From NCBI GenBank assembly GCA_937941095.1, contig CALDYJ010000013.1:1-64000 (forward strand): 64,000 nucleotides of DNA. The letters are read 5' to 3'. The first letter of the stretch is position 1. Every line of letters starts with the position of its first letter. The position numbers and the translations under genes are program-made. The stretch comes from an uncultured Saprospiraceae bacterium. Its GTDB lineage: Bacteria > Bacteroidota > Bacteroidia > Chitinophagales > Saprospiraceae. A model generated the notes under the pieces. It saw nothing but the letters and a program-made list of their open reading frames with translations. It did no database searches and had not been told where the DNA came from. This document shows, in pieces, positions 1 to 64,000 of the stretch.

Positions 1-101
1 CCTCCTCGAACTAGATATTGTTAATTAACACAAGATATGTGTAATTTTAATTCATTAATCAAAGGTCTAAAATTTAGTCCAGTTTTATGGGGGCTATAAC
101 A

Positions 102-150
102 CCAAAGACCAAAGACCAAAGACCAAAGACTAAAGACTAAAGACTAAAGA
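102..150. repeat. Seven-copy heptanucleotide tandem repeat
   Basis: Seven exact 7-bp units lie head to tail: four CCAAAGA units followed by three CTAAAGA units. They end 4 bp before the stop codon of the minus-strand protease gene, so they form the start of its 3' untranslated region. The change from CC to CT units part way along suggests stepwise duplication, as in slipped-strand repeats. I do not see another tandem run of this unit in the window. The flanking bases 1-101 carry no gene or clear hairpin. Confidence 0.95.
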
Positions 151-154
151 CCAA

Positions 155-1822
155 CTATGCCTTATTTAGAGAGACAGTTTTTACTTTTCTTTTTCCTTTC
201 ACACCTTTGGCTTTCTTCACAGCAGTAACAACATTAATTACTCCTCCTGAAACAGATAGTTCAGAGAATGGAGTCAATTCGCCATCTCCACCTGGAAGCT
301 TAACTTTTTGACTATTTTTAACCGTACTAGACATCAAAATATCCTTAACCTGCACAGCAGTCAAATTAGGAAAATAAGACATCAGCACAGCAGCAACTCC
401 TGCTACAACTGGCGAAGCCATACTTGTTCCTTGAGCATTTCTATAGTTATTATCTGGGGTAGTAGAATAAATAGCTACACCTGGTGCGAATAAGTCAACT
501 TGCTTCTTTCCGTAATTTGAAAAAGTAGCAGGAGCATCTTCTCCAGACTTCCAACTTAGTGCACCAACTTCTAGCCAGTTAGGGTAAGCTTTCTTTTTCA
601 GTTTCCCGTTTTTCTTAGCTGGAAAATCTGTAGGGAAATTATCAGATATGTCATTGTCTTGTGAAGAATTCCCAGCAGCATGAACCAATAACACATCTTT
701 CTTCTTTGCGTATTTAACTGCTTTATCAACTACTTGCTTGTTCCAAGAAAAGCCTTTTCCAAAACTCATATTTATTACTCTCGCACCATTGTCTACAGCA
801 TAAATGATAGCATTAGCGACATCCTTATCTCTTTCATCACCATTAGGAACAGCTCTTAAGCTCATAATTCTGACGTTATCAGCAACACCATCCATTCCAA
901 TCCCATTTCCTCTTATAGCTCCAATAATTCCAGCAACGTGAGTTCCGTGAAATGCATCAGGACCTTCGTACTCATTATTACCATAACCTTTTTCGTATGG
1001 GTTATTGTAATCATCTCCGACGATTGTTCTAGGGTTAAAGTCTGTATTGTAAGCATACTTTAGTTTTCCAGAATAGTATTCTTTACCTTCTTCTATTTGG
1101 CCCATGATGTCTTCTTTTACTGCATCAATGGATTCCACTTCATCACCACCCTCAAACACTCTATTTATAATTCTTTTTGCAATCGCTAAGTTTTGGTTAT
1201 CTGCAGCATCAAGAGCTTCAATGCTTTCTGGTGTAATTGCTTTGCCATCTAATGCTTTACCTAATTCATCAAGCGCCCCCATCAGCATGGTCTCTGTTGC
1301 ATCCATTTGAGCCACTTGAGCTTCAGCATCTTTTAGTTGAGATTCAACTTCTTCCTTACATTTTTTATAGATCGCGTATTCTTTCTTTTCTTTTTTAGAA
1401 AGAGAAGACTCTGCAGCATTCTCATATTTCTTTTTATACTTTCCGTATAATCTAGTTACTTCGTATGTATCCTGGTCAACGTTTCCATTTTTTCCACCAA
1501 TAAAGTTCCAACCGTGGATATCATCAATGTACCCATTATTGTCATCATCTATTCCATTACCTGGGATTTCGTCAGTGTTTACCCACATGACATCTCTTAA
1601 GTCTTCATGTTCAGTGTCTATTCCTGAATCAATTACAGCCACGATTACAGTTTGTGACTTCATATCTTTTAGATTCTGCTTATAAGCTTTTTCCGTACTT
1701 ACACCATGTACATTATCTGCTCTTTGGTCAAGATTGAACCAGTTTTCAGGTGCCTTAGTTTGAGCGGAAAGAAATTGAATTCCAAAGCAACAAATCAAAA
1801 GTGTTAATAACTTAGATTTCAT
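155..1822 (-). CDS. Secreted S8 (subtilisin-like) serine protease
   Basis: A subtilase expected to cut proteins in the periplasm or outside the cell. Residues 1-20 form a signal peptide ending LSAQ. The catalytic triad is visible: Asp65 in AVIDSGID, His292 in FHGTHVAG and Ser467 in GTSMASP, with the oxyanion-hole Asn385 in HAAGN. About 150 residues rich in Lys, Glu and Ala (roughly 110-260) are inserted between the Asp and His motifs, where typical subtilases have a much shorter segment. No type IX sorting domain is present at the C-terminus, so it may stay periplasmic. It stands alone, divergent from the DUF6089 genes across about 156 bp. The family call is firm, and the substrate is unknown. 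Confidence 0.93.
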   Translation of the reverse strand: MKSKLLTLLICCFGIQFLSAQTKAPENWFNLDQRADNVHGVSTEKAYKQNLKDMKSQTVIVAVIDSGIDTEHEDLRDVMWVNTDEIPGNGIDDDNNGYIDDIHGWNFIGGKNGNVDQDTYEVTRLYGKYKKKYENAAESSLSKKEKKEYAIYKKCKEEVESQLKDAEAQVAQMDATETMLMGALDELGKALDGKAITPESIEALDAADNQNLAIAKRIINRVFEGGDEVESIDAVKEDIMGQIEEGKEYYSGKLKYAYNTDFNPRTIVGDDYNNPYEKGYGNNEYEGPDAFHGTHVAGIIGAIRGNGIGMDGVADNVRIMSLRAVPNGDERDKDVANAIIYAVDNGARVINMSFGKGFSWNKQVVDKAVKYAKKKDVLLVHAAGNSSQDNDISDNFPTDFPAKKNGKLKKKAYPNWLEVGALSWKSGEDAPATFSNYGKKQVDLFAPGVAIYSTTPDNNYRNAQGTSMASPVVAGVAAVLMSYFPNLTAVQVKDILMSSTVKNSQKVKLPGGDGELTPFSELSVSGGVINVVTAVKKAKGVKGKRKVKTVSLNKA

Positions 1823-1978
1823 ATTATTTTAAAATTAAAAGTTTGAATAAAAGCCGTAAAAATATACAATATTAACGAATAGCTTAAGGTTTATCTTTCA
1901 TAATGTCGAGGTTTTTCAAAAAATGGCTTTAGATTTGAGGATAATTAACAATTGATTTAATATAAACGTTTAGAAAAG

Positions 1979-2854
1979 ATGAGAATATTAATATTTTGCC
2001 TGCTTTCGCTTGCATTTTGCACCTTTAATCATATTAATGCACAATCAGAGGTAGGAGTTGCTTTAGGAGTTTCTACTTATCAGGGAGATCTTGCACCGGA
2101 TAACATCCAAGGTTCATTTGGAAATTTGCATGCTTCTTTTGGTGGATTCTACAGGTATAACTTTAATAACTACTTTGCAGCTAAGCTAGGCATCAATTAT
2201 GGACGTTTGTCTTCGGATGATGCAAAATCTGAAGCTGAAGCTAAAAAAAGAAGAAACCTTAGCTTTAGGAGTGATATAATAGAATTTGGCTTGACTGCTG
2301 AATTTAATGTATTAGGTTACCAAGCTTATAATTATACAAGAGTTTTCTCTCCATACGTTTTTGTAGGGATAGCAGGTTTTAAGTATAATCCAAAGGCATT
2401 TTATGACAATCAATGGATTGAATTACAACCACTTTCTACGGAAGGTCAAGGTTTGGCAGAATATCCTGAAAGAGAAGAATACAAATTAATTGAATTATCA
2501 ATCCCTATTGGATTAGGTGTCAAATATGCTTTGACTGATCAATGGAACATTGGTTTAGAGGCAGGATTCAGAAAGACATTCACGGATTACATTGACGATG
2601 TAAGTACAACTTATGTTGGTCGAGATGTATTGGTAGCATCTAGGGGCGAACTTAGTGCAAATATAGCCAATAGGACAGGTGAATATTTGGGAACAGAACC
2701 TATAGATGTTCAAGAAGGCACTCAAAGAGGCAATGCAGAAAACAATGACACTTATATCATCGCACAGCTTTTCATTAGCTTCAACATTTCCGACAATGGT
2801 TTAGTCGGAGGAAGATCGAAAAATAGAAGGAAATCAGGTTGTCCGACTTTCTAG
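1979..2854 (+). CDS. DUF6089-type outer-membrane beta-barrel protein
   Basis: A 291-residue exported protein with a signal peptide (residues 1-21, ending INAQ). It then shows alternating hydrophobic and aromatic strands with Gly-rich turns (GVSTYQGDLAP, FGGFYRYNFNNYFAAKLG), typical of small Bacteroidota barrels of the DUF6089 group. It shares the blocks GDL..N, RRNLSFRS, PLSTEGQG and TDYIDDVS with the next gene, so the two are paralogs. A possible -7 element TAGATTTG lies at 1930-1937, but I see no good -33 partner. Function is unknown. Related proteins are usually listed as hypothetical or PorT-like. Confidence 0.8.
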   Translation: MRILIFCLLSLAFCTFNHINAQSEVGVALGVSTYQGDLAPDNIQGSFGNLHASFGGFYRYNFNNYFAAKLGINYGRLSSDDAKSEAEAKKRRNLSFRSDIIEFGLTAEFNVLGYQAYNYTRVFSPYVFVGIAGFKYNPKAFYDNQWIELQPLSTEGQGLAEYPEREEYKLIELSIPIGLGVKYALTDQWNIGLEAGFRKTFTDYIDDVSTTYVGRDVLVASRGELSANIANRTGEYLGTEPIDVQEGTQRGNAENNDTYIIAQLFISFNISDNGLVGGRSKNRRKSGCPTF

Positions 2855-2965
2855 GACTTAACAAGACATTGGCGAAAGGCAAATCCTTAGCTAATCCTTA
2901 GCTTTTGGAATCTTATTTGCAATCATTAATAGATTGATTTTATTCAATTCTATTAAACCGCAAAT

Positions 2966-3922
2966 ATGAGAAAGCTTAGCTGTATTATAATAGCCTTTTT
3001 ATTCTTTTCAATGACTTTTCAAGTCCATGCACAATGGAATGAAGCAGGCATTTTAATTGGCGGAGCTAATTATGTTGGAGATCTAAGTCCAAATGGCATG
3101 GCTCCAGAAGAATATAATCTCGCATTCGGCATTTTCGGCCGCTATAATCTCAATAAATATGTGTCCTTTAAAGGACATTTTAATAAGGCAAAAATATCCG
3201 GGGACGACGCCAATAATTCATACGTAGATGGATTACGTCAAAGAAATTTGAGTTTTCGTTCTAACATTTTAGAAGTGGGGATCGTCAATGAGTTTAATTT
3301 GACCCCTTACGATCCAAGAGATGAAAAGAGTGCAGTCCCATACATTTTTGCGGGAGTTTCATTATTCTATTACAATCCTCAGGCTGAGTTTAAAGGTGGA
3401 TGGTTCGATCTTAGACCCTTAGGTACGGAAGGTCAAGGAAATTTAATGAACATGGAGCCGTACAGCACTATTGGTTTTTCTGTTCCTTTTGGAATGGGTT
3501 TTAAATGGAATTTAAGCCATTTAGTAAACATAGGCGCTGAGTTCGGAATGAGAATGGCTGTCACCGATTACTTGGATGATGTCAGTGGAAGGTATCCAGA
3601 CGTAGATCAATTAAGCATGCAGGACCCACTTGCTGGGACTTTATCTTTCAGGTCTCCAGAATTTATGGTTGAAGAAATGGAAAACCCTATCGGTACTTTT
3701 AGGGGCGATCCAAGTACTAATGATTGGTACTTTATTGGGGGAATTACCATGAGTGTAAACCTTACAGATAAATATGGGATGGAATGGGATCCTCAATTTA
3801 AGAGCTTTAGCAAGGATGTACGAGAGCCGTGGATTAAAAAGAAAAGCAAAGAAGAAAAAAATAGGAATAAGCTAAAAAGAAAAGCGAAGAAAATAGAGAT
3901 TCTCGAACCTATGGATCACTAA
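2966..3922 (+). CDS. DUF6089-type outer-membrane protein, second paralog
   Basis: A 318-residue paralog of the preceding protein, 111 bp downstream on the same strand. A signal peptide (1-22, ending VHAQ) is followed by the same landmarks: GDLSPNG, RQRNLSFRS, PLGTEGQG and VTDYLDDVSGRYPD. It differs by a Lys/Arg-rich tail of about 35 residues (KKKSKEEKNRNKLKRKAKK), which would sit in the periplasm and could contact cell wall or an inner-membrane partner; that role is inference. The spacer before it holds an 11-bp exact direct repeat (2882-2892 and 2893-2903). Function is unknown. Confidence 0.8.
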   Translation: MRKLSCIIIAFLFFSMTFQVHAQWNEAGILIGGANYVGDLSPNGMAPEEYNLAFGIFGRYNLNKYVSFKGHFNKAKISGDDANNSYVDGLRQRNLSFRSNILEVGIVNEFNLTPYDPRDEKSAVPYIFAGVSLFYYNPQAEFKGGWFDLRPLGTEGQGNLMNMEPYSTIGFSVPFGMGFKWNLSHLVNIGAEFGMRMAVTDYLDDVSGRYPDVDQLSMQDPLAGTLSFRSPEFMVEEMENPIGTFRGDPSTNDWYFIGGITMSVNLTDKYGMEWDPQFKSFSKDVREPWIKKKSKEEKNRNKLKRKAKKIEILEPMDH

Positions 3923-3948
3923 AAAGCATTACTTTCATCATAAAAAGC

Positions 3949-5859
3949 TTGTCTCAAACAGCTAATCTATATGATGTCCTAAAACAATATTGGGGCTTTG
4001 AAGCCTTCCGGCCTTTGCAACTAGAGATTATTGAATCTTTATTAAGTGGCAAAGATACATTGGCCTTGCTACCAACAGGAGGAGGGAAGTCATTGTGCTT
4101 TCAATTACCTGCCATCGCCAAAGATGGTGTATGTTTAGTCATATCTCCACTAATCGCCCTGATGAAAGATCAGGTCTTCAATTTAAAAAAGAAAGGTGTT
4201 AAAGCTAACGCGATCTATTCTGGAATGTCTTACAGAGAGGTAGATAGGATATTGGATAATGCAGTCTATGGAAAGACGAAGTTAATTTACATGTCCCCAG
4301 AAAGATTATCCAGTGAATTAAGCATTGAAAGGATTAAGAAAATGAATCTTTCTTTTATAGCAGTCGATGAAGCACATTGTATTTCTCAATGGGGATATGA
4401 TTTCAGGCCTGCTTATTTAAAAATTAATGAAATCAGGCAGTGGCATCCTGAAGCACCCATAATTGCCTTAACGGCAACTGCGACCATTGAAGTGAGAGAT
4501 GACATTCAAGATAAATTAAACTTCAAGGAAAAAAACTTGATGAGTAAAAGTTTCGCAAGAAACAATCTTATCTATGCTGTTGTCGAAGAAGAAAATAAGC
4601 TAAAAAAACTATTAGAGATTCTTCAAAAGATAAAAGGTACTTCAGTTGTTTATGTTCGTTCTCGTAAAAAGACAAAGGATACTGCTTTGTTTTTGATGAA
4701 GCACAATATTGCTGCTGATATTTATCATGCAGGCCTAAGTAGCAAGGAAAGAGAAAAAAAGCAAAAGGCATGGTTGAATGATCAAGTTAGAGTCATCGTA
4801 GCGACCAATGCTTTCGGGATGGGGATTGATAAAGCAAACGTGAGGTCGGTAATCCACTTAGAATTACCAGATAGTCTTGAAGCTTATTTTCAAGAAGCTG
4901 GTAGGGGAGGTCGCGATGGAAATCGGGCTTATGCCATCTTGCTATTTGAAGAAGCTGATAAATTAAAATTACTCAAGAATAAATCCCTTAGCTTTCCGAA
5001 AATAGAACAAATCAGGGCAGTCTATAGAGCATTGGGTTCTTATTTTCAAATTGCTGTGGGAAGCTCTAAAGGAAAAAGTTTTGATTTTGTAATTGAGACT
5101 TTTTGTAAAAAATTCAATTTAGATTTACTCCGTACATTTAATATCCTTCGGATTCTAAATCGAGAAGGCTATATAAGCATCAGCGACTCCATCTTTGTTC
5201 CTTCAAAATTACATGTACTTTTAGGAAAAGTGGAATTGTATGATTTTTTCATTAGAAATGAAAAGTATAAAAAGGTATTGAATAAGATTCTCCGAGCTTA
5301 TCAAGGAGCTTTTAAATACCCAATTGCTATAAATGAAACACTACTTTCTAAGGATCTAAAAATGCCTTTAGATTTATTAAATAAACAATTGACCTATCTC
5401 CATCAAATAAATGTTATTAATTACATTCCCCAAAAAGATAAACCCCAATTGACTTTTATAACGGAAAAGATGCCGGCAGATGATTTGGTATTTGACATGA
5501 AGGCATTTAAACTAAGAGAGCAGAGGTTTACTCACCGCATTAATGAGGTCATCAATTATGTAGAAGAAGAAACTTGTCGCAATGTTTTATTACTCAAATA
5601 TTTTGGAGAAGATGGGAATAAATGTGGACATTGTGATGTTTGCAAAAAGAGAAATCAAACTGCGCTCAATGAAAAAGAATATAGGACCTTAAAACAAAAG
5701 GTTAAATGGTTATTGGAGAAAGAAAAACTTAGTATTCAAAACCTAATTGATTCTTTCAATCCAAAAAAAAGAGCCCAAGTCTTGAGTGTGATAAATCATT
5801 TAATTGATGAAGAATTCATCATTAAAGAAAATGAACTGCTGAGTTGGAAAAAAGAGTAA
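3949..5859 (+). CDS. recQ: RecQ-family ATP-dependent DNA helicase
   Basis: A 3'-5' superfamily 2 DNA helicase expected to act in recombination and fork repair. The motifs are clear: Walker A GGGKS (44-48), DEAH box 140-143, TATAT (175-179) and motif VI QEAGRGGRDG. A four-Cys zinc site follows at C543, C559, C562 and C565. The zinc site lies far from the helicase core: about 170 residues (350-520) separate them, whereas E. coli RecQ has it soon after the core. Only about 65 residues follow it, so no full winged-helix or HRDC domain fits at the C-terminus. Translation must start at TTG 3949 or a rarer codon, because the first in-frame ATG is past the Walker A motif. It overlaps the next gene by 16 bp. 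Confidence 0.92.
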   Translation: MSQTANLYDVLKQYWGFEAFRPLQLEIIESLLSGKDTLALLPTGGGKSLCFQLPAIAKDGVCLVISPLIALMKDQVFNLKKKGVKANAIYSGMSYREVDRILDNAVYGKTKLIYMSPERLSSELSIERIKKMNLSFIAVDEAHCISQWGYDFRPAYLKINEIRQWHPEAPIIALTATATIEVRDDIQDKLNFKEKNLMSKSFARNNLIYAVVEEENKLKKLLEILQKIKGTSVVYVRSRKKTKDTALFLMKHNIAADIYHAGLSSKEREKKQKAWLNDQVRVIVATNAFGMGIDKANVRSVIHLELPDSLEAYFQEAGRGGRDGNRAYAILLFEEADKLKLLKNKSLSFPKIEQIRAVYRALGSYFQIAVGSSKGKSFDFVIETFCKKFNLDLLRTFNILRILNREGYISISDSIFVPSKLHVLLGKVELYDFFIRNEKYKKVLNKILRAYQGAFKYPIAINETLLSKDLKMPLDLLNKQLTYLHQINVINYIPQKDKPQLTFITEKMPADDLVFDMKAFKLREQRFTHRINEVINYVEEETCRNVLLLKYFGEDGNKCGHCDVCKKRNQTALNEKEYRTLKQKVKWLLEKEKLSIQNLIDSFNPKKRAQVLSVINHLIDEEFIIKENELLSWKKE

Positions 5860-6932
5860 GAATAATTTGCACCGTCACCAATGATCTCACCTATGATCAG
5901 CGTATGAATCGTATTTGTGCAAGTCTTGCAGAAAATGGATATGATGTTTTACTCCTGGGAAGAACAGAAGGACATAGTATTCCAATCATAGAGAAATCCT
6001 ACCAACAAAAAAGATTAAAAAGTATTTTTCAAAATGGCTTTTTGATGTATGCAGAATACAACATCAGGTTATTCTTTTTTTTGTTGGGCAATAAATTTGA
6101 TCTAATCAATGCCGTAGATTTAGACTCCATGGTACCCGGATATTTAATTTCCAAATTGAAGGGTAAAAAATGCATCTACGATGCCCATGAGTATTTCACT
6201 GAAGTGCCAGAATTGGTTCATAGACCTTTTGTGAAAAAGGTGTGGGAGCTTATCGCCAATGTTTTTATAAAGCGGGTTACTGCTGCTTATACGGTAGGCC
6301 CTGGACTTCAGAAAATATTTTCGGATAAATATGGCATTAACTTTTCTTTGGTTCGAAACGTGCCGCACTTCCAAAAAAGTATTTCCTCACAAACACAAGA
6401 ACAAAACCTAATCCTATATCAGGGAGCATTAAATAAAGGACGTGGTCTCAAGCAAATGATTGCGGCTATGAAATCGCTTCCTAATTATAAGTTGATGATC
6501 ATTGGTGAGGGAGATCTCTCCTCACAATTGAGGGCTTTAGCAGCTGGGCAAAGCAATGTCAAATTTGTAGGACATGTGATCCCAAGCGAACTTCCTGCAT
6601 ACACTGCTAAGGCTTGGATAGGGATTAATTTATTAGAGAACGCTGGTTTGAGTTATTATTATTCTTTGGCTAATAGGACCTTTGATTTCATACAAGCGGG
6701 AATTCCATCTATCCACATGAAATTTCCAGAATATGAAGCTGTGCAAGAACAATATAAGATTGGTATCTTAATTGATGATTTAGAAGAAACAAGCATAATA
6801 GATGCGGTGAAAGAATATGAGAACAAAGAATTTTATAATGCAGTGAAAAAGAATAATGAAATAGCTAGAAAAGAATTGACTTGGGAAAATGAAGTCGAGC
6901 GATTGCTTTTGATTTATGAAGAACTGTGTTAA
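5844..6932 (+). CDS. Family 4-like glycosyltransferase
   Basis: A GT-B fold glycosyltransferase of 362 residues that probably moves a sugar from a nucleotide donor in surface polysaccharide or glycan synthesis. The N-terminal Rossmann-like half opens RVRIICTVTNDLTYDQRMNR. A DAHEYFTEVPEL segment lies near residue 115. The donor-binding half has YQGALNKGRGL, GEGDL and a late acidic FPEYEAVQEQ segment that fits the family's E-x7-E region. The start is TTG at 5844, inside the last codons of recQ, since the first ATG would remove the Rossmann strand. Donor and acceptor cannot be told. It is cotranscribed and probably translationally coupled with recQ. Confidence 0.85.
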   Translation: MEKRVRIICTVTNDLTYDQRMNRICASLAENGYDVLLLGRTEGHSIPIIEKSYQQKRLKSIFQNGFLMYAEYNIRLFFFLLGNKFDLINAVDLDSMVPGYLISKLKGKKCIYDAHEYFTEVPELVHRPFVKKVWELIANVFIKRVTAAYTVGPGLQKIFSDKYGINFSLVRNVPHFQKSISSQTQEQNLILYQGALNKGRGLKQMIAAMKSLPNYKLMIIGEGDLSSQLRALAAGQSNVKFVGHVIPSELPAYTAKAWIGINLLENAGLSYYYSLANRTFDFIQAGIPSIHMKFPEYEAVQEQYKIGILIDDLEETSIIDAVKEYENKEFYNAVKKNNEIARKELTWENEVERLLLIYEELC

Positions 6933-6958
6933 TTCCTTTAAGCTATTTATTCCGATCC

Positions 6959-7816
6959 ATGCAAGAAGAAATGATTCCTATAAAAATTGATGCTTTAAAC
7001 CAACTTGCGTTGTGGAAGTACTGCTCCCAAAGCGAAGAAAGGGCTAAACATGTTTTTTTAACGCATGGGACTTTCTCCAATCGAAAAGTATTAAATGGCA
7101 TCTCAAGTTTTCTTGTGAAGCAGGGATATACCTGCTGGGTTTTGGAATGGAGGAATCACGGATCAAGTAGTGAAACTCAAGAAGATTTTAATTTTGAAAC
7201 GGTTGGGAAAATTGATGTTCCTTTAGCCCTCAATTATCTTTTTGTTGATAAGAAAATTGAAAGAATAGATTGTGTCACACACAGTGGAGGAGGGATCTGT
7301 TTGAGCATAGCAATGATTAACAATCCATCCATTAGGGATAAAATTTCCAGCATTACTTTTTTTGCTTGTCAAGCTTTTGGCGCAGCGCATTCGATTCAAA
7401 ATCGAATAAAGATTTTAATTGGAAAATTCATTGGAAAAAGTCTAGGCTACATTCCTGGAAAAATTGTAGGTAGTGAAGAAAATGAAAGCTATTATTTAAT
7501 GAAGCAATGGTTTGATTGGAACTTAAAAGAAGTTTTTACTGGTGAGCATGAGTTTGATTATAGAAAAGAAATGGTAAAAATCAGTACACCGATATTTTCT
7601 ATTTTTGGATCCGGAGACAAATTTATTGCACCTCCAGAAGGCTGCGTAAAGTTTATGAATGGATTTAAAAATTCATTGAATAAAACTTTATGTTGTTCCA
7701 AAGAAAACGGGTATAGTGAAAATTATACCCACAGCAGAATCTTGCATTCAAGGAATGCAAGTGTCGAGATTTATCCAAAAGTATTAGCCTGGTTGATTGA
7801 AAATCAACCAGGCTAA
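6959..7816 (+). CDS. Alpha/beta hydrolase
   Basis: A soluble alpha/beta-fold hydrolase. It shows the oxyanion-hole stretch LTHGTFSNRK, a nucleophile elbow VTHSGGG, a likely acid Asp in IFGSGDKFIAP and a late His in NYTHSRILH. I chose ATG 6959. A GTG at 6926, which overlaps the glycosyltransferase stop, would add 11 residues and cannot be excluded. It is the third gene of the recQ-glycosyltransferase unit. Its last codons and stop lie in the left and right arms of a 21-bp perfect hairpin (7778-7822). The substrate is unknown, and an esterase or lipase role is inference. Confidence 0.8.
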   Translation: MQEEMIPIKIDALNQLALWKYCSQSEERAKHVFLTHGTFSNRKVLNGISSFLVKQGYTCWVLEWRNHGSSSETQEDFNFETVGKIDVPLALNYLFVDKKIERIDCVTHSGGGICLSIAMINNPSIRDKISSITFFACQAFGAAHSIQNRIKILIGKFIGKSLGYIPGKIVGSEENESYYLMKQWFDWNLKEVFTGEHEFDYRKEMVKISTPIFSIFGSGDKFIAPPEGCVKFMNGFKNSLNKTLCCSKENGYSENYTHSRILHSRNASVEIYPKVLAWLIENQPG

Positions 7817-7822
7817 TACTTT
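7778..7822 (+). terminator. 21-bp perfect hairpin over the hydrolase stop codon
   Basis: The left arm 7778-7798 pairs without a mismatch to the right arm 7802-7822 around a GAA loop. The stop codon TAA (7814-7816) is in the right arm. Only a short T run (TTT) follows, so this is a strong RNA hairpin with a weak U tract. It could be a terminator, an mRNA 3'-end stabiliser or a processing site. It lies between convergent genes, so it may also end transcription from the oligopeptidase side. Confidence 0.75.
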
Positions 7823-7851
7823 ATTGCTGTAGAATTCTGTTAAGAATTAGG

Positions 7852-10023
7852 CTATGGTTTCATCTTACCTGCAAGGTCTAATAAAAAGGAATACTCCATC
7901 GCAGTTTCCTTGTATCGTTCAAAACGACCCGAAGCTCCACCGTGACCGGTATCCATGTTACAGTACATAAGCAATGGGTTTTTATCCGTTTTCATTTCTC
8001 TCAACTTTGCAACCCACTTTGCAGGCTCCCAATACTGTACTTGAGAATCATGAAGACCAGTAGTAACCATCATGGCAGGATAGTCTTTTGCTTCCACATT
8101 GTCGTAAGGAGAATATGATTTAATGTAATGGTAGTATTCTTCATTTTTAGGATTTCCCCATTCATCAAATTCACCAGTTGTTAAAGGAATGGTTTCATCC
8201 AGCATGGTAGTCACTACATCTACAAAGGGCACAGCCGCGATCACTCCTTTCCAAAGGTCAGGTCGCATGTTTACAACAGCTCCCATTAAAAGTCCGCCAG
8301 CAGATCCACCCATGCCGTATAGGTTTTCTTTACTGGTGTAATTATTACTAACCAGGTAATCACCACAATCAATAAAGTCATTGAAAGTGTTTTTCTTTTT
8401 CAAAAGTTTCCCGTTTTCGTACCAATGCCTGCCCATTTCTTCGCCGCCTCTGATGTGGGCAATCGCAAAAATGAAACCTCTGTCTAAAAGACTTAATCTC
8501 GGGCTACTAAAATAGGGATCCATACTTGATCCATAAGAACCATAACCATAAAGTAAACAAGGCGAAGTCCCATCCAGTTTTGTTCCTTTTTTATAGACTA
8601 AGGAAACAGGTATTTGGACACCATCTCTGCTTTTGACGTATAATCGTTCAGATTTGTAATTTTTACTATCGAAATCACCAATCACTTCTTGTTGCTTCAA
8701 TAAGGTCATTTCCTTAGTATTCATGTTGTAATCATAAGTACTGTTAGGAGTTGTCATGGAAGTGTAGCCAATTCTTAAAACGTCCGTATTGAAATCTGGA
8801 TTTGTTGAAGTATAGCTAAGGTAAGCTTCATCATCAAATTTGATGTAATGCTCTTTACCTTCATTCGGAATGATCCTTAAGTTTGTAATTCCTTTTATTC
8901 TTTCAGATAAAACCAAATGATCTTTAAATACGTCTGAGCCTTCTAATAAAACATCGTCTCTGTGAGGAATGAGTTCTTTCCAGTTTTTCAAACCAGTTGC
9001 ATTTTCTGGCGTTTCCATCATTCTGAAGTTTTTAGCTTCATGATTTGTTCTGATGTAAAACTTATCCCCAAAATGAGAAACAAAATATTCTAATTTGTTT
9101 TCATAATCCCTCGGATGGAAAACTTTAAATTCTCCTCCTGGATCATCTGCTTTTAAATACCTAAATTCCGAAGCCAGTGTTTGAAAAGAACCAATCATTA
9201 AATATTTTTTTGACCTTGTTTTCCAAACGTAGCAGCTGTAAGTATCATCTTTTTCATGAAAAATTAATTCATCTTTTGAAGGATCAGTTCCCAAGACATG
9301 ACGATAGATTTTATAAGCTCTAAGTGACTTATCTTTTACCGTATAAAAAATAGTTTTATTGTCATTACCCCAAGTGGCACCGCCAGTAGTATTTGGAATC
9401 TTCTCATCAAGTGTTTCACCTGTTTCTAGATTTTTAAATCTGATGGTATAGATTCTTCTACTCAAAGTATCTTCGCCATAGGCAAGCATTTTGTTGTCAG
9501 GGCTTACAGATCTTGAATTTACATTATAATAATCAAAGCCTTTTGCGAGTTCATTTACATCCAAGTAAATCTCTTCCTCAGCGCTTAATTCACCTTTTTT
9601 TCTAGAAAAAATGGGATACTCTTTTCCTTCTTCAAATTTCGTCATGTAATGGTAACCATTGTCTTTGTATGGCACTGACATGTCTGTTTGTTTGATTCGA
9701 CCTTTGATCTCTTCAAAAAGATCTTTTTGAAATGTTTTGGTATGCGCCATCATTTCTTCACGATACGAATTTTCAGCATTGAGGTGATCAACTACTTCTT
9801 GATCTTCTCTTTGATTCATCCAATAATAATTGTCGATTCTTTTATCGCCGTGGATGCTTAATTCTTTAGGAACTTTTTTTGCTGTCGGGGCAACAACGTC
9901 AACTTGTTGAAACATAATTGATTCTTTTTTTGTCGTGTTATTTTTTGTCGTGTTTTCTCCTGTACATGAGAAAACTAGTACGAAACTTAATGTTAATACT
10001 AGGAAATTTAAGCTTAGTTTCAT
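7852..10023 (-). CDS. ptrB: Oligopeptidase B-type S9A serine peptidase, lipoprotein
   Basis: A prolyl-oligopeptidase family enzyme that cuts short peptides, in oligopeptidase B usually after Lys or Arg. An N-terminal beta-propeller (about 80-430) precedes the alpha/beta-hydrolase domain. The triad is Ser574 in GGSAGG, Asp659 in TGLHDSQV and His694 in DTGHGG. The run from GMGGSAGG to LTTGEFDEWGNP is typical of oligopeptidase B. The N-terminus MKLSLNFLVLTLSFVLVFSC ends in a Cys that fits a lipobox, so the enzyme is probably anchored in the periplasm, unlike the cytosolic E. coli enzyme. It is monocistronic. Confidence 0.93.
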   Translation of the reverse strand: MKLSLNFLVLTLSFVLVFSCTGENTTKNNTTKKESIMFQQVDVVAPTAKKVPKELSIHGDKRIDNYYWMNQREDQEVVDHLNAENSYREEMMAHTKTFQKDLFEEIKGRIKQTDMSVPYKDNGYHYMTKFEEGKEYPIFSRKKGELSAEEEIYLDVNELAKGFDYYNVNSRSVSPDNKMLAYGEDTLSRRIYTIRFKNLETGETLDEKIPNTTGGATWGNDNKTIFYTVKDKSLRAYKIYRHVLGTDPSKDELIFHEKDDTYSCYVWKTRSKKYLMIGSFQTLASEFRYLKADDPGGEFKVFHPRDYENKLEYFVSHFGDKFYIRTNHEAKNFRMMETPENATGLKNWKELIPHRDDVLLEGSDVFKDHLVLSERIKGITNLRIIPNEGKEHYIKFDDEAYLSYTSTNPDFNTDVLRIGYTSMTTPNSTYDYNMNTKEMTLLKQQEVIGDFDSKNYKSERLYVKSRDGVQIPVSLVYKKGTKLDGTSPCLLYGYGSYGSSMDPYFSSPRLSLLDRGFIFAIAHIRGGEEMGRHWYENGKLLKKKNTFNDFIDCGDYLVSNNYTSKENLYGMGGSAGGLLMGAVVNMRPDLWKGVIAAVPFVDVVTTMLDETIPLTTGEFDEWGNPKNEEYYHYIKSYSPYDNVEAKDYPAMMVTTGLHDSQVQYWEPAKWVAKLREMKTDKNPLLMYCNMDTGHGGASGRFERYKETAMEYSFLLDLAGKMKP

Positions 10024-10169
10024 TTTTTATTTTTAGAGCTGTTTTGGGAAAGTTTAAATATATGAATTTGTAAATAAAAATTAGTTAATGGCAATTCAAT
10101 CTGCCAATATCTGTTTTGCTATTAATAAATAATAAATTATTATTTTACACTAGTAAATACACAGGTCTG

Positions 10170-11303
10170 ATGAGAATAATCTTAATATCTTTTCTTTTGA
10201 ACCTCATTTGGGGTATAGCATTTGGCCAAAATAATCAAACAGGATCTAAATTGATTGACAGCCTAATCTATACTACCTATCGGAGTCAAACTGGGGAAGT
10301 GTACGATGTTTTCTATAAAACATTCATTCATCAAAAAAACAAAAAAGAAGTATTGCACAGCTCTAAGTTTTGGCACGAAAGGAGACTAAAAGCCAAAACA
10401 ATTTACATTTACGATGCACAAGGAAGAATTCTTCAGGAAGAACAAATTAACCTAGAGGAGGATAAACTAGACATAAAAAAACAATCATATGATCCAATAT
10501 CAGGATTGCTGGCTTCTGAAAGTGAAACTCAAATGCAGAATGAAAAGTTAGTTTATGAATATCAAGCAGCTATGACATATGAAGATAACAGACTGATATC
10601 AATAGTTTCTTCTTCTACTCATAATGATGCTAAAGTAGATTTAATAAGAGATGAAGAAGGAAGGTTAATAGAAATTGCGAACACTTTAACAAATAAAGGC
10701 AGCATTGAAGAAAAAGTTTACTCAAAGAAATTTGAATATGTGCAAGGTCAAGTGCTTCCTCACTTACTAGTTTCAAAGCATCCAAGCTTCAATGTCAATA
10801 CTTATTATAAATTTGATTTTAATAAGGAAAGCCAAATAGTTTCTTTTCAGCAATATTCAATTTTACCAAGTTCAGAGGAAAGAAAAATCGCAATGAATTT
10901 AACTTATGCATATAATGAAAGTGGTTTGCTTGAACGTATCGAAAACGATCTCGGAGAAGAAACTGTACTTGCGGAATTTCATTTCGCCTCAAATGGCTTG
11001 ATCGAAATTTATACAAATAAGCAATTTAAAAATGGAGAATTGACAGCTTCGAGAAAATGGGAATATACTTATGATTCAACAAATCAAATGCAAATTGCTG
11101 ATAATGCCTTTTTGCATCAAACCTTGCCAGTTAAAATATTTCATAAACACCCAAGCATAGAAAGTATCGTAAGTGAAAAATACCTTAATTTCGGAGAAAA
11201 AGATCACTTTGTTCTTAATAAAATTCCATCCAAGTGTACTGGATATGAGCAAAATCTTTCAACTTCCGAATGGATGAAAACTTTTGAACTGGAAATTTAC
11301 TAA
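10170..11303 (+). CDS. Secreted protein with YD-like repeats, function unknown
   Basis: A 377-residue exported protein. I start it at ATG 10170, which gives a clean signal peptide (1-20, ending IAFGQ). A TTG at 10116 would add an unlikely 18-residue leader. The body has repeated Tyr/Asp-Gly patterns such as IYDAQGRILQEE, IRDEEGRLIEIA and YNESGLLERIE. They resemble the YD or RHS-like strand repeats found in many Bacteroidota surface proteins, but they are irregular here. No catalytic motif or type IX sorting domain is visible. It stands alone between minus-strand genes. Confidence 0.7.
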   Translation: MRIILISFLLNLIWGIAFGQNNQTGSKLIDSLIYTTYRSQTGEVYDVFYKTFIHQKNKKEVLHSSKFWHERRLKAKTIYIYDAQGRILQEEQINLEEDKLDIKKQSYDPISGLLASESETQMQNEKLVYEYQAAMTYEDNRLISIVSSSTHNDAKVDLIRDEEGRLIEIANTLTNKGSIEEKVYSKKFEYVQGQVLPHLLVSKHPSFNVNTYYKFDFNKESQIVSFQQYSILPSSEERKIAMNLTYAYNESGLLERIENDLGEETVLAEFHFASNGLIEIYTNKQFKNGELTASRKWEYTYDSTNQMQIADNAFLHQTLPVKIFHKHPSIESIVSEKYLNFGEKDHFVLNKIPSKCTGYEQNLSTSEWMKTFELEIY

Positions 11304-11330
11304 ATGAAATAAGCTTGATCTTATACTACA

Positions 11331-12542
11331 TCAGACTAGTTTTTCAACACAAGCTTTTATCCTCCTAATCGCCTCTTTCAAATCTTCTTCTGAAGCTGCA
11401 TAAGAAAGTCTAAAACAACCTGGCGCACCGAAGGCAGAACCTGCGACAACAGCGACGTGGCAATTTTTTAAAAGATACATACAGAAATCACTGTCATTTT
11501 CTATCAGCTCGTCTCCATTTTTTTTATTTATGTAGTGGCTAATGTCAGGAAAAACATAAAAAGCTCCATCTGGCTTATTTACTTTAAAACCTGGAATGTC
11601 ATTTAAGCCATCGATGACCAATGATCTTCTTGCTCTAAATGCTTCTCTCATTTTATAGGTAGGACTCATGTCAGATAATAAGGCATGCGCTGCAGCTTTT
11701 TGTCCAAAAGCCGTAGCACCAGAAGTAAACTGGCCTTGCATTTTTGCACAAGCTTTCGCCACCCATTCTGGGGCACCCATGTAACCTAGTCTCCACCCAG
11801 TCATGGCAAAACCTTTGGCGAAACCATTGACTGTGATGGTACGATCTCTAACATTTTCAAAGGAACCAATGCTAATGTGATCACCTTTAAAGTTTATGTA
11901 TTCATAGATTTCATCAGATACAATTAAAAGGTCTTCATGAGCAGCAACCACATCTGCAATAGATTTTAATTCTTCTTTGGAATAAACAGAACCTGTAGGA
12001 TTACATGGTGATGAAAAAAGTATAAACCTAGTTTTATCTGTTATTGCTTCAGATAATTGAGCTGCGGTTATTTTGTAATCTTGGTCTATGCCTGCAAAAA
12101 CCGGTACAGGAATTCCGCCTCCAAGTTTTACAATTTCAAAATAAGATACCCAATAAGGAGTTAAGATAATGACCTCATCACCTTTGTTAAGTAAGGATAA
12201 GCTGAGGTTAGCGATGGATTGCTTCGCTCCATTAGAAACGACAATTTGATTGATGCCATAATCCAAATCATTGTCGCGCTTAAATTTGGTAGAAATTGCT
12301 TCTCTCAATTCTATTAGTCCTGGTACAGGGGTGTATTTGGTGTAACCTGCATCCAAGGCTTCTTTTGCAGCTTGCTTAATGTGTTCTGGGGTGTCAAAAT
12401 CAGGTTCACCTAAGCTTAGACTAATAACATTATGGCCTTGCCCACGCAAATCTCTCGCCATTTGGGCCATTGCTATGGTTGCTGATTCAGACATCCGCAT
12501 TAAACGGTCAGAAATGATAGCTTTAGGTGAAGTAACAGACAT
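11331..12542 (-). CDS. aspC: Aspartate aminotransferase-type PLP enzyme
   Basis: A class I PLP-dependent aminotransferase of the bacterial aspartate aminotransferase 1b type, moving amino groups between aspartate (or a related amino acid) and 2-oxoglutarate. It shows LSLGEPDFDTP (substrate loop), TKYTPVPG, Asn181 in SPCNPTG, Asp210 and Tyr213 in SDEIYEY, the Schiff-base Lys243 in NGFAKGFAMTGWR and Arg251. The carboxylate-binding Arg near FRLSYA is also present. Length (403) is normal for the family. Subgroup specificity, for example aspartate versus prephenate, cannot be settled by eye. It is monocistronic. Confidence 0.9.
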   Translation of the reverse strand: MSVTSPKAIISDRLMRMSESATIAMAQMARDLRGQGHNVISLSLGEPDFDTPEHIKQAAKEALDAGYTKYTPVPGLIELREAISTKFKRDNDLDYGINQIVVSNGAKQSIANLSLSLLNKGDEVIILTPYWVSYFEIVKLGGGIPVPVFAGIDQDYKITAAQLSEAITDKTRFILFSSPCNPTGSVYSKEELKSIADVVAAHEDLLIVSDEIYEYINFKGDHISIGSFENVRDRTITVNGFAKGFAMTGWRLGYMGAPEWVAKACAKMQGQFTSGATAFGQKAAAHALLSDMSPTYKMREAFRARRSLVIDGLNDIPGFKVNKPDGAFYVFPDISHYINKKNGDELIENDSDFCMYLLKNCHVAVVAGSAFGAPGCFRLSYAASEEDLKEAIRRIKACVEKLV

Positions 12543-12670
12543 GATTTTTATTTTCTTGTGTAAACGATAGCAAATACCTTAAGTTTCGGTCAAAAAATAC
12601 CTTACTTTTAAGGAATTATTTTCAGAGAGTTAATTTACAATTTCTTTTGATTTAAAAGCTAAAGTAAGGA

Positions 12671-14212
12671 ATGAAAGACAAACTTAATACACTTCGTAAA
12701 AAGGAAATCAAGGCAAAAGAGGGTGGAGGTATAGAAAGGATTAAAAAACAGCATGCTAAAGGCAAACTTTCTGCTAGAGAGCGGGTCCACTTATTGCTTG
12801 ATGCCAATTCATTTGAAGAAATAGGAATGTTGGTTACGCATAGAACCAAAGATTTTGGAATGGGGAAGCAAATCTTTTATGGAGATGGTGTGATCACAGG
12901 ATATGGAACTGTAGCGGGACGTCTTGTGTATGTTTTTGCCCAAGATTTTACGGTTTTTGGAGGTTCTCTTTCGGAAACACATGCTGAAAAGATTTGTAAA
13001 ATCATGGACTTAGCCTTGCAAAATGGAGCGCCTGTAATAGGCCTTAATGATTCAGGTGGAGCGAGAATACAAGAAGGAGTACGTTCTTTAGGAGGCTATG
13101 CAGATATTTTTTATAGAAATGTATTAGCCTCAGGTGTAGTGCCTCAAATTTCTGCGATCATGGGACCTTGTGCAGGTGGAGCGGTTTATTCTCCTGCTAT
13201 GACAGATTTTACGATAATGGTTGAGAATACTTCTTATATGTTTGTGACTGGGCCTAATGTTGTAAAAACGGTAACTAATGAAGTGGTAACAGCTGAAGAA
13301 CTTGGGGGCGCTTCCACACATTCTACAAAATCTGGCGTAACTCATTTAAGTACAGCAGACGATGTGGATTGCATCAACCACATTAAATCACTATTGAGTT
13401 ACATTCCTCAAAATGCAGAAGAAAAAACGCCAAGGATTCCATACGAATTAAGGGACGAAACCAGAGCACAATTAAGCAGCATAGTTCCTGAAAATGTAAA
13501 CCATCCTTATGATATGAGGGATGTTGTCAAAGGCATCGTAGATCAAGATACTTTTTTCGAAATTCATCCTGCTTACGCAGAAAATATAATTGTAGGTTTT
13601 GCCAGAATTGCGGGCAGATCAATTGGGATCATTGGTAATCAGCCGATGGCTTTGGCAGGCTGTTTAGATGTAGACAGTAGTAAAAAAGCGGCAAGATTCG
13701 TTAGGTTTTGCGATTGTTTTAATATCCCAATGATGGTATTGGTAGATGTCCCTGGATTTCTTCCAGGAACGAATCAAGAATGGAACGGCATCATTACCAA
13801 TGGAGCAAAGTTATTGTTTGCTTTTTCTGAAGCAACTGTCCCTAGAGTGACCTTGATTACAAGAAAAGCTTATGGTGGAGCTTACGATGTGATGAACTCT
13901 AAACACATTGGTGCAGACATGAATTATGCTTGGCCAAGTGCAGAAATAGCCGTTATGGGAGCTAAAGGGGCCAGTGAAATCATTTTCCGAAAGGAAATAA
14001 AAGCAGCTAAAGATCCAGCGAAAAAATTAGCAGAAAAGGAAAAGGATTATGCAAGCAAATTTGCTCATCCTTACCGAGCTGCAGAAAGAGGTTTTATTGA
14101 CGAGGTAATCAATCCAGATCAGACGAGAATAAAAATGATTAAAGCCTTTAATATGCTTCAAAACAAAGTAGCCAAACTTCCTAAGAAGAAGCATTCGAAT
14201 ATACCTTTGTGA
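12671..14212 (+). CDS. pccB: Acyl-CoA carboxylase beta (carboxyltransferase) subunit
   Basis: The carboxyltransferase subunit that moves a carboxyl group from biotin to propionyl-CoA or methylmalonyl-CoA. Its 513 residues start with the family pattern [13 protein letters not shown]. Two crotonase-fold halves follow. The first has [13 protein letters not shown] and [11 protein letters not shown]; the second has [28 protein letters not shown] and AYGGA-type CoA contacts. The C-terminus [15 protein letters not shown] is typical. No biotin carboxylase or biotin carrier gene lies nearby, so the partner subunits must be elsewhere. Propionyl-CoA carboxylase and methylmalonyl-CoA decarboxylase alpha cannot be separated by sequence alone. 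Confidence 0.9.
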
Positions 14213-14259
14213 TGCATGATTATTTAAAGAAAAAAGATGTACCAACATAGGGTTTTATA

Positions 14260-14868
14260 ATGAGCATAAAGTCATTTTTAAGTTTTATAACAATATCATT
14301 ACTTTTTAATGTGATGTCAGCGCAATCTCCATTTGAATTGGAATTAGAAAAACTTTTCATTGGACTCAACTTAGATAAAGGGATACATCCAATCTTAGAG
14401 GATCAGCGATTTGATTTTGACATTTCTACTACCATTATTCCAGGGCATGCCACAACAAAGTATGTCAACAAGTTAGCTCCAAAGTCTTTCGACCTTATTC
14501 CTAACAATGCCAAAGCCTTGAGCCTTAGTCTAAGTGAAGGAATAGATCCATATAAATCCTATGAAATTGAACTTGTCTTAGCCTTTGAAAGTAAGGAAGA
14601 TATGGATAAAACTTATGATGAAATAAAAGACCATTTACTAAAATTTGGGCAAATTGTAAATTCCCTAAATTCAGATGAAGAAGTTGATTTGAAAGATAAC
14701 AACACGAATTATGATTGGATAAGTGAAAAACTGATTTCTTTTCCAGTTTTGAACATATACAGCATTAGCAATAAGCGTCTTAAAAAAGATCAACAATATG
14801 AGCACAACATGGTTTTAAAGTATCTAAACATGTTAAACTTACCACAGGGATTTCCTTCCAAGCAATAA
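14260..14868 (+). CDS. Small secreted protein, function unknown
   Basis: A 202-residue protein with a signal peptide (1-21, ending VMSAQ), followed by a polar, acidic body with no Cys and no recognisable motif. It begins 47 bp after the carboxylase gene on the same strand and may share its transcript. I do not recognise a family. The alternation ISTTIIPGH..TKYVNKLAP suggests mixed alpha/beta structure. Likely periplasmic or extracellular; no function is proposed. Confidence 0.65.
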   Translation: MSIKSFLSFITISLLFNVMSAQSPFELELEKLFIGLNLDKGIHPILEDQRFDFDISTTIIPGHATTKYVNKLAPKSFDLIPNNAKALSLSLSEGIDPYKSYEIELVLAFESKEDMDKTYDEIKDHLLKFGQIVNSLNSDEEVDLKDNNTNYDWISEKLISFPVLNIYSISNKRLKKDQQYEHNMVLKYLNMLNLPQGFPSKQ

Positions 14869-14946
14869 TGTCTTGTGAGATTTAATCTAAGTAATATTGA
14901 GCAATACAAACAGCAATCAATAAGAAAACGTTTAAGCAAATAAATA

Positions 14947-14976
14947 TTGCAATCTTCCGTTTTAAATGTAATTTTG
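14947..14976 (+). promoter_or_regulatory. Bacteroidota promoter TTG-N19-TAATTTTG for porP/sprF
   Basis: A TTG -33 element (14947-14949), a 19-bp spacer and a perfect TAnnTTTG -7 element (TAATTTTG, 14969-14976) lie just upstream of the ATG at 14992. The spacing matches the consensus known for Bacteroides and Flavobacterium primary sigma factors. Transcription would start near 14983, leaving a leader of about 9 nt. Confidence 0.75.
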
Positions 14977-14991
14977 CGCAAAATAGTTAGA

Positions 14992-16041
14992 ATGACGAGA
15001 TTTTTGTATTTACTTGTTTTTATGGGTTTAAGCCTTGCTTTGCAAGCCCAGGATCGTCATTTTTCACAATTTTATTCCGCACCACTAAATCTTAACCCAG
15101 CTCTTACAGGAGCATTTGATGCAAAATACCGTATTGGCTTGATTAACAGAGATCAATGGAGATCTGTATTAGAGCATCCTTACAAAACTTTTGCGGCTAC
15201 TTTAGAGGTTAAATTTGGTTTAAAAGATTTCTTTAAAATATTAAGTAAGGATAAGGTCGCTGTGGGATTAATGTTTTATTCAGATAAGGTTGAAGGCGTA
15301 GAATTCAATACCAATCAAATGTCTCTGTCTATAGCTTATCACAAAGTCATGGACAAAGCTGGAAAAAGTTTTTTAACCCTAGGCATCCAAGCTGGTCTTG
15401 CACAGCGAAACATCAATTTTCTTGATTTATATTTTGATGATCAATTTAACGAAATCGATGCCTTTAATCTTCCAACTAATGAATTGTTACCTGGAAATAA
15501 TTTTTCGTTCGGAGATTATGCCATTGGTTTAAATTATACTGCAAAGCTTACAAAAAAATGGAGACTCTTTGCAGGTGGAGCCATGAATCATATTTTTGAA
15601 CCTAACATTTCTTTTTACGAAAATAACGTTGGTGATCGATTGGATGAATTTTTACAAAGAACCTACACGGCGCATGCAGGATTTAATTTTTTGATGTTTG
15701 ATGGCCTAACTTTAAGTCCTAGGGTTTTAATGATGCTCCAGGGACCACATTTTGAAATGAATGCGGGAACGAATGTCAGAATATCCTTATCGACTTACGA
15801 TGGTTCCGCCTTACATGTTGGCGCCTTCGGAAGAGTTGCTAAAGATGATCTAAATGGCTTAGGTTTTGACGCCTTGGTTGCTATGGCTGGAATAGAACTA
15901 GGTGGCTTTCTTTTAGGCTTAAGCTATGATGTCAACTTAAACGCGCTCGCTAATTATAACACTGCTCAAGGATCTTTCGAGATTTCCGTGGCCTATTTAG
16001 GAGAATACGATAACGAAACCATTCTTTGTCCAAAGTTTTAA
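14992..16041 (+). CDS. PorP/SprF family type IX secretion membrane protein
   Basis: An outer-membrane barrel of the PorP/SprF family, which works with the type IX secretion and gliding machinery or its surface adhesins. A signal peptide (ending LALQAQ) leads into DRHFSQFYSAPLNLNPALTG, the N-terminal family signature, then amphipathic strands to the end. ATG 14992 is preferred over an upstream TTG at 14947, because that TTG is the -33 element of a strong promoter. No SprE, adhesin or OmpA-like partner is adjacent. Such orphan copies are common, and each probably pairs with a particular secreted partner. Confidence 0.9.
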   Translation: MTRFLYLLVFMGLSLALQAQDRHFSQFYSAPLNLNPALTGAFDAKYRIGLINRDQWRSVLEHPYKTFAATLEVKFGLKDFFKILSKDKVAVGLMFYSDKVEGVEFNTNQMSLSIAYHKVMDKAGKSFLTLGIQAGLAQRNINFLDLYFDDQFNEIDAFNLPTNELLPGNNFSFGDYAIGLNYTAKLTKKWRLFAGGAMNHIFEPNISFYENNVGDRLDEFLQRTYTAHAGFNFLMFDGLTLSPRVLMMLQGPHFEMNAGTNVRISLSTYDGSALHVGAFGRVAKDDLNGLGFDALVAMAGIELGGFLLGLSYDVNLNALANYNTAQGSFEISVAYLGEYDNETILCPKF

Positions 16042-16166
16042 TTCAATTAGATTATTAGCCAATGTGACTATTAGTTAATGTGGCAATTGCATGAAACTTT
16101 GCGCACCATGTGGCTTTGTATATGGTTCGAAAATGCAAAGCTAGTGCTAAACAATCAACATGCAAG

Positions 16167-16856
16167 TTAGGCCAATAATTCCTTCACCAATTCCGGTAAT
16201 CCCAGCCCAGCTTTTTTCTTAATTAATTTTAATTGGCTTGCACCTTGCAGCTCATGATTAATCTGAGGATTTGGATCTACGTAATAAATATCCGTATTCG
16301 GGAGAGCATAAGCTGTTAAACTTGCCGCCGGGTAAACTTGCATAGAAGTACCAACGATGATGATCAAATCCGCCTCCGAAACTAAAGTGATACCCGTTTC
16401 TAACATTGGCACCATTTCTCCAAACCAAACAATGTGAGGCCTTAGTTGGCCACCATCAGGAGCCATATCCCCAACTAAGATGTCTTTTCGACATTCGAAA
16501 ATGTTGTGATTGTCCTTCAAAGATCTTGATTTTAACAATTCCCCATGTAGGTGAACGACATGCCTAGAACCTGCTCTTTCATGTAAATCGTCTACGTTTT
16601 GAGTGACTATGCTTACCTCATATTTTTGTTCAAGTGCAACTAGCGCATAATGTCCTGCATTGGGTTCTACTTCCAATAATTGTCTCCGCCTTTGATTGTA
16701 AAAATCTAATACCAAAGTAGGATTAGCTTCAAAACCAGCAAAGCTTGCCACTTCTTGAATGCTATGTCCTTCCCAAAGTCCATCCGCACCTCTAAAAGTA
16801 TTTATCCCACTCTCTTGGCTAATGCCAGCTCCGCTTAGTACAACTATTTTTTTCAT
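16167..16856 (-). CDS. cobB: Sir2-type NAD-dependent protein deacylase
   Basis: A class III sirtuin that removes acyl groups from lysine using NAD+, releasing nicotinamide. Visible motifs are GAGISQESGINTFRG (NAD binding), TQNVDDLHERAG, the catalytic His in VVHLHGE, GTSMQVYPA and the acyl-pocket Tyr/Arg pair in FYNQRRR, which favours succinyl or other acidic acyl groups. The four zinc Cys are absent; only one Cys is present in the zinc-lobe region. It starts in the last codon of nnr with an ATGA overlap, so the two are translationally coupled. Confidence 0.92.
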   Translation of the reverse strand: MKKIVVLSGAGISQESGINTFRGADGLWEGHSIQEVASFAGFEANPTLVLDFYNQRRRQLLEVEPNAGHYALVALEQKYEVSIVTQNVDDLHERAGSRHVVHLHGELLKSRSLKDNHNIFECRKDILVGDMAPDGGQLRPHIVWFGEMVPMLETGITLVSEADLIIIVGTSMQVYPAASLTAYALPNTDIYYVDPNPQINHELQGASQLKLIKKKAGLGLPELVKELLA

Positions 16857-18376
16857 AAAGCTTTCGTTTTTAAAAATGCATTTCCTAAAAATTCAATCAC
16901 ATCACTTGCAATCAAAGCTTCTTCACCTCTTACATGATTCACTGCAAGATCAGCTGCTAAGCCATGCAAATAAACTCCTAATATACAAGCAGATTTAGGA
17001 TCATATTTTTGTGCTAACAATCCAGTGATTATTCCACTTAATACGTCTCCGCTGCCCGCGGTGGCCAAGCCCGGATTCCCAGTAGAATTAAAATATATTG
17101 TTCCATCCGAACAAAAGATCGCAGTATGCGCTCTTTTTAAAACAATGTAAATCTTTTTAAGCTTTGCCAACTTAGATAAAGCTTCTAGTTGATCATAATC
17201 ATTTTCTGCTTTTCCAAATAAGCGTTCACACTCTCTAGGGTGAGGAGTAATTATTGTATGCGCTGGAATTTTATCCCAAATTTCTTCGTGATTTGCAAGT
17301 ATGTTTAAGGCATCAGCATCTAATAAAAGTGGAACGTTTTTTTCATGATTATTTAACTTACCGAGCACTTGTTTCAATCCTGCGACACTTAAACTTTCTT
17401 GGCCGAGTCCACAACCAATTCCGACAGCAGAATAGTTGTTTAGGTTTGGTGCCGTAGTAAAGTGATATTCGTGCTGATCTACACTTACTATAGCTTCTGG
17501 TAAAGCGGTCTGAATGATCTGATAGGCAATTCTGGGTACATGAATACTGACCAAACCAGTTCCAGCTCGAAGGCAAGATCTACCGGCTAGTAAGGCTGCT
17601 CCAACCATTCCGTATTTAGACATGATCAATAAAGCATGTCCATAGCTGCCTTTGTGGCTAAACTTTTTTCTTTTTTTTAGTAAACTGGCAGCCAAATTTT
17701 GATCAATGTAAAAATGATTGCAATCCATCGATTGAATAGCTTCCTTGTCCAATCCTATCGAACGCATTTCCCAGCCTCCGACAACATCGGCATAGGATGG
17801 TAGCAAAAAGGGGAGCTTGGGAAATTCAAAAGATAGTGTTCGATCGGCTCTAACCATAACATCATTCAAATTTGCTTTTTCATATAACCCAGATGGTAAA
17901 TCTACGGCAATGATTTCAGCCTTACTTTTATTAAGAAACTTTATTAGAGAAGCCCAGTAGCCGGTAATTTCTCGATTGATGCCACTACCAAATAAGGCAT
18001 CAATTAATAGATCATCTTTTCCAACATTAGGTATTGGATCATTTTCTTCCAAGCTTTGAAACTTATCCGAATCTTTGAATGGCAATGCTTGAAGATTTTC
18101 TGCATTATCAATACTGTTTTTACCAATTTCACAATAATAAACTTTGACCGGATAAAAATCGTTGTTGAGCATTCTAGCTATGGCTAAACCATCTCCGCCA
18201 TTATTGCCTGTGCCACAGAAAACATGTATAATTCTATTTTTATTAGGGTACTTGGATTTAAACCAGTTTACAAAAACGGAAGAAGCATGTTCCATGAGAT
18301 CTATGGAAGCAGAATAATTTTTATTAATGGTGATTTTATCTAAGGCACGTACTTGAGCTGCAGAAGGTAACTTCAT
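16853..18376 (-). CDS. nnr: Bifunctional NAD(P)HX epimerase/dehydratase
   Basis: Repairs hydrated NADH and NADPH. The N-terminal YjeF-like domain (about 1-215) epimerises NAD(P)HX and holds the nucleotide loop CGTGNNGGDGLAIARML. The C-terminal ribokinase-fold domain (about 230-505) dehydrates the S form with ADP or ATP and carries HKGSYGHALLI, RAGTGLVS and GNPGLATAGSGDVLSG. Both halves look intact. I start at ATG 18376; a GTG three codons upstream is possible. It overlaps the downstream sirtuin by 4 bp, which links NAD(P)H repair with an NAD-consuming enzyme. Confidence 0.93.
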   Translation of the reverse strand: MKLPSAAQVRALDKITINKNYSASIDLMEHASSVFVNWFKSKYPNKNRIIHVFCGTGNNGGDGLAIARMLNNDFYPVKVYYCEIGKNSIDNAENLQALPFKDSDKFQSLEENDPIPNVGKDDLLIDALFGSGINREITGYWASLIKFLNKSKAEIIAVDLPSGLYEKANLNDVMVRADRTLSFEFPKLPFLLPSYADVVGGWEMRSIGLDKEAIQSMDCNHFYIDQNLAASLLKKRKKFSHKGSYGHALLIMSKYGMVGAALLAGRSCLRAGTGLVSIHVPRIAYQIIQTALPEAIVSVDQHEYHFTTAPNLNNYSAVGIGCGLGQESLSVAGLKQVLGKLNNHEKNVPLLLDADALNILANHEEIWDKIPAHTIITPHPRECERLFGKAENDYDQLEALSKLAKLKKIYIVLKRAHTAIFCSDGTIYFNSTGNPGLATAGSGDVLSGIITGLLAQKYDPKSACILGVYLHGLAADLAVNHVRGEEALIASDVIEFLGNAFLKTKAL

Positions 18377-18468
18377 AAGGAACACGTTTTCAATTACACT
18401 AAAGGTAAAAAATGTAACTAAGTAGATTGTTCTTTTTAATCTATATTTGCCGATCAGATCAAATTAAA

Positions 18469-19626
18469 ATGAGAAATATTTTATTACTATTTTTTATGAT
18501 GCTTGCAAAGGCAGTTTTTTCACAAACTCTTGCCTTTTATGTTGCCCCAGTGCTTACAGATGTGAATTATGACATTTTTCAGGATGATCACTTAGTTGTC
18601 AGAAATACTGAATTTAACAATGATAAATTATTTTTATTTATAGGAGGAACTGGGACTTCTACACAAAATTATCTTACCATATCAAGTTATGCGGGTTCAC
18701 TTGGTTTTGATGTTGTTGGTATTTCTTACCCCAATGATGTCCCAGCTGCAAGTTTGTCTAACAGTTTTGATGTTCTCGCTTTTGACAAGTTTCGTGAAGA
18801 GTTGTGTTATGGGACAGATGTTAGTCCAGCTGTTGCTATTGATTCACTTAATGCAATTAATAAAAGAACAGCCAATTTGATTTTATACTTGCATGAAACT
18901 TATCCCGATCAAAATTGGGATCAATACTTGACTGAAGAAGACGAACTAAATTGGTCTAAGATAATTGTAGGAGGGCATTCTCAAGGGGCAGGACATGCCG
19001 CTTATTTTGCAAAATTTGAAGAGGTAGAGCGAACTTTAATGTTTTCGGGTCCAAATGATTATAGCGATCGATACCTTGCTCCAGCAAATTGGTTAAAAGC
19101 TCCAGGGCTCACATCTATGAACCGGCATTTTGCTTATTTAAGCTTGTTTGATGAAGTCATTCCTTTTGAAAAGCAACTAAGTAACATGGAAGGATTAGGT
19201 TTGTATCCATTGTATGATACTACCCATGTTGATGTTACCAAGGTTCCATTTAGTAGTTCACGTGCTTTGTATACCACGCAAGATCCTGGTTTGCTGCTTA
19301 ATCACAGTACCACCGTAAAATTTAGCATACTAAACAGATTAGTATGGGAATATATGCTCACTGAAAACATCACTACTTCGCTCAATGAACTAGCAGAACC
19401 AAACGAATTAAAGCTCTACCCAAATCCAAGCAGCACAAGCATGACTGTAATGAGCGAAAATGTATTACACAGTAAGCATTACACCATCAAAAATTTAGAA
19501 GGACAAACTATTAGACAAGGCAATGTTCAAAATGAAAAGTCTTTTAGCATTGATGTTTCCAACTTACAAAGAGGGATATACTTTTTAAATTTGGATGCTC
19601 AAATTTACAAGTTTTTAAAGCTTTGA
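18469..19626 (+). CDS. Type IX-secreted alpha/beta hydrolase
   Basis: A secreted hydrolase of 386 residues. Start at ATG 18469 gives a signal peptide (ending AVFSQ); the longer reading from 18427 would add an unlikely leader. A nucleophile elbow GGHSQGAGHA and the upstream FIGGTGTST oxyanion stretch mark an alpha/beta hydrolase resembling BPSS1187-type proteins. The last 75 residues match a type A type IX sorting domain: LKLYPNPSS, then YTIKNLEGQ, then NLQRGIYFLNL and a basic end. It should be exported by Sec and then by the type IX system. A -7-like TATATTTG lies at 18442-18449. The substrate is unknown. Confidence 0.85.
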   Translation: MRNILLLFFMMLAKAVFSQTLAFYVAPVLTDVNYDIFQDDHLVVRNTEFNNDKLFLFIGGTGTSTQNYLTISSYAGSLGFDVVGISYPNDVPAASLSNSFDVLAFDKFREELCYGTDVSPAVAIDSLNAINKRTANLILYLHETYPDQNWDQYLTEEDELNWSKIIVGGHSQGAGHAAYFAKFEEVERTLMFSGPNDYSDRYLAPANWLKAPGLTSMNRHFAYLSLFDEVIPFEKQLSNMEGLGLYPLYDTTHVDVTKVPFSSSRALYTTQDPGLLLNHSTTVKFSILNRLVWEYMLTENITTSLNELAEPNELKLYPNPSSTSMTVMSENVLHSKHYTIKNLEGQTIRQGNVQNEKSFSIDVSNLQRGIYFLNLDAQIYKFLKL

Positions 19627-19767
19627 AGTGGGCTTAACTTTTTAACAAATCCAATACTGACAAATTAAACTTTATTACATTTACTGGACAAAATTCAAAA
19701 CAATTAAAGAATATTAGTGTTTTGTTAAATTGTCTTTAAGAAAATAAACATTAACCTAAGGTATATA

Positions 19768-20907
19768 ATGTCAGAAAAACATCCGCGGTTGAGACAGCGC
19801 ATCATTTCATCAATATTGGGAATATTGCTTGTAGCAGGAGGCTTTTATTATTCAGGGGTACTCAAGAACAGTAAGAAACAACCCAAACAGAAATATGAAG
19901 AAAAAGTAACGAATGTAATTTATGCACCTGTAGAGCTTAAGAATTCATCTGTAAGCATTCAAACTAATGGAACACTGAGCGCTAAAAATAAGATTGATGT
20001 AGTAAGTAGGATTCAAGGTGTTTTTAAAGGTGGTGATAAAGCTTTTCGAGCAGGGGTATATTTTAATGAGGGAGATGTCTTAGTCTCCATTGATAATACT
20101 GAATATTTAGCTCAATTAAGAGCCTCACGTGCACAACTCTTGCAGAGCATAACTTCGATTCTAGGAGATTTAAAATTTGATTATGCGGATGCTTTTGACA
20201 AATGGAATAATTATGTACAAGCTTTTGATGTGGACCGTCTCTTAAAAGAATTGCCGGCAACAAGTTCTGAAAGAGAAAAGGCATTCATAAACGGTAAAAA
20301 CATTGTCACTCAATATTACAACATTAAAGCTCAAGAAGTGCAAGCTTCTTATTATCAAATCCGTGCTCCTTATGGTGGAATTTTAAGAGATAACTTAGTT
20401 GACAAAGGAGCTATGATTAATGGGGGCCAAAAATTGGGAACTTTTATTGATCCTTCCGTTTATGAACTTGAAGTGAAAATTAATCCTTCAGAACTTAAGT
20501 TGATTTCTGTTGGTAAAAAAGTTACGCTTAGCAATGGTGACCAAAGCCAAAAATGGAAAGCAAAAGTAACAAGAATCAATAGGGTGATTGATCCTCAATC
20601 ACAATCTGCTGTAGCAATTGTTGAAGTCAAAGGGAATGACTTGAGAGAGGGGATGTTTTTACAAGCTGAAATTTCTACAGTGAACTTAAAAGATGTTGCG
20701 GAGATTGAAAGAAATCTTTTAATTAATGAAAAATTTGTATACCTCGTAACTGATAGTGTTTTACAAAAGAAAGAAGTAAAGTTGATGCATGTAGCAGATA
20801 AAACTGTTTTTGTTTCTGGTATTCCATCAGGAGCTATGCTCGTGCAAAAATCAGTAGCAGGAGCATATGATGGCATGAAGGTCAATCCTATAAATTTAAG
20901 CGAATAA
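19768..20907 (+). CDS. RND efflux periplasmic adaptor (HlyD/AcrA family)
   Basis: The membrane-fusion subunit linking an RND pump to a TolC channel. One N-terminal membrane segment (about 13-28) is followed by lipoyl halves around the hairpin (NKIDVVSRIQGVF and IRAPYGGILRDNLVDKGAMI). A short coiled hairpin lies between them, and a beta-barrel follows (YELEVKINPSELKLI). It is the first gene of the efflux operon, 5 bp before the pump gene. No regulator gene adjoins. The 141-bp upstream region shows no clear operator by eye. Confidence 0.9.
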   Translation: MSEKHPRLRQRIISSILGILLVAGGFYYSGVLKNSKKQPKQKYEEKVTNVIYAPVELKNSSVSIQTNGTLSAKNKIDVVSRIQGVFKGGDKAFRAGVYFNEGDVLVSIDNTEYLAQLRASRAQLLQSITSILGDLKFDYADAFDKWNNYVQAFDVDRLLKELPATSSEREKAFINGKNIVTQYYNIKAQEVQASYYQIRAPYGGILRDNLVDKGAMINGGQKLGTFIDPSVYELEVKINPSELKLISVGKKVTLSNGDQSQKWKAKVTRINRVIDPQSQSAVAIVEVKGNDLREGMFLQAEISTVNLKDVAEIERNLLINEKFVYLVTDSVLQKKEVKLMHVADKTVFVSGIPSGAMLVQKSVAGAYDGMKVNPINLSE

Positions 20908-20912
20908 ATAAC

Positions 20913-23900
20913 ATGAAAAAATTTATCGCTTTTTTTATAAAATATCCTGTTGCAACGAATGTCTTGATTCTAGCATTTTTTGTTTTTGGCTACTTAGGAC
21001 TAGGTAATATGAAGTCCTCTTTTTTTCCATTGGTACCATCTCAAATCATCAACATTCAAATAACTTATTTTGGTGCTGCACCAAATGAGATTGAAGAAGG
21101 CGTCGTCTTAAAGATAGAAGACAACCTCAAAGGTTTGGTTGGTATTGATAGAGTTACTTCTGTTTCTTCAGAAAATGCAGCGACCATTTCTGTTGAAATC
21201 CTAAAAGGTTTTGACATAGATGTTGTCTTAGCAGATGTAAAAAATGCAGTTGATCGTATTCCAAATTTTCCAAGTGCAATGGAACCGCCGGTTGTTTCAA
21301 AAGTTGAAAACATACAGCAGGCCATAAGTTTTACCTTAAGTGGTAAGGACATGGATTTGAAAACATTGAAAAAAATTGCACGTGGCGTTGAAGATGAAAT
21401 AAGGGGTTTGCCTGGCATCTCTCAAATTGAACTAAGTGGTTTTCCTAATGAAGAAATTGAAATTGCAGTAAAGGATCAGCAGTTAAAAGCATATAACCTC
21501 ACTTTCAATCAAGTAGCATCGGCTGTCTCACAAACCAACTTACTCTCGACTGGAGGGTCTATAAAAACAGAACAAGAAGAATTCCTAATTCGGGCAAATA
21601 ATAAATTTTATAATGCAATAAATTTCGAAAACATTGTCTTAAGGGCAGATGAAACTGGGAACATCATTTATTTAAAAGATGTGGCTAGCATTAAGGATAA
21701 GTTTGAAGAGAACCCTAATCGACTTTACTTTAATGGGGATCCTGCAATCTCTTTTAATGTATCAGCTACAAACAATGAAGACTTGATTGCTAATGCAGAT
21801 AGTGCAAGTGAATACATGGAAAAATTTAACGCTACTAGTGCAAATGCTAAATTAAACGTCAGCAGAGATTCTTCCATTACCTTAAAACAAAGAACAGAGC
21901 TTTTAAGAGAAAATGGTTTGATTGGAATCATATTAGTACTGTTGCTGCTTTCTATCTTCTTAAAACCGACCTTAGCTTTATGGGTTGCTTTTGGATTGCC
22001 AATTTCATTTTTAGGCATGTTTATTTTTGCTCCTTATTTTGGAGTGACCATTAATGTTCTGTCTTTATTCGCTATGATCATTGTCATAGGTATACTCGTA
22101 GATGATGGAATTGTAATAGCAGAAAACATTTACAATGAATATGAAAAAGGAAAATCTCCCATTCGAGCAGCCATCGATGGCACCATGGATGTTTTGCCTG
22201 CGATTATATCTGCTATTTTAACTACAGTCATCGCTTTTTCAACTTTCTTTTTTCTCGATAGTAGAGTAGGAGACTTTTTTAGTGAGGTTGCTTCTGTTGT
22301 TGTATTAACGCTTAGTATTTCATTGGTGGAGGCATTACTGATTTTACCAGCTCACTTAGCCCATTCTAATGCTTTGAAAAAAGGAGGTAGTAGTTTCGCC
22401 ATAAATAGATATGGTGATCGCTTTCTAAAATGGATACGTGATAAATTGTATGCACCCTCATTTAGATTTATCATAAACAATAGAATTTTTGGTTTTGCCA
22501 TACCTATTGCACTTTTTATGATAACCATTGGTGCTATGCAAGGAGGAGTGATTAGGTTTACATTTTTTCCATCAATAGCAAGTGATGTCATACAGGTTAA
22601 TTTGAAAATGCCTCAAGGAACCAACGAGCAGATAACCAATGACATCATTAAATCCATAGAGGATGATGTTTGGAAATCAAGCGAAGCTTTGAAAGAAAAA
22701 CAAAGGGGTAATTTAGAAGTCGTAAAAAATACCTTACGTAGAATAGGGCCAGGTTCTAGCAATGCTAGCATCATTATAAATTTGCTTCCTGGAGAACAAA
22801 GAGATTTATCTGCCAATGAAGTCTCTAACAATATTAGAGAACGCGTAGGATTTGTAGCGGGGGTTGAGCAATTAACTTTTGGAGCAAATACTAACTTTGG
22901 TGGAAGACCAATTGCTATCTCACTTACAGGTAGTAACATTGCTGAATTGAAGGCAGCAAAAAAAGAACTGAAAGATAAACTCTCTACTCTGACCCAGTTG
23001 AAAGACATTAGTGACAATGATCCCTTAGGAATCAAAGAAGTGAAACTCAAATTAAAGCCTAATGCTTATATGTTGGGTTTTACCTTGGAAGGCTTAATCT
23101 CTCAAGTTCGTTCAGGTTTTTTTGGAAGACAAGCTCAGAGGTTTCAAAGAGGTAGAGATGAAATAAGAGTTTACGTTCGCTATGAAAGTGAAGGTAGAAA
23201 CAGTATAAATGATCTGAATGACATGGAGGTCTTAGCACCAAATGGTGCTAGAGTTCCCATCAGCGAAATTGTAGATTTTGAAATTGAAAGAGGAGAAGTA
23301 GCTATTAATCATCTCGATGGAAGACGTGAAATAGAAGTATCTGCAGACTTAGTAAATAATAAAGATAGTGCACCTGCGATTTTGGATAATTTGAAAGCAG
23401 AGTTTATGCCTACACTCTTGACAAAGTACCCGAGTGTTTCACCTATGTATGAAGGCCAAAATAGAGAAGCGACAAAGTTTCAGTTGTCTGCTAAAAGAGT
23501 AGCACCTATAATATTAATGCTGATCTATGGAGTAATTGCTTTTACTTTTAGATCTTACGTCCAACCCTTATTAATTTTATTGATGGTGCCTTTTAGTTTG
23601 ATTGGGGTCGCATGGGGCCATGAGATACATAATTTTCCAATTAATATCTTATCGTTTTTAGGGATAATAGCATTGATTGGTATAATGGTCAACGATGGTT
23701 TGGTGTTGATTGTGAAATACAATTCATTCATCAAAGATGGATACTCTTTTCAAAAAGCTATTTATACAGCAGGACTGTCTAGGTTTAGAGCTATTTTTCT
23801 AACTTCCTTAACCACAATAGCTGGACTCGCACCTTTAATTTTTGAAACTAGTTTTCAAGCTCAATTTTTAATTCCTATGGCTATCTCAATTGCCTATGGA

Positions 23901-24071
23901 ATTGGTATCGCCACCTTCTTAACTTTGTATGTCTTGCCTTTAATGCTTTATTTAAGCAATGACATCAAATACTTATGGTCTTGGTTTTATAATGGAAAAC
24001 GACCACAGCGTCATGAATTAGAAGGAGCCTATCAAGAGAAAGAAAATTTAAAAGATTTTGATTATGAATAG
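20913..24071 (+). CDS. RND-family efflux transporter permease
   Basis: A 1052-residue inner-membrane proton antiporter of the AcrB/MdtB type, with two repeats of six membrane segments and large periplasmic loops. TM1 is near residues 10-30. The proton-relay Asp pair in TM4 is present (GILVDDGIVIAEN), and the matching second-half segment reads GIMVNDGLVLIVKYN. LSIFLKPTLALWVAFGLPIS marks the central helices. Its place between adaptor and TolC genes points to a full tripartite pump for drugs, detergents or lipids; metal-type RND pumps have other TM4 motifs. The substrate is unknown. Confidence 0.92.
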   Translation: MKKFIAFFIKYPVATNVLILAFFVFGYLGLGNMKSSFFPLVPSQIINIQITYFGAAPNEIEEGVVLKIEDNLKGLVGIDRVTSVSSENAATISVEILKGFDIDVVLADVKNAVDRIPNFPSAMEPPVVSKVENIQQAISFTLSGKDMDLKTLKKIARGVEDEIRGLPGISQIELSGFPNEEIEIAVKDQQLKAYNLTFNQVASAVSQTNLLSTGGSIKTEQEEFLIRANNKFYNAINFENIVLRADETGNIIYLKDVASIKDKFEENPNRLYFNGDPAISFNVSATNNEDLIANADSASEYMEKFNATSANAKLNVSRDSSITLKQRTELLRENGLIGIILVLLLLSIFLKPTLALWVAFGLPISFLGMFIFAPYFGVTINVLSLFAMIIVIGILVDDGIVIAENIYNEYEKGKSPIRAAIDGTMDVLPAIISAILTTVIAFSTFFFLDSRVGDFFSEVASVVVLTLSISLVEALLILPAHLAHSNALKKGGSSFAINRYGDRFLKWIRDKLYAPSFRFIINNRIFGFAIPIALFMITIGAMQGGVIRFTFFPSIASDVIQVNLKMPQGTNEQITNDIIKSIEDDVWKSSEALKEKQRGNLEVVKNTLRRIGPGSSNASIIINLLPGEQRDLSANEVSNNIRERVGFVAGVEQLTFGANTNFGGRPIAISLTGSNIAELKAAKKELKDKLSTLTQLKDISDNDPLGIKEVKLKLKPNAYMLGFTLEGLISQVRSGFFGRQAQRFQRGRDEIRVYVRYESEGRNSINDLNDMEVLAPNGARVPISEIVDFEIERGEVAINHLDGRREIEVSADLVNNKDSAPAILDNLKAEFMPTLLTKYPSVSPMYEGQNREATKFQLSAKRVAPIILMLIYGVIAFTFRSYVQPLLILLMVPFSLIGVAWGHEIHNFPINILSFLGIIALIGIMVNDGLVLIVKYNSFIKDGYSFQKAIYTAGLSRFRAIFLTSLTTIAGLAPLIFETSFQAQFLIPMAISIAYGIGIATFLTLYVLPLMLYLSNDIKYLWSWFYNGKRPQRHELEGAYQEKENLKDFDYE

Positions 24072-25371
24072 GGTATACGCCGTTCTTCTTTGTCTTTTTT
24101 TCAGCCAGCTCACTTTAAGCAGTTATGCTCAAACAATCCTTGGTATTGAAGAAGTGCTTGCTGAAGTAAAAGAAAATAATTATGACTTAAAAGCAGCTAG
24201 TCAAAATGTAGCATCAGCAAAAGCTATGACATCAAAGTACAACAGAGGTTATATGCCTACTTTGGGGCTTAATGCTGGCATAGCTTATAATTTGAATGGA
24301 ATAAAATCTGTCTTTAATTTTAATTTTCCAGACTTAGACATTCAAAACATTCAAGCATACAATGGTAACATTGGCATTGCTTCTACTTATCTTTTATACG
24401 ATGGTGGGCAACGTAAACTTAGAAACGAAAAGAATCTAACAAACCTTGATTATACTCAACTGCAATTAGAAAACATCAATCAGTTGTTAGGTTTTAATGC
24501 TTCTCAGATTTATTATAGCATTGCTCAAACAATGTTGAATGTGGATTTGCTAAAAGAAGCATTATCTATTTCTAAAGAAAGGAGTAACAGAGCAAAAACA
24601 TTCTATCAATACGGTAAAGTAAATAGAGTGGATGTAAGTAACGCGAAGGTGGACGTAGTCAGGGATAGTTTGAATCTCATCACGCTAGACAATGATATTG
24701 AAAATTTAAAATGGCAGCTCAATCAATTAACACTCCGTAAGGATCTTGATTATACAGTAGATACCACATTCGCTCTAGCTTATCAAAATGCTGATCTCAC
24801 AGATTTGGAGTCAAAAATGTTGGAGGCTAATAAAGAATTAATTGTTCTTAGGAAAGATATGGAACTCTTAGATTTTGATCTAGCCTTAACTAATAAGCTT
24901 AACTCACCACAGCTTACTGCAAATGGAGCTTACAATTTAAATTATCAAAAAAACTCCTCTAAATCACAAATTGATCTAAATAGAACCAACGGTTTAAACC
25001 TTGGACTAAGTGCTAATTGGAATTTATTAGATGGGGGCCAACGTAAGTTGCAAGAACAATTAGTCAACATTAATCAACATACTGCATTGATTGCTTTACG
25101 CAATAAAGAAAATGAATTGCTCATGCAGATGAAGAGATTATGGAACTCCTATCAGAATAATTTATTAACCATGCGCATTGAAGAGCAAAACATTCAAACC
25201 AATAAAGAAAACTTTGAATTAGTAAAGGCGCTGTATGAAAACGGTCAACAAACTTCTATAGAATTTAGACAAGCCCAACTCAACCTGTTGAATGCACAAT
25301 CACAATACTATAATGTGAGAACTTCTGCGAAACTTCAAGAAATTGAATTTGATTATTTAATTGGAAAGTAA
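24064..25371 (+). CDS. TolC-family outer-membrane efflux channel
   Basis: The outer-membrane channel of the RND system. A signal peptide ending SSYAQ is followed by two repeats of the TolC helix-strand pattern. Each repeat contains a LYDGGQRKLRNE / LLDGGQRKLQEQ element about 215 residues apart, showing the internal duplication of the family. ATG 24064 lies inside the end of the pump gene (8-bp overlap), indicating coupled translation. The gene ends the operon. The following 257 bp (25372-25628) hold only AT-rich sequence and a 7-bp inverted repeat (25593-25599 with 25607-25613). Confidence 0.9.
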   Translation: MNRVYAVLLCLFFSQLTLSSYAQTILGIEEVLAEVKENNYDLKAASQNVASAKAMTSKYNRGYMPTLGLNAGIAYNLNGIKSVFNFNFPDLDIQNIQAYNGNIGIASTYLLYDGGQRKLRNEKNLTNLDYTQLQLENINQLLGFNASQIYYSIAQTMLNVDLLKEALSISKERSNRAKTFYQYGKVNRVDVSNAKVDVVRDSLNLITLDNDIENLKWQLNQLTLRKDLDYTVDTTFALAYQNADLTDLESKMLEANKELIVLRKDMELLDFDLALTNKLNSPQLTANGAYNLNYQKNSSKSQIDLNRTNGLNLGLSANWNLLDGGQRKLQEQLVNINQHTALIALRNKENELLMQMKRLWNSYQNNLLTMRIEEQNIQTNKENFELVKALYENGQQTSIEFRQAQLNLLNAQSQYYNVRTSAKLQEIEFDYLIGK

Positions 25372-25628
25372 ATTGAGGCAAGGGGAAGCTCCATCAATCA
25401 GTATTTATATTATGGGGAATAAAATTTGCCCTATTTAATTGCTTATCTGTTTATTCAGTCATAAAAAAAATTGATACCTTCTAAATACATAAACGAATAA
25501 ACAAATTTGAGACATAAATTTTAGCAATATTTTTTTAATTTAATCATAGTCGCTTTAAATAGATAAATACCTAGAATTATTCTGAATCTTGTCTTTTTAC
25601 AAATCATAAAAAGCCTTACCTTGTCAAT

Positions 25629-25985
25629 ATGAATATTGAATTTTTTCGAGATTATTGTATTTCAAAAAAAGGAGTAACAGAAGAATTTCCTTTTGGAGAA
25701 GATACTTTGGTTTTTAAAGTAATGGGAAAAATGTTTGCTGCCACCAACATTACAAAAGAGGTTTTTAGGGTAAATTTGAAATGTGACCCAGAAAGATCCA
25801 TTCAATTACGTGAAGAATACGAAGACATTATTCCAGGCTTTCACATGAATAAAAAGCATTGGAATACTATCTACCTTGAAAGAGACCTGCCAAGTAAATT
25901 AAAAACTGAATTAATTGATCACTCTTACGATTTAGTCGTAGCTAGTTTGCGTAAAGCAGATAAAGAAAGCCTAAAGAATCTGTAA
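25629..25985 (+). CDS. MmcQ/YjbR family protein
   Basis: A 118-residue cytoplasmic protein of the YjbR (MmcQ) family, with a CyaY-like fold and proposed DNA binding. Signatures are the opening YCISKKGVTEEFPFGEDTLVFKVMGK, split here as CISKKGVTEEFPFG and LVFKVMGKMFA, the middle VNLKCDPERS and the end HMNKKHWNTIYLE. Length is normal. Its stop overlaps the start of the FAD oxidoreductase by one base (TAATG), so they are translated together. The cellular role of the family is unclear. Confidence 0.9.
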   Translation: MNIEFFRDYCISKKGVTEEFPFGEDTLVFKVMGKMFAATNITKEVFRVNLKCDPERSIQLREEYEDIIPGFHMNKKHWNTIYLERDLPSKLKTELIDHSYDLVVASLRKADKESLKNL

Positions 25986-27028
25986 TGGTCGATTTTCTAA
26001 TCATTGGCCAAGGTTTAGCTGGAACGAGTTTGTCTTTGCAATTGATCGCAAAAAATAAAAGTGTTTTGGTGCTAGATGAAGAAAAACCATCTACTTCATC
26101 AATGATAGCAGCTGGAATTATGAATCCAGTAACAGGCAGGAGGTTTGTAAAATCTTGGCGATACAATGAAGTATTTGACTTCGCTGAAAAGTATTACCAG
26201 CAATGGGAAAAGGATTTTGGAAAAAAGATATTTAAACCAAGTAAAATTTCAAGAGCACTTTTTAGTCATGAAGAGCATCATGACTTTTTAGCTAAAACAA
26301 ATCAGAAAGAATACGCTCCATTTTTAAGTGAGCTTCAATCAATTGATTTTGAACAGCATTTTAAGCCTGCTACTGCTTGGATTCAAGTAAAAGGAGCTAG
26401 GCTAAAAATAAAAGCTTACCTAGATCATTCGAGAAAGTTCCTTAAGCGAAAAAATGCCTATCAAAGAGACAGTTTCGACCATAACTTAATTAAACGGACT
26501 GATGATTTTTGGGAGTATAAAACCATTAAAGCAAAAAAGATTATTTTTTGTGAGGGGGCTAAAATTGTTAAAAACCCATTTTTTAAAATGCTTCCTTTTG
26601 TACCGGCAAAAGGAGAAGTTTTAATCATAAAGGTACCTGGTTTAACATCTAATCAAATCTACAAGCATAAATGTTTTTTAGTACCATTTGGACATGACCA
26701 TACCTTTTGGGTTGGTTCCACTTATGAATGGGATTTTAAAGATGCTGAACCAAGTGAAAAAAAGAAAGAAGAGCTTTTAAAAAAATTAAAACAAAGTTTA
26801 AAAATTGATTTTGAAGTTTTAGATCATTATGCTGCAATACGACCGGCTGGGAAAGACAGAAGACCATATATTGGTGAACATTTCGAACATGAAGGTCTAT
26901 ACCTTTTTAATGCACTTGGAACAAAAGGAGCTTCTTTGTCACCATATTGGGCAGATCATTTGGTAAGCCACTTGATAAGTAAGACTGACTTAGATGAAGA
27001 AGTAGATATTAATAGATTGCTAAGCTAA
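25985..27028 (+). CDS. FAD-dependent oxidoreductase (DAO family)
   Basis: A 347-residue flavoprotein of the D-amino-acid-oxidase fold. The dinucleotide-binding motif is FLIIGQGLAGTSLSLQL at the N-terminus, followed by an acidic VLVLDEEKP strand end that would hold the ribose. IAAGIMNPVTGRRF is typical of DAO-like enzymes, and the C-terminal AAIRPAGKDRRPYIG and NALGTKGASLSP lines bind the flavin. Members often oxidise an amine or amino acid, but the substrate is not evident. Start by TAATG coupling with the YjbR gene. It overlaps the convergent GNAT gene by 9 bp. Confidence 0.88.
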   Translation: MVDFLIIGQGLAGTSLSLQLIAKNKSVLVLDEEKPSTSSMIAAGIMNPVTGRRFVKSWRYNEVFDFAEKYYQQWEKDFGKKIFKPSKISRALFSHEEHHDFLAKTNQKEYAPFLSELQSIDFEQHFKPATAWIQVKGARLKIKAYLDHSRKFLKRKNAYQRDSFDHNLIKRTDDFWEYKTIKAKKIIFCEGAKIVKNPFFKMLPFVPAKGEVLIIKVPGLTSNQIYKHKCFLVPFGHDHTFWVGSTYEWDFKDAEPSEKKKEELLKKLKQSLKIDFEVLDHYAAIRPAGKDRRPYIGEHFEHEGLYLFNALGTKGASLSPYWADHLVSHLISKTDLDEEVDINRLLS

Positions 27029-27478
27029 TTTTAAAGCCATAATGGGCATAAATCGATCTGGAATAGAAGTTTCTTTTCGACCGATTACTTGAAAACCGTG
27101 ATGTACATAAAAACCTTCAGCATTAGGATCAGAATCTAAATACATCACGTCAAATTTCATGTTTTGAGCAAAGATAATTGCTTCCCCAAGCAATAAGGAT
27201 CCTATTCCTTGCTTTATAAAATCCGGATGAATGAAAAGGTTGTCTAGCTTAATCTTGTTCTCTCCAGCATCTACAAGTGCATAATAAGCAGCAATCTCTT
27301 CATCAATAATGCATTTGAAAACATAATGATCTATAATGTAATCTTCTGAAATGTTTAGCTCATCATCCCATTCTTCCATTTGTTCTTTTGAATAGCCCCA
27401 AAACGCTTTTGATCGTTTAGTAATCTGAGACAAGATTTGTGCGTCTTTAGGAGTAGCAGGAAGGATGGTCCAATTCAT
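27020..27478 (-). CDS. GNAT family N-acetyltransferase
   Basis: A 152-residue acetyl-CoA-dependent acyltransferase. The acetyl-CoA loop is seen in IHPDFIKQGIGSLLLGEA (Q/R-x-x-G-x-G/A form), preceded by strand IKLDNLFIHP and followed by FYVHHGFQVIGR. The N-terminal half carries AYYALVDAG. The substrate is unknown; many such proteins acetylate small amines or protein N-termini. The gene is the last of a minus-strand set (TPR protein, RsmB-type methyltransferase) and lies 8 bp after the TPR gene. Confidence 0.88.
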   Translation of the reverse strand: MNWTILPATPKDAQILSQITKRSKAFWGYSKEQMEEWDDELNISEDYIIDHYVFKCIIDEEIAAYYALVDAGENKIKLDNLFIHPDFIKQGIGSLLLGEAIIFAQNMKFDVMYLDSDPNAEGFYVHHGFQVIGRKETSIPDRFMPIMALKLA

Positions 27479-27486
27479 ATTAATGT

Positions 27487-28602
27487 TTACTTCCAGTTGT
27501 TGAAAGCACTGGATTCGAAAAGTTCAGGATATTGCTCTTTTACAAATTTAGTGATTTCTTTTTTCTTGAATTGAAATTTACTTCTCAATTCTTCCAGAAC
27601 TTCTACAGCTAATGGGTATTTTTTTTGACTTTCATATACTACAAATAAACTGTCGTAAGCATCTAAAAAGGTTGGATAATTTTTGGTTACTGATTTATAG
27701 TGTTTGGCTGCATTTTCAAGATCTCCTTTGATGTAGTGTACATTACCCCGCATATAATCAATAAAATCATCGTCCGTATAAGAAGACAAACTATCCAAGG
27801 CAGTTAAGCTTCCATCATAATCTTCTTTGTTCATTAAATAATCTATGCTCAAAAGAAAAAGGCTAATGTCTTTAGGGTATTTTTTTACATAAGTTTCATA
27901 ATATTTATCGTATTGATCTTCCTGCCCTTCGCCACAGAGCAACATGCCATTTAAGAGGACAGCTTTTTCATTGATCATGCTGCTGTCAATTTCATTAAAT
28001 TTTTGAACAGCTTTTTCGTATTTTTTATCTTCATAAAATTCTTGAGCTTCTTGGATTTTTTGAAATGCCTTAATTGTTTTCGTATCATCAAAAGTCCATT
28101 CATTGCCTTTTACCATATCTTTTATGGCCATCAAGTAAAGGCGTTTCATTGTCTGACTGAAGAATTCTCCTGATATAAAGATGTAGACGTCATTAATGAT
28201 GTATGACCCAGCTTCTTCTACTACTAAATATTCGTGATAACTGAGGCCTGATTCTCCAAAAAATCTGAAGACTAAGTAGAAGCTACCATCTGAGTTTTCA
28301 TAAAAGTTGAAAAAATCATAGTAAGTGCCATTTTGTATCTCAGATGCGATTTTGTTAAAGAATGATGAAAAAATACCTGACTTGAAGGAATCATTAAAAG
28401 CTTTCATTTTTGGATCACCTAAGTCATGGATAAGTACATGCTCAAAAACTAATTCTTGATCAAATAGCTTGCACACTTCGTCTCCTTTATTTTCATATAG
28501 AAGGCTTTCTATTTTTGATCCAAAAGCAAGGACCAAACTGTCTTTGGATTGAGCACAACAATCCGAAAAAGCGAAAACAATTAAAACAACCAATATTCTC
28601 AT
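27487..28602 (-). CDS. Secreted TPR-repeat protein
   Basis: A 371-residue exported protein. The signal peptide ends CCAQ (residue 18). An N-terminal domain (about 20-180) of unknown fold precedes TPR-like helices from about 185 onward (FQKIQEAQEFYEDKKYEKAVQKF, read as two parts; then NVHYIKGDLENAAKHYKSV and FVVYESQKKYPLAVEVLEEL). TPR arrays bind other proteins, so it may be a periplasmic scaffold. It sits 10 bp after the methyltransferase gene and 8 bp before the GNAT gene, suggesting one transcript. Specific role unknown. Confidence 0.8.
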   Translation of the reverse strand: MRILVVLIVFAFSDCCAQSKDSLVLAFGSKIESLLYENKGDEVCKLFDQELVFEHVLIHDLGDPKMKAFNDSFKSGIFSSFFNKIASEIQNGTYYDFFNFYENSDGSFYLVFRFFGESGLSYHEYLVVEEAGSYIINDVYIFISGEFFSQTMKRLYLMAIKDMVKGNEWTFDDTKTIKAFQKIQEAQEFYEDKKYEKAVQKFNEIDSSMINEKAVLLNGMLLCGEGQEDQYDKYYETYVKKYPKDISLFLLSIDYLMNKEDYDGSLTALDSLSSYTDDDFIDYMRGNVHYIKGDLENAAKHYKSVTKNYPTFLDAYDSLFVVYESQKKYPLAVEVLEELRSKFQFKKKEITKFVKEQYPELFESSAFNNWK

Positions 28603-28612
28603 AAATTAATTT

Positions 28613-29839
28613 TTATGGATTCTTGCTGATCAAAGCCATGTAGAATCCATCAGTTCCATTTTTATAAGGACTGAGTAATTGTTCTTTTTCTAATTGGTAA
28701 TTTTCATTTTCTTTTAAAAACCGGATAACTTGGTTTTGATTTTCTTGTTTTAGGATGCTACAAGTAGCATAGACCATTTTACCTCCAGGTTTCAACATTT
28801 GTGAATAGCGCTTCAAAATATCATATTGTACAGCGACTACTTCTTCTAAGTATGTTGGTTTGATTTTCCATTTTGCATCAGGATTTCTTCTGAGGACACC
28901 CAAACCTGTGCACGGGACATCCAATAGAAGTCGATCTGCTGATTCTTTTAGTCGTTTGATGACTTTAGAACTGGCGATGTGTCTGGTTTCGATGTTGTGT
29001 AATCCTTGTCTCTTTGCTCTTCGTTTAAGTTCTTTCAACTTCCATTCCTCTGTATCCATAGCAATAATAATTCCTTTATTGGAAGTTAAAGTGCCTAAGT
29101 GTAAGGTTTTTCCACCAGCTCCTGCACAAGCATCGATAATTCGCATGCCTGCTTCTACTTCAAGGAAAGGAGCAATCATTTGACTGCCCAAATCTTGAAC
29201 TTCAAAAAGCCCTTTTTTGAAGGCTTGACTAGCAAATAGGTTTCTTCTTTTGACGATTTTTAAGGCACTTTTAGTTTTGCTCGAAGGCTCTGTATTTATC
29301 CCTTCATTGGCCAAACTTGCCATTAAGTCTTTTGCTGATGTTTTAGATTCATTCACTCTAATGTAAACGGAGGCTTGCTCATTTAAAGCGCTGAGTTGAT
29401 TTTCCCATTCATTACCAAATTCTTCTTCTCCTAATTGGTCTATCCAATCAGGGATGGAATGCTTTATGGCTCTTGCTGCATTTGCCAAATTAATTTTTGC
29501 AGCAACATCCAGGGAATTGGAAAATTTGAATTCTTTCCAATCTGGAACTGTATAGCCACTTTTAGCCAAATGAATGCCTAAGATCGACCACAGCGTTCCT
29601 TCTTTAGTATTACTTGTTTTAGTGCCATTGATGTAATGAAGCAAGCGCCACCACCTAACAATCTCGTAGGTGTTTTCTGCAATAAAGCTGCGATCTCTTG
29701 AGCCCCATTTTTTATTGGACTTTAGAATGTATTCAATGGCCTTAGAAGCTTTTCTGCCTTCAAAAAAGATTAAATCTAACGATTGGATGACAGCCTTAGC
29801 CAGCGGTGGATGAATTTTGGAAAGTTTATTTTCTGGCAT
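28613..29839 (-). CDS. RsmB/NOP-family RNA cytosine-C5 methyltransferase
   Basis: A SAM-dependent enzyme that methylates C5 of cytosine in RNA, most likely rRNA. An N-terminal NusB-like helical region (about 1-140) precedes the catalytic domain. SAM motif I is IDACAGAGGKTLHLG. The two active-site Cys lie in LLDVPCTGLGVLRRNPDAKW and in YATCSILKQENQN. The sequence GVLRRNPDAKWK is typical of RsmB. The 408-residue length fits. The target base cannot be assigned by eye; RsmB (16S C967) is the nearest well-known function. Confidence 0.88.
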   Translation of the reverse strand: MPENKLSKIHPPLAKAVIQSLDLIFFEGRKASKAIEYILKSNKKWGSRDRSFIAENTYEIVRWWRLLHYINGTKTSNTKEGTLWSILGIHLAKSGYTVPDWKEFKFSNSLDVAAKINLANAARAIKHSIPDWIDQLGEEEFGNEWENQLSALNEQASVYIRVNESKTSAKDLMASLANEGINTEPSSKTKSALKIVKRRNLFASQAFKKGLFEVQDLGSQMIAPFLEVEAGMRIIDACAGAGGKTLHLGTLTSNKGIIIAMDTEEWKLKELKRRAKRQGLHNIETRHIASSKVIKRLKESADRLLLDVPCTGLGVLRRNPDAKWKIKPTYLEEVVAVQYDILKRYSQMLKPGGKMVYATCSILKQENQNQVIRFLKENENYQLEKEQLLSPYKNGTDGFYMALISKNP

Positions 29840-29854
29840 ATTGGTGTATAAAAG

Positions 29855-29906
29855 TAAGGATACTAAAGTTTTAATTTAGTATCCTTAAAATAGTTTTAAA
29901 AACTAT
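29855..29906 (-). terminator. Two adjacent hairpins after the nucleotidyltransferase gene
   Basis: On the minus strand, downstream of the gene ending at 29927, an 8-bp palindromic stem (29890-29897 with 29899-29906) is followed by a perfect 13-bp stem (29875-29887 with 29855-29867, 7-nt loop). A short U-rich stretch comes next. The larger stem lies only 15 bp upstream of the methyltransferase start. It would separate the two genes into different transcripts, or act as a leader structure. Confidence 0.6.
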
Positions 29907-29926
29907 GTTTCTATTTTATTTTTAGT

Positions 29927-30853
29927 TTAAATACTTGCAGTCAAATTATTCCAAAGGTTGTTTGGGTATACATTTTTGTTAACCAAGTTATTTATACTTT
30001 CTACCGTTGATTCTTTATCGTTTGCATAAGTAACCCCAAACCACTTTGAATCGGTTGGTAATACAGCTATGTTTTTCTTTAGTTCATTAATTTGAGAATC
30101 CAAGACTAAAGGTAAAAAGAATTCACTTTTAGGCTCATCTTTTCTTGCCTTTAAAAATTCAACAAACTTTGTTTCCATGTAATCAAAGATGGCTGGACTA
30201 AAACCCATTAAGTTCATGGATACAATAGTTTCTTCACCTAAGCTGTACAATTTATCATCCTCAGTATATACAATTTGCTTTGAAGCAAATTTTCTTTCAA
30301 TACCTGTACGCTCATTGATTCTAACTAAGTTTGAATTTTCATCCGTTACACAAACACCTCTGTTGACATCTCCATTATCAGACAAAGTGTTTTTAAGTTT
30401 GTAACCTACGATTACAGCATCTAAAGATTTTTGATCCATTTTACTTAGGTAGCCGTGGATTAAACTAAAAGCTTCTCTTCCATAAAAGTCGTCGCCATTG
30501 ATGACAGCAAATGGTGCATTGATCTTATCTTTCGCTACCAAAACAGCATGTGCTGTACCCCATGGTTTTTTACGAGCTGGTGGAAGACTGATGCCATTTG
30601 GAAGCATGTCTAATGCTTGGATACAATAGTCAACTTCAATTTTATCTTTATACTTATCAAGAAACACTTGCTTGAAATCTTCTTCGATGTCTTTTCTAAT
30701 AACAAATACAACTTTGCCAAAACCGGCACGAATTGCATCAAAAATGGAATAATCGATAATTGTTTCTCCAGATGGACCAAAAGAATCCATTTGTTTTAAA
30801 CCACCGTATCTACTGCCCATTCCTGCGGCTAAAATCAATAAACTTGGTTTCAT
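29927..30853 (-). CDS. Sugar-phosphate nucleotidyltransferase
   Basis: A 308-residue nucleotidyltransferase of the NDP-sugar pyrophosphorylase fold, which joins a sugar phosphate to a nucleotide. The signature AAGMGSRYGGLKQMDSFGPSG at the N-terminus (given here as AAGMGSRYGGLKQ then DSFGPSGE) holds the G-x-G-x-R-x-x-G-x-x-K loop. FAVINGDDFYG contains the metal Asp pair. The C-terminal part is mostly alpha/beta without a left-handed helix repeat. The sugar is unknown, perhaps hexose-1-phosphate for surface glycans. It has its own promoter at 30868-30897. Confidence 0.87.
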   Translation of the reverse strand: MKPSLLILAAGMGSRYGGLKQMDSFGPSGETIIDYSIFDAIRAGFGKVVFVIRKDIEEDFKQVFLDKYKDKIEVDYCIQALDMLPNGISLPPARKKPWGTAHAVLVAKDKINAPFAVINGDDFYGREAFSLIHGYLSKMDQKSLDAVIVGYKLKNTLSDNGDVNRGVCVTDENSNLVRINERTGIERKFASKQIVYTEDDKLYSLGEETIVSMNLMGFSPAIFDYMETKFVEFLKARKDEPKSEFFLPLVLDSQINELKKNIAVLPTDSKWFGVTYANDKESTVESINNLVNKNVYPNNLWNNLTASI

Positions 30854-30867
30854 ATATTAAATTTTTA

Positions 30868-30897
30868 CTAATGTAGTGATATTCAAAGAAATTGCAA
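30868..30897 (-). promoter_or_regulatory. Promoter TTG-N19-TACATTAG for the nucleotidyltransferase
   Basis: On the minus strand a TTG (30897-30895) is followed after exactly 19 bp by TACATTAG (30875-30868). That matches seven of the eight positions of the Bacteroidota -7 consensus TAnnTTTG, where the last four read TTAG instead of TTTG. The start codon at 30853 lies 15 bp further on, leaving a short leader. Confidence 0.5.
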
Positions 30898-30984
30898 TGA
30901 AATTATAAACTTTGCTCTAAAATTTGTTGAAGAAATAACCTTAATAAGACCTAAAATTCTAAACTAGGTCACTATATAATAGCC

Positions 30985-30992
30985 TATCTTTG
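30985..30992 (+). promoter_or_regulatory. Probable -7 element (TATCTTTG) upstream of cvfB-like gene
   Basis: TATCTTTG matches the Bacteroidota -7 consensus TAnnTTTG and ends 16 bp before the ATG at 31009, a typical distance. No TTG is found 17-23 bp upstream, so the -33 partner is weak or absent. The call is tentative. Confidence 0.4.
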
Positions 30993-31008
30993 CCACATAA
31001 TTTATTCA

Positions 31009-31848
31009 ATGATATTACTGGGAAGAATACAAGAATTACAAATTGATCGGAAGACGAGTGTTGGGTTTTATTTGGTAGATGCTCAAAATACAGAAGACGT
31101 ACTTTTTCCTAATCAATACATTAGCCCGAGGATGGAAGAAGGGGATGTTTTAGAAGTCTTTGTTTATAAAGACAATGAAAATAGGATGGTTGCTACTACA
31201 GAATTTCCCTACATCACGGTCGGAAAATTTGCTTACTTAAAGGTTAATCAAGTCAACAAGTTTGGAGCATTTTTAGATTGGGGAATGAAATACAAAGAAC
31301 TTTTGGTGCCCTTTAAAAACCAAGCGAATCGTATGGAAGAAGGGAAGGCTTATATCGTCTATTTGTACGAAGATGAAGATACACGAAGATTAGTAGCCAC
31401 CAGCAAAATCAATAATTTTTTGGAAACCATCGTAAAAGATGAATTAAAAGTTGGTCAAGAAGTGGAACTACTTGCAAGAGGCTATACCGAGATAGGGCTA
31501 AATGTAATCATCAACCATGATTTTCAAGGAATCATTTATAAAGATGAGATCTTCGAACGCATTGATACTGGCGATCAAATAAAAGGTTATGTAAAAAGAA
31601 TTCGAGAAGACGGTAAAGTGGATATTAGCCTCCAGGCAATAGGTTATAATAATGTTCCGCCTAATGCAGCTCTTATTCTTGAAGAACTAAAAAAGAATAA
31701 AGGTTTTCTCCCTTTTAATGATAAGTCTGATCCTGACGATATCCGTGATATGTTTGGCATTAGCAAAAAGATCTTTAAAAAGTCAATTGGAGCACTTTAT
31801 AAACAAAAAATTATTGAGATAAAAAAAGAAGGTATCCATCTCTTGTAA
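31009..31848 (+). CDS. CvfB/YitL-like S1 RNA-binding protein
   Basis: A 279-residue cytoplasmic RNA-binding protein built of S1-type OB folds, like CvfB of Staphylococcus and YitL of Bacillus. The first OB region opens MILLGRIQELQIDRKTSVGF. A second includes VNKFGAFLDWGMKYKELLVPF, a third VELLARGYTEIGLNVIINH and a fourth IKGYVKRIREDGKVDISLQ. The C-terminal winged-helix segment has DDIRDMFGISKKIFKKSIGALYKQ. Homologues affect virulence-factor expression in Firmicutes; in Bacteroidota the role is unknown. It is monocistronic, with a likely -7 element just upstream. Confidence 0.88.
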   Translation: MILLGRIQELQIDRKTSVGFYLVDAQNTEDVLFPNQYISPRMEEGDVLEVFVYKDNENRMVATTEFPYITVGKFAYLKVNQVNKFGAFLDWGMKYKELLVPFKNQANRMEEGKAYIVYLYEDEDTRRLVATSKINNFLETIVKDELKVGQEVELLARGYTEIGLNVIINHDFQGIIYKDEIFERIDTGDQIKGYVKRIREDGKVDISLQAIGYNNVPPNAALILEELKKNKGFLPFNDKSDPDDIRDMFGISKKIFKKSIGALYKQKIIEIKKEGIHLL

Positions 31849-31884
31849 TTTACATTGAAGCTCATAGTAATTATAAAGCCAAGT

Positions 31885-32919
31885 TTAACTTTTCAGCAAA
31901 CCGTTCCAATGAGTGCTCATTTTTGAGTTTACACAAGATTTATCAGTCTTAAGCGTACCATCGTTCAAAAGACTAAATAATTCATGCTGTCTTGGTGATA
32001 GGAATTGATCAACATTTTTATGGTCTCCAATAGCAGCATTTACCTTAGCTTGCTGCAAAGGTGTCATAGGTATAAATCTATATTTTGATTTGCTTAAATA
32101 ATATTTGACTTCTTTATCGCTTTGGAACTTACCACTTTGTTTTACCTTAGGTCCATCTGTTTTCCTTCTCAATTCGGCAATATCGTAATCTTCATCTAAG
32201 TATACTTCGTTTGCACATTTTGATTTTCCAGCTTTTTCAACTAAGTCAGCGAGGCTCAATTTGTCTTCATTGTAATTTACCTTAACCACTTCTTTTCCAT
32301 GCATAAAACCAGCTTCAGTTGAGACGACGCCGTCAATTTTTGAAATTTCTTTTTCTCCAGTCCAAAAACAATACATGGATAAATTTGCTGTTTTTAAATG
32401 GTCACGTGCATTTAACTCGGATTGATAAAGACTTAAATAAGCAGGAACCTCTTTCTTGTCTTTTTGGATGGAATTAATTATATGATTTAAAAGTGCCCGA
32501 TTCGAAAGATCGTTTGCTAATCTATCACTTTTATTTTTGCCTTCTTGATTTACAATTCGGACAACTGGATTATTCCATGAAGGTTCTCCATACTGTGCTA
32601 AGATTCTTTCGTCTTCTCCTTCTTTATTATTATAGATGCATAGTGGAACAAAGTAAGTTTCAATGGCTTCAACAATCAATGGATCTGAAAGTGCACCATT
32701 ACCATACCTTGTACAATTTGAACAACCAGGGACTTCTTGAAATAAAATTAGGATAGGCAAGTCATTGTCTTTCGCGGTTGCCAAAGCGTCATCATAATTT
32801 CTTAACCAGTTTACTTTACCAAGCTCTGTTGGGTTATCTTGAGGTAAGGTAAAACTTAATTGAGCAAGGCAAAGCGATTGCATGCATATACTAAATGTAA
32901 AAGCGAGTAGGTATTTCAT
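31885..32919 (-). CDS. Exported thioredoxin-like protein with MsrA-like second half
   Basis: A 344-residue exported protein. Start at ATG 32919 gives a signal peptide ending CLAQ; a TTG at 32943 would add 8 residues and overlap the upstream gene. The N-terminal domain is thioredoxin-like, with redox motif VPGCSNCTRYG (C-x-x-C). The second half carries MYCFWTGEKEISKIDGVVS and VVKVNYNEDKLSLADLVEKA. These parallel the GCFW active site and the GVVST...EVVEVTYDP...SYEEL run of methionine sulfoxide reductase A, with Gly of GCFW replaced by Tyr. A C-terminal LSPRQHELF also recalls that family. It probably repairs or reduces periplasmic proteins. From memory, related thioredoxin-like families include selenocysteine members. 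Confidence 0.72.
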   Translation of the reverse strand: MKYLLAFTFSICMQSLCLAQLSFTLPQDNPTELGKVNWLRNYDDALATAKDNDLPILILFQEVPGCSNCTRYGNGALSDPLIVEAIETYFVPLCIYNNKEGEDERILAQYGEPSWNNPVVRIVNQEGKNKSDRLANDLSNRALLNHIINSIQKDKKEVPAYLSLYQSELNARDHLKTANLSMYCFWTGEKEISKIDGVVSTEAGFMHGKEVVKVNYNEDKLSLADLVEKAGKSKCANEVYLDEDYDIAELRRKTDGPKVKQSGKFQSDKEVKYYLSKSKYRFIPMTPLQQAKVNAAIGDHKNVDQFLSPRQHELFSLLNDGTLKTDKSCVNSKMSTHWNGLLKS

Positions 32920-32926
32920 GTTAAAA

Positions 32927-33445
32927 TTATTTTTTTTTACCAAACAATTTATTCATTAAAGCAATGTTACGAGTTGGAATAGATTCTGTTTCTCCAACAT
33001 ATAAATCTATGGCTTTAGTTACCTCGTCTATTTTTAATAGATGTATTAAAGCATGAGGTGATCTATTTGTTTTATTGCTGGGTTCGTCAGCTTGAGTTCC
33101 TGCAAATTGATAATTTGGATGAAAACTAGCTAGCTGAAATTTTTCATCCCATTGATTTTCTTCCATTAAAAACTGGGAAAGATCTAAAACGTCCAAATAG
33201 CTTTCAAAATCTTCGTCCAACCATGGGAGAATTAAAAAGGAAGTACTGAATTTGGGATGATCGCTTAGCTCTTCCAATTCTTTGGTAAATAATTTGGGCC
33301 AATCAATAAAACTTTTTTTATTGAAAACCACAAAATTAACTTCCTCATTTTCCATGGGCTTTGAAGCAAATGGACACAAGCTGTGTTTAATGACGAATCC
33401 ATTGATCCATTCTTTCGTATCCTTTATAAAACGCTGTTCTTCCAA
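32927..33445 (-). CDS. DUF1415 family protein
   Basis: A small cytoplasmic protein of the DUF1415 family, recognised by the motifs EWINGFVIKHSLCPFA near the N-terminus, FLILPWLDEDFESYLDVLD in the middle and QLASFHPNYQFAGTQADEPSNKTNRSP, given here as ASFHPNYQFAG and NKTNRSPHALIHLL. The start is not certain. The reading frame continues to a GTG at 33541 that lies inside the divergent gene, but TTG 33445 places the start just before the conserved region and leaves room for divergent promoters. It ends 7 bp before the thioredoxin/MsrA-like gene, so the two are probably cotranscribed. Function unknown. Confidence 0.8.
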   Translation of the reverse strand: MEEQRFIKDTKEWINGFVIKHSLCPFASKPMENEEVNFVVFNKKSFIDWPKLFTKELEELSDHPKFSTSFLILPWLDEDFESYLDVLDLSQFLMEENQWDEKFQLASFHPNYQFAGTQADEPSNKTNRSPHALIHLLKIDEVTKAIDLYVGETESIPTRNIALMNKLFGKKK

Positions 33446-33511
33446 AATTGAGTATAATTGTAAGATTATTGATTGTCTAATATAAGACAGCGGGTATTCA
33501 AAGTAGTCATA

Positions 33512-34207
33512 ATGAGAAAGTTTTTTGCCTGGGCTGTTCACATTTTTACAGCGTCAGGATTGATTGCTGGTTTTTGTTCTATTTTAGCCATTAATGAAGG
33601 AGATTGGCGCATGGCCATGTTTTTTCTGGTCATTGCTTTAGTCATTGACGGCATTGATGGAACTTTTGCGAGAATAGTAAAAGTAAAAGAAGTCTTACCC
33701 AAGGTTGATGGCAAAATGATAGACTATGTGGTAGACTTTGTAAATTATGCGTTCATTCCAGCCTATTTTTTCCATGCAGCTGGTCTGGTAAGCGATTCAT
33801 TTGCCCTTCCTTTGAGTTTTTTGATTCTTTTAGTTTCGGCCATTTATTATGGTCGAGAGGGGATGGTTTCAAATGATAACTACTTCATCGGTTTTCCCGT
33901 TTTGTGGAACATTGCAATATTTTACCTGGTTTTTATCTTTCAAACAACAGCATTAGTAAATGCAATGATTGTGATAATTTTAGCAATCCTTCATTTTGTC
34001 CCTATTAAATGTGCTTACCCATCTCAAGCTTCTCGTCTAAAATGGCCATCCATTATTGTTAGCATTTGGTTTGCTGGAATTATCACCTATGCTACCTATG
34101 TCTATCCAGAAGTTTCTATTCTTGTGCGAATTCAAGCAATGTTAATATTACTTTATTTTGGAATCCTATGTATTTTCGATACTTTTGAAATAGGCAAATC
34201 GTCATAA
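33512..34207 (+). CDS. pcs: Phosphatidylcholine synthase (CDP-alcohol phosphotransferase)
   Basis: An integral membrane enzyme that condenses choline directly with CDP-diacylglycerol to make phosphatidylcholine. The CDP-alcohol phosphotransferase motif reads D46-x2-D49-G50-x2-A53-R54-x12-G67-x3-D71-x3-D75. The x12 gap instead of the usual x8, and the segments VKEVLPKVDGKMID, FIPAYFFHAAG and DNYFIGFPVLWN, are typical of Pcs and not of PssA or PgsA. The opening AWAVHIFTASGLIAG also fits. I start at ATG 33512 (231 residues). It is divergent from the DUF1415 gene and 6 bp before the next gene. Choline must be taken up or made by the cell. Confidence 0.85.
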   Translation: MRKFFAWAVHIFTASGLIAGFCSILAINEGDWRMAMFFLVIALVIDGIDGTFARIVKVKEVLPKVDGKMIDYVVDFVNYAFIPAYFFHAAGLVSDSFALPLSFLILLVSAIYYGREGMVSNDNYFIGFPVLWNIAIFYLVFIFQTTALVNAMIVIILAILHFVPIKCAYPSQASRLKWPSIIVSIWFAGIITYATYVYPEVSILVRIQAMLILLYFGILCIFDTFEIGKSS

Positions 34208-34213
34208 GGTATA

Positions 34214-34807
34214 ATGAGTGAGGAAAAAGTAGATTCACAAGAAGAAGGGGCAGCAAAGCCTTTCTTGAATTTGGATAAGAAATTCATGTTTCTGATTGTC
34301 TTGATCATTTTATATGCAGTGTCTAAAAGTTGCAATGATACTAACAGCATAGCTTCTTGCCAAACAGAACTGCTAAACTTATATGATGGAGACGATTGGC
34401 GTCTAGATAGTTTTTGTGTTTGCCAGAATGATCTTTTGAATGAAAAAAACAATTGGTTTGTAAAAGAACAAATTCGGAATCACGGATTAATTGATTTCTT
34501 TATGAAAGCTGACACTACAGGCATTAAAGTTCCCATTTTAAAATGCCTAAAATCAAATGTCTCTGATCCAAAAAACAAAGCTTTTGCCTTAAAGGGTGGA
34601 TTCAAAGAGCTTATGGTTAGCAAGTGTATGGACTTAGTCAAAGACCCTGATTTTAACAAAAAGCATGATGTTGAGCTGTATTGCAGCTGCTTTATGAATA
34701 AGAACAGAGGTAAATTAAAGATTAATACAGTTTTTGAAAATGATTTCTTCTTTATAGAAAACTTTATGCCACTCGATTCTCTCTGTTTAGAAACAAGTTA
34801 TCGTTAA
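34214..34807 (+). CDS. Membrane-anchored protein with a duplicated four-Cys domain
   Basis: A 197-residue protein with a cytoplasmic N-terminus, one membrane segment (about 24-37) and an outer domain. That domain holds two copies of the same Cys pattern: C49-x18-C68-x-C70-x40-C111 and C138-x18-C157-x-C159-x31-C191. The two C-x18-C-x-C units have identical spacing, and both read L/F-C-x-C before the fourth Cys. No known family comes to mind. The pattern suggests disulfide pairs or metal binding in the periplasm. It begins 6 bp after pcs and probably shares its transcript. No function is claimed. Confidence 0.75.
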   Translation: MSEEKVDSQEEGAAKPFLNLDKKFMFLIVLIILYAVSKSCNDTNSIASCQTELLNLYDGDDWRLDSFCVCQNDLLNEKNNWFVKEQIRNHGLIDFFMKADTTGIKVPILKCLKSNVSDPKNKAFALKGGFKELMVSKCMDLVKDPDFNKKHDVELYCSCFMNKNRGKLKINTVFENDFFFIENFMPLDSLCLETSYR

Positions 34808-34910
34808 TTCTTTTCCTAAATCCTACATCGAGTTTCCATCCATATTCGTCGTGAATTTTTGCAAATAAGCCATTTCTCCTGCAATTTAGTTTTAATCAAA
34901 ATTTATTATT

Positions 34911-35186
34911 ATGGCTTATGCAACCGTCTTAGATGCGATCAACAGAAACAAATATTGTTTAGGGATGCGCAGAGGGAGTAATTTCTTTAGTAAGAAATTC
35001 GATACTCCAAATCAATTAGAAATAGTTCATAACTTTAGAAAACTTAGCGACACAGAAATCGAACTGAGAGATCAGAGAATCAGCGCTCAGTTTAAAAGCG
35101 ACAAGCAGAAAATGCTTTATGCTGCTATAGCTGGAAGCTTCATGTTTCTAAGTTTAGGAATAATAACTTATAGTTTTTTATTCTAG
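34911..35186 (+). CDS. Small membrane protein, function unknown
   Basis: A 91-residue protein with a hydrophilic N-terminal part (1-65, basic) and one C-terminal membrane segment (AAIAGSFMFLSLGIITYSFLF). This tail-anchored layout would leave most of the protein in the cytoplasm. The ATG at 34911 is the first in frame, and the bases before it are AT-rich. A hairpin terminator follows at 35235-35264. The gene has no recognisable family. Codon use looks like that of its neighbours, and I consider it real. Confidence 0.6.
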   Translation: MAYATVLDAINRNKYCLGMRRGSNFFSKKFDTPNQLEIVHNFRKLSDTEIELRDQRISAQFKSDKQKMLYAAIAGSFMFLSLGIITYSFLF

Positions 35187-35234
35187 ATAATTTCTAATTA
35201 ATACCTTGAAACCAAATTCCCATTTATATGGGGG

Positions 35235-35264
35235 AAAAAGCTATTAGCCTTCTAATAGCTTTTT
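35235..35264. terminator. Bidirectional intrinsic terminator between convergent genes
   Basis: A perfect 13-bp stem (35235-35247 with 35252-35264) and a 4-nt loop are flanked by an A run on the left and a T run on the right, so it can stop transcription from both strands. The stop codon of the minus-strand coiled-coil gene (35244-35246) lies inside the left arm. The plus-strand small membrane protein gene ends about 50 bp upstream. Confidence 0.85.
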
Positions 35265-36179
35265 TCTTTTTACTTCTATCTCTGCAATTGTTTTATTAGC
35301 TAAAGTTTGCGATGCTTCCAAAGCATCCATGTTGTCTAAAATCTTAGTTTCAAGTTCTCGCATCAGTTTCAAAGTATGATTTATTTTTTCAAAGATCACC
35401 CAATCATGAACGAGGTTATGGTAATATGTTTTTGAAAAGTTTTTAAAAAGGTTAAGTTTTAATTCTGCTTTTAGATCACTATCTTCATAAACATCTTTTA
35501 GTTCAAGCTCAAATTTTAAAACGGAAGGTTTGAGTTTGTAAAATTCTTGCATAGCCAGATCTATGTAACTCTTTTCTTCTTCAATTTGCTTAGATGTACT
35601 TAGTTCAAAAGTAAATTTTCTTAGATTGGCAGATTTCTGGAGATAGTTATTGACAATGATGATGTATTTTTTAGCACTAGCGCCAGCTATTAATGCTTCA
35701 TAGATTTCGCGTTTTAGTTTTATAAGTCTGTCTTGCTCTAATTGATATTTTCTTAAGATTGCTCTTTTTTCATTTGGAGATTTTAATAGTTCTTGTTCTC
35801 TTTGGCCTAATAAGATCTCAAGTTCAAATTTTAAGTTGCTTTCGTTGTTAATTTTTTCTTGTATGATCACTTTTTCGAAGCTCAACAATTCGATCTGTTT
35901 TTTTGCTTCTTTAAAAGCTAAAAATAATTCTAGGTATTCTTGTCTACTTTTTTCTAATTCCAATTCTTTATTGATTAAAACCCTGGAAAAGATTTGTTTG
36001 ACGTTAAGCTGTTCTAATTGATGGAGGTTATAAATTTTTTGATCTAGTAATGCATTAATCTGTTCCAAAGTAATTTCTTCTTCTTCAATTCTTTTAAGGA
36101 GGTTCTTTAAATGTTTTTTAGCTAATTCAATGGATTTTATTTCACCCATTTTCTTTTCTATTATTTCTTTTAGACTCAT
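35244..36179 (-). CDS. Coiled-coil protein encoded with sbcCD
   Basis: A 311-residue cytoplasmic protein that is almost wholly alpha-helical, with heptad patterns (LKNLLKRIEEEEITLEQI and LELEKSRQEYLELFLAFKEA). It is rich in Lys, Glu and Leu and has no Cys, signal peptide or membrane segment. It resembles hypothetical coiled-coil proteins seen in other Bacteroidota. It is the third gene of a minus-strand operon, 9 bp after sbcC, so a role beside the SbcCD nuclease is likely; that link is inference. Its stop lies in a terminator stem. I see no catalytic motif. Confidence 0.8.
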   Translation of the reverse strand: MSLKEIIEKKMGEIKSIELAKKHLKNLLKRIEEEEITLEQINALLDQKIYNLHQLEQLNVKQIFSRVLINKELELEKSRQEYLELFLAFKEAKKQIELLSFEKVIIQEKINNESNLKFELEILLGQREQELLKSPNEKRAILRKYQLEQDRLIKLKREIYEALIAGASAKKYIIIVNNYLQKSANLRKFTFELSTSKQIEEEKSYIDLAMQEFYKLKPSVLKFELELKDVYEDSDLKAELKLNLFKNFSKTYYHNLVHDWVIFEKINHTLKLMRELETKILDNMDALEASQTLANKTIAEIEVKRKKLLEG

Positions 36180-36188
36180 AGCTCTGTT

Positions 36189-39100
36189 TTAATTTTCAAT
36201 TTGTATTTTGCTGTAACCTTGTGCGTTTTTCACTAATTTTATTTGCACATTTATTCGTTCCTTTAAGCTGTCTACGTGAGAAATTACCCCTACCATTTTT
36301 TGGCTTTCAGATTGTAAACGCTCTAAAGTATTTAAGGCAATGTCTAATGATTCCTGATCTAGTGTGCCGAATCCTTCATCTATAAACAAACTATCTAAAG
36401 GTACATTCTTCGAAGCCATGTCTGATAAACTCAAAGCAAGTGCTAAGGAAATTAAAAAAGTTTCCCCGCCTGACAAAGTTGTAACAGCCCTTTCAATATT
36501 ACCTTGGTATTGGTCTACTACTACAAGTTCCTCACCATCTTTTGGTTTGTCCAATAAGTATCTGTCTGTCAAATGTACTAATCGTTTATTCGTAAAGTAC
36601 ATTAAGTTTTTCAAGGTGATGCCTTGTGCGAAGGTTGCAAATTTATTTCCATATTTGTCACCGATGATTTTATTAAGCACACTCCATTTTTCTAATTCCT
36701 TTTTTAAAATATTCAAGGTTTTTTCTTTTCCCGCTCTTCTTTTTCGGAGGCTCAAGTCTTGATCCAATTTTGATTTGTATTCTCCTATTCTTCTATTGAT
36801 AGCATCTCTCTCTTTTTCTATTTTTTCTAAGCCAATACTTACAAATTCAAGTTTTTGATCTGGCATAATATCCAATAAGCTCTGTTTTTCTTTTTGGTTT
36901 ATGAGGGTTTTAATTTCTGTTTCTAAAGCTGTCTCTTGTTTGCTCAGAGCTTCTTTGTTGTTTTTAATTTCTTGGTATTCTTCTTCGTTAAGATAGTTTT
37001 TATCTAATTCATCTATGCTTTTAAAACCAAAATGTGGAAGTTTTGGATTTAGCTTTTTTTCTGTCTTTTCTAGAATTGACTTTGCATTAACAAGATCCTT
37101 GCTTTCAATTTCGATAGCCTTAGCATTCTCAGATTTACTTGTAGTATGGTTATTAAATTCGTCTTGAATCTTGTTGCAAATTTCTGATGGATCTTCTCCT
37201 TCAAATTTTTCCTTTCGTTTTTTATTTAAGTCGATAAACTCATTGGTAACTTTAATCAATTGTTGATATCCTTTGATTAATTCTTTATGAGTATTTGCAA
37301 TGCTAATTGCTTCTAAGGCTTCTTGTTTTAATTCAACTTCTGATTTCAGGGCCAATAGTTGTTCTTTAAAGTCAGTGTTGTTTAAGCTTGATTTTTTGTT
37401 AATCAATGCTTTTTGTTTGTCGACTTCTGCTTGAGTACTCGACTTACTAGTCTCTATTTGTAAAAGATCTTTTTTTAAATGTTCAATGCTTGTTTGGAGT
37501 GAACTAAGTTGGATTTCAAGTTTCTTTAATTCTTCTTGTTCCTTTTTCTTTTTAGAATGATTTTGTTTGATTTCTTTTTCAATAGAAGAAGCTTTTTGTT
37601 CGGGGAGGTGTTCAGCATATGGATGATTTTCTGATCCACATAAAGGACAAGCTTCACCTTTTTCCAAAGTTAGCCTGAGGTCTTCTAATTTGGCAATTTT
37701 TAAGGCATCATTTTTTCTTTTTTCTAAATTTTGCTCGTTAGCGATTAATGCATCTAAAGCAACTTTTGATTTCTCAATAATCGGAATAATTTGTTTGATT
37801 TTTGAATCAATAGTCTTTAATTCCTGACTTGTTTTTTTCTCTTTATTAATGTATTCATTTAGTAAGCTGTTGTAATTGACTAAATCTTGTATTTCAGTAA
37901 TGAGTTTGCTTTTTTCTTGGATGGATGCTTTTTGTTTTGATACATCCTCTTTCTCAGAAAAACCAGCTTTCTTAATAATAGATACAACACTGGTTTGCTT
38001 TTCTTTTAATATCACTAAGGCTTTCTCAGAGGGGATTTTTGAATCAAGGTCAAAACTAGATTGGCTTAATTTTTCATTAATTGTACCTCGTAATTCTTTC
38101 CCTTTCTCTTTTATGTTTTGAAGATCATTGTCCATTTTGTTGACTTCTTTTTCAAACTTGGACATGATGTTTTTAAAATTTTTAAAATTTACAGCTTGGC
38201 TAGTAAGCTGAGCCATTTTTTCTATGCTCACTTTTAATCCTTCTTCAGCATTATTTAAAGAAGTTCTATAAGATTTTAAATTTTGTTCTGTTTGAATGGC
38301 GTTCTTTTTAGCAACTTTATATAGAGAAAGGTCGCCTTTAAAAGGACTTATCTTTTCATGTAAAACTAATTTGGATAAGTAAGGTGTGAATTTTGAAATT
38401 TGTTCTTTTAAGCTTTTATGGTGATCTTTTTTAAGTTGAAGGGTTTTGTTTATTTCAAAAAGTTCTATTTTTAACTGCTTTATTTTTATCAATTCTTTTA
38501 CTGCATCATCCTTTGTTTTTTTCTCTTTCTCTTGGAGATCGATTTGGCTTTTAATTTCTTTAATTTCTTCATCGCTTAAAACATGTATTTCACCAAGCTT
38601 ATCTATTTCGCTTTTTATATTGTTTTCTACTTCTTTGAATTTTTGAAAAGCAGCGCTCCCTAGTTTTCGATAGATCTTAGTGCCAGTAATGTTTTCTAAT
38701 AATTCTCCACGTTCATTTTTTCCTGCTTTTAAGAATTTTGAAAATTCGCCTTGGGATAAAATTATTGATTTGACAAATTGATCGTATTTTAAACCAATGA
38801 TGGCCTCATTTTTAGCAGGAACCTCTGACTTTTTTAAATCCAAATAATTGCCTGATGCATCCATTAAGAACATTTCATATTCTTTAAGCTTACCAGTTCT
38901 AGCTTTGGAAACACTCCATTTAGAAGTGAATCGCTGACCTTTGACTTCGTAAGTGATTTGGGCTTCTGCAGAACCACTGTGTAAGGTCATTACTGAGCCT
39001 AAGTCAGTCATCTCTTTTTTTGAGATACTTTTTTTAAATCTTGGAATTTTATTAAAAAGGGCCAAAGTAATGACATCAAGAATAGTAGATTTACCTGAAC

Positions 39101-39221
39101 CTGTTGGACCTAAAATGGCAAATATACCTGCTTTGTCAAGAGGCGCTTGTTCAAAGGAGATTAAGTGTGGCCCACCTTTAAGATTATTTATGTTGCTAAA
39201 GCTAATTTGTAAAATTTTCAT
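36189..39221 (-). CDS. sbcC: SbcC: Rad50-like ATPase of the SbcCD nuclease
   Basis: The SMC-like ATPase partner of SbcD, which opens hairpin and blocked DNA ends for repair. The 1010 residues show Walker A in GPTGSGKST (about 39-47). Two long coiled coils flank the zinc hook, a C-x-x-C at C525 and C528 in ACPLCGSENHP. The ABC signature is TLSGGETFLISLALALSL and Walker B is SLFIDEGFGTLD. Length fits the family. It starts in the sbcD stop codon (TAATG, 1-bp overlap), and the coiled-coil gene follows 9 bp later. Regulation is not evident. Confidence 0.95.
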   Translation of the reverse strand: MKILQISFSNINNLKGGPHLISFEQAPLDKAGIFAILGPTGSGKSTILDVITLALFNKIPRFKKSISKKEMTDLGSVMTLHSGSAEAQITYEVKGQRFTSKWSVSKARTGKLKEYEMFLMDASGNYLDLKKSEVPAKNEAIIGLKYDQFVKSIILSQGEFSKFLKAGKNERGELLENITGTKIYRKLGSAAFQKFKEVENNIKSEIDKLGEIHVLSDEEIKEIKSQIDLQEKEKKTKDDAVKELIKIKQLKIELFEINKTLQLKKDHHKSLKEQISKFTPYLSKLVLHEKISPFKGDLSLYKVAKKNAIQTEQNLKSYRTSLNNAEEGLKVSIEKMAQLTSQAVNFKNFKNIMSKFEKEVNKMDNDLQNIKEKGKELRGTINEKLSQSSFDLDSKIPSEKALVILKEKQTSVVSIIKKAGFSEKEDVSKQKASIQEKSKLITEIQDLVNYNSLLNEYINKEKKTSQELKTIDSKIKQIIPIIEKSKVALDALIANEQNLEKRKNDALKIAKLEDLRLTLEKGEACPLCGSENHPYAEHLPEQKASSIEKEIKQNHSKKKKEQEELKKLEIQLSSLQTSIEHLKKDLLQIETSKSSTQAEVDKQKALINKKSSLNNTDFKEQLLALKSEVELKQEALEAISIANTHKELIKGYQQLIKVTNEFIDLNKKRKEKFEGEDPSEICNKIQDEFNNHTTSKSENAKAIEIESKDLVNAKSILEKTEKKLNPKLPHFGFKSIDELDKNYLNEEEYQEIKNNKEALSKQETALETEIKTLINQKEKQSLLDIMPDQKLEFVSIGLEKIEKERDAINRRIGEYKSKLDQDLSLRKRRAGKEKTLNILKKELEKWSVLNKIIGDKYGNKFATFAQGITLKNLMYFTNKRLVHLTDRYLLDKPKDGEELVVVDQYQGNIERAVTTLSGGETFLISLALALSLSDMASKNVPLDSLFIDEGFGTLDQESLDIALNTLERLQSESQKMVGVISHVDSLKERINVQIKLVKNAQGYSKIQIEN

Positions 39222-40444
39222 TATTGTTCATTTTGCTGGACTGCCTCTAGTAATTCTTGAAAAGCAGCTTTCATGCTTTCTTTGAGTTCATCTTCTAAGT
39301 TTTCTAGATCTAATCTTTTTTCGAAAACATCTTTTGGACTCAAGTCTTCGATGCTTTCTCCTGTTTTGAATAAGTCAGCCGTATCTTTGGTGCCACTTTT
39401 AAAAGTTGTTTTGCTTTTTAAGATCTTGAATGCTGTTCCTTCTGAAAAGTTTGCTTTTAAATCCTCAACATCCATGAGCATTTTAGAAGAAAACGAATCT
39501 TCCTTGATTTCCAGTTCTACAAAGGAAACCAATGGATAATCAGGTTTGTATTTTTCAAGCTTTGCGCTAATTTCCATAAGGTTACCACTAAATTTTTTGA
39601 GTTCTCTAGACTTCGGAACATCTATAACTTTAGGCGCAGTTAACTTTAGGCCATTTATCTCTAATAAAATGATTTTCTTTTGATCTTCTTTTTCGGAAAA
39701 GCTTAAAGCTATAGGTGAGCCAGAATAACGAATGTAAGGGCTTCCGCCAATTATTTGAGGTCTATGTATATGGCCTAGCGCAATGTATTGAAAACTTTTG
39801 GGGAAGGCTGACGATTCAATTGCAGCTGCATTACCTATGTGAATGTCTCTTTCGCTGTCGCTTATTTCAGATCCGACAGCAAATAAATGCCCCATTGCTA
39901 TTGCAGGAATATCAGGATATTTATCTGCACAAATTTGCCCTAAGGTATGATAATGTGTTTTTATGCCTTCTCGAATTGCTTCAGTTCTGTTTTTGTATAA
40001 TTCATCAGTTTCACTATTCCTAAGGTCTTTGTCTCTTAAAAAAGGGACGGCTGCGACAATAAGCTCTAGCTTTCCATTTTTATCTTTTACTTCTATGAGT
40101 TCTTCTTCAATGTTATTTATGGCTCCACCTACTATGTTGATATTTAACTCACTTAAAAGTTCTTTTGGTGCTTCTAAAAACCCAATGGAATCATGATTAC
40201 CTCCGGTGATGATGATTTTGAGATTTTTGCCAACCAGTTTTCTCAAAAAACCATAATACAGTTGTCTATCTTTTGCAGAAGGATTGGCTAAATCGAAAAT
40301 GTCTCCAGAAACTAATAATAAGTCAACCTTTTCGGATTCAATTAATTTAAACAACCATTCGAAAAACAAGTTGATTTCATCAGCTAATGGGTGCTTATGC
40401 AATACTTTGCCAATGTGCCAATCGGCAGTGTGGATTATTTTCAT
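39221..40444 (-). CDS. sbcD: SbcD: Mre11-like metallo-nuclease
   Basis: The nuclease subunit of SbcCD, which cuts double-strand ends and hairpins using Mn2+. The calcineurin-like metal-binding motifs are present in order: HTADWHIGK (residues 5-13), SGDIFDL, GGNHDSIG, GHLFAVG and GHIHRPQ. The C-terminal third (about 270-407) forms the SbcC-binding cap and tail. Length (407) is normal. It is the first gene of the sbcD-sbcC-coiled-coil operon. An 8-bp inverted repeat at 40512-40534, about 70 bp upstream of the start, could affect expression. Confidence 0.95.
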   Translation of the reverse strand: MKIIHTADWHIGKVLHKHPLADEINLFFEWLFKLIESEKVDLLLVSGDIFDLANPSAKDRQLYYGFLRKLVGKNLKIIITGGNHDSIGFLEAPKELLSELNINIVGGAINNIEEELIEVKDKNGKLELIVAAVPFLRDKDLRNSETDELYKNRTEAIREGIKTHYHTLGQICADKYPDIPAIAMGHLFAVGSEISDSERDIHIGNAAAIESSAFPKSFQYIALGHIHRPQIIGGSPYIRYSGSPIALSFSEKEDQKKIILLEINGLKLTAPKVIDVPKSRELKKFSGNLMEISAKLEKYKPDYPLVSFVELEIKEDSFSSKMLMDVEDLKANFSEGTAFKILKSKTTFKSGTKDTADLFKTGESIEDLSPKDVFEKRLDLENLEDELKESMKAAFQELLEAVQQNEQ

Positions 40445-40511
40445 AGTTTATGCTAAAGTCTGTTTAATCACTTTCATTTATAGAGCTTAAAATTGCCTTG
40501 AAAATACTTGT

Positions 40512-40534
40512 TTATCTAAAAACTTCTTAGATAA
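40512..40534. repeat. 8-bp inverted repeat between divergent sbcD and a small gene
   Basis: TTATCTAA (40512-40519) and TTAGATAA (40527-40534) are perfect inverted repeats around a 7-bp spacer. They lie in the divergent interval between sbcD and the small membrane protein gene. It may be an operator, but short AT-rich repeats arise by chance in such DNA. Confidence 0.45.
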
Positions 40535-40592
40535 TGGATTGTTTTTTGATATTACTTCTTCAATAAAATTGAAAATTGTGTTTAAAAGGATC

Positions 40593-40748
40593 ATGGGCTT
40601 TGTTTTACTAACAGTTTTTCTATCCTTTTTGGGATATAAGCTCATTGCATCTATGGACAATATTGAAAATGCCTATCTCACCTTTGCCTTAGTCATCATC
40701 GTCATTCTGATGATATTATTGGCAATCTTTAGAATCATTAATTCTTAG
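40593..40748 (+). CDS. Small two-segment membrane protein
   Basis: A short open frame with two hydrophobic segments (MGFVLLTVFLSFLGYKLI and LTFALVIIVILMILLAIF) around a polar loop. I start at ATG 40593 (51 residues). A TTG at 40539 or GTG at 40578 would add a basic N-terminal stretch that suits the positive-inside rule. It lies alone between sbcD and the macroglobulin gene. No family is recognised, and the evidence is only open frame and composition, so the call is tentative. Confidence 0.45.
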   Translation: MGFVLLTVFLSFLGYKLIASMDNIENAYLTFALVIIVILMILLAIFRIINS

Positions 40749-40851
40749 TAAGCTCATTCTTCTTCCTACATTAATGGTCAATGCAAACAATCAAATTGAC
40801 TATATTTATGCATTTGTACCTCAAATTGCATCTTAGAAGAAAAAGATACTT

Positions 40852-43800
40852 ATGAAGTCTTTTATCATCATAATAACAATTTTGCTAGGGTTTAGCTTTT
40901 GCGGAAACCATAAAGCGAATAATCAAGAACATGTTAGAGATATGTTAATTTTTAATCAAGACGATTATGCCAAAGAGTGGAGAGAAATTCAAACTTTAGA
41001 GAAGAAAGGTTTACCTAAATCTGCATTAGAGAAAGTAATTGCTTTATATGAAAGAGCTGTTGATGATAACAATCCTGCGCAAGTCATAAAATGCATCATC
41101 TATAGAGAAAAATATAGTTCTCAATTGGAAGAAGATGGCTTAACGAAAGCAATGGAAGGGGTCAGGCAAGATTTGCAAAAGGCTTCTTTTCCAGTTTCTG
41201 CTATTCTGGAGTCCATGCTAGGTGAAATGTACAATAATTACCAAGTAAATAATGCCTATTTACTAAAAGATAGGACTAAGATTGCTGGTGAATTACCAAA
41301 CGATTTAAAAACTTGGACAATAGAGGACTTTATTAATGAATCAAATAAACACTTTAGAAATTCCATAAAAGATGAGCGGTTAAAATCCATAAAGTTGGAT
41401 GGATTTAAAGAAATCATGACAGAAGAAAAAGGAACGAGTAAATTGCGGACCTCTATCTATGATTTTTTAGTGCATAGAGCCATAGATAATTTTATAAATG
41501 CAGGTTCTTATCTAAACGAACCTGCTTATAAGTTTTATGTGAACCAAGATGAAGCATTTGCTGATGCTCAATCATTTGTTAATTACAAATTTGAAGCGAA
41601 GCAAGCAGACTCTGAGAAATATCAAAGTATCTTATTGTTTCAAGAATTATTAAGCTATCGCTTAAAAGAAAATAATGCTTTGGCTTTGTTGGATGCAGAC
41701 TTAAAAAGACTAAGTTTCATCAATACAGTAGGCATTCATCCAAATAAAGAAGACTTATACTTAAGCCGATTGAAAAAATTATTGCTAAGCAATGCCGATA
41801 ATGAAGGTTTTGCAGAAGTTTCGTATCAACTTGCTGCTCATTATCAAGCACAAGGACATAAAGTTGGCGGAAAAGAAGCAAATGCTTGGGCTAAAGCTTA
41901 TGATTATTGCACAGCGGCAATTGATAAATACCCTCAATCCTATGGTGCCAATCGATGTCAAAACTTACTTCATCAACTGGAACAAGAACAATTAGGTATC
42001 ATCATTGAAGATGTCAATTTACCAAACGAAAATTTGCTGACTAAAATAAATTATAGGAATACAAAGCAAGCTTACATCAAGGTTGTTAAACTTCCTCAAT
42101 TGTTTTATGACAAAAAAAGACCTAGGGGCAACAAAAAGGAATTGGAATTATTAAACGATCAAACTGCTTTATTTAGTGAGTTAGTTTCTTTACCAAGCCC
42201 GCGAGATTTTAAATCACACAGCATAGAGTTCAAAATTCCAGACTTACCTTTTGGTGAGTATGCAATCCTTTGTTCAAACAAAGAAGGTTTTAATTTTAAT
42301 AATGCGATTACTTCATATACCAGATTTTGGGTGTCAAACATTAGCTATGTCGAAAAGAAAGACAAGTTAAATAAGCATTCACTTTTAGTTGTACATAGAA
42401 ATTTAGGCTCACCTTTGGAAAAAGTAAAAGTAGATTTTTATAAGTCGGTTTATGATGCTGATTCTAGAAGGAACAAAGATGTCTTGGTTAAAACAGATTA
42501 TACAGATAAAAATGGCTTTGTGGATGTTCCTAATTCAGCAAGACAAGAATCCATCAGACCAACTTTTACTCTTGGAGATGATGTGTTGCGGCGAGAAGCT
42601 TACCTATACAATAGATATAGAGAACCGCAAACAAACGTAAAGCAATTTGTCCATTTCTTTTTAGATAGAGGAATCTATAGACCTGGTCAAAAATTATATT
42701 TTAAGGGACTAGTTTACAATAATAATCCTGACGGCATTCCTGAGATTGTTCCAAACGAAGAGATCACTGTTACCTTTAAAGATGCAAATTATCAAAAAGT
42801 TGATGACTTAATTTTGCGGACTAATGAATATGGCTCGATTAGTGGCCATTTCATAATCCCAAGTTCTGGTCTTTTAGGAAAGATGAGGATTCAAAGCGGA
42901 GGATCAAGCAAGCAATTTAGTGTTGAAGAATATAAACGTCCAAAGTTTGAAGTCAATTTTGATAAAGTTGTTGGAGAATTTAACTTGGAAGATGAAATTA
43001 CAATCAAGGGTAAAGCAATAGCATTTGCGGGTTACCCAATTGATAAAGCTAATGTGACTTATAGGGTTGAAAGGACCTACCGATTCCCATTCTGGAGGTA
43101 CTACTGGTCATATCGTCAAGATCCTCCAATGGTCATTAAAAATGGAATTGCAGAAACTGACGAAAATGGAGCTTTCGAAATCAATTTTGATCTCACACCT
43201 GATCCGACAGTAGACAAAGATCAAAAACCAATTTTCAGATACATTGTTTATGCTGATGTTTTAGATAATACAGGCGAGACACGATCCTCTTCAACAACTA
43301 TTCAGGCAGCTTACATTGGACTTGAAGTAAGTTTGGACATTCCTGAAAGTATAAATTTAGATTCCATAAATGAAGTGGTGATTAACAGCCAAAACCTAAA
43401 TGGCAATGAAGAATTTATTGATGCTTCCATCGAGATTGAAGCTTTAAAAGATTTAGACAAGGAATATCGTAAAAGGTATTGGCCTGAACCTGATACAAGC
43501 ATTTACACGAAAGCTGAATTCAAAGCTCACTTTAGATCGTATGCTTTTAAAGGTGAGGATAAAATCGAAAACTTAGCAGTTAAATCAAAAGCAAAAAGTT
43601 TTAAATTAAACACCAAAGAACAAAAATCTTTTGATTTAGGAGAAGCTTTAAAAGCTGGGAAATATAAGCTTACTTTAAACACTAAAGATAAAAAGGGAAA
43701 TGATATAGAATTAATAAAATATTTTACTGCATTTGGTTCTAAGCAAAAATCAATTCCATTCGCTGCGAATATTTTACATCATAGGTCGAATAGAAGTTAT

Positions 43801-46800
43801 GAACCTGGTGAAACATGCGAATTCTTTTTGAACTCTAGCTTAGATCCATTGTACGTGTTTTATGAAGTGGAAAAGAAAAACAAAGCGATAGAAAGGAGGT
43901 GGTTGAAAATTGATCAGCTTGAAAATTTCGATATACCTGTTGTAGAAGATGATAGAGGAAATTTTTATTACCAACTAAGCTATGTTCATAATAATAGGAC
44001 TTTCTCTTTATTGCAAAAAGTACACGTTCCATGGTCAAATAAAGAATTAAAAATAAGCTATGGCACTTTTAGAGACAAATTACTACCTGGCCAAGAAGAA
44101 GAATGGAAGATCAAGATTTCAGGCCCTAAAAAGGATAAAGTTGCTGCAGAATTTTTAGCAGGCATGTATGATGCCTCTTTAGATGAGTTTGTTAAAAACG
44201 ACTGGACCAGTTCTTTTTATCCTGAGTTTCATAGTAGAGTTGGGAATTCTAGTTTTCAACATTTTAATACGAGCCGTTCACGTCGCCTAAGCGAATACAA
44301 AAGAAGAAAACATGTAAATGTTTATAGACAATACCATAGATTAAATTGGTTCGGGTTTCAATGGTGGGGGAATTGGATGGGAGGAATGTCTGGCGAAGTT
44401 GTAATGGAAGATGCTGTATCTATGAGTGCGCGACCAAGGGCTGGTAAAAGAAGTGAAAAAAGAATGGTTGCAAAAGAACAGTCGCTTGCCTTAGATGAAG
44501 ACATGGAAATGGCACCTACAGACACTATTGCTGAAGGTGCAGCCGAGTTTAATGCTACTCCGATAGAAGAAAATAAGAAACCTAATTCTGTTAGAACTAA
44601 TTTAGACGAAACGGTGTTCTTTTTCCCTGATCTTGAAACAGATGAAGAAGGAAATGTGATAGTGAAATTCAAAATGAATGAAGCTTTGACTAAATGGAAA
44701 TTTTTAGGCTTTGCACATACCAAAGACTTTAAATTTGCATTGACAACAAAAGAAGTTCAAACTCAAAAAGAATTGATGGTTCAACCAAATGCACCAAGGT
44801 TCTTTAGAGAGGGTGATAAAATATCTTACACAGCCAAAGTGGTCAATCTCACAGAGAAACCACTCCAAGGAAAAGCAAAGCTATCTTTATTTGATGCCAT
44901 AAGTATGGAGGAAGTAGACTTAGATTTTGCAAATGAAAATGCAAAGATAGATTTCAATTTGGAAGGCGGAGCTTCTCAAGGATTAAGCTGGAGCTTAGAA
45001 ATCCCCTTCTCAAAAGCAAGTGCATTAGTACATCGTGTAACCGTAGAGGCAGGTGCATATTCTGATGGTGAAGAATCGGCCTTGCCGGTTTTAACCAATC
45101 GCATGCTGGTCACAGAAACCATGCCTTTACCTATAAGAGCTGGACAAAATAAAACTTTTGTTTTTGAAGAAATGAAAGAGAACAAATCTAGTACTTTAAG
45201 TCATCACAAATATAGCCTAGAATTTACATCTAATCCTGCTTGGTACGCCGTCCAAGCTCTGCCTTACATGATGGAATATCCTTACAAATGTACAGAACAA
45301 GTCTTCACACGAATGTATGCTAATGCTCTAGCGACTCATGTAGCAAACGACAATCCAAAGATCAAAAGAATATTCGAATCTTGGAAAGGTACGGATGCTA
45401 TGAAAAGTAATTTAAGTAAAAATGAAGAACTGAAAACAGCACTCTTAGAAGAAACCCCATGGGTTTTAGATGCACAAAGTGAAGAACAGCAGAAGAAGAA
45501 CATTGGTTTATTATTCGACTTAAATAGAATGAGTAACGAACTAGACAAAGATTTGGCTTTGTTAAAAGATCGACAATTAAGTAATGGTGGATTTTCATGG
45601 TTCCCGGGAGGGAAAGATTCTTGGTACATTACACAATATTTGGTTGAAGGTTTTGGACATCTGCAAGAGCTTGGCGTACTAAATTTAAGCGAAGGAACTA
45701 CTTCAATTAATTCTGCAAAAGCGGCTGAAGATCAAATGCAGATCCTTAGATCATCCATTATTTATTTAGACAATAGAGTAGTTGAGTATTACGATAAAGT
45801 ATCAAGTACAGGAAGAAATAATCTGTCTAATTTAATGATTCACTACCTTTATGCACGATCTTTTTTCAAAGAAATACCTCATCAAGGTCGTTCTCAAAAA
45901 GTATTTAATCACTATTATAAATTGGCAGAAGACAAATGCTTGCAGAGAAGTTTATACGAACAAGGCATGTTGGCTTTAGTTTTTGATCGATTTGAGAGCA
46001 AAGCAAAAGCAGATCTTATCGTTGCTTCTTTAAAAGAAAGAGCGCTTATGCATAATGAATTAGGCATGTATTGGAAATACAATAAGGGTTTTTATTGGTA
46101 TCAAATGCCTATAGAAACACATGCCTTAATGATTGAAGTATTTGAGAAAGTAGCCAAAGATCGGGCTGCGGTAGACGAGTTAAGATTATGGTTGCTCAAA
46201 AACAAGCAAACCAATAATTGGAAAACCACTAAAGCAACCTCATCTGCCGTTTATGCATTGCTTTTAAGCGGTGATGATTGGCTTAATGAAAACAAACCTG
46301 TGGAGGTGATCTTTCCAAATAAAGCCTTAAACCAAGACCTTGCTCATGCACAGGCTAAAGCAGAAGCGGGAACGGGCTATTTCAAGAAATCTTGGGATAC
46401 TTATAATCCTCAGTTGAGCACAATAAAAGTGGTTAATAATAATTCAGTAGCGGCTTGGGGCGCTGCTTATTGGCAGTACTTTGAAGACCTTGATAAAATT
46501 AAGACTTTTGAAAAAACGCCACTTCAATTGAAGAAAGCCATCTTCAAAGAAGTGAAGACAGACTCAAACGATCAACTTGAAAAAGTGGAAGCCAATAGTA
46601 AACTTAGTGCTGGAGAAAAATTAATCATAAGAATAGAACTTAGAGTAGATAGGGACATGGAATATGTGCATATGAAGGACATGAGAGCTTCAGGTTTTGA
46701 GCCTCTAAATGTAATTAGTACTTATAAGTGGCAAGGAGGTTTGGGATATTACGAAAGCACGAGAGATGCAAGTACTAATTTCTTTTTTGATTTTCTTCCA

Positions 46801-46944
46801 AAAGGAACTTATGTATTTGAATACCCATTACGTGTAGTTCACGAAGGAGACTTTTCAAATGGAATTACAACAATACAATGTATGTATGCACCTGAGTTTA
46901 CAAGTCATTCGGAAGGAGAAAGAATTCTAGTAAAGTCAAATTGA
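40852..46944 (+). CDS. Bacterial alpha-2-macroglobulin with intact thioester
   Basis: A 2030-residue periplasmic protease trap. Residues 1-17 form an export signal ending SFC that may be a lipobox, although Phe at -1 is unusual. Macroglobulin (MG) beta-domains follow, including the FLDRGIYRPGQKLYFKGLV region of MG2 near residue 600. The thioester domain has PYKCTEQVFTRMY, where Cys1480 and Gln1483 can form the bond. A long Ala/Glu/Arg-rich bait-like segment lies near 1190-1240. The C-terminal receptor-like domain ends PLRVVHEGDFSNG. PBP1C, the usual partner gene in Proteobacteria, is not adjacent. The last codons form a hairpin. Confidence 0.93.
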   Translation: MKSFIIIITILLGFSFCGNHKANNQEHVRDMLIFNQDDYAKEWREIQTLEKKGLPKSALEKVIALYERAVDDNNPAQVIKCIIYREKYSSQLEEDGLTKAMEGVRQDLQKASFPVSAILESMLGEMYNNYQVNNAYLLKDRTKIAGELPNDLKTWTIEDFINESNKHFRNSIKDERLKSIKLDGFKEIMTEEKGTSKLRTSIYDFLVHRAIDNFINAGSYLNEPAYKFYVNQDEAFADAQSFVNYKFEAKQADSEKYQSILLFQELLSYRLKENNALALLDADLKRLSFINTVGIHPNKEDLYLSRLKKLLLSNADNEGFAEVSYQLAAHYQAQGHKVGGKEANAWAKAYDYCTAAIDKYPQSYGANRCQNLLHQLEQEQLGIIIEDVNLPNENLLTKINYRNTKQAYIKVVKLPQLFYDKKRPRGNKKELELLNDQTALFSELVSLPSPRDFKSHSIEFKIPDLPFGEYAILCSNKEGFNFNNAITSYTRFWVSNISYVEKKDKLNKHSLLVVHRNLGSPLEKVKVDFYKSVYDADSRRNKDVLVKTDYTDKNGFVDVPNSARQESIRPTFTLGDDVLRREAYLYNRYREPQTNVKQFVHFFLDRGIYRPGQKLYFKGLVYNNNPDGIPEIVPNEEITVTFKDANYQKVDDLILRTNEYGSISGHFIIPSSGLLGKMRIQSGGSSKQFSVEEYKRPKFEVNFDKVVGEFNLEDEITIKGKAIAFAGYPIDKANVTYRVERTYRFPFWRYYWSYRQDPPMVIKNGIAETDENGAFEINFDLTPDPTVDKDQKPIFRYIVYADVLDNTGETRSSSTTIQAAYIGLEVSLDIPESINLDSINEVVINSQNLNGNEEFIDASIEIEALKDLDKEYRKRYWPEPDTSIYTKAEFKAHFRSYAFKGEDKIENLAVKSKAKSFKLNTKEQKSFDLGEALKAGKYKLTLNTKDKKGNDIELIKYFTAFGSKQKSIPFAANILHHRSNRSYEPGETCEFFLNSSLDPLYVFYEVEKKNKAIERRWLKIDQLENFDIPVVEDDRGNFYYQLSYVHNNRTFSLLQKVHVPWSNKELKISYGTFRDKLLPGQEEEWKIKISGPKKDKVAAEFLAGMYDASLDEFVKNDWTSSFYPEFHSRVGNSSFQHFNTSRSRRLSEYKRRKHVNVYRQYHRLNWFGFQWWGNWMGGMSGEVVMEDAVSMSARPRAGKRSEKRMVAKEQSLALDEDMEMAPTDTIAEGAAEFNATPIEENKKPNSVRTNLDETVFFFPDLETDEEGNVIVKFKMNEALTKWKFLGFAHTKDFKFALTTKEVQTQKELMVQPNAPRFFREGDKISYTAKVVNLTEKPLQGKAKLSLFDAISMEEVDLDFANENAKIDFNLEGGASQGLSWSLEIPFSKASALVHRVTVEAGAYSDGEESALPVLTNRMLVTETMPLPIRAGQNKTFVFEEMKENKSSTLSHHKYSLEFTSNPAWYAVQALPYMMEYPYKCTEQVFTRMYANALATHVANDNPKIKRIFESWKGTDAMKSNLSKNEELKTALLEETPWVLDAQSEEQQKKNIGLLFDLNRMSNELDKDLALLKDRQLSNGGFSWFPGGKDSWYITQYLVEGFGHLQELGVLNLSEGTTSINSAKAAEDQMQILRSSIIYLDNRVVEYYDKVSSTGRNNLSNLMIHYLYARSFFKEIPHQGRSQKVFNHYYKLAEDKCLQRSLYEQGMLALVFDRFESKAKADLIVASLKERALMHNELGMYWKYNKGFYWYQMPIETHALMIEVFEKVAKDRAAVDELRLWLLKNKQTNNWKTTKATSSAVYALLLSGDDWLNENKPVEVIFPNKALNQDLAHAQAKAEAGTGYFKKSWDTYNPQLSTIKVVNNNSVAAWGAAYWQYFEDLDKIKTFEKTPLQLKKAIFKEVKTDSNDQLEKVEANSKLSAGEKLIIRIELRVDRDMEYVHMKDMRASGFEPLNVISTYKWQGGLGYYESTRDASTNFFFDFLPKGTYVFEYPLRVVHEGDFSNGITTIQCMYAPEFTSHSEGERILVKSN

Positions 46945-46958
46945 TTTTACTAGAATTC
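46922..46958 (+). terminator. 13-bp hairpin over the macroglobulin stop codon
   Basis: GAATTCTAGTAAA (46922-46934) pairs perfectly with 46946-46958 around an 11-nt loop that contains the TGA stop (46942-46944). Only a short T stretch follows, so it may be a weak terminator or a stabilising stem. The next gene starts 56 bp downstream. Confidence 0.5.
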
Positions 46959-47014
46959 ATGTAATTTTCCAATAAAATATTTTGGTAACTTTAGAGAGCT
47001 AAAACCAAAAAAAA

Positions 47015-48292
47015 ATGAGCGCAAAATCATCCATATTCAACAACCTCCAATTGCTGATGGGTTTTGATCAGGATGAAGAATTAGCCTATCAAAAGGATCA
47101 GTTCAATAAGTCAAAAACAGTACTGCGGGGAGCAATTTTATTTTCTATTTTGTTGTTTGGTGCTTTTGCTTGGTTGGATGTATACATCGCAGAAACAGAG
47201 TATAAGTCTATGTGGGTCTTTAGACTGATCTACTGTTTTTATGCCTTTATAATCTTTGCTTACTCCTATACTGTTTTTTTTGAATCTTTACATCAGTTGG
47301 TAATGGGCTCATTGGTGCTTGTAGCATGCATTTGTATATTAGGCATCATGATTATTCCTATGGAATCTGTCAATAGTAATGTCTATTATACATCCTTAAT
47401 TCTTTTAGTTTTTTTCAATTTTACTTTGACAAACATGAGGTTTAGCTATGCTTCCATTATTGCTGTCATCATTATTATCTTATATTTATTTACATGCATA
47501 TATTTTTTGGAGGTTTTAAAAGATGGCTGGCTTTCCACAAATGGTACATTGTTTACAAATAACACTTTTTTTCTTTTAATGTCAGCAGTCTTAGGTGCTG
47601 TTGTAAATGGCATCATAGAAACATATAAAAGAAATGATTTTGTTGGCCAAGTAGCTTTAAAAAAGGAACAATTAAAATCAAATCAACTACTTCTAAACAT
47701 TCTGCCCAATAAAATTGCAGACCAATTAAAAAACAGTACAGAGACAATTGCTGATGAATACAATGCTGTATCTGTATTATTTGCCGATTTGGTGGGCTTC
47801 ACAAATTTAGCAAGTAGGAAAAAGCCAAAAGATTTGGTGGATATGTTAGATCATATCTTTTCAAAGTTTGATTTTTTAGCAGATAAATATGGTTTAGAAA
47901 AAATAAAAACAATCGGAGATGCTTATATGGTTGCAGGAGGATTGTTGGGAAAAAATGCCAGCCATGCTATTGCAATGGGTGATATGGCTTTGTCGATGAT
48001 GAAAGAACTTGAAAAATACAATAGAAGATTTGATGAAAATTTAAATTTAAGAATTGGTATTCACATTGGCCCAGTAGTCGCTGGTGTAATAGGGTCGAGG
48101 AAATTTTCCTATGATTTGTGGGGCGACTCAGTCAATGTGGCAAGCAGAATGGAATCTTCTGGAGAAGTTGGAAAAATTCAAGTTTCTAGTGAAATGTATC
48201 AAGCCTTAAAAAGCAATTTCAACCTAAGTGCAAGAGGAGCTATTAAAGTAAAAGGAAAAGGTGAATTGTATACTTACTTTTTAAATGGATAA
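47015..48292 (+). CDS. Membrane-bound class III adenylate cyclase
   Basis: A 425-residue inner-membrane enzyme that makes cAMP. About six hydrophobic segments lie in residues 37-202, followed by a short linker and a class III cyclase domain (about 250-425). All key residues are present: metal Asp258 (LFADLVGFT) and Asp302 (IGDAYM), adenine-selecting Lys298 (KIKTIGD) and Asp367 (YDLWGD), plus transition-state Asn374 and Arg378 (NVASRME). Lys298 and Asp367 point to ATP as substrate. The membrane part may sense a signal. It follows the macroglobulin gene by 70 bp, and its stop is 1 bp from the convergent regulator gene. Confidence 0.92.
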   Translation: MSAKSSIFNNLQLLMGFDQDEELAYQKDQFNKSKTVLRGAILFSILLFGAFAWLDVYIAETEYKSMWVFRLIYCFYAFIIFAYSYTVFFESLHQLVMGSLVLVACICILGIMIIPMESVNSNVYYTSLILLVFFNFTLTNMRFSYASIIAVIIIILYLFTCIYFLEVLKDGWLSTNGTLFTNNTFFLLMSAVLGAVVNGIIETYKRNDFVGQVALKKEQLKSNQLLLNILPNKIADQLKNSTETIADEYNAVSVLFADLVGFTNLASRKKPKDLVDMLDHIFSKFDFLADKYGLEKIKTIGDAYMVAGGLLGKNASHAIAMGDMALSMMKELEKYNRRFDENLNLRIGIHIGPVVAGVIGSRKFSYDLWGDSVNVASRMESSGEVGKIQVSSEMYQALKSNFNLSARGAIKVKGKGELYTYFLNG

Positions 48293-48293
48293 A

Positions 48294-48941
48294 TTAACTC
48301 TCCTCTAATAAACCAAATTCAAAAGCAGCCCTTACTAAACCTGCTGTGTTTTTAGCATTTAGCTTTCTAAGTAGACTCTTCCTGTGAGAGATAACAGTGG
48401 TGTTACCTATAAAAAGTAGCTTAGCGATTTCATCGGTAGTGTTTTCTTCTACAATGAGTTTTAGAATTTCTTTTTCCCTTCTGGTTAATTTTTGAATAAA
48501 GTCAGAAGATTTTGGTTTTCTGCTTTTATGCATACCAGCAATTAAACTATCTGTTACTTCTTTACTAAAGTATTTTTCTCCGGCCATTACCTTTTCAATG
48601 GCTTCAATAATTTCGTCCTTACTTGTGTTCTTCAATAAATAACCATCTACACCAGTTTTGGACATCTTGGTTATGTAACCTGCTTCTTTGTGCATGGTCA
48701 AGGCTATGATCTTTAAATCTGGTTTAGTTTTTTTTATAATTTCACAAATTTCAAATCCACTTTTGTCAGGTAGGTTTATGTCTAAAAGGATAACTTCTAT
48801 GTCTTCGTTTTCTGCATTGCGAATGGCAGTCTCTCCATTTAATGCTTCTGCACAGATGTTGACATAAGGATGTTGCTCAAATAGAGCTTTCATTCCATCG
48901 ATCAAAACTTGATGATCATCTACTATCATAACTTTTACCAT
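48294..48941 (-). CDS. LuxR/NarL-type response regulator
   Basis: A 215-residue DNA-binding response regulator. The receiver domain (1-120) has the acidic pair VDDHQ (residues 8-9), the phosphorylation site Asp54 in ILLDINLP, and the switch and Lys near ALTMHKEAGY and YLLKNTS. The C-terminal GerE helix-turn-helix (about 150-205) reads TRREKEILKLI, DEIAKLLFIGNTTVISH and LLRKLNAKN. It overlaps the kinase gene by 7 bp and should be its cognate partner. Its likely targets include its own operon; the palindromes at 53238-53273 are candidates. Confidence 0.92.
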   Translation of the reverse strand: MVKVMIVDDHQVLIDGMKALFEQHPYVNICAEALNGETAIRNAENEDIEVILLDINLPDKSGFEICEIIKKTKPDLKIIALTMHKEAGYITKMSKTGVDGYLLKNTSKDEIIEAIEKVMAGEKYFSKEVTDSLIAGMHKSRKPKSSDFIQKLTRREKEILKLIVEENTTDEIAKLLFIGNTTVISHRKSLLRKLNAKNTAGLVRAAFEFGLLEES

Positions 48942-51238
48942 AAGTCTATTTTTTTATTTTCCACATGTGGAATTGTAATGTTAAAACTTGTTCCTCTTCC
49001 AATTTTTGAATCGATATTCATAGTTCCATGAAGATAAAGAACCCTAGATTTTATAGACCCTAATCCGATGCCAGAATTTGCTTTTATTTTAGTTGGATCA
49101 AAACCTTTACCATCATCTTCAATGGTTATTTCTATGTTGTTGTTTTCAATACTTATTTGAACAATGACTTCTTTTGCCTCGGCATGCTTAATTACATTTT
49201 TAAGTAATTCTTGGATTATTCGAAATAGATTAATTTCGAGAATGTCATCTATAATTTTGTCGAGGTTAAAAGGTATAAAAGAAACTTCGAGGCTGTTTGA
49301 TTCTTCTATGGCATCACATAAATCTTTTAGCGATACTTCCAGACCATATTTGCTTAATGAGCCTGGCATCATATTGTGTGAGATCTCTCGAATGGATATA
49401 CTTGCTTCTTCAATAAGCTCTTCTGCTTTTTGGTAACTCTCTAAGGTTTTTATTTCAGGCGCTTTATTTTGCAAGGCGCTTATTCTCAGTTTAATGGTTG
49501 CAATGATTGCACCTAAACCATCATGTAAATCTCTAGCTATTCTTTTTCTTTCTTGTTCTTCTCCGCTTACCATTGCCCTCAAAATTTCAGTTTCCTTTTC
49601 TTTCTCGATTACTGACATTTTTTGTTTTGCAAATTGCTTATTTCTTTGATAGGTGATTACCGTCAGAAAAGTCATGATGAGTAAAACCAAAAGACCAGCT
49701 ATTAGTTGAACTATTTGAGTATTTCTTGTTTTTAATGCACCAAGTTGCTCTTCTATTTCTGATTCTTGTTGAGCAATTTTTCTATTCATTTTTTCAGTTT
49801 CATACCTTTTCTCTAATTCTCTAACAATCTTTGCATTTTCTTGATTGACTATGCTGTCTCGCATCAAATTAAAAGTTCGGTAATCTTTTAATGCTTGTTT
49901 GTAGTTACCTGTCTGTTCATGATAGAAAGCATAATGTCTGTATACTTCTTGAAGTGCATTGGCATCATTTACTTCATTGGCAATTTTTTGAGCATCCGTA
50001 ATTAATCTTATTGCTTCAGGAAGATTTTTATCCATTTTAAAAAGGACTTCACATAGTGCTAATTTGGTATTTAATTCTCCAAGTCGATCACCAGTTGCCA
50101 TTCTAAGTTTCAAGGCTTCCCTCAATGTGCTTTCAGCTTTTGATAAATTATCATTGCTTCCAAAAAGATTTGCGATCCTCAATTGAATATCAGCCATGTC
50201 TTGTTTCAAACCTAATTGCTGATAAATTTGAAAAGCATTTTGATAATTTAAGAGTGCTTGATCTGCTTGTTCCAAATATTCAAATATGGTAGCCCTCAAT
50301 TGAAGGCTCCTTCCTTCGTTAAGTAAGGCTCCTTTTTCTTTTGCTAGACTTCTGGCTTTTTGTGTATAATCTAAAGCTGGCTCTAAGAGCCTCTGATCCA
50401 GATACACGTTAGCGATGTCGATGTAAGTGCTTAATAGTGTGAGGGTGTCTTTAAGTTTTTCAGAATACCTAATCGCTTCAATGAAAGATTTTTGTGCTTC
50501 TTCATAGTTCCCTAATTCTTGATGTAATCCTCCTAAGGTGCTGTAATCACTTAAGATTCCAGCATGGTCGGCATTTAATTCTTTCGTATCTATCAGTTTG
50601 TTAAAGTAAAAAATGGCTGAATCTGTTTTTCCATTAGCTTGATAATTTGTGGCTATTTGATTGTAAAGTTGAACTTGTAAAGTTGTATCTTTTTTTGAAT
50701 CTGCAAAGCTAGCCGCTTCTTTGATAAGACTCATCGCCTTCATATGTTCACCTTTGCTGCTGTGTAATAAGCTTCTAATGTCCAAGACTTCCATTAATAA
50801 TCCGCTTTGTTCTAACAGCGTTTTATTGGTCAATAATTCATCCAAGAGTTTAATGGCTGAGGGGCGATCGTCTTCGGAAACGAAGCTATTAGCTATCGCA
50901 AATTTTGTTGTAATGATTCCAAGTTCATTTTGCTCATTTTGGAATATCTTTTTCGCGTCATTAAAGTTAATACGTGCAGTTTCGAAATCTTCATTATACA
51001 AACTTACTTGACCTTCTAAGACATAAAATTCAGCAACACATTTTTGAGGTATTCTTTTTTGACCATTCTTTATTTTTTCTAAATACTTTTTTAATTCATC
51101 AATGCTTTCTTCTTCAAACATTTCTTTTGCAATAGATATCTGCTTTGCACAGGATGTTTTTGCAATTTGTTCTTCTTGAGCCAGACTACATAAAGGAGCT
51201 ATAAAAAGTAAGGTAAAAAAAAGCAGTTCTTTCCACAT
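48935..51238 (-). CDS. TPR-sensor histidine kinase (HisKA_3)
   Basis: A 767-residue sensor kinase. A signal sequence ending SLAQ exports an N-terminal sensor of about 11 TPR-like helical pairs (about 25-470; for example TLGGLHQELGNYEEAQKSF). A coiled helix and one membrane segment (about 512-533) follow. The cytoplasmic HisKA_3 dimer domain has His572 in ARDLHDGLG. The HATPase_c domain has N-box LLKNVIKHAEA, G1 DDGKGFD and G2 GIGLGSIKSRV. The layout matches the NarX/DegS class. Its gene overlaps the regulator by 7 bp and lies 12 bp after the barrel gene. Confidence 0.93.
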   Translation of the reverse strand: MWKELLFFTLLFIAPLCSLAQEEQIAKTSCAKQISIAKEMFEEESIDELKKYLEKIKNGQKRIPQKCVAEFYVLEGQVSLYNEDFETARINFNDAKKIFQNEQNELGIITTKFAIANSFVSEDDRPSAIKLLDELLTNKTLLEQSGLLMEVLDIRSLLHSSKGEHMKAMSLIKEAASFADSKKDTTLQVQLYNQIATNYQANGKTDSAIFYFNKLIDTKELNADHAGILSDYSTLGGLHQELGNYEEAQKSFIEAIRYSEKLKDTLTLLSTYIDIANVYLDQRLLEPALDYTQKARSLAKEKGALLNEGRSLQLRATIFEYLEQADQALLNYQNAFQIYQQLGLKQDMADIQLRIANLFGSNDNLSKAESTLREALKLRMATGDRLGELNTKLALCEVLFKMDKNLPEAIRLITDAQKIANEVNDANALQEVYRHYAFYHEQTGNYKQALKDYRTFNLMRDSIVNQENAKIVRELEKRYETEKMNRKIAQQESEIEEQLGALKTRNTQIVQLIAGLLVLLIMTFLTVITYQRNKQFAKQKMSVIEKEKETEILRAMVSGEEQERKRIARDLHDGLGAIIATIKLRISALQNKAPEIKTLESYQKAEELIEEASISIREISHNMMPGSLSKYGLEVSLKDLCDAIEESNSLEVSFIPFNLDKIIDDILEINLFRIIQELLKNVIKHAEAKEVIVQISIENNNIEITIEDDGKGFDPTKIKANSGIGLGSIKSRVLYLHGTMNIDSKIGRGTSFNITIPHVENKKIDLW

Positions 51239-51250
51239 TCATAAGTTACT

Positions 51251-52441
51251 TTAGAAGTGCGCTGTCAAAGTAGTCCTAAAAGTATTTTGTTCCCAAGCCG
51301 CTTTGTCTTTGACTGACTGCGTCATAAAATTAGTTCTTAATAAGAGGAATTCATTAACCTTATATCCTATTCCAATGTTTTGCCTTAAGACATTTTTACC
51401 CCAAATTTGTGTATCGCCATTAATTGTTGTTTCGGAGAAAAAATGGAGCACATCTAAACCATATGCCAAATACAAACCAGAAACAGCCGGAAGTTCATAT
51501 TTTATATTTAAATAGCCTGAAAATAAATTAAAATTATCTTCTGATGGGGTCGACTGCCCATCAAAAACAGATGTTTGTGTTGGTGCTAAATAAGAGCCAT
51601 ACATCAATTCGAGAACAAATTCCCAATGTCCAAAACCTAAAACTGCATCAGTCCCAAGTATAAAATTTGAAACAGTGACGTCTTCTGAACTCACCTCAGT
51701 AACTTCTTTAGAAGCTTGACTAAATGTTCCATAATTGATTGAAAATGCTTGTTCCCAAAAGTACTTAGGTTGAAATTTAAGCCTTGCAATAAAACCGAGG
51801 TCTGAGAAGTCTGTTAAGTCAGATAATAGACTTGCAGATCCATTGGTAATAGCTGCTGAGAGCTTTATTTTTTCATCATTAAATTGCCAGTTTGTAAGAA
51901 TTCCATTTGAATAACCACCATAATAAAGTAAAGTAGTGCCCCAATCTTCTTTACCATCTAAGACGATGTGATCCATATCAAAATTGAGGAATCCGGTTTT
52001 AGCAGAAATTTTATTATAGTAAGAATGTGCCAAAGGGAGGTTTATAAATGTCCTCTTTTTAGAATGCTGCTGAGTATTGAAATATCCAAATGGAGTAATG
52101 AACCTCCCTAGTGAAATCGCAAAGGATTTACCTTCTGGACTGTACTGTAAGTTTAGCAAAGGCCAGTGCAATGTGTTTAATTTTTTACCCTTATATCTTA
52201 CTTGCGAAAGACGGGCATTTAGTTTAAACGATTCTTTAAAAGTAACCTTTGTTAAAAAGTTAGCATTGTGAATACCTAACCTTAAAGTTTTAAAATCTTT
52301 ATGAATCTCATTATAATAATAATGAGAATTTGTTTGGCCTATGGATTGTTCAATATCAATCCAAGCATTCAGTTCTACCTCAAGCTGAGCTTCAGTAAAA
52401 AAGGATAAACTGCAAAAAAATAAAATACTTAATATTCTCAT
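51251..52441 (-). CDS. Outer-membrane porin-like protein
   Basis: A 396-residue exported beta-barrel. The signal peptide ends FFTEAQ (about residue 18). Many amphipathic strands with aromatic girdle residues follow (GRFITPFGYF, LAHSYYNKISAKTGF, WGTTLLYYGGYSNG), and the chain ends in Phe (TTLTAHF), as barrels usually do. It resembles phosphate-selective or carbohydrate porin-like proteins in layout, but no family signature is certain. It lies 10 bp after the cupredoxin gene and 12 bp before the kinase gene. It may pass a ligand to the periplasmic parts, which is inference. Confidence 0.8.
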   Translation of the reverse strand: MRILSILFFCSLSFFTEAQLEVELNAWIDIEQSIGQTNSHYYYNEIHKDFKTLRLGIHNANFLTKVTFKESFKLNARLSQVRYKGKKLNTLHWPLLNLQYSPEGKSFAISLGRFITPFGYFNTQQHSKKRTFINLPLAHSYYNKISAKTGFLNFDMDHIVLDGKEDWGTTLLYYGGYSNGILTNWQFNDEKIKLSAAITNGSASLLSDLTDFSDLGFIARLKFQPKYFWEQAFSINYGTFSQASKEVTEVSSEDVTVSNFILGTDAVLGFGHWEFVLELMYGSYLAPTQTSVFDGQSTPSEDNFNLFSGYLNIKYELPAVSGLYLAYGLDVLHFFSETTINGDTQIWGKNVLRQNIGIGYKVNEFLLLRTNFMTQSVKDKAAWEQNTFRTTLTAHF

Positions 52442-52451
52442 GGAAGGTTAG

Positions 52452-53126
52452 TTAAACTTTTGGCTTTAGAGAGATATTCTTTTCTATTGCGACTCCTTTC
52501 GTCAAATCTATTGTTTCTTTATATTTTTGAATACTAGGATGGTAAATTTGAATTTCATAAACTCCATTTGGTAAGTCTTTCATATTATAATTCCCTTCAG
52601 CATCAGCTTTGGTGAAGTACGGTGTATCCAAGCTAATAATCACAGCGCCCATTTCAGGATGGATGTCACATCCAAGTTTAATAATGCCACTTTTATTAAT
52701 TTTTTGACCATAAACATTTCCGGTAGGCCTTCTCCCAATATTGAATCTTGCCTTAGGTGACAAACTATAAACATTGTGGTAATGTTCGTCTTCATTCACA
52801 AAATAGACGGTAGAGCCTTTAGTAATTGCCACAACGTTAGGGTAAAATGTTTTCGCTCTTTGGGTCATCTGTACATTTTCACTTGCTTGAAGTACTGGCT
52901 TAAAGCTTTGAGGATGAAAACTTATGTAAATGTTATTTTCAGTGCGATTATCTTCATCTATCCGTAATTTTTCGCTTGATTTGATGTCATCAGATTGGTA
53001 TGCAGTACCTTTTTTTATAAAGCCTAATTTACTTTTTGGCAAACTAATTTTTCCTGATATAACATTTTGAGAAAAGGCAGTGAATGACAAGACACTACAC
53101 AATAAGACTAAGCACTTACTTTTCAT
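52452..53126 (-). CDS. Periplasmic cupredoxin-like protein with a Cna-like tail
   Basis: A 224-residue exported protein with a signal peptide (1-20, ending TAFSQ). A cupredoxin fold (about 90-165) carries the likely type 1 copper ligands His117 (EHYHNVYS), Cys153, His156 and Met159 (LGCDIHPEMG). After it a small beta-sandwich tail (KADAEGNYNMKDLPNGVYEI, about 172-215) resembles carboxypeptidase-regulatory or Cna-type domains. It opens the operon with the barrel, kinase and regulator genes. It may carry electrons or sense copper for the kinase. Similar cupredoxins are labelled methylamine utilisation proteins in other phyla. Confidence 0.85.
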   Translation of the reverse strand: MKSKCLVLLCSVLSFTAFSQNVISGKISLPKSKLGFIKKGTAYQSDDIKSSEKLRIDEDNRTENNIYISFHPQSFKPVLQASENVQMTQRAKTFYPNVVAITKGSTVYFVNEDEHYHNVYSLSPKARFNIGRRPTGNVYGQKINKSGIIKLGCDIHPEMGAVIISLDTPYFTKADAEGNYNMKDLPNGVYEIQIYHPSIQKYKETIDLTKGVAIEKNISLKPKV

Positions 53127-53237
53127 TTTAGCATTTTGGTTATTAGCTTTAAATTAAGACAATTAAGACAGATTTCTGGACTTAAGAGATAAAATTACCA
53201 CCAATTTGAACGCATATGGAGCTTAAAACCAGAAAAT

Positions 53238-53273
53238 CTATGAATTCATGGATTTAATTCTATGAATTCATAG
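53238..53273. promoter_or_regulatory. Paired 14-bp palindromes, candidate operator
   Basis: Two sites lie in the 309-bp divergent interval between the cupredoxin operon and the DUF697 gene: CTATGAATTCATGG (53238-53251) and CTATGAATTCATAG (53260-53273). The second is a perfect palindrome and the first differs at one base. Centres are 22 bp apart, close to two helical turns, so two dimers could bind one DNA face. The rest of the interval (53127-53435) is AT-rich; it also holds a 6-bp inverted repeat at 53381-53398 and no gene. Confidence 0.6.
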
Positions 53274-53435
53274 GTAGAACTCATGATGCTTTTATCGAAG
53301 AAAATTGAAATATTATCTAAAAAAAAGACTTTTTTGAAATCAATCTTGTAGTTTTAGAGTAATACTAATAAGGCTAACATGTTTACTTCAATGTAAACTC
53401 AAATTAAAATTGATTTAGCCTCTAAAAACTTAAAA

Positions 53436-54191
53436 ATGGATATGAAAGATAAGATTAAGAAAAAAGTAGTAGAGACTCTAAAAGACACCATCATGGGAAA
53501 GAATTCTAACAATGGAGATCAAAGAGAAAGTTTAGCTGATAACATCATTCGAAACCACACTGTTTGGTCTATGGGAGCAGGCTTGATCCCTGTTTTAATC
53601 GCAGATATATTTGCTGTATCTGCCTTACAATTAGACATGATAAGACAACTCTGCAAAGTCTATGGTATTGATTATGAAGAAACGAGAGGAAAGGCCATAG
53701 TAACATCTTTAACGAGTTCAACCTTAGCAAGATTAGGAGCCAGGTCTTTGATAAAAATGATCCCAGGAATTGGATCTATGATTGGTGGTGTGACCGTTTC
53801 TTTATTTGCAGGAGCTTCAACTTATGCACTAGGGGAAGTATTTAAAAAACATTTTGAATCTGGAGGAACAATACTCGATTTTGATCCTGACCGATTGAAA
53901 AATATGTACAAAGAACAATTTGAAAAAGGAAAAGAGCAAGCAAAGAATTGGAGTAAAGAAAAGATGGAAGACATCAAAGACGGTGTTGAGTCAATTACTA
54001 TCGATGATGATGTGCCTATTGAGAAAGAATCAATTGCCATCGTTGAAGATGAAGTAAATGTTGAAGCTCAAGCGGTTAGTGATCTGGATCCTTTGGCAAA
54101 ATTAAAAGAATTAGGAGAATTGAAATCCAATGGAGTCATTACTGACGAAGAATTTCAAAAAATGAAAAAGAAATTGATTGATGACTTTTAA
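53436..54191 (+). CDS. DUF697-like membrane protein with SHOCT tail
   Basis: A 251-residue protein. After a basic N-terminus, a DUF697-type domain (about 33-145) shows ADNIIRNHTVWSMGAGLIPV, QLDMIRQLCKVYGIDYEE and a Gly-rich hydrophobic hairpin (IKMIPGIGSMIGGVTVSL) that may enter the membrane. A charged linker follows. The last 30 residues (LAKLKELGELKSNGVITDEE) are a SHOCT motif, a short C-terminal module found on many membrane proteins. DUF697 occurs on GTPase-linked stress proteins, but no GTPase motif is seen here. Its stop is 1 bp from the convergent tsaD stop. Confidence 0.85.
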   Translation: MDMKDKIKKKVVETLKDTIMGKNSNNGDQRESLADNIIRNHTVWSMGAGLIPVLIADIFAVSALQLDMIRQLCKVYGIDYEETRGKAIVTSLTSSTLARLGARSLIKMIPGIGSMIGGVTVSLFAGASTYALGEVFKKHFESGGTILDFDPDRLKNMYKEQFEKGKEQAKNWSKEKMEDIKDGVESITIDDDVPIEKESIAIVEDEVNVEAQAVSDLDPLAKLKELGELKSNGVITDEEFQKMKKKLIDDF

Positions 54192-54192
54192 G

Positions 54193-55200
54193 TCATAAAC
54201 TCCATCTTGCTAAAGGGGCAATGTCTTGATTAGCAAAATCATTTTCCAAAAATTTATAATGTGCAGCTATGGCAATCATAGCTGCATTATCAGTACAATA
54301 GGATACCTTAGGAAGGTAGATATTCCAATTTTCTTTATTGGCTGTTCGTTCAAGTGCTTTTCTCAAGCCACTATTAGCTGATACACCTCCCGCTATTCCA
54401 ATTTCTTTAATTCCTGTTTCTTGACTTGCTTTGATGAGTTTTGCAATAAGTATTTCAACAATGCTATTTTGTACTGAAGCACAGATGTCATTAAGCTGAT
54501 CTTTTATAAAATCAGGTTCTTCTTTAATTCGCTTCTTCAAAAAATATAAAATCGAGGTTTTAAGCCCTGAAAATGAGAAATCTAAGTCTTTTATCTTAGG
54601 TTTTGCAAATTGAAACTTGACATCTCCTTCTTTAGCTAATTTATCAATTACTGGCCCTGCAGGATAGGGAAGCCCCAACATTTTACCAGTTTTATCAAAT
54701 GCCTCACCTGCAGCATCGTCAATAGTAGTACCAATGACTTCCATGTGCAAGTAGTCTTTTACTAATACTATCTGCGTATGTCCACCAGAAACAGTAAGAC
54801 ATAAGAAAGGGAATTTAGGCTTTGGATCATCTATAAAATGTGCCAAAACATGTGCTTGCATGTGATTAACTTCAATTAATGGGATGTTTAGAGAAAGTGC
54901 TAATGATTTGGCAAAAGAAAGACCTACGATCAATGATCCTAAAAGCCCAGGTCCTCTTGTAATGGCAATCGCATCCAAAGATTCTAATTCAATTTTGGCT
55001 ACATTAACGGCTTGGTTTACCACAGGGATGATGTTCTCCAAATGTGCTCTAGAAGCGAGTTCAGGAACTACACCACCATAAAGCTGGTGAGCATCTTGAT
55101 TTGCAATGCAATTCGATAAAATTTGCCCATTTTTTAAAACTGAAGCAGAAGTATCATCACAAGATGATTCTATTGCTAAAATAGTTGGATATTTGTCCAT
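54193..55200 (-). CDS. tsaD: TsaD: tRNA t6A threonylcarbamoyltransferase
   Basis: The Kae1/TsaD subunit that transfers threonylcarbamoyl to A37 of ANN-decoding tRNAs, with TsaB and TsaE. The ASKHA-fold motifs are present: LAIESSCDDTSASV at the start, the metal pair in VNHMQAHVLAHF, LCLTVSGGHTQIVLV, GTTIDDAAGEAFDKTGKMLGL (given here as TIDDAAGEAFDK) and GIAGGVSANSGLR, then CTDNAAMIA near the end. Length (335) is standard. It is an essential gene in most bacteria. It is transcribed alone, convergent with the DUF697 gene with no spacer. Confidence 0.97.
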   Translation of the reverse strand: MDKYPTILAIESSCDDTSASVLKNGQILSNCIANQDAHQLYGGVVPELASRAHLENIIPVVNQAVNVAKIELESLDAIAITRGPGLLGSLIVGLSFAKSLALSLNIPLIEVNHMQAHVLAHFIDDPKPKFPFLCLTVSGGHTQIVLVKDYLHMEVIGTTIDDAAGEAFDKTGKMLGLPYPAGPVIDKLAKEGDVKFQFAKPKIKDLDFSFSGLKTSILYFLKKRIKEEPDFIKDQLNDICASVQNSIVEILIAKLIKASQETGIKEIGIAGGVSANSGLRKALERTANKENWNIYLPKVSYCTDNAAMIAIAAHYKFLENDFANQDIAPLARWSL

Positions 55201-55321
55201 AATTTACACACCAATTGTATATTTTAGATCATCTGATTAATATTGAGGTTTTATGCGCCCAAAATACATCAGTTTTTGAAAAAAATATTATTATTGCATA
55301 CATTCAAAGAAAACCATATTT

Positions 55322-55897
55322 ATGAGACTAGTTATAAACATCGTTTTATTGGCAATCACTGCAGTTTTAGCTTGGTTACTGATGTCAAGTATTCAAGAAC
55401 CAATCAAGTTTAAAACGGAAAAAGATAAAAGAGAATTTGCAGTCCAAGAAGCTCTTTCTAACATAAGAACTGCACAAGAACATTATCGAGGAATCACAGG
55501 AGAATTTGCACCTAGCTTTGATACCCTAAGAGAAGTTTTAAGTGAAGGAAGATTTGCTGTAATTAAAGCATTTGGAGATAGGGATGCAACAAGTGGCGAT
55601 GAAATTAGATTTGATACAACTTGGGTGGAAGCATCCGATTCAATGTCTACATTGGGTTTAGTGCTGGATGGTATTGAGAAAATACCTTTTGGCGAGGGTC
55701 AAACTTTTGACATAAAGGCGGATACCATTACGTATCAATCTACTTTGGTACATGTTTGCGAGGTCGGAGCAAAAAGAAGTGCATACATGAGTGAATTTCC
55801 AAATGAAGAATTCCAAATGTATGACAAAGCATATGATCAAACATCCTATATTAAAATAGGGGACATGTATAAACCAAGTTTATCAGGTAATTGGTAA
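55322..55897 (+). CDS. Membrane-anchored protein upstream of DUF3822, unknown
   Basis: A 191-residue protein with one N-terminal membrane segment (about 4-22) and a periplasmic domain that opens FAVQEALSNIRTAQEHYRGITGEFAP. That helix resembles the N-terminal helix of pilin-like or type II pseudopilin proteins, but no prepilin cleavage motif is present. One Cys (VHVCEVGAK) is seen. Its stop overlaps the DUF3822 start by one base (TAATG). Clusters of such a gene with DUF3822 and rsmD are, as I recall, common in Bacteroidota. Function unknown. Confidence 0.8.
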   Translation: MRLVINIVLLAITAVLAWLLMSSIQEPIKFKTEKDKREFAVQEALSNIRTAQEHYRGITGEFAPSFDTLREVLSEGRFAVIKAFGDRDATSGDEIRFDTTWVEASDSMSTLGLVLDGIEKIPFGEGQTFDIKADTITYQSTLVHVCEVGAKRSAYMSEFPNEEFQMYDKAYDQTSYIKIGDMYKPSLSGNW

Positions 55898-56739
55898 TGG
55901 GACCTATAGAAATAACAGACCAAAAATTTTCTAAAAAAAATTCAATAAAATACAATCTGTCCATCCTCATAGGATTGGACAGATTTTTTTATTTGATTGC
56001 TGACGCAGAAAGCAATGCTTTATTCCTCAAGCAAGTAAACCTTCTATCGGGTGAGGATCGGTATAAATCTTTGCAGAATGCTATAATAAGTGAAAAAAAC
56101 TTACAAGCAGTTTTTCAAAATGTGAGAATCTGTTACACAAGTAAGTTTTTTACTTTCATTCCTGATGATTTAATGGATTATAAGGAAACGCGAGCTTATT
56201 TAGAACAAGTTTGTCATTTGCCTGATCAATTATTGGCATTTAGAGAACCAGTAAATGCTTTAAAATTATTTAATGTTTATGGTGTAAACGATAATGATTT
56301 TCATTTAATAAATAGTTATTTTCCCAAGGCACAACAATCTCACTTAATGAGTGCTTTATCAAAAGCGTATGCTGACTTGTCAAAAGATAAAAAAGGAGAT
56401 CAGCTTTTTGTAAATGTTCAGTCTTCCGAGATGGCAATGTTTCTTTTTAGAAATGGAAGCTTGGTTTTTAATAATTATTTTCAATTCAAAGACGCTAAAG
56501 ACTTCTTATATTATGTGCTTTTAGTGTTTGAGCAACTGTCATTAAATCAGGAAGAAACCCATCTTTTTATTTCTGGAAAGATTTTAAGAAAATCTCAAAT
56601 TTATGAATTGCTAAGCATGTATGTTCGTAATTTAGATTTAATACCTATTCCGGAGTATTATAACTTGAATCAAGAATTTTTGGATGTCGACACCCACTAT
56701 TTCTTTGATTTATTCAGTATGAAATTATGCGAATCATAG
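55897..56739 (+). CDS. DUF3822 family protein
   Basis: A 280-residue cytoplasmic protein of the DUF3822 family, known only in Bacteroidota. It opens with IKYNLSILIGLDRFFYLIAD and has FTFIPDDLMD in the first half and the strand-helix LVFNNYFQFKDAKDFLYYVL in the second, a layout like an actin-like or pilus-assembly ATPase fold without its nucleotide motifs. I use ATG 55897 rather than TTG 55891, because it forms a TAATG junction with the upstream gene. It overlaps rsmD by 13 bp. Function unknown. Confidence 0.88.
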   Translation: MGPIEITDQKFSKKNSIKYNLSILIGLDRFFYLIADAESNALFLKQVNLLSGEDRYKSLQNAIISEKNLQAVFQNVRICYTSKFFTFIPDDLMDYKETRAYLEQVCHLPDQLLAFREPVNALKLFNVYGVNDNDFHLINSYFPKAQQSHLMSALSKAYADLSKDKKGDQLFVNVQSSEMAMFLFRNGSLVFNNYFQFKDAKDFLYYVLLVFEQLSLNQEETHLFISGKILRKSQIYELLSMYVRNLDLIPIPEYYNLNQEFLDVDTHYFFDLFSMKLCES

Positions 56740-57278
56740 GAGGAGAGTTTAAAGGAAGGAAGTTTTTTCCTCCTGCTGATAAATGGCCTACCAGACCAAC
56801 TACAGATTTTGCTAAAGAAGCACTTTTCAATACCTTAATTAATCGTTTTAATTTTGAAGAAATTAAGGTTTTAGACTTATTTGGAGGAACAGGTTCTCAC
56901 TCTTATGAATGTATTTCTAGAGGTTGTCTTGATGTAAGTTATATAGATAAATTTGGAGCATGTGTGGATTTTGTAAAAAAAACGACCAAGGTTTTGGAGA
57001 TAGAAGATAAAATCAACATTCGTAAAATGGATGTTTTTAAGTACCTAAAAACAAGCAAAGAAAAATTTGATTACATCTTTGCGGGTCCTCCATATCCACT
57101 TCCTACTATACCACAAATACCAGATTTGGTGTTTGCAAACTCAATTCTCAAAGAAGATGGATTGCTGATTGTTGAACATGATAACAATCATATTTTCAGT
57201 AATCATGTTAATTTTAGCCATCAAAGGAACTATGGGATGGCAATTTTTAGTTATTTTGAGGAAGATCCAAGACAATAA
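56727..57278 (+). CDS. rsmD: RsmD-type rRNA guanine-N2 methyltransferase, altered motif IV
   Basis: A SAM-dependent methyltransferase of the RsmD family, which makes m2G966 in 16S rRNA. The N-terminal MRIIGGEFKGRKFFPP and PTRPTTDFAKEALFNTL blocks match the family, and SAM motif I is DLFGGTGSHSYE. The catalytic (D/N)PPY motif reads G120-P-P-Y (IFAGPPYPL), so the Asp or Asn is replaced by Gly; the codon is GGT. The rest looks intact at 183 residues. It overlaps the DUF3822 gene. The 143 bp after it are AT-rich with no clear terminator. Confidence 0.88.
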   Translation: MRIIGGEFKGRKFFPPADKWPTRPTTDFAKEALFNTLINRFNFEEIKVLDLFGGTGSHSYECISRGCLDVSYIDKFGACVDFVKKTTKVLEIEDKINIRKMDVFKYLKTSKEKFDYIFAGPPYPLPTIPQIPDLVFANSILKEDGLLIVEHDNNHIFSNHVNFSHQRNYGMAIFSYFEEDPRQ

Positions 57279-57421
57279 AAGAAAACCAAACCGTTAATTA
57301 AAGGACTAATTTGTTGTTACTTTAACTAATATTGTCATTTAGTAAATGTAGAATGCGCAATAATCATTAGGTAAAGATGAATTAATTCACATTTATCAAA
57401 ATTTATCCAGAAAATACGCTT

Positions 57422-60400
57422 TTGCTTAAAGGATATAGCATAAAAACTAAATATATTAAACACCTAAACTGCATCTTGCAGTTTCTTGTTTTTATCAGCC
57501 TATCTTTTTGTTTCCTAAATAGCAACGCTCAAAGCCTTTACCCCATTAAAAAAGATGCTCAATGGGGATTGATCAATGGAGATGGCCAAATTGTCTTAGA
57601 TCCAGTTTATGATGCTATTGGAGAATTTAAAAAGTATGGCTATTCCGTCATGCAAAGAGATGGAGGAGTTGGTCTCTTAAATAAGGAAGCAAAAGAAATA
57701 ATCAAACCTAAATACGAAGATCTCAAAGTTCTTGATTCCTTATTAATTGCCGTAATGGATGATTCAGAATGGATGGTCATTAATTTGAAAGAAGAAGTAG
57801 TACTTGATAAAGGCTATGATCGTGTCTTCATTTGGGAAGGAAAATACTTGGCATATCAAAAACTTGATAAATGGGGTATTGCTACCATCAGTGGTAAGAA
57901 AATTTGTCCTCCACAATATGACTTTATAAAATTATTAGAAAGCGGACATTTTGAAACTAAGCTTGAAAATCAATTTGGTTTGCTTAGTGCAGAAGGAACA
58001 ACTATAATTGAACCTATCAACGAAGAAATTAAAGTATTAGACACAGATCTGTTTTTCTTTAAAAAAGAAAGAAAATGGGGAGCAGTAAAAGGCAATGGCG
58101 AACAAGTAATAGAACCTAATTTTGATTCCTTCCAAATCATAAGTGATAACTTTATCAAATTGTTAAATCATGGAAATAAGTATTTGTTTTCAAAAGTGAT
58201 TAACAAAATCATTTCTAGAGACGAATACAATAATTTCTATTCCTTTAGTGAAGATAAAGTTTTGGTGAAAAGATTGAGAAGGTTAGGGCTAATGGATGCC
58301 ACAGGAAAACTTTTATTGATTCCAGAATTCCATGAAATTCATACTTATGATCAAGATCTTTATAGAGTAAACAAAGGTGGCAAATGGGGAATTGTGAAAA
58401 ACGAAAATGAGGTTTTATTAGATTTTGAATATGAATTTATTGCACCTAGAATAGATAATGTGGCCATTGTTAGAAAAGACAAAAAATTTGGGTTAGTCAA
58501 TATGCTAGGCGAAGAAGTCATTGCACCTAGTTATGGTAAAATTGAAATTGATGATGCACAAATCAAAGCACATAAAAACAGCGAACTCAAAATATTTACA
58601 GTTGATGACCAAGGCCGTTTAAAAGAAGAAAACGAGTTTAAAAAGCACATGACTATTAAGATTGGTAGTCGTGAGCAAAGAAACTTTGTAAGGCGTCAAG
58701 CCTCTTGGGCTGAAGATGATTATCGCTTAGAAAATTTTGAATGGTTTTACGAGCCTGGTGCAGATAAATGGGGACTAAGATCTTTAGAAGACATGGAGGT
58801 TGTCATAGAGCCTACCTATGATTGGATTAAAATTGAAAGGGATTATGGATTTACCATTGTAGGGATAGAAAATATGCAATACTTACGATTAGATCGAACA
58901 GAATTTAGAGTAGAAATGGTCTATGGTTTGGTGAATAATGATGTAGGTAAACTGACCACCTTTGTGAACATCTGGGACATCAGGTTTGATGATTTTGAAC
59001 AAGGTAATCCTGTGGCAAGAATCATTTTTGACAGTGGAAGACATGGTTTAATTACACGTAAAGGCAAGATTATAAAAAAAGACTTTTCTTATGTAGGAAC
59101 ATTTAATAACGGCATCGCCAAATATTCCCCGAAAGGAAATTTGTCTGCTGCTACAAAAGTCAAAAAAAGAAAATTGGACAATGTTAATGAGTATTGGACT
59201 AATCTCATGGCTCCAAATTTAATGACGAGTTATACAACGTTTGATAAAGACCTTTATAGTACTGGTAATCTTGTTTGCAATGATTGCCACTGGGGATACA
59301 TTGATACACTAGGACAAATTATTGCTCCAGCAACTTATGATTTTGCAAGAGATTATGTAAACGAAGTTGGTATTGTGGAATGCAATCAAAAGTGGGGAGT
59401 ACTCGACATTGAGGGAAATACCTTGCTAGATTGTGATTACGATGGCATCAACTTCTTAGAAAACACATCCAATGAAATACTCCAGATTTTTATTAACCGC
59501 CAAAAATACGGTTTGATTGATACCTTAGGTCAAGTAACTGTCAGCCTTATGTATGATGAGATCGGAGCTTTTACAAACAATAGACTTGCTGTCAAAAAAA
59601 ATAATAAATGGGGCTTTGTAAATAAGAATGGGTTTGAAATTATTCCATGCATTTACGATAAAGTTAGAAATTTTAGCGAAGGTTTTGCTACTGTTAAATT
59701 GAAATCTAAATGGGGTTTAATTAATAAAAATGGAAACGTTATTTTCGATTTTAAATATTCGCAGTTAGGGAATATGAATTCTGGATTGATTTGGTTTGGA
59801 GATTCATTAGGCAAAGGATATAAAAACAAGGAGGAAGCCTTAGTAATTCAATCGGATTATCAATCGGCAAGCGACTTTGATGGACAAGTAGCAAGGGTGA
59901 AATCAAAAGGGGAGTACGGCTTGATAGATAGGTATGGAAAATTTGTGTGTAAGCCTAAATTTATAAAAATAGAACCTTTCAACTCACATGGTTTAGCAAA
60001 GGTAAAATATGGTTCAGATAACTTAAAATATGGTTACATCAACAAAGAAGGTAACCTAATCAATTCTTCACCATTCAAACAATTAGGAGATTACAAAGAA
60101 GGTTTAGTCTCTGTCAAATTGAAGGATCAATTTGGTTTCATGGATGCAAGTGGTAGATTATTAATTCAGCCAGCGTATTCGAAAGTTTCTAGTTTTTCAG
60201 AAGGAATGGCTATGGTCCAACAAAAAGGAAAGTGTGGATATATAAATGCTCAGGGAGTTCAGACTATTGATTGTGCCTTCAGTAAATGTTTAGACTTTAA
60301 AGACAACCGAGCGGTCGTATACAAAGGATATAAGAAAGCAGGCTTGATTGATAAAGAAGGCAATTTCATCATTAAGCCTGGCATTAATAAAATGCTTTCT

Positions 60401-60796
60401 TTTGAACAAGGGAGAGGCTTGATTAGAGAAAATGAGTATAAGTTTTATTACATCACTGATCAAGCAAAACTTTATCAAGGCTATTACCAAAAAGCTTCAA
60501 GTTTTAAATATGGAGTTGCTGTAGTCCAAATAAATGGTAAGTGGGGCGTCATAAATCAAAAAGGTATTCAAATCATTCCTCCAAAATATGACAAAATCGA
60601 ATCCTTTAAAGATGGATACGCAAAAGTACTCATCAATGAATTTTCTGGATTGACCAACCTTAAAGGTGAACTTATTGTAGACCCTGATTATGAATACATT
60701 TCTTATGCTGGTGAAGGATTGTTTAGAGTAGAAAAAGGAGATAAAATAGGTTACTTCGACAAAGAAGGGAAATGGGTCTGGGGGCTTCAAAAATAA
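57422..60796 (+). CDS. Large WG-repeat secreted protein
   Basis: An 1124-residue exported protein made almost entirely of about 25 WG repeats. Each has about 20-45 residues and the pattern [K/Q]-[W/Y/F]-G-x-[I/V/L]-[N/D]-x-x-G, for example KWGFVNKNGFEIIP and QFGFMDASGRLLIQP. WG repeats probably form strands that bind proteins or glycans. The signal peptide ends NSNAQ (about residue 37). No ATG is available: an in-frame stop at 57383-57385 closes the frame upstream, and TTG 57422 is the first plausible start. No enzyme domain or type IX sorting domain is present. It overlaps the convergent pabC gene by 10 bp. Confidence 0.85.
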   Translation: MLKGYSIKTKYIKHLNCILQFLVFISLSFCFLNSNAQSLYPIKKDAQWGLINGDGQIVLDPVYDAIGEFKKYGYSVMQRDGGVGLLNKEAKEIIKPKYEDLKVLDSLLIAVMDDSEWMVINLKEEVVLDKGYDRVFIWEGKYLAYQKLDKWGIATISGKKICPPQYDFIKLLESGHFETKLENQFGLLSAEGTTIIEPINEEIKVLDTDLFFFKKERKWGAVKGNGEQVIEPNFDSFQIISDNFIKLLNHGNKYLFSKVINKIISRDEYNNFYSFSEDKVLVKRLRRLGLMDATGKLLLIPEFHEIHTYDQDLYRVNKGGKWGIVKNENEVLLDFEYEFIAPRIDNVAIVRKDKKFGLVNMLGEEVIAPSYGKIEIDDAQIKAHKNSELKIFTVDDQGRLKEENEFKKHMTIKIGSREQRNFVRRQASWAEDDYRLENFEWFYEPGADKWGLRSLEDMEVVIEPTYDWIKIERDYGFTIVGIENMQYLRLDRTEFRVEMVYGLVNNDVGKLTTFVNIWDIRFDDFEQGNPVARIIFDSGRHGLITRKGKIIKKDFSYVGTFNNGIAKYSPKGNLSAATKVKKRKLDNVNEYWTNLMAPNLMTSYTTFDKDLYSTGNLVCNDCHWGYIDTLGQIIAPATYDFARDYVNEVGIVECNQKWGVLDIEGNTLLDCDYDGINFLENTSNEILQIFINRQKYGLIDTLGQVTVSLMYDEIGAFTNNRLAVKKNNKWGFVNKNGFEIIPCIYDKVRNFSEGFATVKLKSKWGLINKNGNVIFDFKYSQLGNMNSGLIWFGDSLGKGYKNKEEALVIQSDYQSASDFDGQVARVKSKGEYGLIDRYGKFVCKPKFIKIEPFNSHGLAKVKYGSDNLKYGYINKEGNLINSSPFKQLGDYKEGLVSVKLKDQFGFMDASGRLLIQPAYSKVSSFSEGMAMVQQKGKCGYINAQGVQTIDCAFSKCLDFKDNRAVVYKGYKKAGLIDKEGNFIIKPGINKMLSFEQGRGLIRENEYKFYYITDQAKLYQGYYQKASSFKYGVAVVQINGKWGVINQKGIQIIPPKYDKIESFKDGYAKVLINEFSGLTNLKGELIVDPDYEYISYAGEGLFRVEKGDKIGYFDKEGKWVWGLQK

Positions 60797-61386
60797 ATTT
60801 TGCTAATGTCTATTGCTTTTCCATCTTTAATAGTAAGCATAGCATTAATTAGCCTTACTTTTTCATAAGTAGAAATATTTTCTAATCTTATTTCTTTTTC
60901 AATAATCTTGTTGGTTTTTAAAAGTTTTGCTCGCTGTGTACCTTTTAAAAGAGCTTGTTTTGGTGTATACCATTTTTTGTTCTTTAAGAATATCAAATTG
61001 GCATAATAAGAATCTGTGAGCATTCCATTTTTTACTATAATAATGTCATCGCATTGCGCTCTTTTTTGATATAATTTTTTCAGGGCTGTACGCTTTTCCC
61101 ATTTTAAATTATAATTTATATTATCGGCATGGACGATTTTCAAAGAAGTGATTTCATTTAATTCGTAAGGTGTGATTTGAACCTTTTGAATGCTCTGATG
61201 ATAGATGACTCTACATTTCCAAATCCCTTTTTTAGGAAGGTTTACCATTTTTAAAAATGCAGAAAGATTAAATGGTTTTAAATCCCAAGCAAGAATGCTG
61301 AAAGAGTGATTTATTCTACGTTGATGTTCAACTAGATTTTGCGCTTTTCCGTTTCTTATTTTTAATGTTTCCAGTAATTGGGACAT
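60787..61386 (-). CDS. pabC: Aminotransferase class IV, PabC-like (aminodeoxychorismate lyase)
   Basis: A fold-type IV PLP enzyme, probably 4-amino-4-deoxychorismate lyase, releasing pyruvate and p-aminobenzoate for folate. The Schiff-base Lys lies in the motif YNLKWEKR (residue about 94). CDDIIIVKNGMLTDSYYANL and LLKGTQRAKLL match the PabC branch, including the Gly-Thr phosphate-loop region. Length is short (199), which is usual for Bacteroidota PabC. Its ATG at 61386 lies 59 bp inside pabB, out of frame, so the two are translationally coupled. Confidence 0.82.
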   Translation of the reverse strand: MSQLLETLKIRNGKAQNLVEHQRRINHSFSILAWDLKPFNLSAFLKMVNLPKKGIWKCRVIYHQSIQKVQITPYELNEITSLKIVHADNINYNLKWEKRTALKKLYQKRAQCDDIIIVKNGMLTDSYYANLIFLKNKKWYTPKQALLKGTQRAKLLKTNKIIEKEIRLENISTYEKVRLINAMLTIKDGKAIDISKIYF

Positions 61387-62347
61387 AAATTTTATCTATG
61401 AGTTCTTGATGCTCTTGTTTTGCATCACTAAAAGTAGTAATTCCGCCCCCACTTTTAAAATAGTATTGCTTGTTTTCTTTTTCAATGAATCTAATCATGA
61501 CAGAACTATATAAATTTTTGCCATCAAATATGCCAAAGACACCCGTATAAAATCCTCTATTATATCCTTCAGCCTCTTTGATGATTTCGATGGTTTTCTT
61601 TTTTGGGGCTCCAGTAACTGAACCAGCTGGCAGCATCTCCATCAAGACATTTCCTAAGTTGTTTTTAAAGTCCGCCGGTAATGTGCCTGAAATTTTAGAA
61701 CTCACTTGAAGTAAAGTAGTGTCATGAGTCTTTATTTTTTCTATGAATCTAAACTTCTCTAATTTGACTTTTTTACTAACCCTATTTAAATCATTACGGA
61801 TAAGGTCTACAATGGTATGATGTTCAGCAATTTCTTTGGTACTGGTTTTTAGTTTTTTATAAGCATTTTTAACAGAGGCATTTATGGTACCTTTCATGGG
61901 GAAAGAATAAATCTTTCTATTTACAATCTTGACAAATGTTTCAGGAGAAAAAACAACGAATTGATCTTTGAATAATAATTTAAATTTTGCCTTACTTCTG
62001 TGAAAGATTTCTTCTAAATTTAAATCGCAATTAATTTTTGTAGGATAAGTTAGATTAAGTAAATAGGTATTTCCAGCATTGATTTCATTTTGTACGACAT
62101 CAAAACCTTTTTTGTATTTTTTAAAAGACATTGGAGCAGTACTAAATTCAAAAGGTTTAGCTTTTATTTTTTTTGGCTCGAAATTTCTTTTCCCTTTAAC
62201 TTCATAAAAAATACCTTCAGCGGCACAATCATCAGTTTGCATGACTATAGCATTGTTGGCTTCAAAATCAAGCATGAAAAAGAAAGGCTTTTTATTAGCC
62301 CCATATTTATTTATCTCTTTTATTATCTTTTCTTTTCCTTTGATCAT
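61328..62347 (-). CDS. pabB: PabB-like aminodeoxychorismate synthase component I
   Basis: A chorismate-using enzyme that makes 4-amino-4-deoxychorismate for p-aminobenzoate and folate. The chorismate-binding fold is shown by NAGNTYLLNLTYPTKI, VDLIRNDLNRVSKKVKLE, the signature MLPAGSVTGAPKKKTIEII and GFYTGVFGIFDG, ending GGGITTFSDAKQEHQE. MLPAGSVTGAPK separates PabB from anthranilate synthase. A basic C-terminal tail (KNKKRKSAKSS) overlaps the start of pabC by 59 bp. It begins directly after the acyl-CoA reductase-like stop with no gap. No PabA partner is in the window. Confidence 0.88.
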   Translation of the reverse strand: MIKGKEKIIKEINKYGANKKPFFFMLDFEANNAIVMQTDDCAAEGIFYEVKGKRNFEPKKIKAKPFEFSTAPMSFKKYKKGFDVVQNEINAGNTYLLNLTYPTKINCDLNLEEIFHRSKAKFKLLFKDQFVVFSPETFVKIVNRKIYSFPMKGTINASVKNAYKKLKTSTKEIAEHHTIVDLIRNDLNRVSKKVKLEKFRFIEKIKTHDTTLLQVSSKISGTLPADFKNNLGNVLMEMLPAGSVTGAPKKKTIEIIKEAEGYNRGFYTGVFGIFDGKNLYSSVMIRFIEKENKQYYFKSGGGITTFSDAKQEHQELIDKIYVPITGNIKNKKRKSAKSS

Positions 62348-63367
62348 CTACGTTAAACTTAAAAGGAATCTCATTGTGTCTATGCCTCCGGCATAGGTGT
62401 TTAAATTTTGCTTAAACGCTTCTCCAAATGCTTTCAAAGGTTTGTCGTCAAATCCATTCTTTCCGATTATTTGCTCAATTTCATCTTTTTGGTGCTTTAA
62501 TTTTTGCTCCAAATCTTTTTTGTTTTCATAAAATTCATAATGTAAGCCAGCAATTCTAGAGTGAAGGTTTTTATTTTCAGTAAGGATAATACATCCATTG
62601 GCTACGATTAGCTCTTTATTTAATAAATAGATGGAATAATTGTAATCAAAATTGTTTTTATACTTTCCGTGTAAAATAATTTCCTTCCTCTCGTGTAATT
62701 TTTCCATGAGGGGATTAAAGTCAAAATCGAGAGGTAAATATAATTTGCTTACATTAAAAGTTCCTAATCCGAAATATGTAAAAATATCATTTGCTATTCC
62801 ATCCAATTCTTTTTCGGTTTCTGTTTGATCAAGTACAGCAACAGTATATTTTCTTTTTCTAATAATGTTGGCAGTCTTTTCAAAGTATTTAGATAAGGCA
62901 TTATAATTTGTCTCAGTTGCATTGCATATTATTGCGTCAAAATCAGCTAAACGATTTACAACTTTTAAGTAATTGCCTGAGCGATCATCAAAACGATCCA
63001 TCAACTTAATGAAATAGGGTAGGAGGAATTGATCTTTTTCATTTAATATAATTTGCGCTTTATGTCCAATTAAAAAAGAACAAATCACATCGTGAAAATT
63101 TTCCAAAGGTGTTCTCCCTGAAAGTATGATTGCTAGCTTACTTGAACCGATGTTATCATCGAGGAAATAATCTTTTGACCAATCAATCAAAGCTTCTTCT
63201 TGAAGATAATCATTGGCAATACGGCTTACCGCATGCTTACAATTAGCCTTGGTAAACCAAAGATTATTATGGCTGGTTTGATGGATTACCGCATTAAGGT
63301 AGTCATCATCTTGTCTAAGATGTGCACCTAATTTAATAAGTACAGTTAAACGTGCTTTGAGTTCCAT
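62348..63367 (-). CDS. Acyl-CoA reductase (LuxC-like) homologue lacking the catalytic Cys
   Basis: A 339-residue member of the LuxC-like acyl-CoA reductase group found in many Bacteroidota. LAIILSGRTPLENFHDVIC resembles the nucleotide-binding half, and TYFGLGTFNVSKLYLP resembles the active-site loop. From memory, that loop in relatives reads YFGLG-Cys-x-NVSK. Here Thr203 (codon ACT) stands in place of Cys, so thioester reductase chemistry looks unlikely. The gene stop abuts the pabB start with no gap. The protein may have another role or bind acyl-CoA only. The family call is moderately sure. Confidence 0.75.
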   Translation of the reverse strand: MELKARLTVLIKLGAHLRQDDDYLNAVIHQTSHNNLWFTKANCKHAVSRIANDYLQEEALIDWSKDYFLDDNIGSSKLAIILSGRTPLENFHDVICSFLIGHKAQIILNEKDQFLLPYFIKLMDRFDDRSGNYLKVVNRLADFDAIICNATETNYNALSKYFEKTANIIRKRKYTVAVLDQTETEKELDGIANDIFTYFGLGTFNVSKLYLPLDFDFNPLMEKLHERKEIILHGKYKNNFDYNYSIYLLNKELIVANGCIILTENKNLHSRIAGLHYEFYENKKDLEQKLKHQKDEIEQIIGKNGFDDKPLKAFGEAFKQNLNTYAGGIDTMRFLLSLT

Positions 63368-63373
63368 GGGATG

Positions 63374-64000
63374 TTAAACCGTTTCTTTTCTGTATTGAAC
63401 ATAATCCCTCCACTTTAATATACAGCTACTCATGTCCTCAGGTGGGTCAGCTTCAAACAATACTTTTTCGCCAGTCGTCGGATGAGTAAAGCCTAAGGAA
63501 TAGGCATGCAGAGCTTGTCTAGGACAAAGTTTAAAACAATTTTCAACGAATGTTTTGTATTTGGAAAAGACAGTTCCTTTAAGGACCTTGTGCCCTCCAT
63601 ATCTTTCATCATTAAACAGAGGATGACCTGCATGTTTCATATGGGCTCTAATCTGATGCGTCCTTCCTGTTTCTAATTGGCATTCAATTAAAGTAACGTA
63701 ATAAAAATCTTCAAGCACTCTCCAATGAGTAATGGCATGTTTTCCCATGTCTCTGTCCTTAAAGACCATCATCTGGATTCTGTTCCTAGGATTTCTTCCG
63801 ATGAATTCATCTATGGTTCCGGATTTTTCATCAAAGGAAGACCAAACGAGCGCTTTATATTTTCTTTCAATGGTATGATCAAAAAATTGTTTGCTCAAAC
63901 TACTCATTGCCGCTTCCGTTTTAGCTACAACGATTAAACCGGAAGTATCTTTATCAATCCTATGGACTAATCCAGGGCGATCATTGAAGTTACCTTCTTT
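63374..64000 (-). CDS. rluD: RluA/RluD-type rRNA pseudouridine synthase (5' end outside window)
   Basis: Converts uridines in 23S rRNA to pseudouridine. The frame continues to the right edge (64000), where the encoded sequence GLVHRIDKDTSGLIVVAKT contains the catalytic Asp (codon at 63953-63955). The more visible ATG at 63907 would remove that motif and is not the true start. The C-terminal region shows ALVWSSFDEKSGTIDEFIGR, LETGRTHQIRAHMKHAGHP (the conserved RTHQIR block) and FNDERYGG. The N-terminal S4 region is cut off. It lies 6 bp upstream of the acyl-CoA reductase-like gene. Confidence 0.93.
   Translation of the reverse strand, partial: KEGNFNDRPGLVHRIDKDTSGLIVVAKTEAAMSSLSKQFFDHTIERKYKALVWSSFDEKSGTIDEFIGRNPRNRIQMMVFKDRDMGKHAITHWRVLEDFYYVTLIECQLETGRTHQIRAHMKHAGHPLFNDERYGGHKVLKGTVFSKYKTFVENCFKLCPRQALHAYSLGFTHPTTGEKVLFEADPPEDMSSCILKWRDYVQYRKETV

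Follow-up and report, generated by a model that had tools for sequence, protein, structure and literature searches.

What would an exported copper protein and an outer-membrane barrel be doing in one operon with a histidine kinase and its response regulator? Four minus-strand genes in this order lie in the 64,000-nucleotide stretch analysed here ("the window"), part of a 4.26-Mb draft genome of an uncultured Saprospiraceae bacterium. An earlier note, made from the sequence alone, had described them as a self-contained "envelope-sensing unit", with proposed entry by the barrel, binding by the cupredoxin and readout by the kinase TPRs. The component families are already known; the question is whether the set behaves as a unit, how far it extends beyond this genome, and what it might sense.

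The operon and its surroundings

Gene positions (Table 1) and spacing, taken from ORF calls, agree with those given in the earlier note: 10 bp separate the cupredoxin (CUP) and barrel (BAR) genes (52442-52451), 12 bp separate BAR from the histidine kinase (HK; 51239-51250), and the HK and response regulator (RR) ORFs share 7 bp (48935-48941). Its domain assignments for CUP, HK and RR are likewise upheld by Pfam, and for CUP by a PDB profile comparison as well.

Table 1. Operon genes and flanking features, in window coordinates
Feature	Position	Strand	Remarks
Cupredoxin (CUP)	52452..53126	minus	224 aa, ORF call
Barrel (BAR)	51251..52441	minus	396 aa, ORF call
TPR histidine kinase (HK)	48935..51238	minus	767 aa, ORF call
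Response regulator (RR)	48294..48941	minus	215 aa, ORF call
Membrane adenylate/guanylate cyclase	47015-48292	plus	converges on the operon, 1-bp gap between stop codons
Two 14-bp palindromes, CTATGAATTCATAG	53238..53273		upstream of the operon; one copy with 1 mismatch

CUP begins with a signal peptide, followed by a copper domain and, at the C-terminus, a carboxypeptidase-regulatory-like domain (CarboxypepD_reg in Pfam). The copper domain contains H117 and a C153-X2-H156-X2-M159 loop, the ligands read in the earlier note, and these are invariant in 27/27 Saprospiraceae members and in 37/37 of a wider set that includes Proteobacteria. The Cupredoxin_1/Copper-bind match of the window protein, scanned singly, falls below the Pfam cut-off; in the PDB, a profile built from 37 homologues hits Cu nitrite reductase, plastocyanin, amicyanin and pseudoazurin. 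The predicted structure, made with only two relatives added, was unusable (pLDDT 35). To judge from its sequence, CUP is an exported type 1 copper (cupredoxin) protein, which would be copper-loaded.

BAR has a signal peptide and a C-terminal Phe, and itself has no Pfam match, although Porin_O_P is weakly matched by 3 of 31 homologues. Its AF2 model, of low confidence (pTM 0.56), resembles 16-stranded porins (Foldseek TM about 0.4-0.6); taking these matches as support only, BAR is a putative porin-like outer-membrane beta-barrel. Comparison of homologues revealed neither a heme motif nor any invariant Cys or His.

HK is laid out as a signal peptide, a periplasmic TPR sensor (about residues 22-505), one transmembrane helix (about residues 509-530), HisKA_3 and HATPase_c, with Pfam matches to TPR_12, HisKA_3 and HATPase_c; its catalytic motifs (His572, N681 of the N box, and the G boxes) are conserved. 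RR is of NarL/LuxR type (Response_reg plus a GerE helix-turn-helix in Pfam), with D9, D54, T82 and K104 invariant among 20 homologues. Together they carry the features of a HisKA_3/NarL-LuxR two-component system (DHp His, N and G boxes, receiver Asp and Lys, GerE). The sensor of the cassette kinases lacks any conserved Cys or His, so that it probably reads a protein or an organic ligand rather than copper itself.

Upstream of the operon, the centres of the two palindrome copies are 22 bp apart. Two matches were found in the window where 0.05 would be expected, and the exact 14-mer has no other match in the host genome. They are a possible regulator site on sequence grounds, but a conserved one was rejected, neither copy being found in sister species or relatives. 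The convergent cyclase gene was considered as a fifth member and discarded, since it is not kept in relatives and differs in architecture; its position beside the operon is probably coincidental, although a sister module (below) uses a cyclase. Elsewhere in the window, a plus-strand gene (57422-60796) encodes a 1124-aa protein with many WG-like repeats, as judged by eye.

Conservation and exchange of outputs

The surroundings of each CUP homologue were retrieved from 298 Saprospiraceae genomes, which hold 26 full homologues besides the window copy. The order CUP-BAR-HK-RR is complete at 18 other loci in 12 genera and is thus not specific to one strain; five further loci are cut by contig ends and agree up to that point. 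At two Saprospiraceae loci (L044 and L052) a cyclase between CUP and BAR replaces the kinase and regulator, and at another (L053) BAR is absent. The four proteins diverge in parallel, as the earlier note would have them do: over 19 loci, with species background included, pairwise distances correlate at r 0.92 for CUP-HK, 0.917 for HK-RR and 0.72 for CUP-BAR, and 0 of 2000 permutations reached such values. The correlations demonstrate that the genes are inherited together but are no proof of contact, since the species background remains in the distances. The 20 cassette kinases group together in a single clade (SH-aLRT 100), separate from 26 further histidine kinases (almost all of them TPR kinases) of the window genome and seven relatives; the tree was a quick one, and several of its paralogue branches are long.

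In a sample of 395 genomes from the phylum, CUP relatives turn up commonly in classes other than the window's. BAR is matched 44 times in this sample outside the window, and in 43 of these cases CUP lies within 5 kb on the same strand; the lone exception is near a contig end and adjoins a cyclase. BAR is therefore a dedicated partner of CUP. The usual arrangement outside Saprospiraceae, seen at about 40 loci in other families, is CUP, a protein of ~570-600 aa, and BAR. In L044 and L052 the middle protein is dCache_3-HAMP-Guanylate_cyc by Pfam, and middle proteins elsewhere align with these; the cyclase catalytic residues (D399, K439, D443, D503, N512, R516) are present in 13/13. A cyclase, which the earlier note did not mention, is thus the usual output of the wider module in the phylum. 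At one locus (L190), CUP and BAR are followed instead by a dCache_3-HAMP-PAS-HisKA hybrid kinase.

How did the two-component form arise? On a tree of CUP and BAR, Saprospiraceae form one clade, the two cyclase loci included, and the two-component form requires a single change (shuffled mean 17.9), on a branch whose support is only 45. This is most simply explained if a cyclase-type module exchanged its output once for a TPR kinase and regulator. CUP and BAR thus act like a conserved input unit whose outputs can be exchanged; the four-gene operon is a derived two-component version of the module, restricted to Saprospiraceae, a point that the earlier note missed.

Several cyclase-type loci have a Ferritin_2 (ferritin-like) gene after the barrel (L101:8859-9473, plus strand; L109:4524-5102, minus; L164:4460-5029, minus; L097:5763-6368, minus), and in the two copies read the N-terminus of the product is lipoprotein- or Tat-like. 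L164 has two barrel copies with a ferritin-like gene between them. At two other loci a barrel-like protein that bears a CxxCH heme motif near its N-terminus is encoded directly upstream of a cupredoxin relative (L110:7655-8983, minus; L111:4133-5506, plus), a possible outer-membrane cytochrome/copper-protein pair; a relationship of BAR to these CxxCH proteins was not established (E 0.0055, probability 6.6).

Homologous cupredoxins, mostly annotated "methylamine utilization protein", are also found on plasmids of Caballeronia, Comamonas and Novosphingobium (tblastn E 1e-17 for CUP against Comamonas, aligning with the same four ligands). An EAL-domain gene follows within 1-10 bp, and genes for DUF3034 and group 1 truncated hemoglobin accompany most of these pairs. 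The three EAL proteins that were scanned have the architecture dCache_3-HAMP-GGDEF-EAL. In one Caballeronia copy, only a remnant of the cache domain is left. The earlier note had mentioned cupredoxin-barrel pairs beside signalling genes in Proteobacteria. This is borne out for the cupredoxin, but not for the barrel: the comparison of DUF3034 with BAR was not significant, and DUF3034 could not be accepted as a relative. In two cases (L090:6477-6917, plus; L092:5258-5821, minus) the truncated globins adjoining the cupredoxin and GGDEF-EAL genes have export signals apparent by eye; periplasmic globins are unusual.

The cupredoxin family also has non-signalling uses, since some relatives occur apart from any barrel or signalling gene (L112-L114, three copies looked at) and another, on S. 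meliloti pSymA, adjoins SCO and cbb3 oxidase genes. Genomes of the family to which L112-L114 belong (f18; 2-3 Mb) have up to four cupredoxin relatives each.

Sensor, target or conduit

"Envelope-sensing unit" is still the best reading of the four-gene operon, because the unit is conserved, its copper ligands invariant, its members parallel in divergence, and its relatives nearly always paired with a membrane receptor. On balance we think it probable that the operon is the two-component form of an envelope sensor of modular build, in which CUP and BAR are the input side. The conserved input would then be an outer-membrane BAR and a periplasmic type 1 copper protein. CUP, when copper-loaded, reduced, or bound to something entering through BAR, would dock on a membrane receptor at its periplasmic domain and so switch it; we infer both the contact and the direction of signalling. 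In Saprospiraceae the receptor would be the TPR histidine kinase, phosphorylating the LuxR-type regulator. Its counterpart would be a dCache_3-HAMP cyclase in the phylum's other classes (once a dCache_3 hybrid kinase) and, among Proteobacteria, a dCache_3-HAMP-GGDEF-EAL protein accompanied by a different putative barrel. Against this model, the TPR and dCache_3 folds are unrelated, and a single cupredoxin surface would need to suit different receptors; the cupredoxin relatives without a barrel or signalling gene, and the absence of BAR at L053, also count against it. As to the input, which may be copper, redox or a small molecule, our guess slightly favours a redox signal over copper level because relatives adjoin heme proteins, namely exported globins and CxxCH barrel-like proteins.

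Another possibility is that CUP and BAR are targets rather than sensors, the two-component system sensing alone and switching on their genes as effectors. Two-component systems are usually encoded beside the genes they control. The Pco copper-resistance set, in which PcoRS controls pco, is comparable (PMC7558416), and a tandem palindrome lies upstream of the operon, but is not conserved in sister species. Pco-like regulation would account for the window operon, yet it leaves the cyclase and GGDEF-EAL forms unexplained: a cyclase is the most frequent partner in the phylum, a GGDEF-EAL protein is the partner in Proteobacteria, and neither itself binds DNA. We consider this model unlikely, if well short of negligible. 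BAR and CUP might instead have a metabolic function, carrying electrons or copper through the envelope, with the signalling gene responding separately to the same condition. The CxxCH barrel-like proteins of L110 and L111, the exported truncated globins and the oxidase genes beside the S. meliloti relative are all in keeping with such a conduit. Yet BAR lacks a heme motif and invariant Cys or His, the operon contains no oxidase or reductase, and a signalling gene is missing only rarely, lying in the cyclase form even between CUP and BAR; a conduit seems to us unlikely, slightly more so than the target model. That the genes lie together by chance or in one strain only, and share no function, is hardly credible: these genomes are rich in TPR kinases, but the order is kept across 12 genera, the cassette kinases form a clade of their own, and the proteins diverge in parallel.

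If the modular sensor is the correct reading, it could be carried further. CUP and BAR may be a portable co-receptor coupled to three or more types of output (two-component, cyclic nucleotide and, where the barrel is another one, c-di-GMP), the redox state or loading of a blue copper protein being read as the signal; we offer this only tentatively. Type 1 copper proteins are known for carrying electrons and holding copper, and we know of none that acts as a sensory co-receptor. To our knowledge, envelope redox or copper sensing in Bacteroidota is also poorly described, and the operon is a defined candidate for it. A module that keeps CUP and BAR and changes its signalling enzyme would in addition be a clear natural experiment in how receptors gain outputs. 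A search of the open-access full-text literature, a limited test, yielded no description of the four-gene or the cyclase form. We place the operon with envelope sensing by way of a periplasmic accessory protein, a known kind of system, and there is a real chance that it is a new sort of co-receptor.

Comparison with known systems

The Pco/Cop copper-resistance system (pcoABCDRSE) has, like the operon, a periplasmic copper protein, an outer-membrane protein and a two-component system together in one set (PMC7558416). The operon differs in its HisKA_3 kinase with a TPR sensor and its NarL/LuxR-type regulator, and no Pfam match to the PcoA multicopper oxidase, PcoB/CopB or PcoC/CopC families was found among the four genes and two neighbours. 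CusRS-type systems also have a membrane sensor kinase that reads the periplasm, but CusS itself senses periplasmic Cu(I) (PMC7558416), whereas the HK sensor lacks conserved Cys or His and any copper would sit on the separate cupredoxin. Membership in the CusRS/PcoRS group, with its OmpR-family regulator and HisKA kinase, is rejected: the operon has a GerE regulator and HisKA_3.

In domain architecture HK and RR are like other Bacteroidota TPR-HisKA_3 kinases with LuxR-type regulators. The cassette kinases are set apart by length (734-793 aa, against 589-688 aa for nearly all paralogues), by their separate clade, and by being fixed to a cupredoxin and barrel. With amicyanin/plastocyanin-type blue copper proteins CUP shares a profile match spanning the copper domain, and its Cys-X2-His-X2-Met ligand loop resembles the amicyanin loop; CUP adds the C-terminal regulatory-like domain and the coupling to signalling genes.

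Among the systems compared, the Proteobacterial cupredoxin/DUF3034/globin/EAL sets have a cupredoxin homologous to CUP, with the same four ligands and a carboxypeptidase-regulatory-like domain, directly upstream of a membrane signalling receptor. There the receptor joins a dCache_3 sensor to a GGDEF-EAL output, an exported globin is added, and the DUF3034 protein is not detectably related to BAR, whereas the receptor in the window operon is a TPR kinase. It is the cyclase form of the phylum that shares dCache_3-HAMP with the Proteobacterial receptor.
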